NCBI GenBank assembly: GCA_903911145.1
Contig: CAIWCD010000049.1
Location: forward strand, 1 to 64,000
Length of the DNA stretch: 64,000 nucleotides
Reading direction: 5' to 3'
Source: an uncultured delta proteobacterium
GTDB taxonomy: Bacteria > Myxococcota > Myxococcia > Myxococcales > 40CM-4-68-19
Of the stretch, positions 1 to 64,000 are shown in pieces; the first letter of the stretch is position 1; each line of letters opens with the position of its first letter. Under the pieces are notes generated by a model. It saw nothing but the letters and a program-made list of their open reading frames with translations. It searched no databases and was not told the origin of the DNA. Both the position numbers and the translations under genes were made by a program.

Positions 1-360
1 GCACGGTTGATCTGATGGCTCATCACAAGCGGCGGCGGCCGAAGCACCAGCGAGCAGGTTGTCTACTCTGTAAGCCGTGGAAGGACGAGCGCGCGAAGAG
101 CACGGGCTCGAGCGGTCACCGATCGTCCAGTCCCGGCTCCTTCATTGTGTGCCCCTTCTTCCCTCGTGGGGAATTGCAGCGGCATCCGTCACTTCTAATG
201 AGGCGTGCGCAGCGTGCCAATTGAAGGCACGGCTGCGTCCGGCCAAGGAGATACGCTATCCAGAGACAGACCGGACGAAGGAGGTTCGGTCATTGCCGCC
301 CGCGCCAGTAGCCTGGTCGACGGCGAACGTGCGCGACAGCGGGAACACGAAACTCGTCGG

Positions 361-639
361 TTAACTCGACGAACTACAACGCGTAGGGGATGCGCGCGTC
401 GCGCTCACCTTGAATCCTTCCCGCTCGAGGAACACCCGCGCAAATCGATATCCATATCTCGGATATTGAGCTGCTATCGCGCGCATGCGCGTCAGCACTC
501 CCGCGTCGGCCGCCGCTTTCTTCGAGACATATCCAACTGCGGAGCGCGCGACGTGCAACATCGCGCAGGCGCGTCGGCAGGCCAGTCCGCGCTTGCGCGC
601 ATATTCGACCTGCTCTCGACGCACGGGCGCGCTCACCAT
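361..639 (-). pseudogene. IS3-family transposase OrfB, truncated (no DDE catalytic region)
   Basis: YARKRGLACRRACAMLHVARSAVGYVSKK...YPRYGYRFARVFLEREGFKV matches the OrfB N-terminal region, then ends in unrelated sequence. Confidence 0.75.
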
Positions 640-896
640 TGTTTTGCGTTGATCTCCTTCATCACTTCCACCTCGAGATCCCGCTCGGCCAGCAGCTTCT
701 TCAGCCGCAGATTCTCCGACTCGAGTTGCCGCAGCCGCTTCGTGTCGGCGGCCTCCATCTTCCCGAACCGCTTGCGCCAGATGTAGAGCGTCTGCTCGCT
801 CACGCCTTGCCGCTTCGCAACGTCCGTCACGGGCTCGGCGTCCGCCTCGCGCAGGATCTTCACCATCTGCTCATCGCTGAATCGACTGTTCCTCAT
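633..896 (-). CDS. IS3-family transposase OrfA (HTH_Tnp_1)
   Basis: MRNSRFSDEQMVKILREADAEPVTDVAKRQGVSEQTLYIWRKRFG... LRQLESENLRLKKLLAERDLEVEVMKEI is typical IS3 OrfA. Confidence 0.9.
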   Translation of the reverse strand: MRNSRFSDEQMVKILREADAEPVTDVAKRQGVSEQTLYIWRKRFGKMEAADTKRLRQLESENLRLKKLLAERDLEVEVMKEINAKQW

Positions 897-1037
897 CGCT
901 TCCTCCGGTTAGGCCGGAGGCATCGTCTCTCAACTTTCACTTGGTCCGAAATTCCGAGGGCACGTCACACGCACGCCGGCGGATTCCTTGTTCCAACAGA
1001 TCACCGCGCGCAGGGCGCGCGCAAGCGACTAAGCGCA

Positions 1038-2033
1038 CTATCTCCACCCGCGACTGTTGGACCCCGTCTCTGAGGAGAAGTGAGTGCTCCATTCCGTTTC
1101 GTGACCCGTGCGCCGGGAATACGCCCGAGTGGCCGCATACAGAAGGGACTCGAACGTCCTGTCCTTCGGCATTTTGCTCGGGTCAGCGAGCACAGACTCA
1201 ACCGTAGCGCGTCCCTTACTGACGACGAAGCAGCGCGCATAAAGGAAACCGTCGTTCGACTTGCCGACATCACCAGCATGGGCGGCGAGATCACGACGGT
1301 CGAGTCGATACAGCTCTTCAGCGAGCATTTCATCAAACTCGCGGATATTTGCCTTCGAGCACGACGACAGCGACTCGACAAGCGGATCGACCGCCTTCGG
1401 TGAGTCTCCTGCTCTCGCGTTGGCTAGTTTCAACAAGTGCCAAAACTCGGACTTCGTAATGGTCGATCCTCGCGTGCGCCGCCTCGTCCCCGGAGACTTC
1501 GTCTTCGGGAACGACTGAGACATATGCGCAATCACCGCGCGTCTGCGCTCCTCCTCGGCGGCCTGCGCTTTCACGGCCGCCGCAAGCTCTTGCGGACTCA
1601 TTGCCTGTATGCGCGCGGCGTCGTACCGCTGTGCTTCTCTCGTAAGCGCCCAGACAGTCATTGCCCAGCCGTTCTCGGCTTGGTGCGGGACCTCGAGATC
1701 GCGCTCCTCCCTGGTTGGAGCAACCCTTCCGAGCAACGTGCGCCGCGGGGACGGCGGTAGTACCGACGCATCGACCCAGGCCACCTCATCAGCGATCGCG
1801 CTCGAGGTGTCGGCATCGGACGGCAGAAGACGCCGTAGAGCCGGGTCGCCAAGCTCGGCTGGCCGGTCACCGAAATACTGTGTGCACGCCAAGAGCGCAC
1901 CATCACGCCCCGCGCCAAGAGCGTTCTTCTCCACCCGCAGAAGCCGCAATGCTCCAAACACCCGTCCGGTCTTGCCTGTTCCCAGATAGACCGAGTGGAC
2001 ATCTCCCTCCGCGATCAATGCCGACACGGCCAT
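1038..2033 (-). CDS. DUF4240 domain-containing protein, possibly with an Imm26-like N-terminus
   Basis: C-terminal half SEFWHLLKLANARAGDSPKAVDPLVESLSS...IREFDEMLAEELYRLDRRDLAAHA...SNDGFLYARCFVVSKG resembles DUF4240. The N-terminal EGDVHSVYLGTGKTGRVFGALRLL resembles immunity-type domains (tentative). Confidence 0.6.
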   Translation of the reverse strand: MAVSALIAEGDVHSVYLGTGKTGRVFGALRLLRVEKNALGAGRDGALLACTQYFGDRPAELGDPALRRLLPSDADTSSAIADEVAWVDASVLPPSPRRTLLGRVAPTREERDLEVPHQAENGWAMTVWALTREAQRYDAARIQAMSPQELAAAVKAQAAEEERRRAVIAHMSQSFPKTKSPGTRRRTRGSTITKSEFWHLLKLANARAGDSPKAVDPLVESLSSCSKANIREFDEMLAEELYRLDRRDLAAHAGDVGKSNDGFLYARCFVVSKGRATVESVLADPSKMPKDRTFESLLYAATRAYSRRTGHETEWSTHFSSETGSNSRGWR

Positions 2034-2373
2034 TCGACTTCTCCAAAGGCGGAAGCGTCAAGACGGGGAAAAGGCTCGCCAAGTTATCGCGCGGTGCAGC
2101 GCCCAGCAACGCCCATCCCTCAGACGCCGGCTTGTTGCTTGTGTCGGATCATCCGTTCGCTGCGGCTGCTCCTGACGGTCCCCCAACGGACGGCCTCTCA
2201 GGGGCACGTCGTTTCGAGGGGGGAGCGCCGCGGTTCGGACGCCGGTGCGGCGCTAGGGGCGTGTCGCTACCGACACTCCTGTCCGTCTTCGATCGGGGTT
2301 TCGACCGGCGGTTCGTCCAGAGCTGGTCAGGGACCACGCGCTCGCCGCCTGTCCCGCGAGGTCCGTGATTCTC

Positions 2374-2475
2374 GAGTACTTAGGTACCGCACCTAGGTAC
2401 TTCAGCCAGGTCGTGGCACTGGGGCTAGGCACTGTGCCTAGCCACTATGTGGCAGGTACTAAGTGGCAGCCACTC
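2374..2475. repeat. Degenerate period-7 (heptamer) array with nested inverted repeats
   Basis: Successive heptamers include AGCCACT, ATGTGGC, AGGTACT, AAGTGGC, AGCCACT. A perfect inverted repeat GGCTAGGCAC-T-GTGCCTAGCC lies at 2423-2443. Confidence 0.6.
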
Positions 2476-2718
2476 GACCGGCGGCGTAGCCGCCACGCCG
2501 GTTGCTCGCGCCGCCTGCAGCCAACTGCCCCGCGCACGACTCGATGAACTGGAATCCTCCTCCTCTCGTTCGAGCAAAGAGGTCGCCGCATCAGACCGAT
2601 CAGAAGGCCCGGCGGGCGCACGGATGCTCGAAGCCGCCGGGTCCAGACGCCGCTCCCCGCAAGTGGTCCCACCTGGTCGCGAGTGGAACGCGGGTGGAAC
2701 GCCGGAGCAAAATCCGTC

Positions 2719-2736
2719 AAAACGGCTTTCGCCGCG
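2719..2736 (-). terminator. Possible weak intrinsic terminator downstream of tRNA-Val
   Basis: Minus strand CGGC-GAAA-GCCG followed by TTTT. Confidence 0.35.
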
Positions 2737-2770
2737 CCTTGTTTATCTTCTCGTGTTTGCTTGGTGTATT

Positions 2771-2845
2771 TGGTGGGCGCTGGGGGATTCGAACCCTCGA
2801 CCCCTGCCGTGTGAAGGCAGTGCTCTACCGCTGAGCTAAGCACCC
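2771..2845 (-). tRNA. tRNA-Val (anticodon CAC), CCA end encoded
   Basis: Reverse complement GGGTGCTTAGCTCAGCGGTAGAGCACTGCCTTCACACGGCAGGGGTCGAGGGTTCGAATCCCCCAGCGCCCACCA folds as a cloverleaf; anticodon loop TTCACAC. Confidence 0.93.
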
Positions 2846-2944
2846 GATTTCAACCCCACCGACACACGCATCCCGTCGATGAAGGCGCATGCGTGTCGCA
2901 CGGCGCGCACGGCGAGTCAAGCGGATCCCGCGCGCCGTTTTCCG

Positions 2945-3274
2945 CTACTTCTTCTCGCTCGCAATCAACCCGTCGAGCTCGTGAGCGAGTTCGTTGCACC
3001 GCCGCTTGAGCGCCGAGATGCGCTTACCAGCCGATTTGAAGTCATCACGCGTCGGAAGTCCCGCCGCCTTGAGCGCCTTTTCCTGCGCCTCGTCGAGTGC
3101 AAGTTTCGCCTGCTGCAACCCCGCAATCGCCTTGCCGATCGCCTCCGCGCGTTTCGGATCTTCGAAGAGTTTTCCCATCGCCTTCAGGCCCATCTCCGCC
3201 GCTCGCTCGCGCACCGTCTTTGCCACGACTACCTCCTTGCGATTCAGCCGCTGGTTCGATTCGAATGAATCCAA
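2945..3274 (-). CDS. Hypothetical small helical protein
   Basis: 109-aa ORF with a helical, charged composition. It follows the Hsp70/hypothetical genes on the same strand. Confidence 0.55.
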   Translation of the reverse strand: MDSFESNQRLNRKEVVVAKTVRERAAEMGLKAMGKLFEDPKRAEAIGKAIAGLQQAKLALDEAQEKALKAAGLPTRDDFKSAGKRISALKRRCNELAHELDGLIASEKK

Positions 3275-3295
3275 CCCGATTAGAAAACGTTAACT

Positions 3296-3763
3296 CTAAC
3301 TAATTGTCCGCGTCGGAAGGCTGCGCAACGCAGCGAGGCCGGCAGTCGGATATCGACCGGCAACGCGGACGACGCGACCAAGGTCACCGCGCATCGACGC
3401 CTGCCCCGTCGTTAATAATTTCAATGGATCGGGGACTGCGCCTGCCAGAACCGACTTAATCAACTCTCGCGCAAGACGGTGCGGCGCGCGCACGAGGTAA
3501 TCGGGCTCGAGTTCGTCGAGCTCATCCTCGTCGTCGCAGAATCGCAGCTTCGGCTCCCGTCCTGGCGCGGCCTCGATATGAACGCAGAAATCCCGCGTCA
3601 ACCCGTCGCCCTTTTCAAGAATGGCGCCCGCAGTAAAGGCCCCGAATTCAGTTAATGCGGTCTGAACCTCGGCGTCGCCGTGAAGCAGGCGGGAAAGAGC
3701 CAGCGACCAATCCCTGGAAGGAAACTCAAGCGGAGTCGTCATGGTGTTCAAGTGTCTAATCAA
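3296..3763 (-). CDS. Hypothetical protein
   Basis: 155-aa ORF a few bp downstream of the Hsp70 gene on the same strand. Confidence 0.55.
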   Translation of the reverse strand: MIRHLNTMTTPLEFPSRDWSLALSRLLHGDAEVQTALTEFGAFTAGAILEKGDGLTRDFCVHIEAAPGREPKLRFCDDEDELDELEPDYLVRAPHRLARELIKSVLAGAVPDPLKLLTTGQASMRGDLGRVVRVAGRYPTAGLAALRSLPTRTIS

Positions 3764-3768
3764 CCGGC

Positions 3769-5493
3769 CTAACTCCGGCTGAAGGCCTTTCGAATCGCCG
3801 CGATGAATCCACCCGGTGGCGCGCTCTGCTGTTGCTCCGCCTCGAACAACCGGCGCTCATTCTCTTCTTGCCAGGCGAGCCGGAGCGACTCGGGTGTGTC
3901 GCGCGTCGCCAGCGTCAACTCCTCTGGTGTCGCGCCTGTGCCCTCAATCGTGACTCGAAGCATGCACTCTTCATTCAGGTTGAAACAGACCCGCTCTCCC
4001 ATCGCCTCAATCGGGAAGATTAACGTTCCCAGATATTCGTTTTCCAGGATCTGTTCGCTCTCGCCCTGAAACACATCGATCTCGAGCGGTTGTTCCGTCT
4101 TGGCTGCTGGCAATCGAAACGCGCGCTGGACCGGGATTGGCGTGTTCTTATCGATGACCTTACGAAAGCGACCACCCGCGACTGCAAATCCAATCGGCAT
4201 CGAGAGGACGTCGACGAGAGTAACCGAGTCGATTCGCTTGAGCGAGTCGGCCAGCAGCGCCGCACCGATCGCAACCGACTCATCCGGATGGACACCTTTG
4301 CGCGGCGGCTTACCGAGAAACGCCTCTGCCTTTTCCTGCACCAGCGGCATGCGGGTCTGGCCGCCGACGAGGAGGATCTCCTGGATATCTCCCCGGGTCA
4401 GCTTCTTATCGGCGAGCACCTGGTCGACGATTTCAAATGTCCGATCGACCAACTCGCCAACCAACTCATTCATCCGCTCGCGCGAGAGCTGTACGCGCAG
4501 GTCGACGGGCTTACCCTTGCGGTCGGTAATGAATGGCAGTTCGATGACACAGTTGGTAAGCAGGGACAGGTCAATCTTCGCCGCCTCTGCCGCGCGCGTG
4601 ATCCGCTGCATCGCATTCGGGTTCTGCGTCAGATCGATCTTCGTCTCCGCGCGGAACTCCTCGAGGACGTAATCAATGATCCGGTGATCGAAATCGACGC
4701 CGCCGAGGAAGGTATCGCCGCCCGTGGCGAGCACCTCCATCACGTTGCCATTCAGATGCAGCATGCTGAGATCAAACGTGCCGCCGCCGAGGTCATAGAC
4801 CAGGACGTTATGATCGAAGCCGCGATTCAGACCATACGCGAGCGCAGCGGCAGTCGGCTCATTGACGATCCGCACGACGCTCAGGCCAGCGAGGCCGGCG
4901 GCATCCTTCACGGCCTGTCGCTGGTGATCGTTGTAATACGCAGGGACCGAAATTACCGCGTCGTTAATCTCCTGCCCAAGCGCCGCCTCTGCCATTCGCT
5001 TGCATTGCTGGAGGATATACGACGCAATTTCGGGGAGCGCATGCATGCGGTCCGGCAGAAGCACCGCCGCATCGCCATATCCTCCCTCGACGATTTCATA
5101 TGGGAAGTATTGCTTGATATCCCGTACGAACTTGGAGTTGAACTTGCGACCGATCAACCTTTTCGCGCCGTAGATGGTGTTGCGCGGGTTGACGATCATC
5201 TGGTCTTTTGCCGCGCTCCCGACGAGCAACTCGCCTTGCTCATTCACCGCGACGACGCTCGGCAGGGTCAACGCACCCTTATCGACCGAAACGACGCGTG
5301 CGATGCCGCCCTTGACGTAGGCGACGCAGGTGTTGCTCGTGCCGAGATCGATGCCGAGGACGATTGGCTCGTTCGGCGTCTGGCCTGGAGGAACTGGCAA
5401 GTCTCTCTCGTCGACCATCGGGGAACCGGCAGCATTCAGAGTTGCTACAGGAGCATAGGGCTGTCGCTTGCGCGCAGGCAAGAAAACGCGCAT
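3769..5493 (-). CDS. Hsp70 family protein (DnaK/StkA-like, short C-terminus)
   Basis: GIDLGTSNTCVAYVKGG, DAVISVPAYYNDHQRQAVKDAAGLAGL, RIVNEPTAAALAYG, VYDLGGGTFDLS, LVGGQTRMPLVQ motifs. Confidence 0.93.
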   Translation of the reverse strand: MRVFLPARKRQPYAPVATLNAAGSPMVDERDLPVPPGQTPNEPIVLGIDLGTSNTCVAYVKGGIARVVSVDKGALTLPSVVAVNEQGELLVGSAAKDQMIVNPRNTIYGAKRLIGRKFNSKFVRDIKQYFPYEIVEGGYGDAAVLLPDRMHALPEIASYILQQCKRMAEAALGQEINDAVISVPAYYNDHQRQAVKDAAGLAGLSVVRIVNEPTAAALAYGLNRGFDHNVLVYDLGGGTFDLSMLHLNGNVMEVLATGGDTFLGGVDFDHRIIDYVLEEFRAETKIDLTQNPNAMQRITRAAEAAKIDLSLLTNCVIELPFITDRKGKPVDLRVQLSRERMNELVGELVDRTFEIVDQVLADKKLTRGDIQEILLVGGQTRMPLVQEKAEAFLGKPPRKGVHPDESVAIGAALLADSLKRIDSVTLVDVLSMPIGFAVAGGRFRKVIDKNTPIPVQRAFRLPAAKTEQPLEIDVFQGESEQILENEYLGTLIFPIEAMGERVCFNLNEECMLRVTIEGTGATPEELTLATRDTPESLRLAWQEENERRLFEAEQQQSAPPGGFIAAIRKAFSRS

Positions 5494-5515
5494 GCCGCGA
5501 CGAATTCGCCGCGCT

Positions 5516-6778
5516 TCAGACGGTGGTGTCGGGCGAGAAAATCGTCGCGGGAGCGTCGGGGCCGACCCCTCGTGCCGGGATCCAGAACGTCAGCTTGGTG
5601 CCGGAAAAATAGTGCGTATTGTCCGGCTGCGTTTTGGGCGGTGACTCGAGTTGCACAGTGCCGCCGTGGGCTTCGATGATCTGGCGCACGACTGGTAGCC
5701 CGAGCCCCGCGCCCGGTGCACGCCCTTCACCGCCGCGATCTGCGTGGAAAAACGGCTCGAAGACCCGCAGGCCTTCATCGGGCATCACGCCAGCGCCGGA
5801 GTCGTAGATATCGAAGACGAGCCGTTGTGGCTCCTCAGCGATGCAGACGAGAACTTCTGACCCGTGCGGACTGAACTTGATCGCGTTGTCGATCAGGTTG
5901 GACAGAGCCTGTCGCAGCTTGCGCTCATCGCCGAATCCGGGATGCGTTGCGGCGCCAAGGCAGCGCAGCTGAACCCGCCTCGCTTTCGCCTTCGCGCGCG
6001 CGGCATCGAAGACCCCCTTGACCATCGCGACCACCTCGAAAGGAGCGCGATTGACCTCGCCCGCTCCGCCCTCGAGCGACGCGAAATCGACGAGGTTGTC
6101 GATGGTGCGCGAGAGCCGTTCGACCGAGAGCGCCATCGACTCCAGCGCTTTCCCCTGCGCCTCGTTGATGGGCCCCATCTTCTCCGAGCGCAGCATCTTC
6201 AGATAACCCGTGATCGGCGTGAGCGGCGAGGCCAGTTCGTGCGAGAGGTTCTGCATGAACTCGCTCTTGCTGCGCGCGGCCGCGACGAGCTGCGCGTTGG
6301 CCTGCGACAGCTCGCGCACCGTGGTCTCGACCTTCTCGCTGAGGCTCTGGCTGTACTCGCGAAGGAGCCGCCGCTCCTCTGGCGCACGGACCTTCTCGCG
6401 CTTTCCTTTGATGTACGCACGAAGCTGATCGGGCAGTCGCGTGGCATCGAGCGGCTTCTCGATGTACCCGTCGCACCCAACCGACAGAGCAAGGCCGCGA
6501 TCGCCGCTCGCTGTCAGCACGACGATGGGGCAGCCATCGAGCCCCCGATACGAACGCAGCCGAGATGCCGTCTCGTAACCATCGATGCCGGAGAGCGCGA
6601 TGTCGATGAGGATGAGATCTGGATGCTGGCGAATCGCCAGGTCGATGCCCCCGAGTCCGTCGCGTGCTTCAAGAACCTCGAACCCGGCGGGCTCGAGCGC
6701 GCCACGGGCCAGTGTGCGCTGTTCCGGGCTTTCCTCGATGAGGAGCACCCGCGGCGTCTGGGTCATGTTCTCCGGCAT
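5516..6778 (-). CDS. Response-regulator receiver / histidine kinase hybrid
   Basis: N-terminal receiver (DLILIDIALSGIDGYE...VVLTA...EKPLD), H-box QNLSHELASPLTPITGYL, N-box LRQALSNLIDNAIKFSPHG, G-boxes DSGAGV and GAGLGLPVVRQIIEAHGG. Start MPENMTQTPRVLLIEE chosen inside the longer ORF. Confidence 0.9.
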   Translation of the reverse strand: MPENMTQTPRVLLIEESPEQRTLARGALEPAGFEVLEARDGLGGIDLAIRQHPDLILIDIALSGIDGYETASRLRSYRGLDGCPIVVLTASGDRGLALSVGCDGYIEKPLDATRLPDQLRAYIKGKREKVRAPEERRLLREYSQSLSEKVETTVRELSQANAQLVAAARSKSEFMQNLSHELASPLTPITGYLKMLRSEKMGPINEAQGKALESMALSVERLSRTIDNLVDFASLEGGAGEVNRAPFEVVAMVKGVFDAARAKAKARRVQLRCLGAATHPGFGDERKLRQALSNLIDNAIKFSPHGSEVLVCIAEEPQRLVFDIYDSGAGVMPDEGLRVFEPFFHADRGGEGRAPGAGLGLPVVRQIIEAHGGTVQLESPPKTQPDNTHYFSGTKLTFWIPARGVGPDAPATIFSPDTTV

Positions 6779-7205
6779 CGTGCGAGCCCTGCTTGAGCGA
6801 CCGTGGTCGCCCCGAAAATGCGCATGCTCGGCCTCCCCCCGGCCCGCAGAAATGTGCACCGCATTTTAACACCTCGATGCGACGCAAGCCAGATTGACGT
6901 GCGTCCCACGGCCCGATTGTCCACCTTGGTTGTCGGCGCAATTCGGCTGGATGAGAAGCGCTCCCAGGCCAGCCTCTGGCCACCGGTCACCACTGTCCTC
7001 TCGCACAAGTTGTTCACAGCGCCACGGAACGTGACATGTCCGTTCCGCTCAGCGCACGTCGATGCGTGAGCGAGTGGCGGCAGAAGAGGCGCTCGGCTAT
7101 CAACATGCTGCATTGACTGCCAAAAGAACAGGGCATCAAGGTTCGTCACCTCGGGCCCCGAACGGTGCGCCAGAGGAGAGCATCTCAAGAGTGAAGCGGC
7201 CCGCC

Positions 7206-8597
7206 TCACCCCTGTGAGTTGCCTGTGGATTGCGCGTGGATGGTCTCCGACGCAAGTCTTCTCAGCTGGTCAAAGCTGTTCAGCGACGGATCATCGAAGC
7301 ACTGTTCCAGCAGGCCGTGGAGCAGCTGGCCAACTGCAGGGCCAGGCGAAAGATGCAGCTCCGACATCAGCTGGCGCCCATTGATCGCGAGCTGCTGCAG
7401 CGTGAGTGGCGGGTTTGCCTGCAGGAGGAGACTGCAGCGCGCGTTCATCTGAGCATCGCGCGCAGGTTCGCCATCAGCCACAGCGAGCGACTTGCGCATC
7501 GCCAGAAGATCGGGCAGGGCGGAAACTCCGATGCGGGCCATCGCGCGACGGCAGGCGCCGTCGGTCGCCGTTGCGGCCAGCACGTGAGGCGCCTCGGATT
7601 GCAGGAGGAGGACACGATCGCGCAGGCGCGTCGGGAAGCGCAGCAAATCGAGGAGCGCGGCGCGCTGCTCAGCGGGCACCGGGAGTGTGAGGAGCGCGAG
7701 GCGCACCGAAAGAGATCTCTCGCTCGCATCAAGTGCGCGCAGCAGACGCCGCCACGCGATCGGATCTCGATCGGCAGAGTTGGCCATCTCTGGCGCAATC
7801 GCCTGCAGGAGTCCTGTGCGCCGCAGCAACCGGAGGCCGCGGCTGGCTGGACGCCCGCGCAGCAACAGCTTCTCGAGTTCGTCGCGGACGCGTTCCTGCG
7901 CGACCTGCTTGAACGTCGCGAGAGTCTCAACGATCGCGCGCTCCGTCTTGCGCTCGAGAGCCATGCGCAAAGTTCCGGCGAAACGCACTGCGCGCAGCGG
8001 GCGCAGACCGTCTTCGCTGAACCGCTCGCGTGCGTTCCCGACCGCACGGAGCCTGCGTTTGCGCAGATCGGCGAGGCCTCCAAAGGGATCCCGAAGCCCA
8101 CTGCCCTGCTCGGCCAGAGGGTCCCACGCCATCGCATTTACGGTGAAGTCGCGGCGCGCGAGGTCGCCTTCGATGTCGCCGAGAAACGTCACCGCACTCG
8201 GGCGTCGACCATCGAGATAAGGCCCTTCTCCGCGAAACGTCGTGACCTCCACCTTGTGCTCCTCGCCGTCTCCGCGCGCGAGAACCGTGACTGTTCCGTG
8301 CTGCATTCCGGTGGGAATCGCGCGGGGGAACAGCGCGAGGACCTGCTCGGGAAGCGCGTCTGTCGCGACATCGAAATCGGCGGGCCATCGCTCGCCCGTG
8401 GGAACCTCAACCTGCCCGAGCGCAAGGCGCGCGAGATCGCGCACGGCACCGCCTGCGAGGAACGCCTGCTTCCCCGCCCCGTGCAGCGTCCGCAACACAC
8501 CCAGCACGAGCGCAGGAACCCGCGCGCGCTCAAGCAGCGGCGCGGCCGGACCGCACTCGCTCGGATCCCTCGCAGCAGTTGAAGACGCAGAGTCCAT
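7206..8597 (-). CDS. cca: CCA tRNA nucleotidyltransferase / poly(A) polymerase family
   Basis: KQAFLAGGAVRDLARL, DFDVATDALPEQVLALFPRAIPTGMQHGTVTV, RRDFTVNAMAWDP, RFSEDGLRPLRAVRFAGTL. Confidence 0.88.
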   Translation of the reverse strand: MDSASSTAARDPSECGPAAPLLERARVPALVLGVLRTLHGAGKQAFLAGGAVRDLARLALGQVEVPTGERWPADFDVATDALPEQVLALFPRAIPTGMQHGTVTVLARGDGEEHKVEVTTFRGEGPYLDGRRPSAVTFLGDIEGDLARRDFTVNAMAWDPLAEQGSGLRDPFGGLADLRKRRLRAVGNARERFSEDGLRPLRAVRFAGTLRMALERKTERAIVETLATFKQVAQERVRDELEKLLLRGRPASRGLRLLRRTGLLQAIAPEMANSADRDPIAWRRLLRALDASERSLSVRLALLTLPVPAEQRAALLDLLRFPTRLRDRVLLLQSEAPHVLAATATDGACRRAMARIGVSALPDLLAMRKSLAVADGEPARDAQMNARCSLLLQANPPLTLQQLAINGRQLMSELHLSPGPAVGQLLHGLLEQCFDDPSLNSFDQLRRLASETIHAQSTGNSQG

Positions 8598-8622
8598 TTG
8601 TTTGGTATGTAGCCGCCGCTGC

Positions 8623-8696
8623 GCTCCCGTAGCTCAGATGGATAGAGCACCGGTTTCCTAAACCGGGGGTCGCCTGTTCGAATCAGGCCGGGGGCG
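8623..8696 (+). tRNA. tRNA-Arg (anticodon CCT), CCA not encoded
   Basis: GCTCCCGTAGCTCAGATGGATAGAGCACCGGTTTCCTAAACCGGGGGTCGCCTGTTCGAATCAGGCCGGGGGCG cloverleaf; anticodon loop TTCCTAA. Confidence 0.93.
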
Positions 8697-8723
8697 CTCT
8701 TCTTCTATCCCGCCCGCCGATCA

Positions 8724-9251
8724 TTAAAACGAGATCAGCGATTCGACCGGCGTTCCGTTCTGCGCGAGCACGCTGCGGCCATTGAGGAACGTCAGTTCAA
8801 CGACGAAGAGGAAGGCGCCGATCTTCCCTCCCTGCTTTTCAACGAGGCGGCCCGCAGCACCCGCCGTACCTCCTGTCGCGAGCAGGTCGTCGATCACCAC
8901 GCATTTGTCTCCCGGCGTGATCGCATCGACGTGGGCTTCGAGAGTTCCAGTACCGTATTCGAGCGCATATTCCACGCGATCGGTGTGGTACGGCAGTTTC
9001 CCGAGTTTGCGCACGGGAGCGAGTCCAATCTTCAGCCGATCCGCGAGGGGCGCGCCGAAGAGAAATCCGCGCGATTCGATCGCTACAACGCGCGTGAACC
9101 CCTTGCCAGCGATCCGTTCGGCCAGTGCGTCGAGCACCGTTGAGAAGGCCTGCGCATCGCCGAGGACTGGCGTGATGTCCTTGAAGAGGATCCCCTCGGA
9201 AGGGAAATCGGGAATGTCGCGAATCAGGGTGCGCGCGCGTTCGAGAGTCAT
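8724..9251 (-). CDS. apt: Adenine phosphoribosyltransferase
   Basis: RDIPDFPSEGILFKDITPVLGD, VAIESRGFLFGAPLAD, VVIDDLLATGGTAGA. Confidence 0.95.
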   Translation of the reverse strand: MTLERARTLIRDIPDFPSEGILFKDITPVLGDAQAFSTVLDALAERIAGKGFTRVVAIESRGFLFGAPLADRLKIGLAPVRKLGKLPYHTDRVEYALEYGTGTLEAHVDAITPGDKCVVIDDLLATGGTAGAAGRLVEKQGGKIGAFLFVVELTFLNGRSVLAQNGTPVESLISF

Positions 9252-9587
9252 GCGCGAACCTTATCGCGCGGCGGACGCCGAGGACAATGATCAACGCAGA
9301 GGTCGCGTGGCGCGTGAATGTCTGCGGCCAAAAAAACAACCGCCGAACGCATTGGGGGGAATGCGCCCGGCGGCCGGAGCAGCAGAGGTTACCCTCACTG
9401 CTCCCAGAGTTGAATAGCAACCGAGATCCGTTCACGCAAGGCTCGTGCGGGATTAACCAGAGCATCCCTGTGCGGAAAGACAGGCATTGCGCCGCTGCTG
9501 CCGATGTCTGTGTGTTGCGCGTGCAATTACCGAGTGAAAATGGAGCACTGGTGCCGTCGCGCGACCGCGTGCGTGTTCTAATAACAA

Positions 9588-9620
9588 CTTAACCAATCGG
9601 GAAATCCCGAACAAGTTAAG
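9588..9620. other. Interrupted inverted repeat / hairpin in the guaA-apt intergenic region
   Basis: Outer CTTAAC/GTTAAG and inner TCGGG/CCCGA arms: CTTAACCAATCGGGAAATCCCGAACAAGTTAAG. Confidence 0.45.
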
Positions 9621-9695
9621 GAGAACAAAGAAGCCATTGCTGGGCCGCGCCCAGAGTGCGAGCTGCCCGATCGACCAGTGTGCGACTCGTGGCGG

Positions 9696-11273
9696 CTATT
9701 CCCACTCGATGGTTGCAGGCGGTTTGCTGCTGACATCGTAGACGACTCGATTGATGCCGCGCACTTCGTTGGTGATGCGAGAGGAGATGCGGCCGAGCAG
9801 CTCCCAGGGCAGTCGCGCCCAATCCGCGGTCATTCCATCGAGCGATTCCACAGCGCGCAGCGCGCACGCACTCTCGTAGGTGCGCTCATCGCCCATGACG
9901 CCGACGGAGCGCACAGGGAGCAGCACGGCAAAAGCCTGCCAGAGCCGCTTGCGCAGCGCCTCGTCGGGATACTTGCCGATCTCGTCCTGCACGATTGCAT
10001 CGGCGCGGCGAACGAGACCCAGCCTCTCTTCGGTGATTTCTCCGAGGACGCGAATCGCGAGGCCCGGGCCGGGAAATGGCTGGCGCGAGACGATCGCTTC
10101 GGGAAGTCCAAGCTCGCGGCCGAGCGCACGCACCTCGTCTTTGAAGAGTTCGCGCAGCGGTTCCACAAGCGACATGCGCATCCGCTCGGGCAGTCCTCCA
10201 ACGTTGTGATGGCTCTTGATGACGGCCGAAGGTCCCTTGAATGAAACGCTCTCGATGACATCGGGATAGAGCGTGCCCTGCGCAAGAAAACGCGCATCCC
10301 CGTGCTCCGCGCGATCGCGCGCGACCTCGTGCTCGAAGACGGCGATGAACTCCGCCCCGATAATCTTCCGCTTGCGCTCCGGATCGGTAACCCCCGCCAG
10401 CGCTGTCAGGAAGCGCTCGCGCGCGTCCACGACCCGCAGCGGCAGATGATAACGATCCTTGAATGTCGCCTCGACCTGCTCGCGCTCGCCCAATCTTAAT
10501 AAGCCGTTATCCACAAAGATGCAGAGCAGCTTGTCGCCAATCGCCTGATGCAACAGCAGCGCAACCACGGCGGAGTCGACGCCGCCTGACATTGCGCAGA
10601 TGACGCGCTCAGCCCCGACCTGCGCACGAATCTTCGCGAGCGCTTCTTGCGCGTATCCCTGCATATGAAAGGAGAACGAGACGCCGCAATCCTCCAGGAA
10701 CGCGCGATAGAGCTCGAGGCCGCGCGGAGTATGTGCAACCTCGGGATGGAATTGAATTCCATAGAGTCGCCGCGTCGGATCTGCGACCGCGCAGAATGGG
10801 GAATTCCCGCTCGACGCGATCGTCTGGAAGCCCTCGGGCGCGGCCGACACCTTATCGCCGTGGCTCATCCAGACATCGATCTCCTGGCCCGCGAACGGGC
10901 GCAGCGGGCCGAGCAGAGATGCGTCATTCCCGACCTTGAGCTTCGCGAGACCATATTCGCGGTGGGCCGTGCGATCGATCGCGCCGCCGAGAAGTTTGGC
11001 CATCAACTGCAGGCCATAGCAGACGCCGAGAACGGGAACGCCGAGATTAAACACCTCCCGGTCAACCAGTGGCGCGCCCGGCGCCTCCACGCTCGAGGGG
11101 CTGCCCGAAAGAATGATCCCGCGCGCATTGAACGCGCGAATCTTCTCGAGCGGCATCGTGCAGGGATGGATCTCGCAATAGACGTGCAACTCACGCACAC
11201 GCCGTGCGATCAGCTGCGTGTATTGCGAGCCGAAATCGAGGATGAGGATCTTCTCTGCGTGCAGATCGGCCAC
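9696..11273 (-). CDS. guaA: GMP synthase (glutamine-hydrolysing)
   Basis: [83 protein letters not shown]. Confidence 0.97.
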
Positions 11274-11321
11274 GAACGACTCCGGGCTAAGAGCTGATTA
11301 AAAACCTCTGCAGCGGCTTGA

Positions 11322-13536
<2,215 letters not shown>

Positions 13537-13690
13537 ATAGCCGGCCGGCCCGTAGAAGTTGTGCAGGAAGAGTATGACGAAGCGTTTCAGTCTCTCTCCA
13601 GAAGACGGCGGGGCCCACGGTGGAGCCTGTTTTCCGCCGCGGTGTCAAGCAGGGTTTGCTCGCGGCGGCCAGGGTGGATGCGGGTTGGGT

Positions 13691-14194
13691 TCACGCTTTG
13701 CGCTTGCTCACCTGCCAGGCGAGAAATTCGCGCATCGGTCCCCGCGCTTCCCGAAGCCTCTCGGCGAGATCGGCGGAGAGGGCGAGCATAAGCTTCATGG
13801 CCGCACCGGGCTTGTCGTTTCGCAGCGTCTCGAACGCGTCGCGGCTGAGCACGACCAGCTCGACGTCGCTGGCGGCCCAGGCGGAGACAAGATGCTCACC
13901 TCCTGCGAGCAGACCGACGCCGCCGAGCGCATCGCCGACGAGGATCTCTCCGAGGGACTCGGAGCCATCGCGTGCGCGAAGCTGGAGCGTCCCGCGCGCG
14001 ACGATCGAAAGACCGTCTGCGGGATCGCCGGCGCGCATCGCGTACGTGCCGCGGCCGACGCTGCGCTGGATGGTGGCCGCAGCGAGAATGCGCAACCCGA
14101 CATCGGTGAAGTCGCGCAGCAGCGGCGCTACGCGAAGCGCGTCGAAACGATCGACCACGATGGGCGCGGGCTTGATGCTTCCGGGCGCGATCAT
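13691..14194 (-). CDS. Cyclic nucleotide-binding domain protein
   Basis: TYAMRAGDPADGLSIVARGTLQLRA...GEILVGDALGGVGLLAGGEHLVSAWAASDVELVVLSRDAFE resembles a cNMP-binding fold. Confidence 0.75.
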   Translation of the reverse strand: MIAPGSIKPAPIVVDRFDALRVAPLLRDFTDVGLRILAAATIQRSVGRGTYAMRAGDPADGLSIVARGTLQLRARDGSESLGEILVGDALGGVGLLAGGEHLVSAWAASDVELVVLSRDAFETLRNDKPGAAMKLMLALSADLAERLREARGPMREFLAWQVSKRKA

Positions 14195-14718
14195 GCCCGC
14201 TCCGTGCGATGGAGCGCCGCAAGCGAGACGTACTGGGCCGCGTGCACGCGACGAAATTTGATCTCCTCGTCGGTGAGCGCTCGGACAACGCGCGCGGGCG
14301 CACCGATCGCGAGCACGCGTGGCGGAATCTTCGTGCCGGGCGTAACCAGCGCGGACGCGCCGATCATCGACTCCTCGCCAATCTCTGCACCATCGAGGAC
14401 CACCGCGCCGATCCCGATCAGGCAGGCGTCGGCGAGGATGCAGCCATGCAGCACCGCGCGATGGCCGATGGTGACGTCGTCGCCGATCACGGTGTCGTGC
14501 TGGCCTCCCGTGACGTGGATGGTGCAGAGGTCCTGCACGTTGGTGCGCGCGCCGATGCGGATTGTCCCGACATCTGCGCGCACGACCGAATTGAACCAGA
14601 TGCTCGCGCCGTCACCGAGGAAGACATCGCCGATCACCTGCGCGCCGTCGGCGATGAAGACGTCCTTGCCGAGTTTTGGGCTCTTGCCCCCGAAGACGTG
14701 GATCATGGTTCCGCTCAC
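14191..14718 (-). CDS. Gamma carbonic anhydrase family protein (left-handed beta-helix)
   Basis: GDVFLGDGASIWFNSVVRADVGTIRIGARTNVQDLCTIHV...VTIGHRAVLHGCILADACLIGIGAVVLDGAEIGEESMIGASALVTPG. Confidence 0.93.
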   Translation of the reverse strand: MSGTMIHVFGGKSPKLGKDVFIADGAQVIGDVFLGDGASIWFNSVVRADVGTIRIGARTNVQDLCTIHVTGGQHDTVIGDDVTIGHRAVLHGCILADACLIGIGAVVLDGAEIGEESMIGASALVTPGTKIPPRVLAIGAPARVVRALTDEEIKFRRVHAAQYVSLAALHRTERA

Positions 14719-16007
14719 GCCTTCTCTCGCGGCGCAACCGATGCCGTCGCGCTGTTCGACGAGGCCGACGCAGGTCCATCGCCGAGCGCGCGCAGCCGAT
14801 CGGCATCGCTCGACTGGGCATTCACCTTCTCGAGCGCGTCGGCAAGCGCGCTGGCCTCCTGCGAGAGCGTCTCGAGACTGCGCCGAAGGCCCGCGCCAGC
14901 CACGTCAACCGAGACCGAATCGGCTGAGCGCATCCGAACCACCTGCGTGTAGAGGCTCTCGAGCGTGTAGTAGATCCGCGTCTGCTCGGCTTCGAAACGC
15001 GAGGCGCTGCGCGACAACTCGAGCCGCTGTTCCCTCTGCTGGTCGAGAGCGGCGAGTGCGGAGGCGAGCCGCGTGCGCGTCACCTCGTCCGTCTCCGCGT
15101 CGATGCGTGCCTGAAGCGCGCCTCGCTCGCGGGAGAGGCGTGCATCCTCGTCGGCAGAGAGAAATCGCCGCACATCCCGCTCTCGGCGCGTCAGGTTCTT
15201 GCAGGTCTCGCGCAGCGCGGCGACGGTCTGCTCCGGCTTGACGAAGATCTCGCGCACGGGTTCAGGGGAGTCGCGCAACTCGACCAGGATTTTGTCGCAG
15301 ACCGCGTCGACGCGCGCATCGCGGGGATCAACAGATGCTGCCTGGCTCGTCTGCGGTGCATCCGGCGCACCAGCACGCGCAGCCGCGCCAGGAGTGGTCG
15401 CGCGCGCTTTCGGGTCGGCGAGATCACCGAACACGGCACCGACGGCGCGAATGCCATCGAACAGATCCTTCACGTCGCTGGCAATCCGGTCAGCGGACCC
15501 GAGTCCTCCAAAACGCTTTGCTCGTGCGCTCGCGTGCGCATCGCCGCCAAGCGATGGACTCGCAGACGTTGCGCCGGTGGGAGCCGCGCCCAGCGAGGAC
15601 GAAACGCGAGCGCTCTCTGGTTGCAGCGCGCCCTGGCCGACGTGGCGCGCGATCACCTTCGACCCGCGCCTCCCGAGATAGGCCGCCGGGAAGACCAGCC
15701 ACCAGAGCGAACCGAGCGATGCGAGCGCGACAATGAAGAGCATGATCGCGCCAGCGGACCAGAGGTAGCCCTGAAAGAGCGTCGCGTTGGCGAGGCGGGC
15801 CTCTCGCTCTGCGCGCTTGCGCAGTTTCTTCTCGAGCCGCCGCTGCCAGCGCTCGCGCCCCCAGTCCGGATAGGCGCTTCGCAGGCTGTGGGTCCAGGCC
15901 TTGACCATCTCGTCCTGCTGCTGGATCCCCTGCTGCATCGCCTCCTGCGCACGGCGAAGGCTCTGCTGGAGCTGGTCCTCCCAATCTGGGGCGCGGTCGC
16001 GGCTCAC
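14715..16007 (-). CDS. Hypothetical membrane-associated coiled-coil protein
   Basis: Central hydrophobic pair YLWSAGAIMLFIVALASLGSLWWLVFPAAYLG, long C-terminal coiled coil; start overlaps nothing else on the minus strand, stop overlaps the gamma-CA start. Confidence 0.7.
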   Translation of the reverse strand: MSRDRAPDWEDQLQQSLRRAQEAMQQGIQQQDEMVKAWTHSLRSAYPDWGRERWQRRLEKKLRKRAEREARLANATLFQGYLWSAGAIMLFIVALASLGSLWWLVFPAAYLGRRGSKVIARHVGQGALQPESARVSSSLGAAPTGATSASPSLGGDAHASARAKRFGGLGSADRIASDVKDLFDGIRAVGAVFGDLADPKARATTPGAAARAGAPDAPQTSQAASVDPRDARVDAVCDKILVELRDSPEPVREIFVKPEQTVAALRETCKNLTRRERDVRRFLSADEDARLSRERGALQARIDAETDEVTRTRLASALAALDQQREQRLELSRSASRFEAEQTRIYYTLESLYTQVVRMRSADSVSVDVAGAGLRRSLETLSQEASALADALEKVNAQSSDADRLRALGDGPASASSNSATASVAPREKA

Positions 16008-16111
16008 GGGGAGGCGGTTTCTAACACGGCACGCGCCTGCGCGCTCGACCGGAGGTTGCGACCCGCTGCCATTCCACGGTAGTGCGAGCGCGTCGCTTGG
16101 CCGCTCTCTCT

Positions 16112-16867
16112 ATGCGAACTCGTCATTCATTCATCGCCTTGCTCATCCTCGCCGTCAGCGCGCGGACGCTCGCAGAGCCCTCGCCGCCGACGTTGCCGCC
16201 GATTCCAGCGGGCATGGGGCGGATTGCTGGACATATTCGTTCGGCAGGCCCCGCAATTTCGCTGCCCCGTCAAGGTGGCGCGGTTGTCACGCTCGGCGAT
16301 GGGCAACTCACGCCCGCACAGAGCAAGGATCGCCAGGCCTGTGGAGAGCCGCCAGCCGAACCGCCGCTCCAACTCGGCAACGGTGGTGCAGTCGTGAATG
16401 CGCTGGTCTGGGCTCCCGATGGCCCCGTTCCAGCGAAGGGCGCGCATCCCGCCGCGACCGCAGCGGTCGAGCAGTGCAGGATCGTGCCGCACCTGATCGT
16501 GACCAATCCGGGCGCGGAACTCTCGCTCATCAATCGCGACGCGCTCTACCACAACGTTTCCGGCACGGGAGCGCTCAAGTTCAGCTACGCGCTGGTGCTC
16601 AAAGGACACGCGGTTCCGGTTCACATGAAGAAGCCCGGACTGACGGTGCTCGGGAGCACGAATCACCCGTGGATGCACGCGTTCGTGCAGGTGTTGCCGA
16701 CAGCCGTCTGGGGCTTGACTGGCGCGGACGGGAGCTACTTCATAGATCTCCCGCCGGGGCGCCACGGATTGAAGGTCTGGCACGAGCAACTCGGTGAGCA
16801 ACTGGACCTGGTGGACGTCCACGCGGGCGGTACGACGCTGAAGGATTTCACCTTCGCGCCTCGCTGA
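16112..16867 (+). CDS. Secreted cupredoxin-like / plastocyanin-type protein
   Basis: Signal peptide MRTRHSFIALLILAVSARTLA; INRDALYHNVSGTG...MKKPGLTVLGSTNHPWMHAFVQVLPTAVWGLTGADGSYFIDLPPGRHGLKVWHEQLG. Confidence 0.72.
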   Translation: MRTRHSFIALLILAVSARTLAEPSPPTLPPIPAGMGRIAGHIRSAGPAISLPRQGGAVVTLGDGQLTPAQSKDRQACGEPPAEPPLQLGNGGAVVNALVWAPDGPVPAKGAHPAATAAVEQCRIVPHLIVTNPGAELSLINRDALYHNVSGTGALKFSYALVLKGHAVPVHMKKPGLTVLGSTNHPWMHAFVQVLPTAVWGLTGADGSYFIDLPPGRHGLKVWHEQLGEQLDLVDVHAGGTTLKDFTFAPR

Positions 16868-16890
16868 ATCACACCAGGCGCGAACGCTCG

Positions 16891-17322
16891 ATGCAGAGGA
16901 GAGACACGATGGCGGCACAGATCGATCGGGAGTTTCTTACCCTCTGGGTTCGCGCTGAACTCGAGGCCGCAGGCGATGCCGCGCTCATCCAGCCGCTCAT
17001 CGCGCGCGCGCTTTCCGAAGGACTTGATCAGGACGAGGCCGAGCTTGACGCCTCTGGGCAGATCGCCGAGCAGCGCGGTTGGCTCGATCGGCTTGAGTTG
17101 GCCTGCGGCGATCTGGCGCTCGCGGAGGTGCGCGAGGCGCGTGGCCAGAGCGAGCGGTTGGAAAAGAGCGGTGGGCATTCTGCCATCGCATTCCTCCGCG
17201 CCACGCCAGGCGTTGTCGAGCGGCTCATCCTGCTTGGAGAGACGCTGGCGCAGGATCCGAACGCACGTGTCGCCGAGTTGACCTCGCCCCTCGGTGGAAC
17301 GCCGGGTTGCTCGCTGCGCTAG
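16891..17322 (+). CDS. Hypothetical protein
   Basis: 143-aa ORF between the cupredoxin-like and alcohol dehydrogenase genes; likely start MAAQIDREFLTLW. Confidence 0.5.
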   Translation: MQRRDTMAAQIDREFLTLWVRAELEAAGDAALIQPLIARALSEGLDQDEAELDASGQIAEQRGWLDRLELACGDLALAEVREARGQSERLEKSGGHSAIAFLRATPGVVERLILLGETLAQDPNARVAELTSPLGGTPGCSLR

Positions 17323-17402
17323 CGCACCGTCCCACCGCGGTCGGCATCGCAGGCTCGATCGATTCCGTGCGCAGCTGCACGCCACCACGAAGGAGAACAC
17401 CA

Positions 17403-18448
17403 TGATTGAGACGCGCGCCTACGCGGCGTTCGATGCAACCTCTCCCCTGCGCCCCTACTCGTTCACGCGGCGCGAGCCCGGCAGCCGCGATGTCGAGATC
17501 GAGATCCTCTTCTGCGGAATCTGCCACTCCGACGTGCACCAGGCGCGCAACGAATGGCACGGCTCGGTCTATCCGATGGTTCCGGGCCATGAGATCGTCG
17601 GCAAGGTCGCGCGCGTCGGGAGCGCCGTGAAGGGCTTTCGCGTCGGTGAGCGCGTCGGCGTGGGCTGCCTCGTCAACAGCTGCGGCACCTGCGCGGCGTG
17701 CACGCGCGGCGATGAACAGTACTGTCTGAACGGGCCGGTCTTCACCTACAACTCGCCCGATCGCGACGGCACGCGCACGCAAGGTGGCTACTCGACGCGC
17801 GTGGTGGTTGACGAGAAGTTCGTGCTGCGCGTCCCCGAGTCGATCGCGCCCGAAGCCGCAGCGCCGCTGCTCTGCGCAGGCGTGACGACGTTCAGCCCTC
17901 TGCGCCGGTGGAAGGTCGCGAAGGGCCAGCGCGTCGCGGTGGTCGGGTTGGGCGGACTCGGCCACATGGGCGTGAAGCTCGCGGCCGCCATCGGCGCGGA
18001 GGTGACGCTGATCAGCACGTCGGAGAAGAAGCGCGCGGATGCAAAACGGCTGGGCGCGACCGACTTTCTGCTCAGCAGCGACGCCAGCGCGATCGCGGCC
18101 GCGCGCGATCGCTTCGACTTCATCCTCGACACCGTCTCCGCGCCGCACGACCTCAGCGCACTTCTCTCGATGACCGCGCTCGACGGTGCCCTCGTGCTCG
18201 TCGGCGCGCCCCCCGTGCCGGTGCCGGTGGCCGCGTTCTCGCTCATCAACAAGCGGCTCACGCTCGCCGGTTCGCTGATTGGAGGCATTCGCGAGACGCA
18301 GGAGATGCTCGACTTCTGCGCGGCACACAAGCTGGGCGCGGACGTCGAGGTGATCGCAGCTTCGCAGGTCAATGAGGCCTACGAGCGCATGCTGCGAAGC
18401 GACGTGAAGTATCGCTTCGTCATTGACGCGAGCAGCCTGCGGAACTGA
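17403..18448 (+). CDS. Zinc-dependent NAD(P) alcohol dehydrogenase (YahK/AdhA type)
   Basis: FCGICHSDVHQARNEW, PMVPGHEIVGKVARVG, GCLVNSCGTCAACTRGDEQYC, VAVVGLGGLGHMGVKLA. Confidence 0.93.
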
Positions 18449-18509
18449 CGTAAGCGCGGCAGCATCAAACGACTCGTCTTGCGCGCGCATTGTCGTAGAG
18501 TGCCGCGCA

Positions 18510-21239
18510 ATGACCCAGCCAGCTCTCGGGGACGGGGCGAAGCCGGCAGCACCGCTCGCGAACGCAGCCCCTGCCTCGTCTCGATCCGGAAGCTACGGTG
18601 CGTTTTCACGTTGGCTGCTCGCGTGGCTCTTTGCCCCCGTGCAGCTTCCCGAAGAGTCGATTGAACCGCTGCAGAAACTCTCGCAGCAGGCAACGCTCGT
18701 CTACGTTCTGCGGGCATCGTCGCTTCTGCATCTGCTCTATTTCAACTTCGCGTTCAGCCGCGTCGGGTTGCCGATCGCGCGGGCCGCGACCGGTCTGGGA
18801 TATCGGATTTTCTCTCCGGTCGCGCGCTGGTATCTCGGCGGCAAGCAGATCGCTGCACCGAAGGATGCCAGGGGCGACAAGACAACCGCCGCGGTCGTCG
18901 AGGCCGTGCGCCGAGGGGAGAGCGCGCTCGTGTTTCTGCGCAGCCCCCGCTCGCTCGCGAGTTCGGTCGCGACGCTCTCTGATCCATTTCCGGAACTTGC
19001 GCGCCTGCAGCGCGAACTGCTGCCGAGCGGCAAGCGCATCGTGATGATTCCGCTGACGCTGCTCTGGCGGCGCCGCCCGCGCCAGCTTTCCCGCTCTTTG
19101 CGCGATGTGCTCTTCGGCGATCCGGAAGAGCCCGGTGCGATGCGCGCGGCGATTGGATTTCTCATTCACCGAGGCACCGCGGTCGTGCGTGTCGGCGCCC
19201 CGGTCGAACTGGCCAACGAGATCAAGCGGGACTATCTGCCGGGACCGCGCAGCCTGCCGCCTCGGCCGGTGACGCAACTCGGCGACGACACGGAAGTCAG
19301 CGTGGGGAGCGGTCGCCCGATCGATCTGAACACGCGCGCCGCCCGTCGCGTGCGCGGATTTCTCCACCAGCATCTTGCGCGTGAGAGTCGCGTCATCACG
19401 GGGCCGCCGCTCAAGAGGCCCGAGCGCGTCGCAGATCTCACGCTGCGCGATCTCCACCTTCGCCGCGCGCTCGCCGAGATCGCGCGCGAGCGGGGCCGTG
19501 CCGATGGAAGCGTCGAGAGAGAGTCGCGGCGAGCCCTCCGCGAGATCGCCGCCCGTTACAACGCGATCGCCGTCGACGCGATCAAGGGGATCCTGCATTT
19601 CATCTTTAATCGCATCTATGACGGCATCGATATCGATCCGGCTGGCATCAAGAGGCTCCAGGAGGCGAGCGCAGAGGGGCCGATCGTTCTCTGCCCCTGC
19701 CACAAGAGCCACATCGATTACCTCGTGCTCGGATATATCTTCGATGAGCATGGTATCCAGCCGCCACATATCGCCGCGGGAGATAACCTCAACTTCTGGC
19801 CCGTGGGGCGACTGCTGCGCGCGTGCGGGGCGTTCTATATCCGCCGCAGCTTCAAGGGCGACAAGGTCTATGCCGCAACGCTCTCCGCGTATGTGAAGCA
19901 GTTGCTGCGCGATGGCTTTACCCAGGAGTTCTTTATTGAAGGCGGCCGCTCGCGCACGGGCAAACTCCTGCCGCCCAAGTTCGGCATGCTGACGATGGAG
20001 GTCGAGGCCTGGATCGCTGGAGAGAAGAGCGACGTCAAATTCTGCCCGATCTCGATCTCCTATGAAAAGCTGATGGAAGGTCAGAGTTACCAGCGCGAAC
20101 TTCTCGGCGGCGAAAAGCAGAAGGAGGACGCCACCGCGCTGCTGGGCGCCACTTCGATTCTCCGTTCCCGATATGGGCGCATTACCATTCGCATCGCCGA
20201 GCCCGTGTCGCTGCGCAAACTATTTGCCGAGCGCGGCGTTGATATCAAGGAGCAATCACCCGAAGATCGGCGCAAGCTCGTCGCGGCGCTCGGTTGGCGC
20301 ATTGCGGCCGGCATTAATCGCGCCGCGCCGCTCGCTCCGATGGGCCTCGCCTGCGCAGCGCTGCTAAGCCACGACCGTCGCGGACTTTCTAATGAGGAGA
20401 TCCTGGCGCGCGCTGAGTTTCTTCATACGGCCGCTATTGATTGCGGGGCAACCGTACCGGCCTGGTATACGGGCGAGAAGTCAGACGGAGCGCCGCCGCC
20501 GTCGCTGCGTGCAAGCGGCCTGATTCATCGCGCGCTGCAGACGCTTGGCGAATCGGGAGATATCCACGGCCAATCGGCCGGCGAGGAGACCTACTATGCC
20601 GTCAACGAGGAGCGGCGCTATTCACTCGATTATCATAAGAATGGAATCCTCCATTTCCTCGTCGGCCCCGCGATCCTCTCGTCCGCACTTCGCACGCGCG
20701 ATGGCCAACCTGTGCCGCTGACAGAGTTGCTGCGCGCCGCGAAGGAGTTGTCGCGGTTCTTCAAGAATGAGTTCATCTACGAACCGGGTCGCCCATTTGA
20801 GGCAATCGTCGATGGCGCTCTGGCGCTCCTGTTGAAATGGAATCTGGTCGAGCGGCGCTCCGGTGCGACCGGCGATCTGATTGTCGAGACGCCCGCCGGT
20901 GCGCGGTGGGTTGAGCTGCTCGCAGATCTGCTCCGACCGTTCGGCGAAGGTGTCTGGCTCGCCGCGGACGCGCTCTGCCTACTGCGCGATGCACCGCTCG
21001 AGACGAAGGAGTGGACACGGCGCACGCTTGAGCGCGGCCGCGCGGCTTATCTGGCCGGCCGCATTCGACGCGGTGAATCGCTCTCCAAGTCGATTCTCGA
21101 TAATGCACTGTTGATGTTCAAGGACCGCGGCGTCGTTGTGCAGGGGGAGGGCAAGGGCGGAAAACTCTCGCTGACGCCGGAGTGGAAGACGCCCGAGAAA
21201 CTGGCGTCGCTCGCTGTCGAGATCAACCGCTTCTTATAG
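18510..21239 (+). CDS. plsB: Glycerol-3-phosphate 1-O-acyltransferase
   Basis: VLCPCHKSHIDYLVLGYIF, FYIRRSFKGDKVYAATLSAYVKQLLRDGFTQEFFIEGGRSRTGKLLPPKFGML, CPISISYEKLMEGQSYQREL. Confidence 0.93.
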   Translation: MTQPALGDGAKPAAPLANAAPASSRSGSYGAFSRWLLAWLFAPVQLPEESIEPLQKLSQQATLVYVLRASSLLHLLYFNFAFSRVGLPIARAATGLGYRIFSPVARWYLGGKQIAAPKDARGDKTTAAVVEAVRRGESALVFLRSPRSLASSVATLSDPFPELARLQRELLPSGKRIVMIPLTLLWRRRPRQLSRSLRDVLFGDPEEPGAMRAAIGFLIHRGTAVVRVGAPVELANEIKRDYLPGPRSLPPRPVTQLGDDTEVSVGSGRPIDLNTRAARRVRGFLHQHLARESRVITGPPLKRPERVADLTLRDLHLRRALAEIARERGRADGSVERESRRALREIAARYNAIAVDAIKGILHFIFNRIYDGIDIDPAGIKRLQEASAEGPIVLCPCHKSHIDYLVLGYIFDEHGIQPPHIAAGDNLNFWPVGRLLRACGAFYIRRSFKGDKVYAATLSAYVKQLLRDGFTQEFFIEGGRSRTGKLLPPKFGMLTMEVEAWIAGEKSDVKFCPISISYEKLMEGQSYQRELLGGEKQKEDATALLGATSILRSRYGRITIRIAEPVSLRKLFAERGVDIKEQSPEDRRKLVAALGWRIAAGINRAAPLAPMGLACAALLSHDRRGLSNEEILARAEFLHTAAIDCGATVPAWYTGEKSDGAPPPSLRASGLIHRALQTLGESGDIHGQSAGEETYYAVNEERRYSLDYHKNGILHFLVGPAILSSALRTRDGQPVPLTELLRAAKELSRFFKNEFIYEPGRPFEAIVDGALALLLKWNLVERRSGATGDLIVETPAGARWVELLADLLRPFGEGVWLAADALCLLRDAPLETKEWTRRTLERGRAAYLAGRIRRGESLSKSILDNALLMFKDRGVVVQGEGKGGKLSLTPEWKTPEKLASLAVEINRFL

Positions 21240-21287
21240 AAATCCAGCCTGTGCTATTTTCCGCGCCCTCAACTTCCAGGAGACATC

Positions 21288-22208
21288 ATGTCTGCGCGCA
21301 TTCGCGAGATCCTCAGTTGGTATCCTTCCGATAACCCCGGCACGCTGACCAATCTGGCGCGCATGATGATGCACGGCCGACTCGCGGGGACCGGCAAGCT
21401 GGTCATTCTTCCGGTCGATCAAGGGTTCGAACACGGCCCCGTTCGTTCATTCCAACCGAACCCGGCTGGATATGATCCCGAATACCATATCCAACTCGCC
21501 ATCGACGCGGGCTGCAGCGCCTACGCTGCGCCGCTGGGCGCATTGGAAGCCGTCGCGGGCAAGTATGCCGGACAGATGCCGCTGATCCTCAAGCTCAATA
21601 ACAGCGACTCGCTCGCGAAGATGTCCTCGCCCATCTCTGCGGTCACGGGGTCAGTGAAGGACGCGGTCCGGCTTGGTTGCGCAGCGATTGGATATACGAT
21701 CTATCCCGGCAGCGCCGCGCGCAATCCGATGTACGAGGATTTGCGCGAGCTGATCTCCGAGGCGAAGGCGCACGGATTGGCCTCCGTGGTCTGGAGCTAT
21801 CCCCGCGGCGAAGGCATTACCGATAAGAAGGGCGAAACGGCCGTCGACGTCGCCGGTTATGCCGCGCAGATCGCCTGCCAACTGGGCGCGCATATCGTCA
21901 AGGTGAAGCCGCCGATGGATTTCATCTACCAGGACGAAGCGAAGAAGGTGTTCGAGAAGTATTCAATTCCGACCAAGACGATGGCCGAGCGCGTGCATCA
22001 CGTCGTGCAGAGCTGCTTCGCGGGCAAGCGCATCGTCATCTTCTCCGGCGGAGAGGCGAAGGAGACGGGCGCGCTGCTCGAGGAGATTAAAGGCCTGCGC
22101 GACGGCGGCGCGTTCGGTTCAATCATGGGGCGCAACGCGTTCCAGCGACCGCACGACGAGGCGGTCAAGTTGCTCCACGGCGTGATGGATATCTTCGCCG
22201 GGAAGTAA
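21288..22208 (+). CDS. fbaB: Class I fructose-bisphosphate aldolase (DhnA/FbaB type)
   Basis: ILPVDQGFEHGPVRSF, PLILKLNNSDSL, GYTIYPGS, VVWSYPRGEG, HIVKVKPPMDFIY, FSGGEAKE. Confidence 0.9.
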   Translation: MSARIREILSWYPSDNPGTLTNLARMMMHGRLAGTGKLVILPVDQGFEHGPVRSFQPNPAGYDPEYHIQLAIDAGCSAYAAPLGALEAVAGKYAGQMPLILKLNNSDSLAKMSSPISAVTGSVKDAVRLGCAAIGYTIYPGSAARNPMYEDLRELISEAKAHGLASVVWSYPRGEGITDKKGETAVDVAGYAAQIACQLGAHIVKVKPPMDFIYQDEAKKVFEKYSIPTKTMAERVHHVVQSCFAGKRIVIFSGGEAKETGALLEEIKGLRDGGAFGSIMGRNAFQRPHDEAVKLLHGVMDIFAGK

Positions 22209-22217
22209 CGCGAGCAA

Positions 22218-23027
22218 CTATCGAGGAACTATCCCGCCGTCCGGCTCGTCATCGGGCCGTGGCGGCGGACGCACGGCGTTCCACTGTTCAAGCGTCGGTT
22301 CAATCGACGTATCGATATCCCCGCCGATATTCGCGGATAGCAGCCCCGTGCAGGGCTCGTTCGTGCAATCGAGTTCGCTGCTGAGCGCAATTGCGCCCTG
22401 CTCCGTCGGCAGCGACGGTTTGACCAGACCCGCGCGGCATTCACGTCCGAAGGGCAACCAGAGCAGCGTATTGCCCGAGAGAATGCTGGCGCGCGCTTCC
22501 CAGCGTGCCTCCGGCGCCGTCTGCGTCGCGGGACAGACCGCGCGGACCGCCACGGCCGAACGCGCCGCACCGTGTGGACGCTTGACCTGGATATTCACGT
22601 GAACGGGACGCTCGAAACGAAAGCGAACCGTCGCGGGGCTTCGCGCATGGACAGGCGCAGAGCCGTCCTGCATCGCGCCGTGAAAGCGATCGGGAGGTCG
22701 CGCTTCGCAGAACCACATCTCCTTGGTCAGGCCCGGCCACTTTGTCTCCCCGAAGACGTCGCTGATGCCCGAGAACTTCCGCTCTCCGCGCGCATCGGAG
22801 CAACTCACCCGCGCTCCCATCACGGGCGCGCCGAGGTCGTCGACGACCTGAACATCGAGCGGTCCCGGCATCTCGAAGATGAGCCAGGCGACGCCGAAGA
22901 CGCTCCCGACCACGATGAGCGCGATGAGAAATTCGAAGCGACCCGGCAGGAGGTCCGCAGTCAGACGCGGCGAGAAGGCGCCTCCCTTACTCCGCGGCGC
23001 TTCCTCCCTGTTCGGCTCGTTCGTCAT
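22218..23027 (-). CDS. Hypothetical protein with one N-terminal transmembrane segment
   Basis: FEFLIALIVVGSVFGVAWLIFEMPGPLDVQVVDDLGAPVMGARVSCSD; Ig/CNA-like ectodomain pattern. Confidence 0.6.
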   Translation of the reverse strand: MTNEPNREEAPRSKGGAFSPRLTADLLPGRFEFLIALIVVGSVFGVAWLIFEMPGPLDVQVVDDLGAPVMGARVSCSDARGERKFSGISDVFGETKWPGLTKEMWFCEARPPDRFHGAMQDGSAPVHARSPATVRFRFERPVHVNIQVKRPHGAARSAVAVRAVCPATQTAPEARWEARASILSGNTLLWLPFGRECRAGLVKPSLPTEQGAIALSSELDCTNEPCTGLLSANIGGDIDTSIEPTLEQWNAVRPPPRPDDEPDGGIVPR

Positions 23028-23039
23028 CGAGAGAACGCG

Positions 23040-23549
23040 CTACTTCGTTGGTGCGGCAGGAGCAACGGGAGCAGCCACTGGCGGGGTCGGAGGCGTCGAC
23101 TGACCGGGCTTGTATCCATATCGAGGAGCCGAAGCAGGTCCGCAATCCATCGTCTCTTCGACGCCAGCGGCGCAGCTGTACTCCGCCTTCTTCTTGCAGA
23201 TGATCGGCTTGCCCGGCACGACGTGAACGCGCGCACGCAGGCAGCCGCGTCCTCGGTCGTGGCCGCTGTTGCCACCGCCCGCCGAGGCCATGAAGCCGAG
23301 ACTGATCTTGTTGAATCTGAGGTTGTAGTCGCCCTCGGGAACATTCAGCGCGCAGCCCGAACCGCTCGAGTGGCAGCTGTCTTCCTTGCCCTTGCCGGTG
23401 AGCGAATATTCGCCGGGGATCGACGTCCCGGCCTCGTCAACAACAGCCAGATCGGTGTCGGGCGAATCGCTCGCCGGGCGTGCTTCCGCGCAGGCGCCGA
23501 GAAGGAGCGCAAGGCCAATGAGTGCAGTGCGGGCAATCGGGGAATTCAC
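23040..23549 (-). CDS. Hypothetical lipoprotein
   Basis: Lipobox [16 protein letters not shown]; Cys-rich C-terminal region. Confidence 0.65.
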
Positions 23550-23920
23550 GGTTCGTACTCCGCGCGGTTGTTGTCGGTCTCGAAAACTTCCACTTTACAG
23601 ATGCGCACGCGCCCATCGTCGAAACGCTTGCCCAGGCCGGTGCAGATGAAGCGCGCCAGTTCCTCCGCCGTCGGATTCCACTCGGTGAACGGCGGCACCT
23701 CGTTCAGGTTGCGGTGGTCATACGGCGAAAGCAGCTCGAGCGCAGCCTGTTTGAGCAGCGAGAAATCGAGCACGTAACTGGTGCGGTCGAGCGCACGCGC
23801 CTCGGCATGAACGAGCACGCGATAGTTGTGCCCGTGCAGATCCTCGCAGCGGGTCTCCGAGAGACGGACCTGGTGGGCCGCGCAGAACCAGAGCTGCTTC
23901 GAGACGCGCCAGATCGGCAT
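23546..23920 (-). CDS. queD: 6-carboxytetrahydropterin synthase family
   Basis: FCAAHQVR...[17 protein letters not shown]...VLDFSLLK...[13 protein letters not shown]...[11 protein letters not shown]...VEVFET. Confidence 0.9.
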
Positions 23921-24655
23921 CTAGGCTTCGTCCCGATCGACCGCGTCTTCGTCCGTGGTGAGAAAGCCCCAGCGCACCAGCAGCTTCTTGCCACTCATCT
24001 CGAGCAGGCCTCGCCGCGCGAAGTCGCTGAGCGCGCGATTGACCGTCTCCCGGCTCGTGCCGATGAGGCCCGCCATCTCCTGCTGCGTGGGCCGGTGGCG
24101 GATGAGCAGGCCGACCTCGGCAGGCTCGCCCTGTTTCTTCGCGAGCTCGCGAATGGCGCGGGCGACGCGCGCATAGACATCGAGGAGCGCGAGATTTCCG
24201 ATCACCTCGTCCGCGTGGCGCAGACGGCGAGAGAGCTCAGCGAGCACGGCGAGGCTGGCGTTGGGACGCGACGCGAGATGGTTGCGGAACGCGACGCGAT
24301 CGAGTGTGAGCAGTTCGGAATTCTCGATGGCGACGACGTTGGCCGAGCGCGGCTTCTCGTCGAGCAGCGACATCTCGCCGAAGAAATCCCCAGCGCGCAG
24401 CAGCGAGAGGATGATCTCCCGCCCTGTGTCGCCGTAGAGCACGACCTTCACTTTGCCCTTGGCGATGACGAAGAGCGTGTCGCCCGAGTCTTCATGGCTG
24501 ACGATCACCGAACCGGCCTCGACGCTGCGCGAGCGCACGCGCGACGCGAGATCGGAGAGGTCGTCGGCCGGCAACTCGCGGAAGATCGAGACCTGGCGCA
24601 GCAGCGTTGTCGTGTCCAAGGTTCTCCCGTGCGCGAAGGGCGCGGATGCTGGCAC
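23921..24655 (-). CDS. Crp/Fnr family transcriptional regulator
   Basis: cNMP-binding domain ([52 protein letters not shown]) plus HTH ([29 protein letters not shown]). Confidence 0.92.
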
Positions 24656-24682
24656 TCCCCGCCTGCGCGATCAAGAGAGCTG

Positions 24683-24697
24683 CGCGATCGAATCGCG
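24683..24697. promoter_or_regulatory. Perfect palindrome in the crp/fnr-thiS divergent intergenic region
   Basis: CGCGAT-CGA-ATCGCG. Confidence 0.35.
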
Positions 24698-24763
24698 ATT
24701 TCACAATGGGCGAGCCGTCGCACGCCGCTTGCTCAAGCCCGGTGGTTGCCCTATCACCCACGC

Positions 24764-24964
24764 ATGCGTGCGACGCTCAATGGAGAGCCGATCGAACTTC
24801 CCGAACCGCTGACGGTGTCGGGGCTCCTCGCGCACCTCGGCGTGCGCAGCGAGCGGGTTGCGGTCGAGCGCAATGGCGCCGTGATCAAGCGGGCCCGCCA
24901 CGGAGAAGAACAGCTCGCGGATGGGGACGTGCTCGAGGTGGTTTCGTTCGTCGGCGGCGGTTAA
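24764..24964 (+). CDS. thiS: Sulfur carrier protein ThiS
   Basis: [67 protein letters not shown]-terminal GG; lies inside longer ORF 23522-24964. Confidence 0.9.
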
Positions 24965-24969
24965 CGAAT

Positions 24970-24991
24970 TTCGATAACGCTCGTTATCGAA
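24970..24991. promoter_or_regulatory. Perfect 10-bp inverted repeat in the thiS-thiG intergenic leader
   Basis: TTCGATAACG-CT-CGTTATCGAA. Confidence 0.4.
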
Positions 24992-25010
24992 TGGTTGTCG
25001 GAGGCAAGCA

Positions 25011-25814
25011 ATGGCGCAGGACGAATCGTTGGTGCTCGCAGGGCGCAGCTTCCGGTCCCGCCTCGTCGTCGGCACAGGACGGTATCGCGACTTTCCCACC
25101 ATGCAGGCGGCTCTCGTTGCCAGTGGCGCGGAGATGGTCACGGTCGCTGTGCGCAGGCTTGATCTCGCTGCGAAGGGCGAGGCGTCGCTGCTGCACTGGA
25201 TCCCGCAGGGGATGCAGCTGTTGCCCAACACGGCCGGCTGCTTTACCGCGGACGACGCGGTGCGGACGTGCCGGCTCGCGCGTGAACTCCAAATCGGGGG
25301 AGAGCGGCCGCTGGTGAAGCTCGAGGTCTTGAGCGATCCGAAGACGCTGCTGCCCGACGGAGAGGAGACGCTTGCGGCGGCGCGCATCCTCGTCAAGGAG
25401 GGCTTCGACGTGCTGCCGTACACGAGCGACGATCCGGTGCTCGCGCGGAAACTCGAGGACGCTGGCTGCGCGGCAGTGATGCCACTCGGCGCGCCGATCG
25501 GAAGCGGGCTGGGCCTGCGCAATCCATACGCGCTGCAGATGATTCTCGAGCACGCGAAGGTCCCTGTGATCGTCGACGCCGGCGTGGGTACCGCGAGCGA
25601 CGCCGCCATCTGCATGGAACTGGGCGTATCGGGCCTGCTCATCAACACCGCGATCGCGTGCGCGACGGATCCGGTCGCGATGGCGACCGCAATGAAGCTC
25701 GCGACCGAGGCCGGACGGCTCGCATTCCGCGCGGGGCGCATTCCGCGCAAGCTCTACGGAAACGCCTCGAGCCCGCTCGGCGGAGTGATTGGCGGCGAGC
25801 CGGCGCGGTCGTGA
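25011..25814 (+). CDS. thiG: Thiazole synthase
   Basis: [99 protein letters not shown]. Confidence 0.94.
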
Positions 25815-26440
25815 ACGATCGTCACACCCAGTTGCCTGCTGCGCTGCGGCTGATTCTCATCGCGGAGGATTCGCGTGGAGTTGCTGCGGCGCTCGCACAG
25901 TTCGGTCGCGGAGTCGCGGCCGTGCAGTTGCGTGCGCCCGGCCTGTCGGCGCGACTGCTTCTCTCGCGAGCCAGGGAGTTGCGCGACCTCTGCACGAGCC
26001 ACGGCGCCGCGCTCATGATCAATGATCGCGTCGACGTCGCGCTCGCTGCTGGAGCCAACGGAGTGCATCTTCCCACTCGGGGGATGGACGTGACTGACGT
26101 GCGAACACTATTCGCGAGCGCGGGCCGCGAGGCGATCGTTGGCTGTTCGTGCCACAGCCCGTCCGAGCGCGATGCGGCCGAGCGAGCCGGAGCGGACTAC
26201 GCGTTCTACAGCCCGATCTGGGATGTCCCTGGCAAGGGCCCAGCTCTCGGTCTCGATGCGCTCGCCCTTGCTGCGCGCGGTCGCGCGCTTCCTCTGTTCG
26301 CGCTTGGCGGAGTGACCGCAGCCAACGTCCGCGCCGTGATCTCCGCTGGTGCGCGCGGCGTTGCCTGCCTTCGATCCATCCTTCACGCAGACGATCCAGC
26401 AGCGGCCGCAGCCGGATTCGCATCCGTACTCCCAACATGA
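25811..26440 (+). CDS. thiE: Thiamine phosphate synthase (GTG start)
   Basis: [85 protein letters not shown]. Confidence 0.88.
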
Positions 26441-27813
26441 AACGATCTGGCCTCACACTGCTCCCGACCGCAGCCCGCGCGGGTTTCTGCGTGTTCGGAT
26501 GCTTCGCCGTGCTGCTCTCCCCTGCCCGCGCCGACGACACCCGCTACCAGGACTATCCGGTTGGCTCCCGCGCGATGGCTCTTGGCGGCGCGTTCACCGC
26601 GCTCTCCGACGATCCCTCGGGCCTCACCTACAATCCCGCCGGGCTCGTCGACACACACAAGATGAACGTCAACGTCTCCTCGTCGCTCTACGGACTCGAG
26701 CGGCAGGGACGCGGCGGCGCGAAGCTCGTCGACAAGGGCACCTTCTCTCTGGCTACGCTCGCGACGCTCAACGTGATTCCCGGAGAGGCGGGAACGGTCA
26801 AAGGATTCGGCAGCGAGACGGACGACGGCGCGACCTATGCTCTCGGTGTCGACGTCACCGTCCCGAGTTTCCGCGACTACGGCACCGACGCGACCGCGCC
26901 CACCGTGCTGCACACGCGCGTCTTCGATCGCACCTTCGACGCAGCTGCCGGCGGCGCCGTGCGGCTCGACCAGAACTGGAGCGTCGGCTTCGCGCTCCAC
27001 TTCAATCTCCGCCTCTTCGCTGACACGGAGGACGCGCTCGTCAGCGATGGTGGCGCAGATCCACGCGTCGGCGTCTATCACGCTGAGGCTACGTTCACGA
27101 ACGCGGCGCTCTCGGTCACAGGTGGAGCGAAGCTCCGACTAAACGGATGGCTCTACGGCGCGTCGCTGAGCACCCCCGGTGTTCGCGTCTACTCCTCCGG
27201 ATCGGTGCAGGTGCAGGACGTACGTACCGATCCAACCGCGCCTCCGCCGCACACGACCGTCACTCTGCTCGACACGACGAACGTCGAGAGCGCGACGGGG
27301 ATCCCGTTCGTGCTTCGTCTGGGCGCCGCGCGAGTGGAGCCGCATCACTGGACCGCGTCGGCGCAACTCACGCTCGATCTCCCGACGGCGTACGACCGCT
27401 TCGTGCTCGCGACCAACGTCGCCGATCGGCTTCAGTTGCAGACCCACGTCACGCGACACGCAGTGCTCAACGCGAATCTCGGCGGCGAATATCTCGTCAA
27501 CTCGACACTCGCAGTGGCGCTCGGGGCTTTCACCGACTTCTCCACGGCGCCCGACCTGCAGGCCAACCGCGACGGTTCGCTCGCCTCAAGCAGCAGCCAC
27601 CTTGAGCACGTATCGCTCTATGGCGGCACGGCATCGCTCGGCTTCATCGGGCAGCATTCGATCACGCGCCTCGGCCTTTCGATGAGCTACGGCCGCGGCG
27701 AGGAAGCGGTGCCAAACGACCCCACCGGCGTCTCCGATCCAAACGGATACACGCTCTCGGCAGTGTCGCAGTTGATGCTCTACGTCTTCCTCGCAGGAAC
27801 GTTCCGTTACTAA
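26437..27813 (+). CDS. OMPP1/FadL/TodX-like outer membrane protein
   Basis: Signal peptide; PVGSRAMALGGAFTALSDDPSGLTYNPAGL is typical of the family; beta-barrel-like sequence. Confidence 0.8.
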   Translation: MKRSGLTLLPTAARAGFCVFGCFAVLLSPARADDTRYQDYPVGSRAMALGGAFTALSDDPSGLTYNPAGLVDTHKMNVNVSSSLYGLERQGRGGAKLVDKGTFSLATLATLNVIPGEAGTVKGFGSETDDGATYALGVDVTVPSFRDYGTDATAPTVLHTRVFDRTFDAAAGGAVRLDQNWSVGFALHFNLRLFADTEDALVSDGGADPRVGVYHAEATFTNAALSVTGGAKLRLNGWLYGASLSTPGVRVYSSGSVQVQDVRTDPTAPPPHTTVTLLDTTNVESATGIPFVLRLGAARVEPHHWTASAQLTLDLPTAYDRFVLATNVADRLQLQTHVTRHAVLNANLGGEYLVNSTLAVALGAFTDFSTAPDLQANRDGSLASSSSHLEHVSLYGGTASLGFIGQHSITRLGLSMSYGRGEEAVPNDPTGVSDPNGYTLSAVSQLMLYVFLAGTFRY

Positions 27814-27821
27814 GGCGTGCG

Positions 27822-28616
27822 CTATCGCGGCGCGCCGACCTGCTCGAGAAACGCACTGCTTCGCGGAGTCCGGCCAAGCTGGTGGACGAGAAACGCACCG
27901 AGCACGATTCCGGCCTGCGCGGCAGCCTCTTCGAACGCGCGCGCATCCGCGGGTCGGCCGCTTCCGTCAGCAGACAGTGGCGTCTCTGCCCCCTCGAGTC
28001 CCCGCTGCTGAAGCTGTTCGAGCAGCGCTCTTGGGCCGCGCCCCAACGCGAGCGCGCCAGGCGGAGTGCAGCTCGAGCAGACAAGCCCTCCCGCCGCTGG
28101 ATCAAGCGCAGCGCGGCCCGGAGCTACTTCATCGCCACAGCGCGCGCAGGCATCGAGCTGCGGCGCGAGCCCCGAAGCGGAGAGAAACGCGAGCTCGAGC
28201 GCACGCAATCTCGCGGAGGTCGCCGGCGACACCGCAAGTGAGAGGAGAAAACCTGCCAGCGCTTCGAAGAGTCCGTCTGCGGGTTCGTGCTCCCGGGTCA
28301 GATCGTGGGCGAGTTCTGATGCGTAGCCAGCATGGGCGAGACGATGCAGATCATCGCGCAGCCCCGCGTGCGCCTCGACAACATGCGACTCACGCAGCGA
28401 GAGCAACTGCGCCCCGGCGCGCGCCGAAACGAGGATTTCACAGAGCTGAAACGGCTCGAGCGCGCTGCCGAATCGACGCTTGCTCGAGCGCGCGCCGCGC
28501 GCGAAGACCGCGATCCGACCACGCCCCCGCGCGAGAAACTGCACGACCTGATCGCTGTCTCCATACGGAAGCGCACGCAGCACCAGCGCAGTGAGCCGTT
28601 GCGCCCGCAGATCCAT
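27822..28616 (-). CDS. recO: DNA repair protein RecO
   Basis: TALVLRALPYGDSDQVVQFLARGRGRIAVFARGARSSKRRFGSALEPF; CxxC pairs CARCGDE and CSSC. Confidence 0.88.
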   Translation of the reverse strand: MDLRAQRLTALVLRALPYGDSDQVVQFLARGRGRIAVFARGARSSKRRFGSALEPFQLCEILVSARAGAQLLSLRESHVVEAHAGLRDDLHRLAHAGYASELAHDLTREHEPADGLFEALAGFLLSLAVSPATSARLRALELAFLSASGLAPQLDACARCGDEVAPGRAALDPAAGGLVCSSCTPPGALALGRGPRALLEQLQQRGLEGAETPLSADGSGRPADARAFEEAAAQAGIVLGAFLVHQLGRTPRSSAFLEQVGAPR

Positions 28617-28655
28617 CGATGCGCCTTCGTGCCTGCGAGGACCGCTGGCGCGCGA

Positions 28656-28874
28656 CTAGCGACGACCCGGCGCGCTCGGCACCGGCGCAAACTCATCGAT
28701 CGCGAGCGGCTGCGGTCCCGGCACGATCCCGGCGATGTCCGGGTCGACGCCATCTTCCACCACGCGCCCGTCCTTCTCCTTCTGGCGCTGCTCCTTCTTC
28801 TCAGCCTTCTCGCGCTTCTTCTCCTCGCGAGAGAGCTCCTTCTGCCGTTTGGTGGGCCCCGTGTTGCGGTACAT
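28656..28874 (-). CDS. Small highly charged hypothetical protein
   Basis: MYRNTGPTKRQKELSREEKKREKAEKKEQRQKEKDGR..., 72 aa. Confidence 0.5.
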   Translation of the reverse strand: MYRNTGPTKRQKELSREEKKREKAEKKEQRQKEKDGRVVEDGVDPDIAGIVPGPQPLAIDEFAPVPSAPGRR

Positions 28875-28984
28875 GACTACCTCCAGAGGAGCACTCTTTT
28901 AGTCGCAAAGCGCGCCGTCGGCGAGAGAATCAATCGGCCGGCGGACATTCGCAGAGCGAAGCACGAGCCGAGTCGCGACGATCC

Positions 28985-29758
28985 CTAGCGAAGGAAGGCG
29001 AGCGGATCCTGCGGACGCGACGCGACGCGCACCTCGAAATGAACGTGCGGACCGGTCGCGTTTCCCGTGCTGCCAACCCGTGCGATCGGCTGGCCGCGCT
29101 GGACGTGGTCTCCGATCGCGACGAGGTTCTCGCTGTTGTGCGCGTAGACGGTGATCAGGTCACCCGTGTGCTCGACGAGGATGATCCTTCCGTACCCGTG
29201 CTGTTCGCCGACAAAGAGCACTGTGCCGTCGGCCGCAGCGACGATGGTCGTGCCAGCGGGGGCGGCGAGATCGAGGCCGTCGTGGTGCTCGCTGCCGCGC
29301 TGTCCGAATGACGAAAAAATCACGCCCCGCACGGGCCAGAGCAGTCGTGCTCCGCCGCCCGCCTGCGTGCTGCTCAGGTTGAAGGACGTGGAATCGGCCA
29401 CGGTCGCAGGCGGGTTCGAATCGCGTTCGGCTGCGCGCTTGCCCGGAATGAAGAGCGCGCGCCCGACTTCGAGCGTGGTCGGATCGATGATCGCATTCTC
29501 TGACGCGATCGACTCGACCGAGACCCCTTCAGCCATCGCGATCCGGTAGAGCGTCTCACCTGACGCGACCACGTGCGTGTGGCCCGCCTGCGTCGCCTGC
29601 GGCACGAGCGGCGCATTCTCGATGCCCGCGGAGCGTGCATGCGCGCAACCGAGCGCGCCAACCTGCGAAGCAATCCCGAGCAGGCTGAGCAAGGCCCAGC
29701 GCACGATCACCGAGCGCGGTTGGTGCTTCGTCAGCCCTTCATTCCCGGCAGATCCCAT
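28985..29758 (-). CDS. LysM + M23 (LytM) peptidase-domain protein, NlpD-like
   Basis: LysM THVVASGETLYRIAMAEGVSVESIASENAI; M23 FGQRGSEHHDGLDLAAPAGTTIVAAADGTV...VGSTGNATGPHVHFEVR. Confidence 0.92.
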   Translation of the reverse strand: MGSAGNEGLTKHQPRSVIVRWALLSLLGIASQVGALGCAHARSAGIENAPLVPQATQAGHTHVVASGETLYRIAMAEGVSVESIASENAIIDPTTLEVGRALFIPGKRAAERDSNPPATVADSTSFNLSSTQAGGGARLLWPVRGVIFSSFGQRGSEHHDGLDLAAPAGTTIVAAADGTVLFVGEQHGYGRIILVEHTGDLITVYAHNSENLVAIGDHVQRGQPIARVGSTGNATGPHVHFEVRVASRPQDPLAFLR

Positions 29759-30513
29759 GACGCGATCTCCTCGACGAGCGCCTCCTTTGTGAGGTCGAGA
29801 TGCAGAGGGGTCACCGAGATGCAGCGGTCGTCGTAGACCGCATCGCAGTCGCTTCCGGGGACCTTCTCGTGCGCCTGCTCGTCGCCCCCAATCCAGTAGT
29901 ACGGCCGACCGCGGGGGTCCACTTTCTGGACGACGGCCGCCGAGTAGGTGCGCCTCCCGAGTCGCGTCGCGCGCACGCCCTGGGGCACTCCGCCCGGTAC
30001 GTTGATGTTGAGGAGATTCCCTCTCGCAAGTCCGCGTTTCGCGACCTGCGCGACGAGTGCGTGCGCGAACGAAGCTGCGTGCGAATAGTCGAACTGTCCG
30101 CGCCCGGTGAGCGAGAAGGCGATCGCGGGGAAGCCAAGCAGGGCGCCCTCGCGCGCTGCTGCGACGGTGCCGGAATAGTGCACGTCCTGCGCGAGATTTC
30201 CGCCCCGATTGATGCCGCTGGCGACAAGATCGGGCGGCGATCCCTTAAGCAGATGATTCACCGCGAGATAGACCGCGTCGGTCGGAGTTCCGTCGACGCA
30301 GTAACGCACGATCTCTCCGGTGCCGTCGGGCCTCGGCCAGGACGGAACCTGATCGATGCGCAGAGGGCGATGCAGCGAGATCGAGTGACTGCTGGCGCTC
30401 TGCTCGCGGTCCGGCGCGCAGACAATCACCTCGCCCAAAGGAGAGAGCGCCTCGGCGAGCGCGCGCAGGCCGGGCGCCTCGACGCCGTCATCATTGCTCA
30501 AGAGAATGCGCAT
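29731..30513 (-). CDS. surE: 5'/3'-nucleotidase SurE
   Basis: MRILLSNDDGVEAPGLRALAEAL, APDREQSASSHSISLHRPLR, VASGINRGGNLAQDVHYSGTVAAAREG. Confidence 0.95.
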   Translation of the reverse strand: MRILLSNDDGVEAPGLRALAEALSPLGEVIVCAPDREQSASSHSISLHRPLRIDQVPSWPRPDGTGEIVRYCVDGTPTDAVYLAVNHLLKGSPPDLVASGINRGGNLAQDVHYSGTVAAAREGALLGFPAIAFSLTGRGQFDYSHAASFAHALVAQVAKRGLARGNLLNINVPGGVPQGVRATRLGRRTYSAAVVQKVDPRGRPYYWIGGDEQAHEKVPGSDCDAVYDDRCISVTPLHLDLTKEALVEEIASWDLPGMKG

Positions 30514-30587
30514 CGTCGGTCGCCTTCCGTCATCTGATTTCCAATTCGACTGCATCGTCGGACGCAGATCATCGGATACTCCCATTC

Positions 30588-30959
30588 ATGCCTCGAAGTC
30601 CTCGACGTTCCGATCCACATCACGACACCGGCACGGCGGTTGTCGAGCGGGCGAAGGCGCGCACCGCGAAGCCGCGCATGTGGCGCGTGCTGCTTCACAA
30701 CGATGATTTCACGACGCAGGAGTTCGTCATCGCGGTCCTCACGACGGTCTTCAACAAGCAGGAGTCCGAGGCGGTTGAGTTGATGCTCGACGTGCACTTC
30801 CGTGGCGCCTGCCTTGCCGGCGTGTACACTCGAGAGGTGGCGGAGACGAAGGTCGACACGGTCGAGAAGTTGGCCCAGGCGGCCGAGTTCCCCTTCCTGG
30901 CGACGATGGAGCCCGATGATGATGCGGGCCGCGGCGATACATCTGGACACGATTCGTAA
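30588..30959 (+). CDS. clpS: ATP-dependent Clp protease adaptor ClpS
   Basis: MWRVLLHNDDFTTQEFVIAVLTTVF...GACLAGVYTREVAETKV. Confidence 0.95.
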   Translation: MPRSPRRSDPHHDTGTAVVERAKARTAKPRMWRVLLHNDDFTTQEFVIAVLTTVFNKQESEAVELMLDVHFRGACLAGVYTREVAETKVDTVEKLAQAAEFPFLATMEPDDDAGRGDTSGHDS

Positions 30960-30984
30960 CTTTGTAACCTGAGGTTCTGACGTC

Positions 30985-33366
30985 ATGGCACTGGGCATCA
31001 CCAAAGAGCTGGAATCGACGCTTCGGATGGCGATCGCGGAAGCGAAGGCGCGCAGGCACGAGCACGTCACGCTCGAACATCTGCTCTATGCGCTCATGCG
31101 CGATCCCGTCGCATCGCGTCTGCTCAAGACGTGCGGCGTGCGGCTCATCGAGCTTCGCAAGCAACTCGAGCAGCACATGGACGAGACGCTCGACGTCGTT
31201 CCCGAAGGCCAGGAGCGCGAACCGGAGCAGACCATCGCGTTCCATCGCGTGCTCGAGCGCGCCGCGATGCAGGTGCAGTCGTCGGGCAATGAGCAGATCG
31301 ACGGCGGCAATGTGCTGATCGCGATCTTCAAGGAGCGTGAGTCGCACGCGGTCTACCTCCTCGAGCGCCAGGGCGTGACGCTGCTTGGCCTGCGGCGCGC
31401 GATCGCGCACGGGCCGCTCAAGGTGCGTGACCCCGAATCGCTCAAGTCGCTTGACGAAGATGAGACCGACGAGGCCGAAGGCGAAGAGGAGCATCGCGCG
31501 CACACGCACGGAGACGACGACGATGCCGAGATGGCCGACGACCCGCTCGCGGCCTACACGGTCGATCTGATCGCGCGGGCCGCGGCTGGCAAGATCGATC
31601 CGCTGATCGGTCGCGCTGCGGAACTTGAACGCACGATTCAGGTGCTCTGCCGGCGCCGCAAGAACAACCCGATCTTCGTCGGTGAGAGCGGCGTGGGAAA
31701 GACCGCGATCGCCGAAGGCCTCGCGCTGCGCCTCAACGCGGGCGAGGTCCCGGAGGTGCTCAAGGGCGCCCCGCTCTACTCGCTCGATCTCGGCGCGCTG
31801 ATGGCGGGGACGAAATTTCGCGGGCAGTTCGAGGAGCGGCTCAAGGGCGTAATCAAGGCGCTGCAGGAGAAGCCTGGCGCGATCCTCTTTATCGACGAGA
31901 TCCATATGCTCGTCGGTGCGGGTGCGACGACAGGCGGGAGCATGGACGCCTCGAATCTGCTCAAGCCTGCGCTCGCGGATGGTTCCCTGCGCTGCATCGG
32001 TTCGACGACGTTTCAGGAGTTCAAGGCCTCGTTCGATCGCGATCGCGCGCTCTCGCGCCGCTTCCAGAAGATCGAGATCCTCGAGCCGACGCAGGCTGAG
32101 GCGGTGCTGATCCTTCAAGGTCTCAAGAGTCGATACCAGGAGCATCACGGCGTGACGTATTCGGACGCCGCGCTAACGGCAGCGGTGGAGCTCGCTGCCA
32201 AGCATCTCAAGGATCGCCACCTTCCCGACTCGGCGATCGACGTGATCGATGAAGCAGGCGCGGCAGAGCGCTTGAAGCTCGCTGCCGATCGCGTCGCGCA
32301 GATTGACGTGACGCAGATCGAAGCTGTCGTCTCGAAGATGGCCCGCGTGCCTGCGCGCACGATCTCGAAGGACGACAAATCGTCTCTGCGCGATCTCTCG
32401 ACGGAGCTGAAGAAGGTCGTCTACGGGCAGGACGCGGCGATCGAGTCGATCACCTCCGCGATCCTTCTCGCCCGCTCTGGGCTTGGCTCGCCGACGAAGC
32501 CGATCGGCAGCTTCCTCTTCTCCGGGCCTACGGGCGTGGGCAAGACGGAGCTCGCCAAGCAGCTCGCGCGCATCATGGGCGTGCCGCTGATCCGCTTCGA
32601 CATGTCCGAGTACATGGAGAAGCACACCGTGAGCCGCCTGATTGGCGCGCCTCCGGGATATGTCGGCTTCGATCAGGGTGGACTGCTCACCGACGCGATC
32701 CGCAAGAGTCCGCACGCGGTGCTGCTGCTCGACGAGGTGGAGAAGGCGCACCCCGATCTCTTCAACATCCTGCTTCAAGTGATGGACCACGCGACGCTCA
32801 CCGACAACAACGGGCGCGCGGCCGACTTCCGACACGTGGTGATCATCTACACGACCAATGCGGGCGCGCGGGAGATGTCGGCGGGGCGGATGGGCTTCGG
32901 CGGCAGCGGACCGAACTTCACCGTCACTGGAACGCAGCTCGAAGGAAACAACGAGAGCTTCTCGATCGACGGCGGCAAGGGCGGCGCAGCGAAGCAGGCG
33001 ATCGAGCGCACGTTCAGTCCTGAGTTCCGCAACCGTCTCGACGCGTGGGTCGCGTTTGGCTCGCTGCCCACCGACGTGATCGAGAAGATCGTCGACAAGC
33101 AGATCGATGAACTGCGCGCGCAGCTTGTGGAGAAGCACGTCGTGTTGAAAATGTCGCCCGGTGCGCGGCTCTGGCTCGCGGAGCACGGCTTCTCGGCTGC
33201 ATTCGGCGCGCGCCCGATGGGACGGCTGATCCAACAGAGCGTGAAGAAGCCGCTGGCCGAGAAGATCCTCTTCGGCGAATTGCAGGGCGGCGGCATCGCG
33301 ACGCTCGAGGTCGACGAGGACAAACTTGTCATTCGCGCCGAGGCGCCGCCGGTCGCGCGGGCCTGA
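30985..33366 (+). CDS. clpA: ATP-dependent Clp protease ATP-binding subunit ClpA
   Basis: Two AAA modules: [15 protein letters not shown] and [17 protein letters not shown]; Clp_N repeats; [18 protein letters not shown]. Confidence 0.95.
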
Positions 33367-33371
33367 GGTCG

Positions 33372-34148
33372 CTACTTCCCCTGCCAGTTCGGGGGACGCC
33401 TCTCTGCGAACGCCTTGAGACCCTCGAGGCGATCCTCGGAGAGCAGAGGCTTCTCGTACCAGGCGCGCTCGCGATCGAGCGCGTGCGCGAGTTCGAGGTC
33501 CCACGCCTCCTCGATCGCACCCTTCGCCGCCGCGACCGCCACTGGCGCGTTCTGCGCGATCTGCGCAGCAAGCGCGAGCGCTGCCTCGACGCTCTTTCCG
33601 CTCTCGCCGACGCGGGACACGAGTCCCATCGCGTGCGCCTCGCTCGCGTCCACTCGGCGCGCGGTCAGGATGAGATCGCGCGCGCGTCCCGTGCCGATCA
33701 CACGCGCGAGCCGCACGCAGCCGCCGCCGCCCGGAATGATGCCGATGCGCGTCTCCGTGAGGCCAATCTGCGCGCCCGGATCGATCACGCGCAGATCGCA
33801 CGCGAGCGCCAACTCGCAGCCGCCGCCGAGCGCGAGGCCATTGATTGCCGCGATCCAGGGCTTGCTGCAGCGCTCGATGGCGCGCAGTCCGGCGTGCAGT
33901 TCGATGAGCCAGCGGCGCACGTCGTCGACGGTCCAGCCGGTGCGCTCCTTGAGATTCGCGCCCGCGCAGAAGGCCTTGCTGCCCTTGCCCGTGATCACCA
34001 CCGCGCGGATCGATGAATCGTGTGCGGCCAACTCTGCCTTCGCGCCCAACTCCGCCACCAGCGCGCGCGAGAGCACGTTCATCTGCGCCTCGCCGTCGAT
34101 GGTGAGCAGCAGCGTCGCATCCCGGCGCTCTTCGATCAGCAGCGGCAT
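33372..34148 (-). CDS. Enoyl-CoA hydratase/isomerase family protein
   Basis: VITGKGSKAFCAGANLKE, IAAINGLALGGGCELALACDLRV, GGGGCVRLARVIG; start MPLLIEERRDATLLL. Confidence 0.9.
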   Translation of the reverse strand: MPLLIEERRDATLLLTIDGEAQMNVLSRALVAELGAKAELAAHDSSIRAVVITGKGSKAFCAGANLKERTGWTVDDVRRWLIELHAGLRAIERCSKPWIAAINGLALGGGCELALACDLRVIDPGAQIGLTETRIGIIPGGGGCVRLARVIGTGRARDLILTARRVDASEAHAMGLVSRVGESGKSVEAALALAAQIAQNAPVAVAAAKGAIEEAWDLELAHALDRERAWYEKPLLSEDRLEGLKAFAERRPPNWQGK

Positions 34149-34164
34149 TGCATGCCCCTTTGTC

Positions 34165-34212
34165 GATGTTTGGTGTTCAAAGCAATATGATTGGCACTCA
34201 AACCATCTCGCG
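34165..34212. repeat. AT-rich interspersed palindromic element, copy A
   Basis: Minus-strand GAGATGGTTTGAGTGCCAATCATATTGCTTTGAACACCAAACATC aligns by eye with copies at 46.3, 55.9 and 59.7 kb. Confidence 0.5.
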
Positions 34213-34239
34213 CAGCCCGCACGGGCTGAGACTTGCGCG

Positions 34240-35199
34240 CTACGTCGCGGCCCGTGCAACCGCGAGCTTTGCGCGTCGCCCGAAGGCGGCCTGCAGGCGG
34301 CGTCCGGTCAAAGCGTGACCGATGTGCCGTTGCGCCACTGCGCCGGCCTCGAACAGTCTCTCGAGATCAACTCCGCTGCCGATGCCCATCTCGGTGAACA
34401 TCGAGACGAGATCCTCAGTTGCAAGATTCCCCGCTGCGCCCGGCGCGTAGGGACAGCCTCCCGTACCGCCGACCGCTGCATCGAAAATGCGGATGCCGAG
34501 CTCATACGCGACGAGGCAATTGGCGAGCGCAGTGCCGTGCGTGTCGTGCATGTGCAGCGCGAGCTTGCCCGCGGGGATCCCCGGACCGGCAGCATCGCCG
34601 CCCAGGAAGAGCGACACGATCTCCCGCGTCTGGCGCGGGTTTCCGACTCCGATGGTGTCTCCGAGCGAGATCTCTTCGGCGCCGAACGAGACGAGCCTGC
34701 GCCCGATTTCAAGAGCGCGCTTCGGATCCACCGGGCCTTCAAACGGACAGCCCCAGACACAGCTGACGTAGCCGCGAACCGTGACGCCCTGCTTGCGCGC
34801 CTCGGGGATGAGCTGCTCGAACTCGCGCAAGGAATCGGCGATCGACTTGTTGGTGTTCTTCTGGTTGTGCGATTCGGAGGCGCTCATGAAGACCGCCACT
34901 TCGCGCAATCCGCACTCCACTGCACGCGCGAGCCCCGTGCGATTGGGGACGAGCGCTGACATCCGAAGACCCGCGGGCAGCTTCTGCGCAAGCAGTTGCC
35001 GGACAAGCTCGCCCGTGTCTGCGAGCTGCGGGATCCATTCGGGGCGCACGAATGAGCCGACCTCAATGCGTGGCAGTCCCGCCGCAGCCAGCGCGAGGAT
35101 CAGCTCGAGGCGAGCCGACACGCTCAGCCTCTCGGCCTCATTCTGCAACCCATCGCGCGGGCCGACCTCGTGAACGATGATGTTCGCATTTGAATCCAC
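34240..35199 (-). CDS. mvaB: Hydroxymethylglutaryl-CoA lyase family (GTG start proposed)
   Basis: VHEVGPRDGLQNE, EVGSFVRPEWIPQLADT, RGYVSCVWGCPFEGPVDP, GDTIGVGNP, LALHMHDTHGTALAN, FDAAVGGTGGCPYAPGAAGNLATEDLV. Confidence 0.92.
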   Translation of the reverse strand: MDSNANIIVHEVGPRDGLQNEAERLSVSARLELILALAAAGLPRIEVGSFVRPEWIPQLADTGELVRQLLAQKLPAGLRMSALVPNRTGLARAVECGLREVAVFMSASESHNQKNTNKSIADSLREFEQLIPEARKQGVTVRGYVSCVWGCPFEGPVDPKRALEIGRRLVSFGAEEISLGDTIGVGNPRQTREIVSLFLGGDAAGPGIPAGKLALHMHDTHGTALANCLVAYELGIRIFDAAVGGTGGCPYAPGAAGNLATEDLVSMFTEMGIGSGVDLERLFEAGAVAQRHIGHALTGRRLQAAFGRRAKLAVARAAT

Positions 35200-35224
35200 G
35201 TCGTCTCTCCTGCGGCGTGCGCGG

Positions 35225-35638
35225 CTAATCGCGCGGGAGCACGTGCGTACGCACCCACGCTGCGATGTCGCGCGTGCTCGCACCGGGGAGGAAGATCTCT
35301 GCGACGCCCATCGCCTTGAGCGGCGCCAGATCGCCGTCGGGGATGATGCCGCCGCCAAACACGATCACATCTGAAGCGCCCTGGGCGCGGAGCAGATCGA
35401 TCACGGCGGGAAAGAGCGTCATGTGCGCGCCGGACATGATCGACATGCCGACGGCGTCGACGTCTTCTTGAATGGCGGCAGCGACGATCATCTCCGGCGT
35501 CTGGTGCAGCCCGGTGTAGATGACTTCGAAGCCCTCGTCGCGCAGCGCACGCGCGATGATCTTGGCGCCGCGGTCATGTCCATCGAGACCGGGCTTGGCG
35601 ACGAGAATGCGGAGTTTGCGAGTGGAGGCTTCAGACAC
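35225..35638 (-). CDS. Cobalamin B12-binding domain protein (methylmalonyl-CoA mutase small/C-terminal subunit)
   Basis: [42 protein letters not shown] (DxHxxG motif), [23 protein letters not shown]. Confidence 0.92.
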
Positions 35639-35729
35639 GCGGTGGTTCTCCTCTGCGGCCTCACTACCACAGAGAGAGTGCGGCGACACGTTGTGCAGCG
35701 GCAACGACGGACGAACGCACCAGCAGCGG

Positions 35730-36470
35730 TTATGGCTTGTGCGTCCCTCTGGCCAACAGCGCGATCAACTGCGGTGTGCGCGCATCGAGCGGGGTATCCG
35801 GCTCCAGCGTGAGCAGCGAGAGCCCGGCCTCTCGCGCCAACTCAGCCAACGCGCCGGGATCGAAATAGCGGATGCGCCACGTGCCGCTGAGCCGCTCGCC
35901 ATCCGCACGAATCAACGTGCGCTCAACCACATCGACCTGCTCGATGGGATCAAAGCGGCTTCGTTCTTCGACCTGACCGAGTCCCACGATCTCTTCGCTG
36001 AATGAAGATTCAGGAGAGCCCGCGAGCCGCAGCGGATTGTCGGTCGTGATCACGAGGCGCCCATTGGGTCGAAGCACGCGTGCGATCTCCGCAAGCGCCG
36101 CTCGGGCGTGGTCTCGCGTGGAGAGCGCGAAGGAGCTGTAGAAGCAGGTTGCGGCCGACACGCTCCCCGCGGCGAGCGGGAGGGCGCAGAGATCGCCGCG
36201 AACCAGATCCGCATTGGGCGCAAGCCTCCGCGCCTCACGCAGCAGCAACGGGGAGCGGTCGACGCCGATCAACCGCGTGCATCCCTCATTCCGCAACGCG
36301 ACGAGGTGGCGGCCATATCCGCAGCCGAAATCCGCGATGCGCTCGCCGCGATCGATCTCGAGCAGGCCCAGGGCGGCCTGCACGTCAAGCATCGCGAGAC
36401 GTGGGGGCGCGAGCCTTCGCGTCGTCTCGAGAAACAGTTGGTCCGCACCGTCGCTCTCGCTCACGGACAA
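35730..36470 (-). CDS. Class I SAM-dependent methyltransferase
   Basis: [61 protein letters not shown]. Confidence 0.88.
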
Positions 36471-36480
36471 TGGACTGCCC

Positions 36481-38187
36481 TCAGAAGATCCCTCGCTCGC
36501 GATATGCGCCCCAGACCTTGCGGAACACGTCGCAGACCTCGCCCAGCGTCGCGTAGGCCTTCACGGCAGAGAGCACCGGCGGCATCAGATTCGTTCCGCT
36601 TCTGCAAGCCTCTTCGACGGCCCGCAATGTCTCCTGGACCGCTTGCGGACTGCGCGCGCGCTTGACCGCCGCGAGTCGCTCGTTCTGCTCGCGCCCGACC
36701 GACTCCTCGATCTTCAGCGTTGGAATCGGCGCCGACTTCTCGCTCTGGAACGCGTTGACGCCGACAATCTTGCGTGTTCCGCTCTCCACCTCGCGCTGGT
36801 AGGCAAAGGCGCTGTCCGCGATCTCCCTCTGCGGATATCCCTCTTCAATCGCGCGAATGATTCCGCCGAGTTGATCGATCTTCTCGAAGATCTTCAGGCA
36901 GCGCTTCTCCGTTTCGTCGGTGAGGTACTCGACGAAATAGCTTCCGGCCAGAGGATCAACGACGCGATCGACACCGCTCTCGTGCGCGATCAGTTGCTGC
37001 GTGCGCAGCGCGATCGTTACCGCTTCCTGCGTCGGCAGCGCATAGGTCTCATCCAATGAGTTGGTATGCAGCGACTGCGTCCCGCCGAGCACCGCCGCGA
37101 GTCCCTGCAGCGCGGTGCGAACGACGTTGTTGTAGGGCTGCTGCGCGGTCAGCGACACGCCGGCCGTCTGCGCGTGCGTGCGCAGCATCATGCTCGCGGG
37201 TTTCTTCGCGCCGAACTTCTCCCGCATCACCCGTGCCCAGATGCGGCGCGCAGCGCGGAACTTCGCGATCTCCTCGAAGAAGTCGTTGTGGACGTCCCAG
37301 AAGAACGAGAGCCGCGGCGCGAAATCATCGACGTTCATTCCGCGCTTCACGCACTCTTCGACATATCCAAAACCATCCGCGAGAGTAAACGCGAGCTCCT
37401 GCAACGCCGTCGCTCCTGCCTCGCGGATATGATAGCCGCTGATCGAAACCGCATGCCATTTCGGCATATATCGCGACGTATATTCGATCATATCAACGAC
37501 GATGCGCGTTGCCGGCCGCGGGCCGACGACCCACTCCTTCTGGGCGATATATTCCTTTAATACGTCGTTCTGGATCGTGCCGCCGAGCTTGTCCTGCGAG
37601 ACGTTCTGCTGCTCGGCCACCGCGATATACGCGCAGAGCGCATAGATGGCGCTCGCATTAATCGTCATCGAGGTCGTCACGCGGTCGAGTGGAATGCCGC
37701 TGTAGAGAACCTCGAAATCCTTCAGCGTGCTGACCGCGACGCCCTCCTTGCCGACCTCGCCGCGCGACATCGCGTGATCGCAGTCGTAGCCCATCAGCGC
37801 GGGCATATCGAAGGCGGTGGATAGTCCGCTCATTCCATGCTCGAGCAGATACTTGAAGCGCTTGTTGGTATCCTCGGGCGTTCCAAATCCCGCGAACTGC
37901 CGCATCGTCCAGAGCCGTCCTCGATACATCGACGGCTGCGGCCCGCGCGTATAGGGAAACTGGCCGGGAAATCCCAGTTCGCGCTCATATCGCTCGACGT
38001 CCTCTGCGCTCGGATTGCCGATATCCAGCGGCGTCAGCAGGTCGGGAATCGGGATCCCGCCATCCGTCTGAAACGAAGACTGGCGCAGCGGCATCTTCGC
38101 CGCACTCCCGCCGAGATCGATCTTTGTCCACGCATCCTGGCTGGCCTTCAGCCGTGCGCGCGCTTCGCTATCTCTGGAGTCGCTCAT
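36481..38187 (-). CDS. Methylmalonyl-CoA mutase large (catalytic) subunit
   Basis: [116 protein letters not shown]. Confidence 0.96.
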
Positions 38188-38236
38188 GTCGAGCGAGATA
38201 TCACGAGCGGAGCCGTCGATTCAAAAGCAATCCCGG

Positions 38237-39388
38237 TCAACGCTCTTTAAGCACATCGCGCGCGATCACCAGTCGCTGGATCTCGCTGGTGCCCTCATAG
38301 ATCGTCGTCACGCGTGCATCGCGATAGTGCCGTTCGGCGGGGAACTCATCGATATATCCATATCCGCCATGAATCTGGACGGAGATATCGCAGGCCCGGT
38401 TGGCCTTCTCGCTGGCGAATAGCTTCGCCATCGAGCCTTCACTGGTGAACGGGCGACCGGCCTCCTTCAATACCGCGGCTCGCAGCACGAGCAGGCGCGC
38501 CGCAGCGAGCTCCGTATCGACGTCGGCGAGCATGAATCGAAGCGCCTGGAATTCGCCGATTGGCTTGCCGAATGCGCTGCGCTCCTTCGCATATCGAACG
38601 GCGCAATTCATTGCTGCCGTGCCGATTCCGATCGATTGCGCGCCAATCCCGATGCGTCCGCCGTCGAGCGCGGCGAGCGCGATGGAGAAGCCTTGACCCT
38701 CCACGCCCAGCATTGCGCTGGCTGGCACACGGAGATCCTCGAACGTGAGCGCAACCGTGCTCGACGCACGCAGGCCCATCTTGTCTTCCTTCTTGCCGAT
38801 GTGCAGGCCCGTGGCGCCGGCCTCGACGAGAAAGCAGGAGATCCCTTTGTGCGCCGAATCAGGCGCGCCAGTCCTGGCCCAGACGATGATGACGCCCGCG
38901 CGATCGCCGGCGCTGATCCACTGCTTGCTGCCGTTGATCACGAAATCGCTGCCGTCGCGGCGCGCGCTGGTGCGCATCGCTGCGGGATCGGAACCGCAGT
39001 GCGATTCGGAGAGGCCAAACGAGGCGGCCGTAAATCGGCCTGACGTGATCTCAGGGACGTAGCGCGTCTTCTGCACATCGGTGCCGAAGCGCACGAGCGT
39101 CTCGGCAACCATGTTGTTGACTGCCATCGTCACGGCCGTCGACGCGCACCCCTGCGCGACCTCCATCATTGCCAACGCATATGAGACAGCGCCGGCCTCC
39201 GCGCCGCCGAGGGACTCGGGGATATTCACGCCCATCAGGCCAAGTTCGGCGAGCGCGCGGCTGTGCTCGACTGGGAACGCCTGCTCACGATCCATCCGCG
39301 CGGCATCAGGAGCAAGCGATTGCTGCGCATAGGCCCGCGCAGTCTTCTGCACTGCGGCCTGCGTCTCGGACGGTTCAAACAGGGTCAT
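38237..39388 (-). CDS. Acyl-CoA dehydrogenase
   Basis: FGLSESHCGSDPAAMRT, FVINGSKQWISAG, GYGYIDEFPAERHYRDARVTTIYEGTSEIQRLVIARDVL. Confidence 0.95.
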   Translation of the reverse strand: MTLFEPSETQAAVQKTARAYAQQSLAPDAARMDREQAFPVEHSRALAELGLMGVNIPESLGGAEAGAVSYALAMMEVAQGCASTAVTMAVNNMVAETLVRFGTDVQKTRYVPEITSGRFTAASFGLSESHCGSDPAAMRTSARRDGSDFVINGSKQWISAGDRAGVIIVWARTGAPDSAHKGISCFLVEAGATGLHIGKKEDKMGLRASSTVALTFEDLRVPASAMLGVEGQGFSIALAALDGGRIGIGAQSIGIGTAAMNCAVRYAKERSAFGKPIGEFQALRFMLADVDTELAAARLLVLRAAVLKEAGRPFTSEGSMAKLFASEKANRACDISVQIHGGYGYIDEFPAERHYRDARVTTIYEGTSEIQRLVIARDVLKER

Positions 39389-39427
39389 ATCGACTTGGAT
39401 CCCTCTGCCCGTCCGCGTGGCGGGCAG

Positions 39428-39946
39428 CTACTCGCTCTTCGGCGTAGGCGGCGGCTGGCCGGGCCGGCGCAGCACGATGTACATCTTCTCGAACTCGAGT
39501 GCGAAAGCCTCGACCTGCTTGCGCAGCAGAGAGCGTTCAATCAGCACGCCGTCAGAACTCGTCAGCTTGAACTCGCGCGCGACCGCGATCCCCTTTTCGG
39601 TGATCGACCAGCGCGCATGCCCTGCCTCGCGAACGACGCCGACGCGAACGAAGTCGCTGATCGCCATCGCCAGAGACGTATGCCACCGCGCGAGACGCCG
39701 CTCGAGGGGGTTCGATTCCCAGTCGCGCGCGTTGAGCGTGACGATATCGCGGATATGCGTATAGATGTCTGCAATCCCCGCCGAGCCGCCGCCGAACAGC
39801 AGCGCGGAGAGCAGCGGAGCACAGAATACCTGTCGCGGGGTTAGCTGGTCGGCCATAGCCACCCCGATATCGCTGCGGTCGATAAGAGCCGCGCTTGCCA
39901 ATCCCATCGCCTCACCCCCATCACAATGCGGACCATGCCAATTCAA
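39428..39946 (-). CDS. Hypothetical protein with winged-helix-like features
   Basis: 172-aa ORF; SDFVRVGVVREAGHARWSITEKGIAVAREFKLTSSDG is winged-helix-like; overlaps the neighbouring ACAD stop by 4 nt. Confidence 0.6.
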   Translation of the reverse strand: MNWHGPHCDGGEAMGLASAALIDRSDIGVAMADQLTPRQVFCAPLLSALLFGGGSAGIADIYTHIRDIVTLNARDWESNPLERRLARWHTSLAMAISDFVRVGVVREAGHARWSITEKGIAVAREFKLTSSDGVLIERSLLRKQVEAFALEFEKMYIVLRRPGQPPPTPKSE

Positions 39947-41085
39947 GCCTTGAGTAGCGCGTTGGCAATCACGAGCCGTTGAATCTCGCTCGTACCTTCG
40001 TAGATTTCAGTGATGCGCGCGTCGCGGAAGTGCCGCTCGATGGGCAACTCCTTCGAGTAGCCCATGCCGCCGTGGATCTGTACCGACTTGTCGGTCACCC
40101 GCCCGCTCATCTCGGATGCGTACAACTTGGCCATCGACGATTCGCGCGAGTGGCGCACGCCCGCGTCCTTCATGCTCGCCGCGCGCAGCGTCAGCAACTG
40201 AGCCGCGGAGATCTCCGTGGCCATATCCGCCAGCATGAATTGAATCGCCTGGTGGTTCGAGATCGGCACGTCGAAGGTCTTGCGAACCTTCGCGTACTCG
40301 CGCGCGCCCTCGAAGGCCGCCCGCGCGATGCCGATCGCCTGCGCTGCGATGCCGATGCGTCCACCGTCGAGCGTCGCCATCGCGATCTTGAAGCCGTCTC
40401 CCTCGTTGCCGAGTCGCTGCGACTCGTGCACCTCGAGGTTGTCGAAGAACATCGTGCAAGACGGAGATGCGCAGATCCCGAGCTTCTCATCTGCCTTCTG
40501 GCGCAAGAATCCGGGCGCGTTCGTCTCGACGAGAAACGCCGTGATGCCCTTGGTTCCCTTGCTCGGATCCGTGATCGTGAAGAGGACCATCGCGTCCGCG
40601 ACGGGGCCGTTGGTGATCCAGTTCTTCGTCCCGTTGATGACGTACTTGTCGCCCTTCTTCACCGCGAGCGTGCGCTGCTCCGCTGCGTCGCTGCCTGCGT
40701 TCGGCTCGGTGAGCCCGAAACAGCCGAGCTTCTGGCCGCTCGCAAACGGCGTGAGGAAACGCTCGCGCTGTGCATCGGTGCCGAACTTGTAGACCGGGTC
40801 GCAATAGAGCGAATTCGACACCGAGAGCGTCACGCCCGTCGAGGCGCAACCGCGCGAGATCTCCTCGACGGCAAGCGCATACGCGACGTTGTCCATCCCC
40901 GCGCCGCCCCACTTCTCGGGCACCGCGACGGCGAAGAGGCCCAACTCGGCGCACTTCTTCACCGCCTCGGCCGGGAACGTGTGCGCGCGGTCCCACGCGC
41001 TCGCATTGGGCTTGAGCTCCTTCTCCGCGAACTCACGGCAGGTGTCGCGAAGCAGCCGTTGCTCGTCGGTCAGTTCAGTCAGCAT
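39943..41085 (-). CDS. Acyl-CoA dehydrogenase
   Basis: FGLTEPNAGSDAAEQRT, YVINGTKNWITNGPVAD, GGMGYSKELPIERHFRDARITEIYEGTSEIQRLVIANALL. Confidence 0.95.
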   Translation of the reverse strand: MLTELTDEQRLLRDTCREFAEKELKPNASAWDRAHTFPAEAVKKCAELGLFAVAVPEKWGGAGMDNVAYALAVEEISRGCASTGVTLSVSNSLYCDPVYKFGTDAQRERFLTPFASGQKLGCFGLTEPNAGSDAAEQRTLAVKKGDKYVINGTKNWITNGPVADAMVLFTITDPSKGTKGITAFLVETNAPGFLRQKADEKLGICASPSCTMFFDNLEVHESQRLGNEGDGFKIAMATLDGGRIGIAAQAIGIARAAFEGAREYAKVRKTFDVPISNHQAIQFMLADMATEISAAQLLTLRAASMKDAGVRHSRESSMAKLYASEMSGRVTDKSVQIHGGMGYSKELPIERHFRDARITEIYEGTSEIQRLVIANALLKA

Positions 41086-41171
41086 AGGCGTCGCAAACCA
41101 TCTCAGAAGAAGGAGTCTTCAAGCCACGCAACGAGGCCGTGGACAGTACACGTTGTCGTCAGCGATGCAAG

Positions 41172-41525
41172 TCAGGGAGTAGCGGTGCTCTTCGCTGGGG
41201 TCGCCGGAGCATACTTGGCGGGGTTCTTCTTGAACTTCTTCCTGCAGCCCCCGCAGCAGAACGCGTAGGTGCGCCCCTCGTGCACGTGGAAATCGGTCTC
41301 GTCGTCAACCTGGAAGACCTCGCCCGAAACAGCGCAGGTCGCCCAGGTGCCGATCGCCGGCTGCTTGTCGAACGAGCTCGGAGCACCCGTGTGCTTCTTC
41401 GCCTCGGCCTCCTCCGCCTCGGACTTCTCGTGCTCGCCGCCGTGCGCGCGCGCCGCCACAGGCGCGAGCATCAGGCCAGCGAGGATCGCGATCAGCGCGC
41501 TCTTCATCCGCATCATGTTCGTCAT
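41172..41525 (-). CDS. Secreted YHS/TRASH-like metal-binding domain protein
   Basis: Signal peptide, His-rich HGGEHEK, CAVSGEVFQVDDETDFHVHEGRTYAFCCGGCRKKFKKNPAKY. Confidence 0.8.
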   Translation of the reverse strand: MTNMMRMKSALIAILAGLMLAPVAARAHGGEHEKSEAEEAEAKKHTGAPSSFDKQPAIGTWATCAVSGEVFQVDDETDFHVHEGRTYAFCCGGCRKKFKKNPAKYAPATPAKSTATP

Positions 41526-41527
41526 GG

Positions 41528-42685
41528 CTAGACCCCCGCCGACGCTGCAGCAATGAGGCTGCGGCCAATGACCATGCGCTGAATCTGCGACGTCCCCTCG
41601 TAGATCTGCAGCAGCTTCGCGTCTCGCATCAGTTTCTCCACCGGATACTCCTTCGTGTAGCCATAGCCGCCGAAAATCTGCACGGCATCGGTCGCCACCT
41701 GCATTGCCGAGTCTGCCCCGAACGCCTTCGCGTAGGCCGACTCAATCGCGTCGAGCTTGCCCTGCCCGATGTTCCACGCAGCCTTGAGCATCAGCAGGCG
41801 CGTCGCTTCATACTTCATCGCCATGTCGGCGAGCATGAATTGGATCGCCTGGAACTGGCCGATCGCCTGGCCGAACGCCTTGCGCTCCGTCGCGTACTTC
41901 GTGCACTCCTCAAGCGCGCGCCGCATGATGCCCGTCGCTCCTGCGGCAATCCACGGACGCGAGCGATCGAACGTCTTCATCGCGACCTTGAAGCCCTGCC
42001 CTTCGGCGCCGACAAGGTGCGCCTTCGTGAGCTTCACGTCCTCGTAGATGATGTCGCAGGTGTTGGACGCGCGCTGGCCGAGCTTGTCCTCCTTGCGGCC
42101 CACCGAGACGCCCGGCAGATCGCGCGGGACGACGAAGCAGGTGATCCCCTTGTGGCGGTCCGTTGCGTCGCCTGTGCGTGCGAACGTCGTGTACCAGTTG
42201 GCATAGGCGCCGTTGGTGATCCAGCGCTTGATGCCGTTGAGGATCCACTCGTCGCCGACCTTGCGCACCGTGGTCCGCATGCCCGCCACGTCCGAGCCCG
42301 CGTCCGGCTCGCTGCAGGCGTATGCCGCGAACGAGCAGGAGTCGGTGAGCTGTCCGAGGTAGTTCTTCTTCTGCTCCTCGGTGCCCGCGAGGATCAGCGG
42401 CATCGCGGCGAGGTTGTTCCCTGCGAGCGTCGTCCCGATCCCGGCGCAACCGAAATTGATCTCCTCCTGCATCAGCACGTGATCCAGCGTCGAGAGACCG
42501 AGGCCGCCGTACTCCTGCGGCACCTCTCCGTTCATCAGGCCGAGCTCCCAGCCCTCCTTGCAGATCTCCGAGGGAAACGTCCCGTGCTCGTCGAGCTTCT
42601 GCGCGACGGGGATGATCTTCTCCTTGGTGAACTTGCGAGCCGTTGCAATCAGGCGCTGCTGGTCATCGTTCAGCGAAAAATCCAT
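41528..42685 (-). CDS. Acyl-CoA dehydrogenase
   Basis: AAYACSEPDAGSDVAGMRT, WILNGIKRWITNGAYAN, GYGYTKEYPVEKLMRDAKLLQIYEGTSQIQRMVIGRSL. Confidence 0.95.
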   Translation of the reverse strand: MDFSLNDDQQRLIATARKFTKEKIIPVAQKLDEHGTFPSEICKEGWELGLMNGEVPQEYGGLGLSTLDHVLMQEEINFGCAGIGTTLAGNNLAAMPLILAGTEEQKKNYLGQLTDSCSFAAYACSEPDAGSDVAGMRTTVRKVGDEWILNGIKRWITNGAYANWYTTFARTGDATDRHKGITCFVVPRDLPGVSVGRKEDKLGQRASNTCDIIYEDVKLTKAHLVGAEGQGFKVAMKTFDRSRPWIAAGATGIMRRALEECTKYATERKAFGQAIGQFQAIQFMLADMAMKYEATRLLMLKAAWNIGQGKLDAIESAYAKAFGADSAMQVATDAVQIFGGYGYTKEYPVEKLMRDAKLLQIYEGTSQIQRMVIGRSLIAAASAGV

Positions 42686-42720
42686 GGTGTGTCTCTCCGC
42701 GGTGTCTTGAACTCAGTGGG

Positions 42721-43512
42721 CTACTTGCGGGTGAACGTCGCCGGCCGCTTTTCGACAAACGCGCGCATTCCCTCGCGGCGGTCGTCGGTGTCAAAGAGAA
42801 GTCCGAAGGTGTCGCATTCCTGGTGATTCGCGTCGCGCAACGGCACATCCGCTCCGTGCTCGACGAGCTGCTTCACGCGTGCGATGGCGAGCGGACCCTT
42901 CGTCGCGATCTTCTGCGCCACGTTCTTGCAGTGGGCGAGCAGCTGATCCTTCGGGAGCACGTCGAGGACGAGACCAATCTCGTGCGCCTTCTTCGCGTCG
43001 ATCATGTCGCCCGTGAAGAGCAGCTCCTTCGCGCGCATCTTGCCGAGCAGTCGCGGCAGGCGCTGCGAGCCGCCGAAGCCAGGGACGACGCCGAGATTCA
43101 CTTCGGGTTGTCCGAGACGCGCGTTCTCCGAGCAGTAGATAAGGTCGCACGCGAGCGCCATCTCGAGGCCGCCGCCGAGCGCAAATCCGTTGATCGCCGC
43201 GATCATCGCGCAGGGCAGGGCCTCCATCAGGGCAGTCGCGATGTGCCCGAGTTGCGAGAACTCGCGCCCGGCCCATGCGCCCATCGGCGCCATCTCCGCG
43301 ATGTCCGCGCCCGCGACGAACGCCTTCTCTCCCGAGCCGGTCAGGATGATCGCGCGCACCGCATCCGCGCCCTCGCCCAACTCGCGCAGCGCCAGCGTGA
43401 GCTCGCGCAGCATCATCGCGTTGAGCGCATTGAGCGCCTTGGGCCGATTGAACGAGATGATCCCGATCGGGCCTTCGCGTTCAACCAGCAGCGTTTCGTA
43501 GGTTGCAGTCAT
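42721..43512 (-). CDS. Enoyl-CoA hydratase
   Basis: ISFNRPKALNALNAMML, LTGSGEKAFVAGADIAEMA, AAINGFALGGGLEMALACDLIY, PGFGGSQRLPRLLG. Confidence 0.95.
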   Translation of the reverse strand: MTATYETLLVEREGPIGIISFNRPKALNALNAMMLRELTLALRELGEGADAVRAIILTGSGEKAFVAGADIAEMAPMGAWAGREFSQLGHIATALMEALPCAMIAAINGFALGGGLEMALACDLIYCSENARLGQPEVNLGVVPGFGGSQRLPRLLGKMRAKELLFTGDMIDAKKAHEIGLVLDVLPKDQLLAHCKNVAQKIATKGPLAIARVKQLVEHGADVPLRDANHQECDTFGLLFDTDDRREGMRAFVEKRPATFTRK

Positions 43513-43534
43513 CGCGCGCTCTCGTGGGTTCGTC

Positions 43535-44383
43535 TTAGTACGCGAAGAAGCCGCGCTTGCTCTTCTTGCCGAGCCAGCCCGCCTCGACGTGCTGCCGCAG
43601 AATCGGCGCGGGACGATACTTGTCCTCGCCGAGCCCCTTGTGCAGCACCTCGGCGATCGACAGGCAGGTATCGAGCCCGATGAAATCGGCGAGCGTGAGC
43701 GGCCCCATCGGCTGGTTGGTCCCCAGCTTCATCGCGGTGTCGATGTCGGCGGCAGAGCCGAGACCTTCCTGAAGCGCGAAGCAGGCCTCGTTGATCATCG
43801 GGATGAGGATGCGATTGACGATGAACCCCGGCATGTCCTTCGAGAGGACGGTCGTCTTGCCGAGCTTCTTCGCGAGCGCGTCGGTCGCGGCGTAGGTCGC
43901 GTCGCTTGTCTGGATCGCACGGATGATCTCGACGAGCTGCATGACCGGCACGGGATTCATGAAGTGCATGCCGATGACCCGCTCGGGAGCAGGCACGCTC
44001 GCGGCGAGCCGCGTGATCGGAATGCTCGAGGTGTTCGACGCGAGGATCGCCTCGGTGCCCATCGCGCGCGCGAGCCCCTCGAAGACCTTGCGCTTGACCG
44101 CCTCGTTCTCGGTGACGGCCTCGACCGCGATCTGCGCGCCGGCCGCATCATCTGTAGATCGCCCGCCCTTGATGCGAGCGATCGTGGCCGCCGCAAGTTC
44201 CGCCGTGAGCTTGCCCTTCGTGACCGCCCTGTCGAGCTGCGCGCGAATGCCCGCGAGCCCTTTCTCGACGAGCGCGCCATCCTGATCGATGAGCACCACC
44301 TCGAGGCCCGCTTGCGCGGCGACCTGCGCGATGCCCGCGCCCATCTGACCTGCGCCCACGACCGCCAGTTTGCGAATGTCCAC
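43535..44383 (-). CDS. 3-hydroxyacyl-CoA (3-hydroxybutyryl-CoA) dehydrogenase (GTG start proposed)
   Basis: RKLAVVGAGQMGAGIAQVAAQAGLEVVLID, ASNTSSIPITRLA, RVIGMHFMNPVPVMQLVEII, KDMPGFIVNRILIPMINEA. Confidence 0.94.
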   Translation of the reverse strand: MDIRKLAVVGAGQMGAGIAQVAAQAGLEVVLIDQDGALVEKGLAGIRAQLDRAVTKGKLTAELAAATIARIKGGRSTDDAAGAQIAVEAVTENEAVKRKVFEGLARAMGTEAILASNTSSIPITRLAASVPAPERVIGMHFMNPVPVMQLVEIIRAIQTSDATYAATDALAKKLGKTTVLSKDMPGFIVNRILIPMINEACFALQEGLGSAADIDTAMKLGTNQPMGPLTLADFIGLDTCLSIAEVLHKGLGEDKYRPAPILRQHVEAGWLGKKSKRGFFAY

Positions 44384-44465
44384 GTGCGCTCCGCGAGAGA
44401 GGGCGCGCAAGATGCGCGGGCGTCTTAGGGCTGTCAAGGCGCGGCGTGCGTTGTTACGGTGCGGC

Positions 44466-45341
44466 ATGACGTCCCGCTCTGACGATCGCTCGATTCGCAC
44501 CAGGCCCAGCGCGAAGAAAACGCCCCAGCGCGCATCGCCGCGCGTGAAAACAACTCCGAAGAAACCGCGAAAGGCGCGGACGGAACTTGCGCTCGCGGAG
44601 GCGGAGCGGCGGCTCACCGTCGAGTTGCGTGCAGAGATCGAGCGACTGCGTGCGCAGGACGAGCGCAAGGACAACTTTCTCGCGAACGTGTCGCACGAGT
44701 TGCGCTCTCCGCTGGTGACGATGCTCGGCTACAACGACCTTCTGCTCACCGAGAAACTCGGGCCGATCAGTGATCGGCAGCGGCAGTGCCTGCAGATCTC
44801 CCGCTCGAGCGGGAAGCGGCTCAAGCAGTTCATCGAGGAGTTGATGGACTTCTCGCGCTTCGAGTTGACGCGCACCCAGATGCGGCCTTCCCGCTTTTCT
44901 CTTCGCGAACTGATTGCGCATGCGGCGGAAGGGCTCACGCCCAGGCTGCTTGAGCGGCGCATCTCCATTCGCCAGCGCATCGGGCGCAACGTCAGCGAGG
45001 CCGTGGGCGATCGCGGGCGGATCCTCCAGGTCCTCGCCAATCTGCTCTCGAACGCGGAGCGCGCTTGCCGCGACGGCGGCCGCATCACACTCTCGGCGGA
45101 AGTTCGCGCCGGCGCTCTCGCGATCTCGGTGCAGGACGACGGAAGCGGCATCGCCCCGGAGCACGTCGAGCGCATCTTCGATCGGCTCTATCAAGTCGGC
45201 GACGCGAAGGGCACCTCGAAGCAGGGCCTCGGGTTGGGGTTGAACATCGTGAAGTCGATCGTCGAGGCGCACGGCGGTGGAGTGACGGTGCAGAGCGTCG
45301 TCGGCAAGGGTTCGACGTTCACCTTCACCCTGCCGCTGTAG
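44466..45341 (+). CDS. Sensor histidine kinase (no obvious sensor domain)
   Basis: LANVSHELRSPLVTMLGYNDLLL, LQVLANLLSNAERACRDGG, QDDGSGIAPEHVERIFDRLY, GLGLGLNIVKSIVEAHGG. Confidence 0.9.
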   Translation: MTSRSDDRSIRTRPSAKKTPQRASPRVKTTPKKPRKARTELALAEAERRLTVELRAEIERLRAQDERKDNFLANVSHELRSPLVTMLGYNDLLLTEKLGPISDRQRQCLQISRSSGKRLKQFIEELMDFSRFELTRTQMRPSRFSLRELIAHAAEGLTPRLLERRISIRQRIGRNVSEAVGDRGRILQVLANLLSNAERACRDGGRITLSAEVRAGALAISVQDDGSGIAPEHVERIFDRLYQVGDAKGTSKQGLGLGLNIVKSIVEAHGGGVTVQSVVGKGSTFTFTLPL

Positions 45342-45359
45342 ATATGTCTCCCCGCGCTG

Positions 45360-45797
45360 CTACTCCGCGCGCTCGGCCGCCACCCGCGCGGGTTTGCTGA
45401 CATCCAGTTCGATCTGCGCCCGCGTGCGTCGGGTTGGACGCGAGCGATAGACCAGGTCTGCCTCCAGCTCGGCCGTGCCAGGCTTGGCCCGCAGCTCATT
45501 CCGGAGAATCTGCGGCGCTCCTGCGTGATCGAAGTTGAGCACCGTGCGCGAAAGCAGATGCCCTTCTCTGGTGACGAGCAGGTCGACCTCGCTCAACTCT
45601 CCTGGCATCGCAGCGGCAAGATCAAGCTCGATGACCAGATCGCGTGGCTTGCGCAACTGCGTCCAGAGCACCAGCCCACCCGCGAGGAGCGCGAGAAAGC
45701 CGAGGCGCAGCAGTCGCTGCCGCGGAGTGTCCTTCTCGTGCGGATGGCGCGCGTCGACTCCGGCCGCCGTCTCCCCGGGTTGCAACTCGACGGTCAC
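45360..45797 (-). CDS. Hypothetical single-pass membrane protein
   Basis: LLRLGFLALLAGGLVLWTQL membrane segment; stop/start overlap (4 nt) with the next upstream gene. Confidence 0.55.
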   Translation of the reverse strand: MTVELQPGETAAGVDARHPHEKDTPRQRLLRLGFLALLAGGLVLWTQLRKPRDLVIELDLAAAMPGELSEVDLLVTREGHLLSRTVLNFDHAGAPQILRNELRAKPGTAELEADLVYRSRPTRRTRAQIELDVSKPARVAAERAE

Positions 45798-46288
45798 GTT
45801 CCGCCTTCTGCGTCGGCGGGAGGATGCGCAGCAACAGGCTCAGCGGCGCCCGGACTCGTCGCCGAGTCGTCGCCCTTTTCCTCTTTCTCGTCCTTCTTGC
45901 GCTTCACCGACACCTTCACGCCGGGCTCGCCCGAAGGCTTGAGTCGCACCGTCGCGTTGACCTCGAGCGTGACCCCGGTCAGCACCTTCCAGACCTCGCG
46001 GCGCAGAGTCTCGCTCTCGAGAAAGCGCCGCACCTCCTGCGTCACCACGCGAGTGACCTCTCCGCGCGTTCGGTCCGCCTGCGAAAGCAGAAACGCCAGC
46101 ACGTCCTTGGGCAGCTTCACCTGTCCGGCGGCGTTTCGAATTCCCTCTTCGGTCATGAAGAGAGCTCCCACCCCGGTGAGCACGGCCTTGCGAATCAGGT
46201 CGGGGAGGATCCCCGCCTTCTCCGGCGCGTCTGCGTCGCTCTCGTCGTCGAGATCGATGTTGCGCTCACCCACGATGCGGTCCGCCAC
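45794..46288 (-). CDS. Hypothetical protein, phasin-like helical region
   Basis: KAVLTGVGALFMTEEGIRNAAGQVKLPKDVLAFLLSQADRTRGEVTRVVTQEVRRFLE. Confidence 0.55.
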   Translation of the reverse strand: MADRIVGERNIDLDDESDADAPEKAGILPDLIRKAVLTGVGALFMTEEGIRNAAGQVKLPKDVLAFLLSQADRTRGEVTRVVTQEVRRFLESETLRREVWKVLTGVTLEVNATVRLKPSGEPGVKVSVKRKKDEKEEKGDDSATSPGAAEPVAAHPPADAEGGT

Positions 46289-46308
46289 GGTGACCTCCAG
46301 TGCCCTGC

Positions 46309-46352
46309 GAAATGATTGCTATGCCAATAATTGGTACACCAAGCAGTTTCAG
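46309..46352. repeat. AT-rich interspersed palindromic element, copy B
   Basis: Minus-strand GAAACTGCTTGGTGTACCAATTATTGGCATAGCAATCATTTCG. Confidence 0.55.
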
Positions 46353-46771
46353 TTGCCACCCAGCGAGAGCGTGAAGTCCAGTTCCGGCGCGTTGCTTTCC
46401 TGCTCCTGGCCATTGCGCACGCGCACGCCGGCCGCGAACGTCGTTCCCGACTGGGCGCTCGACAGCGATAGATCCTCGTCGATCTGCAGCGTCCCTTGCG
46501 TCGCGTTCGCGGCGAGGTTCTGCGTGTTGAATAGATCGGCCAGAGAGACCCCTTCGACGAGATTCCCGTTCAGCAGCAACTCCAGCGCACCTGCACCCAT
46601 CGTCCCGCTCGGGTCGCTGAAGTCGACCGCCAGACGCAGCTTGAAGGGATCTTCCGGATCCTGGCACGGGATCTCGCGGCAGCGCAGATTCGTCAACCGA
46701 GGTCCGCCACCGCACGCGGCGCAGAGAACCAGCAGGGTTGCACTCCTGCGAATCCGCGACCGCGTAGACAT
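46349..46771 (-). CDS. Hypothetical lipoprotein
   Basis: MSTRSRIRRSATLLVLCAACGGG lipobox-like N-terminus. Confidence 0.6.
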   Translation of the reverse strand: MSTRSRIRRSATLLVLCAACGGGPRLTNLRCREIPCQDPEDPFKLRLAVDFSDPSGTMGAGALELLLNGNLVEGVSLADLFNTQNLAANATQGTLQIDEDLSLSSAQSGTTFAAGVRVRNGQEQESNAPELDFTLSLGGN

Positions 46772-46803
46772 CGCATCTCCTTGCCTGGCCTGCGAGAGCG
46801 CTC

Positions 46804-46828
46804 GACCGTTGGTATACCAACGATCTCC
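46804..46828. repeat. AT-rich interspersed palindromic element, copy C (perfect 16-bp palindrome)
   Basis: CGTTGGTATACCAACG (46807-46822) followed by ATCTC. Confidence 0.65.
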
Positions 46829-46831
46829 CGA

Positions 46832-48001
46832 TCAGGCCTTCTTGCCGAGTTGCACCAGCGGCTTCTGGCCGCGCGGCACCGCGAAGAGATTGGCGAGAGA
46901 CACGCGATCGGCCACGTTCTGCGCGATGCGGACGAGCGCCTGCGCCTCTGGCAACTCGGGATGGGATGCGACGACCGGCTTGCCATCATCGCCGCCTTCG
47001 CGCACCGCAAGGTTGATCGGAACGCGCCCGAGAAACGGGACCGCCATCTTGTTCGCGGCGAGCTCCGCGCCGCCCTTCGCGAAGATCTCCGTCTCGACCT
47101 TGCAGTGCGGGCAGACAAACCCGGACATGTTCTCGACCATGCCGAGCACGGGAATCGAGACTTTGTCGAACATCGTCTTCGCCTTGATGGCGTCGGAGAG
47201 GGCCACGTCCTGTGGAGTCGTCACGATCACCGCGCCGCTCGTCGAAACCTGCTGCGCGATGGTCAACTGCACATCTCCCGTGCCCGGAGGCAAATCGAGA
47301 ACCAGGTAGTCGAGATCGCCCCACTCGACGTCGCGCAGCAGTTGCACGAGCGCGCCGTGGAGCATCGGACCGCGCCAGATCATCGCCTGATCGGGATCGA
47401 CGAAGAAACCGATCGAGATCACTTTCACGCCATAGGCAACGAGCGGCAGTACCTTCTTGTCGCCGTTGCTCTGCGGGCGTCCTCCGAAGAGGCCCATCAT
47501 CAAGGGCACGCTGGGGCCGTAGATGTCCGCGTCGAGCAGTCCGACCTTGCAGCCAAGCTGTGCGAGCGCGATGGCGATGTTGCAACTGACCGTGCTCTTG
47601 CCGACGCCGCCCTTGCCGCTGCCGACGAGGATGACGTTCTTCACCGTCGGCACGAGATCGTTGCCCGCGCCCTTCGCGGCCGAGGGACGAACCTCAGCAG
47701 AGAAGGCCACCTCGACGCGCGAGAAGGACATCGGATCCAGCTTGGCGCGGACGGAATCCTCGAGGGCGCGCTTGTGCGGACTCGCGGGCGTCGGCAGGAC
47801 GAGGCGGATGCGCACGCCGTTGCCCTCGAGCGGCTCGACAGCCTGGACCATCTTGAGTTCGCCGAGCGAACGGGTCGAACTGGGATCGCGAATCTCGGAG
47901 AGGGCGCGAAGTACAGCATCAGCAGAGGTGTCGAGAGCGGCCACTTCAGCCTCCGGGGGCAAGGGGGCGCGGAAGATGCTTGCGGGGTGGGGCCCTGTCA
48001 A
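46832..48001 (-). CDS. mrp: Mrp/NBP35 family iron-sulfur cluster carrier ATPase
   Basis: N-terminal MIP18-like region; VGSGKGGVGKSTVSCNIAIALAQLG; ENMSGFVCPHCKVETEIF (CxxC). Confidence 0.93.
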   Translation of the reverse strand: MTGPHPASIFRAPLPPEAEVAALDTSADAVLRALSEIRDPSSTRSLGELKMVQAVEPLEGNGVRIRLVLPTPASPHKRALEDSVRAKLDPMSFSRVEVAFSAEVRPSAAKGAGNDLVPTVKNVILVGSGKGGVGKSTVSCNIAIALAQLGCKVGLLDADIYGPSVPLMMGLFGGRPQSNGDKKVLPLVAYGVKVISIGFFVDPDQAMIWRGPMLHGALVQLLRDVEWGDLDYLVLDLPPGTGDVQLTIAQQVSTSGAVIVTTPQDVALSDAIKAKTMFDKVSIPVLGMVENMSGFVCPHCKVETEIFAKGGAELAANKMAVPFLGRVPINLAVREGGDDGKPVVASHPELPEAQALVRIAQNVADRVSLANLFAVPRGQKPLVQLGKKA

Positions 48002-48921
48002 TAGAGCGAAGCGGGCGCGCGTGTCGGCTGTCCGTCGAGGAGGACGTGGGTCAGTCCCGCCGCGAATGCCGCGTGCACGGCCGTGTCGACTTCAATGCGC
48101 GTTGGCCGGCGGGCGATCAGCGGCAGGCGTCTCGCGTGGTGGAGCGGGCGATATTGCGACATCACATTCACAGTGAGCGCTGGAGAGATCGTCGCGCAGA
48201 GCTGCATCACGTCGGCGGGAGCAGACGCGCTGTTGGGCAGTACGAGGTGCCGGACGATCACTCCGCGCGTCGCGAGTCCAGCGCTGTCGATGTCGAGTGG
48301 GCCCGTCTGCCGCCACATCTCCGCGAGGCTCTCGCGAAGCGCAGCCGTGTAGCGCGGGCTTCCGGAGATCGCTTCGCCGTCCGCGTCGCGGCCGTACTTT
48401 GCGTCGGGCAGATAGATGTCGACGACGCCGTCGAGGAGCGTGAGCGCCTCGCGCGATTCGTATCCGCCGCAGTTCCAGACGACGGGGAGAGCAAATCCTC
48501 TCTCCGCAGCGGCCGCGAGCCCACCGAGCAGCGCCGGCATCACATGCGTCGGCGTGACCAGGTTCAGGTTCGCGGCGCCGCGCTTCTGCAGATCGAGAAA
48601 GAGCGCAGCGAGGTCGTTCTCTCCTGCCGCGACGAGACCTTTGCGCTCGAGGGAGAAGTCGGCCGTCTCACAGCTGCGGCACGCGAGATTGCATCCTCCC
48701 AGCAGGACCAGCCCCGAACCGCGCCGTTCGGCGACGAGCATCGACTCCTCGCCATGATGAATGCCGGCGCCGGCGAGGAAGACGCCGTCGCCCTCGTAGC
48801 AGCGCCCAGCGGGGCCGCGCGTTCGATCGACCCGGCAGCGATGTGCACAGAGATCGCAGTCCGCGTAGTGCGCGCGGGCGTCCGCCGCTCGGCGGCGCAA
48901 CTCAATGGCGGAGAGCCTCAC
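47998..48921 (-). CDS. Radical SAM protein (PflA-like)
   Basis: LGGCNLACRSCETADFS (CxxxCxxC); N-terminal CDLCAHRCRVDRTRGPAGRC. Confidence 0.88.
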   Translation of the reverse strand: MRLSAIELRRRAADARAHYADCDLCAHRCRVDRTRGPAGRCYEGDGVFLAGAGIHHGEESMLVAERRGSGLVLLGGCNLACRSCETADFSLERKGLVAAGENDLAALFLDLQKRGAANLNLVTPTHVMPALLGGLAAAAERGFALPVVWNCGGYESREALTLLDGVVDIYLPDAKYGRDADGEAISGSPRYTAALRESLAEMWRQTGPLDIDSAGLATRGVIVRHLVLPNSASAPADVMQLCATISPALTVNVMSQYRPLHHARRLPLIARRPTRIEVDTAVHAAFAAGLTHVLLDGQPTRAPASLY

Positions 48922-48967
48922 CGAAACATTGTAACTCGATGCGCACCTCTGGCAGGTTCCCCGCCCG

Positions 48968-50242
48968 ATGTTCGCGACCCCGACACCAACGGAGCACCAC
49001 GCAGTTCCCGCTCTGGTGATCTTCCTCGCGACCTACCTGTTCCTCACTGGGCTGCGCCTCCCTCGGATTGGCCTCGACCGCACTGGCGCTGCGTTGGCGG
49101 GCGCCGTCGCGATGGTGGTGTTCGGCGTCGTCGGCACGACCCAGGTGGCGCAGCTTGCGATCAATTGGGAGACGATCTTCCTTCTCCTCGGCATGATGAT
49201 TCTCTCCTCCGCACTCGCTCGCGCTGGCGTGTTTCGCTGGATCAGCTACCGGGCGCTCAAGCGGGCGCAGGGCGCACAGGGCCTGCTCGCGCTGCTCGTT
49301 GCCGTGGCCGGAGGACTGTCGGCCCTCATGGTGAACGACACTGTCTGTCTGATGTGCACGCCGCTGGTCGTTGCGCTAATCGACGATGCAGAGCTGCCGC
49401 CGTGGCCGTTTCTCCTCGGACTCGCCTTCGCATCGAACGCTGGAAGCGTCGCGACGCCGACGGGCAATCCGCAGAACATGGTGATCGCCACGCTCTCGGG
49501 GATTTCGTTCCCGACGTTCACTGCGGCGCTCGCTCTGCCCGCACTCGTTGCGCTTGCGAGCGTCTTTCTCGTCCTCGAATTCGAGTTTCGCGCTGAGTTG
49601 CGCGCGACCCCACTGAGCGTCCATCTCCCGCCGCCGACCGTCGATCTCGTCGCGGCGAGCACGTGCGCCGCAGTGCTTGTCCTGGTGGTCGCCGGATTCT
49701 TCCTCGGGCAGAGCCTCGCCTGGACCGCGATGGCAGGGGCCGCGTTGGTGCTGCTGTTCACTCCCGGCCCGGCGAAGCGCACTCTCGAAGGAGTCGATGG
49801 AACGCTGCTGCTCTTCTTCGCGGCGCTGTTCGTCGTCACGTTCGGCATTGCGCAGGCGGGCATCGCGGAGCGGTTGTTTGATGCTCTCGAGCCGCTCTTC
49901 GGGACAACTCCAGGCAACCAGATCGTACGCTTCGGCGCGTTCGCCATCGCGGGATCGCAACTGGTGAGCAATGTGCCGTTCGTGCTGCTCGCGTCGCGCT
50001 GGATCCCGCAGATGGCCGACCCGCACCTCTCCTGGCTGGCGTTGGCACTGACAACGACGCTGGCCGGGAATCTCACGCCCGTCGCGTCGGTTGCCAATCT
50101 CATCGTGCTCGAATTGGCTGGTCAGAAAGGACAGATCCCCTTCCTGCGTTTTCTCCGCACCGGCATTGTCGCGACCTTTCTTCCTCTCGCGGCAGGGATG
50201 TCGGTGCTCTGGATCGAACGCTCGCTGGGTCTGTTGAAATAG
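48968..50242 (+). CDS. SLC13/ArsB-type anion transporter
   Basis: Multiple TM segments; LMVNDTVCLMCTPLVVAL, ASNAGSVATPTGNPQNMVIA, GSQLVSNVPFVLL. Confidence 0.88.
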   Translation: MFATPTPTEHHAVPALVIFLATYLFLTGLRLPRIGLDRTGAALAGAVAMVVFGVVGTTQVAQLAINWETIFLLLGMMILSSALARAGVFRWISYRALKRAQGAQGLLALLVAVAGGLSALMVNDTVCLMCTPLVVALIDDAELPPWPFLLGLAFASNAGSVATPTGNPQNMVIATLSGISFPTFTAALALPALVALASVFLVLEFEFRAELRATPLSVHLPPPTVDLVAASTCAAVLVLVVAGFFLGQSLAWTAMAGAALVLLFTPGPAKRTLEGVDGTLLLFFAALFVVTFGIAQAGIAERLFDALEPLFGTTPGNQIVRFGAFAIAGSQLVSNVPFVLLASRWIPQMADPHLSWLALALTTTLAGNLTPVASVANLIVLELAGQKGQIPFLRFLRTGIVATFLPLAAGMSVLWIERSLGLLK

Positions 50243-50269
50243 CTGCGCGCCCCCGTCGTAGGAAGACTC

Positions 50270-50920
50270 GTGAATGCTGCTCTCGCCCTTCCCCACCCTT
50301 TGATTGACGCCTCCGAGAAGGCTCTGCCCACGTGTCCCTCAGACGAGGCGGCATGGGCGCGCGCGGCTGCGTCTGGCGACAGGGCCGCGTTCGGTCGACT
50401 CGTCGAGCGCCACAAGAACTCGGTCTACGGACTCTGCTGGCGGCTGCTCTCGTCGCAGGGCGGCTCGGAAGAAGCGCGCGATGCGGCACAGGAAGCGTTC
50501 CTGCGCGCCTACAGCAATCTGGCCGCGTTCGATGCGCGCCAGCCCTTTTCTGCGTGGGTGCTGCGGATCGCGCGCAATCACTGCATCGATCTTCTCCGGC
50601 GTCGGCGTCCGACTCTGGCTCTCGTTCCCGAGACGAGAGGCGAGGAGGACGCGACGCCGGGGGTGTTTTCTGAACCGGCAGATCCGTTCGCGAAGGGCGG
50701 CGAAGATGCCGTGCAGGAGCGCGAGGCGCAGCGCGATCTCGACGCAGCCATCGCGGCGCTGGCTCCGCGCTACCGTGAGGTCGTCGCGCTCTACCATGTG
50801 CAGCACAAGAGCTACGCGGAGATCGCGGCGACGCTCGATGTTCCGCTCGGCACCGTGATGACCTGGCTGCACCGCGCGCGCAAAGAGCTCAAGAGCCGAC
50901 TCACGGAGCATCTCTCGTGA
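50270..50920 (+). CDS. RNA polymerase sigma factor, ECF/sigma-70 family
   Basis: Sigma2 AQEAFLRAYSNLAAFDARQPFSAWVLRIARNHCIDLLRRR; sigma4 APRYREVVALYHVQHKSYAEIAATLDVPLGTVMTWLHRARKEL. Confidence 0.94.
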   Translation: MNAALALPHPLIDASEKALPTCPSDEAAWARAAASGDRAAFGRLVERHKNSVYGLCWRLLSSQGGSEEARDAAQEAFLRAYSNLAAFDARQPFSAWVLRIARNHCIDLLRRRRPTLALVPETRGEEDATPGVFSEPADPFAKGGEDAVQEREAQRDLDAAIAALAPRYREVVALYHVQHKSYAEIAATLDVPLGTVMTWLHRARKELKSRLTEHLS

Positions 50921-51447
50921 CGACGCCGCGGACGCCACTGCACCTCGACGACGAGCAACTGCAGTCGCTCGCAGAGGGATCGTTGCGCGGCCCGGCGGGA
51001 TTGGCTGCGCGCGAGCATTGCGACACGTGCGCCGAGTGTGCTGATTCCCTCGAGACGTATCGAGCTCTCTGCGGCAGGCTCGATGCGCTCACCGACCCGC
51101 CGGCCCCCGCGGAGTTCACGTCGCAGTTGCTCGAGTTGATCTCCGCGCAGGATGAGCAACTCGCGGCGCAGCGGCACATCTACCTCGCGGCAATCCCGGC
51201 CTTGCTGGTGGCGGCTCTCGCTGTGCTCGGCTGGAGTTGGTCAATCGCGCCAGGACAGCGACTCAACGCGCTGGTCCGGGACCTTGCGCTCTGCCGGCAA
51301 CTGCTCGCCGTCGCGCAGCCGGCGTTGGAGACGATGCGCGTGCCGCTGGCCATGGGCGCGCTTCTGGCTTGCGCGGCAGTTGGCGTGCTTCTCGTGCGCA
51401 CGCTGCGCGCGCCGGTGAGGACGCACTCCGCGCTGGTGACGCGATGA
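50917..51447 (+). CDS. Putative zinc-finger anti-sigma factor
   Basis: HCDTCAEC (Hx3Cx2C, ZAS-type) followed by hydrophobic segments; 4-nt overlap with the sigma gene. Confidence 0.8.
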   Translation: MTTPRTPLHLDDEQLQSLAEGSLRGPAGLAAREHCDTCAECADSLETYRALCGRLDALTDPPAPAEFTSQLLELISAQDEQLAAQRHIYLAAIPALLVAALAVLGWSWSIAPGQRLNALVRDLALCRQLLAVAQPALETMRVPLAMGALLACAAVGVLLVRTLRAPVRTHSALVTR

Positions 51448-52871
51448 GCGGCGCAATCGTCGCGGCCGCGTTGCTCTCGCTCGGCTCGGCAAGCACGTCC
51501 CGGATGCATCCGCTCGTCGAGATGCTCGAGCAGATTGCCCAGCCCAGCGCAGAGCACGGCGCCGTCGTCCATCATTGGCTTGGCCGCACGTTCGGAACGC
51601 TCGCCGGGCACTTGTTCGCGCTGGACATCCAGCGAGCTCCCTCGGACGACGCCGCCGTGCCAATGTTGGTTGCCCTTCATGACGAACAGTCCTCCGATGA
51701 TGACGAGGACGATGGTGCACCCGACGACGACGATGCCTCCTCACCTCCTCCGGGCGCTCCTTCTTCTCCGCGTGGGCCCTCCACTCGGCAGGTCGCGATT
51801 ACTCTGCACGGACGAGATCTCGCGACGGTCGAACTGCTCAGCCAGATCGCCCGTGACGCCGGTTGGTCTCTCACGCTCGTCGGGGTCGGCAACGAGAAGA
51901 TCGATCTCGATCTCGAGGCGCAGGATGCCGCGGAAGCGCTGCGGGCCGTGCTGCTCAAGGCGAACAGCCTCGGCGTCCTCCGGGGCGACAAGTTGGCCGT
52001 GATGGCGGCGACGAACGGACACTCGCCCGGGTTGCTCGTCGAACAGCGCGGCGGCACTGCGCGCGAAAAGCTGGACGGACCCAACCGACACGGCAGCGAT
52101 CTCGTCAAGGTGTTCGGCGATCTGGTCGTCCCCGCCGGCACTGTCGTTCAGGGCGATGCAGTCGCGGTGCTCGGCTCTGTCGAGGTCGAACCGGGCGCCG
52201 TGGTCCAGGGTTCAACCGCAGCGATCGGCGGCAGCGTTCTGGTCCGGCGCGGCGCCGTTGTCCTCGGCGACAGCGTCTCTCTCTTCGGCGAAAACTCGGC
52301 AGAGCACGGCGCACAGGTGCTCGGCGATCACGTCCAGGTCGGCCTCGGGCGCGGCTTTTCGCACGCAGCAGAGCATCACCGCAGCCTCGCTTCGCGAATC
52401 GGCCCCTTCGGTCTCTTCCCCTCTCTCGCTCTCTTTGCCCTCGTCTACCTCTTTGGTCTCGCCACGCTCCATCTCTGGCCCGAGCGCGTCCGCTCGGTGG
52501 GAAGCGTGCTCGTCGCTTTTCCTCTGCGCGCATTCGTTGTCGGCACGCTCTGCTGGATGCTCTTTCTCCCGCTGCTCATCCTCCTCGTGGTCACGGTGGT
52601 CGGACTGCTCCTTGTGCCGCTCCTGCCTCTGGCTGTCGCGATCTCGGTGATGCTCGGAACCTGCGGTCTGGCACTTCGCATCGGTGAGGCGTTCCCCACA
52701 GGCGAGCATCAGAAGTTCATCGCGCCGATCTCGCTCGCGCTGGGCCTGGCTGCGGTGATGCTCGCGACGTTCGTTCCGTGGGTCGGAACGCCCCTGTTGC
52801 TCGTGCTGCTCGTCGTCGCGCCTGGCGCTGCAATCGCCTCCCGCTTCGGTCGCGTGCCAGCGAGCGCATAG
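51444..52871 (+). CDS. STN-like + polymer-forming (bactofilin-like) + multi-TM protein
   Basis: STN-like VAITLHGRDLATVELLSQIARDAGWSLTLV...EKIDLDLEAQDAAEALRAVLL; beta-helical GDLVVPAGTVVQGDAVAVLGSVEVEPGAVVQGSTAAIGGSVLVRRGAVVLGDSVSLFG; C-terminal TM segments. Confidence 0.72.
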   Translation: MSGAIVAAALLSLGSASTSRMHPLVEMLEQIAQPSAEHGAVVHHWLGRTFGTLAGHLFALDIQRAPSDDAAVPMLVALHDEQSSDDDEDDGAPDDDDASSPPPGAPSSPRGPSTRQVAITLHGRDLATVELLSQIARDAGWSLTLVGVGNEKIDLDLEAQDAAEALRAVLLKANSLGVLRGDKLAVMAATNGHSPGLLVEQRGGTAREKLDGPNRHGSDLVKVFGDLVVPAGTVVQGDAVAVLGSVEVEPGAVVQGSTAAIGGSVLVRRGAVVLGDSVSLFGENSAEHGAQVLGDHVQVGLGRGFSHAAEHHRSLASRIGPFGLFPSLALFALVYLFGLATLHLWPERVRSVGSVLVAFPLRAFVVGTLCWMLFLPLLILLVVTVVGLLLVPLLPLAVAISVMLGTCGLALRIGEAFPTGEHQKFIAPISLALGLAAVMLATFVPWVGTPLLLVLLVVAPGAAIASRFGRVPASA

Positions 52872-52904
52872 ACCGCACGCAGCCTGCTAAGGTGCGTCCC
52901 CTCG

Positions 52905-54044
52905 ATGCGCACTCCCTCCCGCCGCCTGCATCGGCATTCGCCGCACGATCGCGCCAGGCCGCTCTGGGTGCGGTCTTGCGCGATCGCGGTGATCTCCGCG
53001 GTCGGAGCCATGCTTGCCGCCTGCACCCCACGTCCGGCATCAGGACCTGCACGAGCGACCGTTCCCGCGCCGCCTGGCGCTCCCACGGGAACGCCGCCGC
53101 CACCGCCTGCACCCGGGAGAACCGACCCGAGTTGTGCTGCTCCGCTCGATGTACCGACCGCTCGCATTTCCCTTCGCCCCGCCCGCGGCCAGTTGACGAT
53201 CGGAGTGCTCGCGGGGCTCAAGGACGCGGGCGACGAGAACCTGGCGCACCTGCGTCGTTTGGTTGCGATCCTGCGGAGTCGTGGTGCGGAGTTGCTCATC
53301 GCCGATGGTGATCTTGGAGACAACAGCGAGTCGCAGGAAGCACTGCTCTCCGCACTGGCTTCGCCTCTGGCAGTTGCCGCAGCGGGAATGACGACACCAG
53401 CAAGCACGGCCTCTCCTGCGCCGCTTCCGCTGCTGGTCAACGCTGGCAACCGTGAGGTTCGCGCAGAGCTCGACGCCGCCGAAGCGGCGCTGCGTAAGAA
53501 GGGCGTTGCGCTCATCGATCTCTCGCACACCCGCGTGATCGATCTCGGCGACGCGCTGATCGTCGGTCTGCCCGGCGCCTTTGAGCGGCGTCTGCTTCGT
53601 GCTGACGGCGCATGCATGTACGCGCAGTCGGATCTCGACGCACTCGGCGCTTTTTTCGACAAGCTTCCAGCGAACGCACCTCCCGCGCTCCTCGTCGCCG
53701 CGGTTCCGCCGCGCGGAGATGGCGCGCTCGGCCTCGATTTCTCCGATGGGCAGAACGTCGGCGATGCGCGACTCGCTCCGCTCATCACCGGAACGCGCGC
53801 GCGCTTCGGACTGTTCGCGCAGGTCTGGGAGGCCGGCGGACATGCACTCGATGGACAGGGCCAGCGAGTCGCCAGCGGCGTGCTCTCGAATCAGCTCTAC
53901 GTCAACCCTGGCGCGGCCGATCGCACCGCCTGGCCGATGAACGATGGCACCACCTCAACCGGCCTCGCAGCGCTTATTAATGTGCGCGGAGCGAAGGCCT
54001 CCTACGAACCGATCCGGGAACTTCCCGCAGCTGCGAGGCCTTGA
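52905..54044 (+). CDS. Metallophosphoesterase-like lipoprotein (degenerate motifs)
   Basis: Lipobox VGAMLAACTP; IADGDLGDN and VNAGNREVRAE replace the usual GDxxD / GN(H/E) motifs. Confidence 0.6.
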   Translation: MRTPSRRLHRHSPHDRARPLWVRSCAIAVISAVGAMLAACTPRPASGPARATVPAPPGAPTGTPPPPPAPGRTDPSCAAPLDVPTARISLRPARGQLTIGVLAGLKDAGDENLAHLRRLVAILRSRGAELLIADGDLGDNSESQEALLSALASPLAVAAAGMTTPASTASPAPLPLLVNAGNREVRAELDAAEAALRKKGVALIDLSHTRVIDLGDALIVGLPGAFERRLLRADGACMYAQSDLDALGAFFDKLPANAPPALLVAAVPPRGDGALGLDFSDGQNVGDARLAPLITGTRARFGLFAQVWEAGGHALDGQGQRVASGVLSNQLYVNPGAADRTAWPMNDGTTSTGLAALINVRGAKASYEPIRELPAAARP

Positions 54045-54839
54045 ATGAAGCTGGGCGATATCCTCATCCGTCAGGGAGCAATCGACACCGAGAAGCTGGA
54101 GGCAGCGCTCTCAGATCAGCGTGCGTTCGGTGGTCGGCTTGGACGAACGCTCGTCGACCTCGGGTACCTCACCGAGGAGAAGCTCGTCGTCGCGCTCGGT
54201 GAACAGCTCGGTCTGCCGCCGGTCGAACTCGACGCGCTGGCTTCCGACTCCGAGGCGCTCTCGTGCCTGCCCGTCGATGCTTGCGAACGATACGGCGTAT
54301 TTCCGGTCAAGGTTGATCGACAGACTTCGACGCTCTGGCTCGCGACGGCCGAGCCCGATCGCAACAACCTCCAGGAGGTCGCGCAACTGACGCAGATGAC
54401 GATCGAGCCGATGATCGCGCCGATGAGTGCGATCGATCGCGCAGTGCGACGCCTCTACTATGGCGAACGCAGTGAGAAGGAGCGCGAGCCTCGTCGCACG
54501 GGCGAGGCGATTGCGCGCATTCCACGGGACCAGAGCATGCCGCCGTTCAAGCGGCCTGAGGTCTCCGGCGCGGACGTCTCGGGTCCGCAGCGGCCCATTC
54601 CTTTGAGTGCGCAGTCGCCCGATGTCAGCGGGGAGTCTCTGCCCCTCCACCTGATCTCGCCCGCGGGGCCGCGCGCCGATGACCCCACTGCCGAGCTGCG
54701 CGAACTTCTCATCCGCCTCGAGCGCACCGTTTCGGCGCAAGGACGCGCCTTCCGCAGCCTCATCGAACTGCTGCAGGAGAAAGGCATCGTGCGCCGCGGA
54801 GAGCTTGGCGCGCGCACGAGCAAAAAGCCGGGGATCTAG
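54045..54839 (+). CDS. Stand-alone MshEN / T2SSE N-terminal domain protein
   Basis: KLGDILIRQGAIDTEKLEAALSDQ-RAFGG-RLGRTLVDLGYLTEEKLVVALGEQ: two 24-residue motifs joined by 5 residues; no Walker ATPase follows. Confidence 0.85.
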   Translation: MKLGDILIRQGAIDTEKLEAALSDQRAFGGRLGRTLVDLGYLTEEKLVVALGEQLGLPPVELDALASDSEALSCLPVDACERYGVFPVKVDRQTSTLWLATAEPDRNNLQEVAQLTQMTIEPMIAPMSAIDRAVRRLYYGERSEKEREPRRTGEAIARIPRDQSMPPFKRPEVSGADVSGPQRPIPLSAQSPDVSGESLPLHLISPAGPRADDPTAELRELLIRLERTVSAQGRAFRSLIELLQEKGIVRRGELGARTSKKPGI

Positions 54840-54846
54840 CGGCGAG

Positions 54847-54871
54847 GCTTCGTGTATTTCCTACACGAAGC
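54847..54871. terminator. Hairpin between/overlapping convergent gene ends
   Basis: GCTTCGTGTA-TTTCC-TACACGAAGC, perfect 10-bp stem; no clear U-tract. Confidence 0.5.
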
Positions 54872-56672
54872 TCATGCCGTCGTGACCGGGGCCGTGGCCC
54901 GAAAGCACAGCTGCACTTTCGCTGCGCCGCCGATCGGTCAGCTCGCTCACCATCTCGAGGATCTGCGGGTGCGTAAGGATCAGCTCCTGGAAATCCTCGG
55001 GGGGCAGCCGGAGCAGGATGGTCGTGCTCAAGGCGGTCACCGTCGCGCTCGCGGGCTCATTGCTCAGCAGTGACATCTCGCCGAACATCTCGCCCTCTTT
55101 CAGGCGAGCGAGCTCGACTTCGCGCGCGCCTGCGACCTGCTTGTGCACGCGTACGCCGCCGTGGAGGATGAGGAAGAGACCGTTCGCGGCCTGCGCCTCG
55201 CGAATGATGACGTCGCCCGCGGCAGCCTGCTTCATCTTGAACCGCTCGACGATCGCGCGCCGCTCGCCCGGATCGAAATCGCGGAAGAGCGGGGAGATCG
55301 CCATCACGTTGTTGACGAGGCGCTGCCGATAGAAGTTCTTCAACGACGTCGCGACAGAGGGGTAGCGCGCCACGGTCTCGCGCAGCACGTCGTCGGAGAT
55401 CTCGAACAACTCGGTCTCCGCTTCCGCGACGACATTTGCGGCGCGCGCCGCACCGGAGAGCAGCGCCATCTCGCCGAAGAAGGCGCCTTCTCCGAGCGTC
55501 GCGAGCACCAACTCCGCGCCGTCCGGCAAACGCTTGAAGACCCGCACCCGGCCCTCAACCACGACGAAGAAGCTGCGGCCCGCCTCGCCCTCACGCAGGA
55601 TCATCTCGCCGGGTGCCCAGCGTTTGTAGCTGAGGCGATTGACGAGCTCGACGAAGGCCTGCTGCGGAAGATCGTCAAAGAGGGGAACCTTCGCGGGGAG
55701 TCGCACAGGCTTCGGCGGAACGAGTGAAGAGAAGACCGCCTCAAACTCACCCGTCGTCGCGAGGCCCAGTGGCTCGTGCTCCTCGGGGCCTGCCTCGACG
55801 TTGTCACTCTCGACGCTGAGCAGCTCGATCTCGTCTTCGTCCTGGGCGAGGAGATCCGCGATCGGGCGCGCAGCCGCGCCAGCAGGACGCGCGCTCGAGC
55901 TGTCTCGAATCGTTGGTGTACCAACGATCTCAGCGCGCGCACGAAGCGGCGCATCATCCTCCGTGATGATCTCGATCTCGTCGCTCGGCGGTAGCGCGAT
56001 CACGCGCGGCGCGGACTTCTTTTCGGGCACAGGCGCGCTCCCGCCCTTGACTGGCGCGGGAGTTCCGCTCGTAGGCGTCGCGCGCGCAGACGGACCGGGG
56101 ACAAGCTCGAGCTCTTCGGCGGGGCCAGCGTCGAGCTCGATGGGCGCTCGCGATCTCGCGAACGGTGCGGGGCGAGGCAGGACCTGCGCAGCCGCACTCG
56201 CACCACGCGTCCCCTCGAGCATCGCGCCGATCTGATCGACCGCCTTGTGCCCCTCCGCGAGTTCCATCTCGCTCACACCACGCGCGCCCGCGCCGATCCC
56301 CTTGGCCACCTTGGGCTGGGCAGGCTCTGTCGCAGGCTTCGCGAAACGCCGACCGTTCATCTGCGCCAGGTCCTGCTGCGCCGCCTGGTTCTTCGGATCG
56401 ATCTCGAGAATGACCTTGAATGCGCCGATCGCCTTGATCAGTTGCCCGTCCTCACCGAACTGCCGCCCGGCCGTCTGGTAGCAGGCGATGGCCTTCTCTT
56501 CGATGCCGAGCCGACGATACGTGTCGCCGAGTTTGAGACGGTGCTGCATGTCCTTCGGCTCGAGTCGCGCCAACTGTTCGAGGATCTCGGCGGCCTTGTC
56601 GAACTTGCTCTTGCCGAGAAACTCGGCCGCCTGATCCTTCAGCTTGCGGGTGTCGACTGTCGGGGAGGCCAT
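54861..56672 (-). CDS. TPR-like region + two cyclic nucleotide-binding domains
   Basis: N-terminal TPR-like AAEILEQLARLEPKDMQHRLKLGDTYRRLG; two cNMP domains (GEMILREGEAGRSFFVVVEGRVRVF...GEMALLSGAARAANVVAE and GDVIIREAQAANGLFLILHGGVRVH...GEMSLLSNEPASATVTA). Confidence 0.87.
   Translation of the reverse strand: MASPTVDTRKLKDQAAEFLGKSKFDKAAEILEQLARLEPKDMQHRLKLGDTYRRLGIEEKAIACYQTAGRQFGEDGQLIKAIGAFKVILEIDPKNQAAQQDLAQMNGRRFAKPATEPAQPKVAKGIGAGARGVSEMELAEGHKAVDQIGAMLEGTRGASAAAQVLPRPAPFARSRAPIELDAGPAEELELVPGPSARATPTSGTPAPVKGGSAPVPEKKSAPRVIALPPSDEIEIITEDDAPLRARAEIVGTPTIRDSSSARPAGAAARPIADLLAQDEDEIELLSVESDNVEAGPEEHEPLGLATTGEFEAVFSSLVPPKPVRLPAKVPLFDDLPQQAFVELVNRLSYKRWAPGEMILREGEAGRSFFVVVEGRVRVFKRLPDGAELVLATLGEGAFFGEMALLSGAARAANVVAEAETELFEISDDVLRETVARYPSVATSLKNFYRQRLVNNVMAISPLFRDFDPGERRAIVERFKMKQAAAGDVIIREAQAANGLFLILHGGVRVHKQVAGAREVELARLKEGEMFGEMSLLSNEPASATVTALSTTILLRLPPEDFQELILTHPQILEMVSELTDRRRSESAAVLSGHGPGHDGMSFV
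55905..55930. repeat. AT-rich interspersed palindromic element, copy D (in frame)
   Basis: ATCGTTGGTGTACCAACGAT palindrome (55909-55928), followed by CTC; minus strand encodes EIVGTPTI. Confidence 0.65.
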
Positions 56673-56676
56673 CGGA

Positions 56677-58770
56677 TCACCTTGTGGTCGGCGCATCAGC
56701 AGCGGCCGGAACTGCGCAAGCGTCGCGAACGCGTCGCTCAGGATCGTGGGTCAACGTCGCCCGCAACAACTCGCTCGGACCGTCGTGAAGCTGCGCAAGC
56801 AGCGTGCATGCCGCGGCCCGATCGCCGCCGTCGTCGCTCCAGAGCGAGACCCGCGCAGCCTCCGTGGCATTTGGAGGAACAGCGACAGAGGGAAGCTGCG
56901 CAAGCAGTTGCCCTAGACAGCCCGGCCTGGCAGCGCGAGTCGGCGCCGGATGCACCACCGAGTTCGCGAGCGCAATCCGCGCGGGCGCATTCCAATCGAT
57001 CCCACTGTCCGCGACCGCCTTCTGGGCCGCATCAGGATCGGCAACAGAGGCCTCGTCCCTGGCTGGGAAACAGTCGGCAGAGAGCGCAGCTGTGCTGGGC
57101 GCGGTTGGGAGAGATTCGCCGCGCGCGGCCATCGCGACTGCACGGTCGGGATCGGACCGCAACTGCGCTGCGATCTCCGTGGCGCCTTTGGCGTCGAGGG
57201 AGATCAGTGCGCGCAGCGCCGAGGCAAGCAACGGATGCGAACTCGGAACAACAACGTCTGCGGCCAGCAACTGCTTCAGTCGCGCGGCGGCGTCCTGGCG
57301 CGGCGTCGCTCCGTTCTTCTCCTGCCGGGCGCGCACCATCGCCATCAGCTTCGCGATCTTCTCCCGATCTGCAGTCGGTGCGCGCATCGCAGCCTCGGCC
57401 AACTCCCGCGCAGCAGCGGCATGATCGTCCGACTCCGACTTGTGCGCGGCCCGCTCATTCTCGAGCGCCGCGAGCTCCCGCTTCACCACGGCAAGCAACT
57501 GCGGACCCGCGCGGGAAGCATGGAGCTTCTCGATGACGATCGACGCAGTCACGGGGAGCGTTCCCGTCGCACGAGACGCCACTTCGCCGAGCGCCAGTTC
57601 GACCGCAGGTGACACCAGAGCCGCTTTTGTCACATGCGTCCCGTCGCTCCCGCCTGCACTGGTCTGTGCAAGCGCCTCGATCAGAACAGCGGCGCGTTCC
57701 GCGGTGATCGACCGGAGTGGAAGCGTTCCCTTGTCCGCCTTGAGCAGCAGAACCAGAGCCTCTCCGAATGGTGCAGGAGAACAGCCGTGGGCAAGCAGAG
57801 CCGCTGCGCCGGGACGGCGGGCGAGGAGAGCCGTCGCGCATAAAGTCTGCGCAGGAGCCACGGCCGCGAGCGCACCAGCGGCAAACTCCGCGTCCTCCGC
57901 GTCGCCCTGCGCACGAAGCGCCAGCGCCGTCTGCGCGCCCGCCAGCGCGTCGCCGCCAAACGATCCGAGTGCCTCGACCGCCGTTGAAGAGATCAGCGGC
58001 ACGTTCTCGCCAACAAGTTTCTGCAGCGCAGGAATGGCGCTCTTCGCCGCCGCGAGACCAAGTCCGTCTGCAGCGGCGGCCACCACAGCTCCGTCTCTGT
58101 CATCGAGGAGAGGCGAGAGCTTCGCGACATCATCAGGGCGGCCGAGCAAGCCAAGATCATGCGCGCCCGCTGCGCGCCAGGCCGAGACCGCTCCGCCGAG
58201 TCGCTCGAGCGCGCGTGCACGGCGGGTCTGCTCCTCGTGAGCGAGTTGCTTCTCCCGCGGAACGCCACAGCGTTCGAGCGCCTCGGCGACCGCCATCCGC
58301 ACAGGGGGGCCACTGCGCGCGAACGCTCCGTGCAGGTAGGCGATCGAACGCTCGTTGCACCGCGCACCGAGAACGCGCGCGGCCGCAATTCGCACCGTCT
58401 CGTCGAGGTCGCTCAACGAGGCCGAGAGCGCGTCGTCTGCGAGCGCGCCTCGCTCCGCCGGATCGCGCGATCCCGCTCTGGGCGCGGCCGCGAGCGATTC
58501 AATCGCCGCGATTCGCACTTGCGCGGCAGGGTCGCGCGTCGCTCGCTCAAGCGCGACCCAGATCTCATCGTCGTCCCGCCGTTCCAACTGGCCGAGCGAA
58601 CGAACCGCCGCGGTCCGCTCCCGCGGAGTCGGGGCGTGGAGGCCTTGCAGAGCCACCGTGCGCGCACTGGGACCGCACGCGATCGCGAACGAGAGCGCCG
58701 CACACAGCAGCGTCATTCGCGCCGATATGTTCGAACGCCGTTCGCCCGGATCCGCGTGCGTCATCGTCAT
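56677..58770 (-). CDS. HEAT-repeat protein
   Basis: Repeated helical units, e.g. RDPAAQVRIAAIESLAAAP, LDETVRIAAARVLGARC, GPPVRMAVAEALERCG. Confidence 0.8.
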   Translation of the reverse strand: MTMTHADPGERRSNISARMTLLCAALSFAIACGPSARTVALQGLHAPTPRERTAAVRSLGQLERRDDDEIWVALERATRDPAAQVRIAAIESLAAAPRAGSRDPAERGALADDALSASLSDLDETVRIAAARVLGARCNERSIAYLHGAFARSGPPVRMAVAEALERCGVPREKQLAHEEQTRRARALERLGGAVSAWRAAGAHDLGLLGRPDDVAKLSPLLDDRDGAVVAAAADGLGLAAAKSAIPALQKLVGENVPLISSTAVEALGSFGGDALAGAQTALALRAQGDAEDAEFAAGALAAVAPAQTLCATALLARRPGAAALLAHGCSPAPFGEALVLLLKADKGTLPLRSITAERAAVLIEALAQTSAGGSDGTHVTKAALVSPAVELALGEVASRATGTLPVTASIVIEKLHASRAGPQLLAVVKRELAALENERAAHKSESDDHAAAARELAEAAMRAPTADREKIAKLMAMVRARQEKNGATPRQDAAARLKQLLAADVVVPSSHPLLASALRALISLDAKGATEIAAQLRSDPDRAVAMAARGESLPTAPSTAALSADCFPARDEASVADPDAAQKAVADSGIDWNAPARIALANSVVHPAPTRAARPGCLGQLLAQLPSVAVPPNATEAARVSLWSDDGGDRAAACTLLAQLHDGPSELLRATLTHDPERRVRDACAVPAAADAPTTR

Positions 58771-59594
58771 ACCTTGCGGCCTCGCTTCGGCTTCGGCGGA
58801 CCGTGACCATGTCGCCGCGCCGGGAGCGAGATGTTGCGCGGCTTCTCTCCCGCCTCGGCCTTCTTGCCCGCCTGCGCGCGCAGCATGTCAACCTCGCCGC
58901 GTGTCAGTTCGCGCAACTCTCCCGGCAGAAGGCCCTGCACGTCGATGCCTCCGTAGTCAGCGCGGAAGAGCTTGATGACCGGCGCGCCGGCCGCTTCCAT
59001 CAAGCGCTTGACGAGATGCTGCCGGCCCTCGGCGACGACGACACGGATCCAGGTGTTCTTCGGCGTCTTGCTGTGCAGCGACGCCTCGAGTGCCTTGGCT
59101 CGCCCGTCCTCGAGACGAACTCCCTCGAGGAGTCTCCCGATCAACTTGTCGGCAGCGGGTCCGAGCACATGTCCGCCAACCTTCGCGAGGTAGGTCCGCT
59201 TGACGCCGAACTTCGGGTGCATCAACTCGTGCGCGAGTTCGCCATCGTTGGTGATCAGGAGCGCGCCTTCGACGTCATAGTCGAGGCGCCCGACCGGATA
59301 GACCCGCTCTGTGATGCGCTTGAGGTACTGCGCGATCGTCGGCCTTTCCTGCGGATCGCTCATCGTCGTCACGCAACCGGCCGGCTTGTAGAGGACGTAC
59401 CAGACCTTCTCCTCCTCCTCCGCGATCTGCCGTCCGTCGACGCGAATCACGTCCTCGGCGAGATCTGCCTTGGTCCCGAGTTCGCGCACGACCTTGCCGT
59501 TCACTTCAACATGCCCCTCCGTGATCAGCGTCTCGGCCTTGCGGCGCGACGCGATCCCGGCATGGGCGAGAATTTTCTGCAGCCGCTCTTGCAT
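58767..59594 (-). CDS. rluB: 23S rRNA pseudouridine synthase, RluB family
   Basis: S4 domain MQERLQKILAHAGIASRRKAETLITEGHVEVNGK; YPVGRLDYDVEGALLITNDGELAHELMHP. Confidence 0.95.
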   Translation of the reverse strand: MQERLQKILAHAGIASRRKAETLITEGHVEVNGKVVRELGTKADLAEDVIRVDGRQIAEEEEKVWYVLYKPAGCVTTMSDPQERPTIAQYLKRITERVYPVGRLDYDVEGALLITNDGELAHELMHPKFGVKRTYLAKVGGHVLGPAADKLIGRLLEGVRLEDGRAKALEASLHSKTPKNTWIRVVVAEGRQHLVKRLMEAAGAPVIKLFRADYGGIDVQGLLPGELRELTRGEVDMLRAQAGKKAEAGEKPRNISLPARRHGHGPPKPKRGRKV

Positions 59595-59600
59595 GGGTTC

Positions 59601-60728
59601 CTACGCTCCCTTGTTGTCCGCTGGCGCGGGAGCGGAAGTGCCCTGGGCCGCATGTTCATCTGGTGCTGCCTCGATGCTTTGAGTACCAATTGTTGCTGTA
59701 CCAACGATCTCGGCGCCGGCCTGGTGCGAGCGAATCAAGACCGCTCCCGCCATCGACGTGTGCGGCGACTCGCCCGGCGCACCTGTCCCGGCACCCGGGG
59801 GCGCGAGGACGGCCGCGGTGCTCTTGGCGTGCGCGTCGGCAACCTCCATCGCCTTCTCGAGTTGCTCGAGCGCGGCATCGCTCTCGACCGACGCCTCCTT
59901 CATCTTCTGCTCGAGGACAGGATCGTGCGCGAGCGCGGTGAGACCCGTCACGGGCGGCGCGTCGGGCGTCTCCTCCTCGACGATCTTGCGGCTCTCTTCC
60001 GAAAGTTCCTGGAACTCGCGCAGCGTCGGCAACTGCGTCAGGTCGCGCAGGTTGAACAACTCGAGGAACTCCTTGCTCGTGCCGTAGATCAGCGGCCGCC
60101 CTGGCTCGTCCTTCTTGCCGAGGATTCGGATGAGCTTGCGCTCGAGCAGCGCCTTGGTCACCGCGCCGCAATCGACGCCGCGGATGTCTTCCATCTCAGG
60201 ACGCGTCAGCGGTTGCCGATAGGCAATGATCGCCAGCGTCTCGAGAGCCGCGCGCGTGAGGCGCAGCGGCTTGACCTGCAGCATGCGGCGCACGTATGCG
60301 CCCACCGCGGGCTCCGTGCGCAATTGCCAACGCCCACCGAGATCCGCGAGCGCGATGCCTCCCTTGCGCGCGACATACTGCTCGCTGAGCGTCGCCATCC
60401 CCTGCGCGACCTGCTCTTGCGAGAACTGCGTCGCCTCCATCAGTCCGGGCAGGTCGAGCGGCTTCTCGGCAGCGAAGAGAAGCGCCTCGAGGACCTGGCA
60501 GACGCGCTCCGGCGCAGCGAAGCGCGCGGCCTCTGCAAGCAGCTTGAGGTCGTCCTGCGCAGCCGCAACGAGCTCCTCTTCATCGCTCTTCTTCGGATCG
60601 CTGGGGAACTCGATCTCACTCGGCGGCCGCGCGAACAGTTCGCCCGCGGGTGTCGTGATCGGCTCGGCCGCGGCCGGCGCGGCCTCCGCATCCTTCGCCG
60701 CCGTTTCCTTCTCAACCTCGGTAGTCAA
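59601..60728 (-). CDS. scpB: SMC-Scp complex subunit ScpB with long N- and C-terminal extensions
   Basis: VLEALLFAAEKPLDLPGL, GGRWQLRTEPAVGAYVRRML, LTRAALETLAIIAYRQPLTRPEMEDIRGVDCGAVTKALLERKLIRILGKKDEPGRPLIYGTS. Confidence 0.95.
   Translation of the reverse strand: MTTEVEKETAAKDAEAAPAAAEPITTPAGELFARPPSEIEFPSDPKKSDEEELVAAAQDDLKLLAEAARFAAPERVCQVLEALLFAAEKPLDLPGLMEATQFSQEQVAQGMATLSEQYVARKGGIALADLGGRWQLRTEPAVGAYVRRMLQVKPLRLTRAALETLAIIAYRQPLTRPEMEDIRGVDCGAVTKALLERKLIRILGKKDEPGRPLIYGTSKEFLELFNLRDLTQLPTLREFQELSEESRKIVEEETPDAPPVTGLTALAHDPVLEQKMKEASVESDAALEQLEKAMEVADAHAKSTAAVLAPPGAGTGAPGESPHTSMAGAVLIRSHQAGAEIVGTATIGTQSIEAAPDEHAAQGTSAPAPADNKGA
59673..59714. repeat. AT-rich interspersed palindromic element, copy E (in frame)
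   Basis: Minus-strand GAGATCGTTGGTACAGCAACAATTGGTACTCAAAGCATCGA encodes EIVGTATIGTQSI in the ScpB C-terminal tail. Confidence 0.65.
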
Positions 60729-61683
60729 GCGCGACTCCTTCCGCAGCGGTCGAGAGCAGCGCCGCCGTGCGCGACAGATAGATCTCTCCGTGCAGATCCG
60801 CCTGGTGCACGCGGATCAATTTCAGCTTCGCCATCTCCAGCACAGCGAGGAACGTCGGCACGACGCGATGGCGATCCATCTCGCCGAGATCGGCAAAGAG
60901 CGTTGAGAATCCGATCCTCTCCTCGACGCGCAGCCGATCCGCGATGGTCGAAATCCGGTCGCCGATCGAGAGGCGTTCGACAAAGACTTCGTGCGGGATC
61001 TCGATCTTCCGCTCGACGAGGATCTTCGCGAACAGCTCGATGAGCCGATAGACGGACAACTCCGGCGACTTCATCCACGTCACTTCGTCAGGGAAAAGCG
61101 GCAACTCCTCGCGTGCGCGCCGCACGAACGTGTCGCGCCCGAGTTGCGGAAGCCGCCCGATCTTGAGCGCCGCGTCCTTGTACTTTTGATACTCGAGCAG
61201 CCGACGCACCAACTCTTCGCGCGGGTCGGGACCGATCTCCGTGTCCGGCGCGTCCTGCGATTCGTCGCGCGGGAGCAGCATGCGCGACTTGATGTGCGCG
61301 AGCGTCGCGGCCATCAGCAGATACTCGGCCGCCAGATCGATGTTCAGCTCGCGCGCACGATCCATGTACTCGAGGTAGCGATCGGTGACGAACGAGATCG
61401 GAATGTCGAAGATGTCGAGCTTGTGATCCTGGATGAGCGAGAGGAGCAGGTCGAGCGGCCCCTCGAACTTCGCAAGATGGAGAGACAGCGCATCGGGATC
61501 GAGCGCCGGACCGCTCCCCTGGCCCACTTCCGCGCTCTCGACGATCACGGCGCCAGGCGGCATCGGCGTCACCGACGACGGCACGGCAGCGACAGCAACG
61601 CGCCCAGGCGCTGCGGCCACGGTCGCGTCGACCGTCGAATCCGCGCCCGATGCGGGCGAGGAGTTGTGCGGCTCATGCGACAT
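60712..61683 (-). CDS. scpA: Segregation and condensation protein ScpA
   Basis: FEGPLDLLLSLIQDHKLDIFDIPISFVTDRYLEYMDRARELNIDLAAEYLLMAATLAHIKSRMLLP. Confidence 0.95.
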   Translation of the reverse strand: MSHEPHNSSPASGADSTVDATVAAAPGRVAVAAVPSSVTPMPPGAVIVESAEVGQGSGPALDPDALSLHLAKFEGPLDLLLSLIQDHKLDIFDIPISFVTDRYLEYMDRARELNIDLAAEYLLMAATLAHIKSRMLLPRDESQDAPDTEIGPDPREELVRRLLEYQKYKDAALKIGRLPQLGRDTFVRRAREELPLFPDEVTWMKSPELSVYRLIELFAKILVERKIEIPHEVFVERLSIGDRISTIADRLRVEERIGFSTLFADLGEMDRHRVVPTFLAVLEMAKLKLIRVHQADLHGEIYLSRTAALLSTAAEGVALDYRG

Positions 61684-61685
61684 CG

Positions 61686-62729
61686 CTACCCCAGCTTCAT
61701 CGCCGCGCGGACCGACTCCATCGTCTGCTCCGCGACCGCCTGCGCCTTGCGCGTTCCGAGTTGGACGAGTTCGTCAATGCGACCCGGATTGCGATCCAGT
61801 TCGGCGCGCCGATCACGGTGCTTCTCCAACTCGGGGAGGAGCGAGACGAGCAGCAGTTTCTTGCAATCGACGCAGCCAATCGCAGCGGTGCGGCACTCCG
61901 CGCCCACACGCTCGATCGCCTCGGGCGTCGAGTATGCGCGGTGCAGATGATAGATGGCGCAGATCTCGGGATTGCCCGGATCGGTGCGTCGCACGCGGGC
62001 AGGATCGGTCACCGCCACCATCACCCGCTTGCGGGCGCTCTCGCCATCTTCTCCGAGCTCGATCGCGTTGCCGTAGCTCTTCGACATCTTGCGGCCGTCG
62101 AGCCCGAGAATCTTCGGCACCGCCGTCAAGAGCGGTCGCGGCTCAACCAGCACGGGCTTGTTCTCCTTGCCGTAGAGGTGATTGAAGCGGCGGACCAACT
62201 CGCGCGCGAACTCGAGATGCGAGACCTGATCCTGCCCGACGGGCACCGCGTCCGCGCCATAGACTGCAACGTCAGCCGTCTGCAGCACCGGATAGCCGAG
62301 GAAGCCGTGGGTCGCGAGATCCTTCTCCCGCAGTTGCTCCTGCTGTTCCTTGAACGTCGGCACGCGCTCCAGCCAGCCGAGCGGCGTGATCATGCTGAGC
62401 AGAAGGTAGAGCTCGGCGTGCTGCTTGACGCGGCTCTGGATGAAGAGAGTGACGCGCTCCGGATCGAGCCCGGCCGCGACCCAGTCGGCAAACATGTCGC
62501 GCGTCGAAGCTTCGATCTTCGATGGATCCGCGTACTCGGTCGTGAGCGCGTGCCAGTCAGCGGAGAAGAAGAAGCAGTCGGCCTGCTGCGAGATCGCGAT
62601 CCAGTTCTTCACTGCGCCGTGGAAGTGACCGAGGTGGAGCTTGCCGGTCGGACGCATGCCGGAGACAACGCGGCGGGGCGGTTGGCGCGCGGGCGAAATT
62701 GCTGCCTCTGGCGCTGCGGATTCAGTCAT
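61686..62729 (-). CDS. trpS: Tryptophan--tRNA ligase
   Basis: SGMRPTGKLHLGHFHGAVKNW, PVGQDQVSHLEFAREL, LDGRKMSKSYGNAIEL. Confidence 0.96.
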   Translation of the reverse strand: MTESAAPEAAISPARQPPRRVVSGMRPTGKLHLGHFHGAVKNWIAISQQADCFFFSADWHALTTEYADPSKIEASTRDMFADWVAAGLDPERVTLFIQSRVKQHAELYLLLSMITPLGWLERVPTFKEQQEQLREKDLATHGFLGYPVLQTADVAVYGADAVPVGQDQVSHLEFARELVRRFNHLYGKENKPVLVEPRPLLTAVPKILGLDGRKMSKSYGNAIELGEDGESARKRVMVAVTDPARVRRTDPGNPEICAIYHLHRAYSTPEAIERVGAECRTAAIGCVDCKKLLLVSLLPELEKHRDRRAELDRNPGRIDELVQLGTRKAQAVAEQTMESVRAAMKLG

Positions 62730-62942
62730 GGCGACTCCTCGGGCGGCTCACGCCGCGCGCTCTTGCAGAAGCGGCAGCAACGCCGCGAGCGGGAGCCACT
62801 ACATCAAGAGCGAGCAGCGAGTCCAGAGGGGGGCGGCATTGACGTATGCCGTGAGCGGTCGGGTGCGCGGCGGGACTGGGCGAATGACCGATCTCAAATC
62901 GCTTGCCCGCTCAAAGGCCGATCGCATATTTATGCACCCACT

Positions 62943-64000
62943 ATGCAAGTCAACGTCGCAATCTTCGGCGCGTCCGGATACTCGGGCGTGGAGGCCACCC
63001 GCATCCTCGCGGGACATCCCGCCTTCGAGCTGAAACTGGCCACTTCCGACCGCTGGGACGGCGAGCTCCTCGAGGCGCGACTGGGGCCGATCGGTCCTGC
63101 CGGCGCGCTGCGATATGCAGCGCATCCCGAAACCGGCGCCGAGGCTGCCCTGGCGGCCCGGGGATGTGTCGCGGCACTGCTCTGCACGCCGGCAGAGACG
63201 TCGCTCGCGCTCGCGCCTGCCCTCGTCGAGGCAGGCATCAAGGTCGTCGACCTATCCGGCGCATTCCGACTCCGCGACCCGAAGGTTTTCGCGGCTGCCT
63301 ATCGTTTCGAGCAGACAGCGCTGGGGTTGCTTGACGAGACTGTCTACGGGATGCCGGAACTCGGCGCTTCCACGCGCAGCGCGATTGCCCGGGCACGCAT
63401 GATCGCCAACCCCGGTTGTTATCCGACCGCGGCAACTCTCGCGCTCGCCCCGTTGTTCGAGGCCGGATTGCTGGCACCTGAACCGATCATCGTCGACGCG
63501 GCGAGCGGCACCACCGGCGCAGGCCGCAAGTCCACCGAGGACATGAGCTTCACCGAGGTTGCCGACGACTTCCGCGCCTATCGCGTGCTGCGCCACCAGC
63601 ACACCCCGGAGATCGCGCAGACCCTTGCCGTTGCTGCTCGCCGCGATGTTCCTCTGACCTTCACACCACACCTTCTCCCGGTGCGGCGAGGCATCCTCGC
63701 GACGGCCTACGCACGCCTTGCACAGGGGAGAGATGCGCGCGAACTCAAGCAGGCCCTTCTGCATAAATATGCAGGCGAGCCGTTCGTGCAGGTGGTGAAT
63801 TCGCCGGATCAGGTCTCGCTGCGCGCCGTCGTCGGCACCAATCGCGTTCAGGTGTCGGTGGAATGCGGCGGCGCAGCACCGGGTCCCGGCAACGACCCCG
63901 AGCGCGTCGTCGCTGTCTCGTCGATCGACAATCTCCTCAAGGGTGCAGCGGGACAGGCCATCCAGAACCTGAACCTCATGTGCGGCCAACCAGAGACGGC
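62943..64000 (+). CDS. argC: N-acetyl-gamma-glutamyl-phosphate reductase (3' end beyond window)
   Basis: Manual translation MQVNVAIFGASGYSGVEATRILAGHPAFELKLATSDRW...MIANPGCYPTAATLALAPL...AASGTTGAGRKSTED...HQHTPEI; open to the window end, so absent from the ORF track. Confidence 0.95.
   Translation, partial: MQVNVAIFGASGYSGVEATRILAGHPAFELKLATSDRWDGELLEARLGPIGPAGALRYAAHPETGAEAALAARGCVAALLCTPAETSLALAPALVEAGIKVVDLSGAFRLRDPKVFAAAYRFEQTALGLLDETVYGMPELGASTRSAIARARMIANPGCYPTAATLALAPLFEAGLLAPEPIIVDAASGTTGAGRKSTEDMSFTEVADDFRAYRVLRHQHTPEIAQTLAVAARRDVPLTFTPHLLPVRRGILATAYARLAQGRDARELKQALLHKYAGEPFVQVVNSPDQVSLRAVVGTNRVQVSVECGGAAPGPGNDPERVVAVSSIDNLLKGAAGQAIQNLNLMCGQPET

Follow-up and report, generated by a model that had tools for sequence, protein, structure and literature searches.

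The palindrome in the linker of a TPR/double-cNMP protein belongs to a dispersed family of short DNA elements, which we judge, with somewhat better than even confidence, to be a DNA recognition site specific to this species, numbering about 350 loci and maintained in this lineage. Sequence comparison suggests that in most of the conserved genes examined the motif is not an insertion, and that codons were overwritten without a change in protein length. Such in-place overwriting suggests that the motif is a site recognised chromosome-wide, and that it is neither a peptide motif nor a plain insertion.

Family members in the window

The window, the whole 64-kb stretch of DNA analysed, comes from a 5.3-Mb genome in 53 unordered contigs. 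An earlier note had described a palindromic repeat in the cNMP-protein linker, read as EIVGTPTI, and this holds: the 20-mer ATCGTTGGTGTACCAACGAT occupies 55909-55928 and reads in frame on the minus strand as ARAEIVGTPTIRDSS. The counterpart that the note placed in ScpB, EIVGTATI, lies at 59689-59708 and is in fact part of a two-unit array at 59672-59710 that encodes EIVGTATIGTQSI. With up to three mismatches, the 20-mer matches the window at three places (46805, 55909 and 59689), and 100 dinucleotide shuffles of the window gave zero such matches. Five family loci lie in the window, listed here with two host genes; the first three loci go unmentioned in the note:

34164-34208, no strand assigned: two cores (34170-34181 and 34191-34202) at 21-bp spacing, between two minus-strand genes
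46310-46348, no strand assigned: two-unit array (cores 46316-46327 and 46331-46342), between two minus-strand genes
46803-46826, no strand assigned: single-unit site CGACCGTTGGTATACCAACGATCT, intergenic, 17 nt from the 3' end of a minus-strand gene
55907-55930, no strand assigned: single-unit site GAATCGTTGGTGTACCAACGATCT (core 55913-55924), pattern and matrix match at 30.5 bits
59672-59710, no strand assigned: two-unit array (cores 59678-59689 and 59693-59704, 15-bp spacing), in the scpB C-terminal tail
54861-56696, minus strand: open reading frame of the host gene with TPR repeats and two cNMP-binding domains (Pfam PF00027, 4e-49)
59601-60728, minus strand: open reading frame of the host gene for ScpB (Pfam PF04079, 1.5e-49)

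Both noted copies sit in variable places, as had been proposed. In orthologue alignments the cNMP linker is unalignable and the ScpB copy falls in a tail; orthologues of the TPR/double-cNMP protein are without the 55907-55930 site, and the scpB C-terminal tail is missing or unrelated in 11 orthologues. Separately, the window carries three 110-nt direct repeats, 66-75% alike and 1.6-1.7 kb apart (38484-38593, 40187-40296 and 41787-41896), which are probably a row of paralogous genes.

Anatomy of the motif

The family is built on a degenerate, nearly palindromic core of 12 bp, TTKSHRYDSMAA, set in a 24-bp footprint, MRATSG-core-CSATYK. Conservation runs 6 bp either side of the core and ends sharply at -7, with AT at ~90% at flank positions -4/-3. 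Further cores may follow at 15-bp spacing, joined by a linker that is mostly TNA; this tandem form occurs in 68 copies vs 0 for the control, and triple arrays number 10. Units sharing an array are usually different variants, which counts against simple tandem duplication. Most cores are one of four variants, TTTGAGTGCCAA, TTGGTGTACCAA, TTGGTGTTCAAA and TTTGAGTGCAAA (reverse complements included), several at comparable frequency; a small number of variants recur, and their positions are correlated. Some arrays, including that at 34164-34208 of the window and one around 11618 of stretch L134, have a spacing of 21 bp instead of 15 bp, with extra palindromic GCAAATTG/CAATTTGC-like linkers.

Sequences flanking different copies are unrelated, and on that ground the motif was rejected as a fragment of a larger repeat. 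A conserved RNA was likewise rejected, given zero Rfam matches in 46-60 kb, and core positions 3 and 10 do not covary. Two 10-mers, AGATCGATCT and GAGATCGATC, stand ~40-60x above the expectation from base composition in a 1.25-Mb sample and resemble the outer arms of the motif joined together; their enrichment is likely a matter of codon usage. An 18-nt tandem repeat with the consensus GGTTAATCCAGTGCTGCC (L023 15016-15352; G000:C13:55016-55352) is one local minisatellite, with no dispersed copies.

Number and placement across the genome

Searched across all 5.3 Mb at up to three mismatches, the 20-mer matches 67 places vs 0 for a reversed control, and a strict form of the site gave 170 matches vs 0. 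The core pattern returned 66 matches in 0.86 Mb vs 1-21 with control patterns. A base-by-base sample of 1.25 Mb, made up of the window and further stretches and covering ~1/4 of the genome, contains 91 clusters of the core pattern; the genome total of about 350-360 loci is extrapolated from 86 in that sample. As a held-out test, a matrix trained on two contigs recovered, from the remaining contigs, 54 loci that score more than 20 bits, and found none with the matrix reversed or in 0.40 Mb of a relative (G004). Loci of intermediate score, as decayed copies would have, are rare in the matrix scan.

Placement, counted with a home-made gene caller, departs from chance. Among the 86 loci, 53 are intragenic, 19 intergenic, 10 lie across a stop codon and 4 over a gene start, against chance expectations of 78, 5, 2 and 1. 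Intergenic and stop-codon loci thus make up 29/86 vs 6.6 expected, and the earlier restriction of the repeat to linkers gives way, since about a third of copies fall outside genes or across stop codons. Copies occur in all three reading frames and on both strands, with a gene-strand orientation bias of 31 to 13, probably because one orientation creates a stop codon. The loci are scattered across all sampled contigs, and their spacing shows no departure from random (CV 0.91; random 0.84-1.21).

Same-length placement in conserved genes

We aligned motif-bearing genes with orthologues from the same family. These relatives are distant, mostly at about 50-77% protein identity in the compared genes, too far apart for the emergence of a site to be followed. 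Gene names given here without a Pfam match are those we take to apply on recognition of the sequence, with no family search. In the presumptive LysA, YRLAASLPG of the orthologue corresponds to YRLSANLPG, at equal length and over homologous codons. Equal-length replacement recurs in the DeoB-like gene (GVRTVGVGK to GVPTIGVGK), the M3-like peptidase (GDDWYGN to GDDWYTN), the hydrolase (GGWLALRLAL to GGWLALKLIL) and a sixth, unnamed gene (YRDRLVGDDLRD to YRDRLSANDLRD). In LpxK, where LTGPPPIAALP corresponds to MIGTPTISALP, two orthologues have equal length and the others are shorter.

Elsewhere the motif-bearing gene has extra residues. HemF is longer by 8 aa (exactly 24 nt) than 7/8 orthologues, the eighth having 2 extra residues of its own; a phosphoglycerate mutase-like (PGAM-like) gene is longer by 10 aa (30 nt); and MetG has about 4 aa more beside the motif than most orthologues. 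Two more loops have extra residues as well, as do the tail of ScpB and the linker of the cNMP protein. All are confined to variable loops and tails, and outside HemF and the PGAM-like gene their lengths mostly differ from that of the element. The proposal that the repeat is a tolerated insertion in low-complexity linkers therefore does not stand as a general rule, given the six conserved genes unchanged in length; in variable loops and tails, where there are extra residues, insertion is possible, not shown. Taken together, the data rule out a peptide motif and speak against an origin by insertion alone.

At several same-length sites, although not in LysA, the motif-free orthologue already has a motif score above that of 99% of windows in the genome; conservation of the protein could by itself account for such a score. 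Random overwriting followed by purifying selection is another process that could lead to same-length sites with similar residues.

Distribution among relatives

None of the 59 relatives searched, one of them a same-genus genome, carries the tandem form (0 matches). A class-wide set of 147 genomes yielded a single match, in one other genome. One array pattern found two isolated matches in unrelated taxa of the GTDB genome collection, in a scan that may omit the window's own and near genomes, and two viral scans gave one isolated match each. Strict single sites number 0-3 in each relative, all of them strong palindromes and mostly with a different centre (GC). A de novo search of 0.40 Mb of G004 recovered no similar family. 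Lone palindromes of similar general design do occur in relatives L274 (G006), L275 (G004) and L276 (G007), among the examples being ATAGTTTGAGCGCAAACGAT in the rpmH-dnaA spacer and ATCGTTGGAACGCCAACGAT, which lies a short way upstream of a MarR-like gene. They could represent common operators or, alternatively, an ancestor of the site.

The proposed recognition site and its rivals

We infer that a putative dimeric protein would bind the site and could oligomerise along the 15-bp arrays. Selection, or else drive or biased import of site-carrying DNA, would maintain sites at the DNA level, and sites would settle where coding constraint allows. By analogy, the site would most likely serve either to mark self DNA, as uptake sequences do, or to anchor and organise the chromosome in the manner of Noc/SlmA sites; the data favor neither role over the other. 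The recurring core variants and scarce decayed copies also suit recent copying, which keeps a mobile or written origin in view.

Foremost among the rivals, and rather unlikely while still deserving weight, is a small mobile palindrome of the REP or RPE kind, inserting in lengths of 24+15n nt. Such lengths are always a multiple of three, so that the element would survive in frame in linkers and loops. The flush 24-bp edges and frame-neutral lengths fit this account, as do the exactly 24 extra nucleotides of HemF and the 30 of the PGAM-like gene, the few recurring variants and the few decayed copies. However, six conserved genes carry the motif without a length change, extra lengths elsewhere are mostly unequal to that of the element, and both the expected edge tag and the transposase gene are missing: base frequencies at and beyond the footprint edges contain no GTAG/CGTC tag, and a PF01797 (Y1 transposase) profile search of the genome gave 0 matches while being positive in 5 control genomes. 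The REP-associated tyrosine (Y1) transposase may be lost in some hosts.

More speculatively, and improbable in our estimate, the family could be a chromosome-wide mark of a new kind: a degenerate palindrome of 24 bp, arrayed in phase every 15 bp, that a putative recognition or writing system would recently have placed in some 350 genes and spacers of one lineage, with conserved codons rewritten in place and lengths unchanged. A sequence-writing process, by short-patch gene conversion or templated repair that overwrites about 24 nt from a template wherever tolerated, strikes us as doubtful. Same-length replacement, recurring variants and few intermediates would follow from it, but a template or master locus was not found, and point substitution with selection is a simpler account of the conserved-gene cases. 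We know of no mechanism for patches so short without flanking homology.

That the octapeptide is a functional protein motif common to unrelated proteins is scarcely credible: one frame does yield IVGTPTI, IGTQSI or IAMPNI, and IVGTPTI- or IGTQS-like peptides recur in a number of proteins, ScpB and the cNMP protein among them, but the same DNA gives DRWCSKH, DALSAND or LALKL in other frames and occurs intergenically, which rules the motif out. Since copies fall in every frame and on either strand, span stop codons and also occur intergenically, EIVGT(P/A)TI is just one reading of the DNA. The earlier note had itself favored a DNA element over a conserved peptide, to be refuted by conservation of the peptide in orthologues with unrelated codon usage; the alignments found the peptide absent from them, in agreement with that reading.

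There are few known cases of a bacterial DNA motif that reshapes the proteome in hundreds of positions, and in this lies the wider interest of the family. Its spread appears to have taken place within a single species, the same-genus relative tested being without it; it alters codons of conserved enzymes and offers a fresh case for the origin of uptake-type or chromosome-organising sites. It also cautions that short peptides common to unrelated proteins can be pure DNA-level effects.

Comparison with known systems

REP elements are small dispersed palindromes with known intragenic copies (PMC3733652), and the present family resembles them and the RPE of Rickettsia in being small, dispersed, palindromic and also intragenic. 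It differs in having neither the GTAG/CGTC tag nor a RAYT/Y1 transposase and in its same-length placement in conserved genes; REP/RAYT membership was rejected on the tag and the transposase. HIP1 of cyanobacteria is, like the family, an over-represented palindrome of unclear role (PMC4390886). It is a fixed octamer, GCGATCGC, linked to DNA methyltransferases, and the family core differs from it.

The DUS of Neisseriaceae and USS of Pasteurellaceae are short motifs over-represented genome-wide, intragenic as well as intergenic, that favor permissive sites (PMC2346458, PMC2397512); new uptake sequences have been argued to arrive by recombination, not by point mutation alone (PMC2397512). The family is likewise strongly over-represented genome-wide, within and between genes, and its intergenic and stop-codon excess is the permissive-site pattern (PMC2397512). 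In contrast to the single fixed core of DUS and USS, its core is degenerate, with several variants at comparable frequency, and it has 15-bp arrays and a density of ~1 per 15 kb, whereas DUS and USS number well over a thousand per genome. Noc-binding sites (NBS), about 70 in number (PMC4331003), and SlmA sites are, like the family, palindromes scattered over the chromosome; sites of the Noc/SlmA type are depleted near the terminus and bound by an oligomerising protein, where the binder here is putative. The family has several times more sites, is species-restricted and forms fixed-spacing arrays. By analogy, then, uptake sequences would be the closest precedent for placement, and Noc-type sites the closest for palindromes bound by an oligomerising protein.
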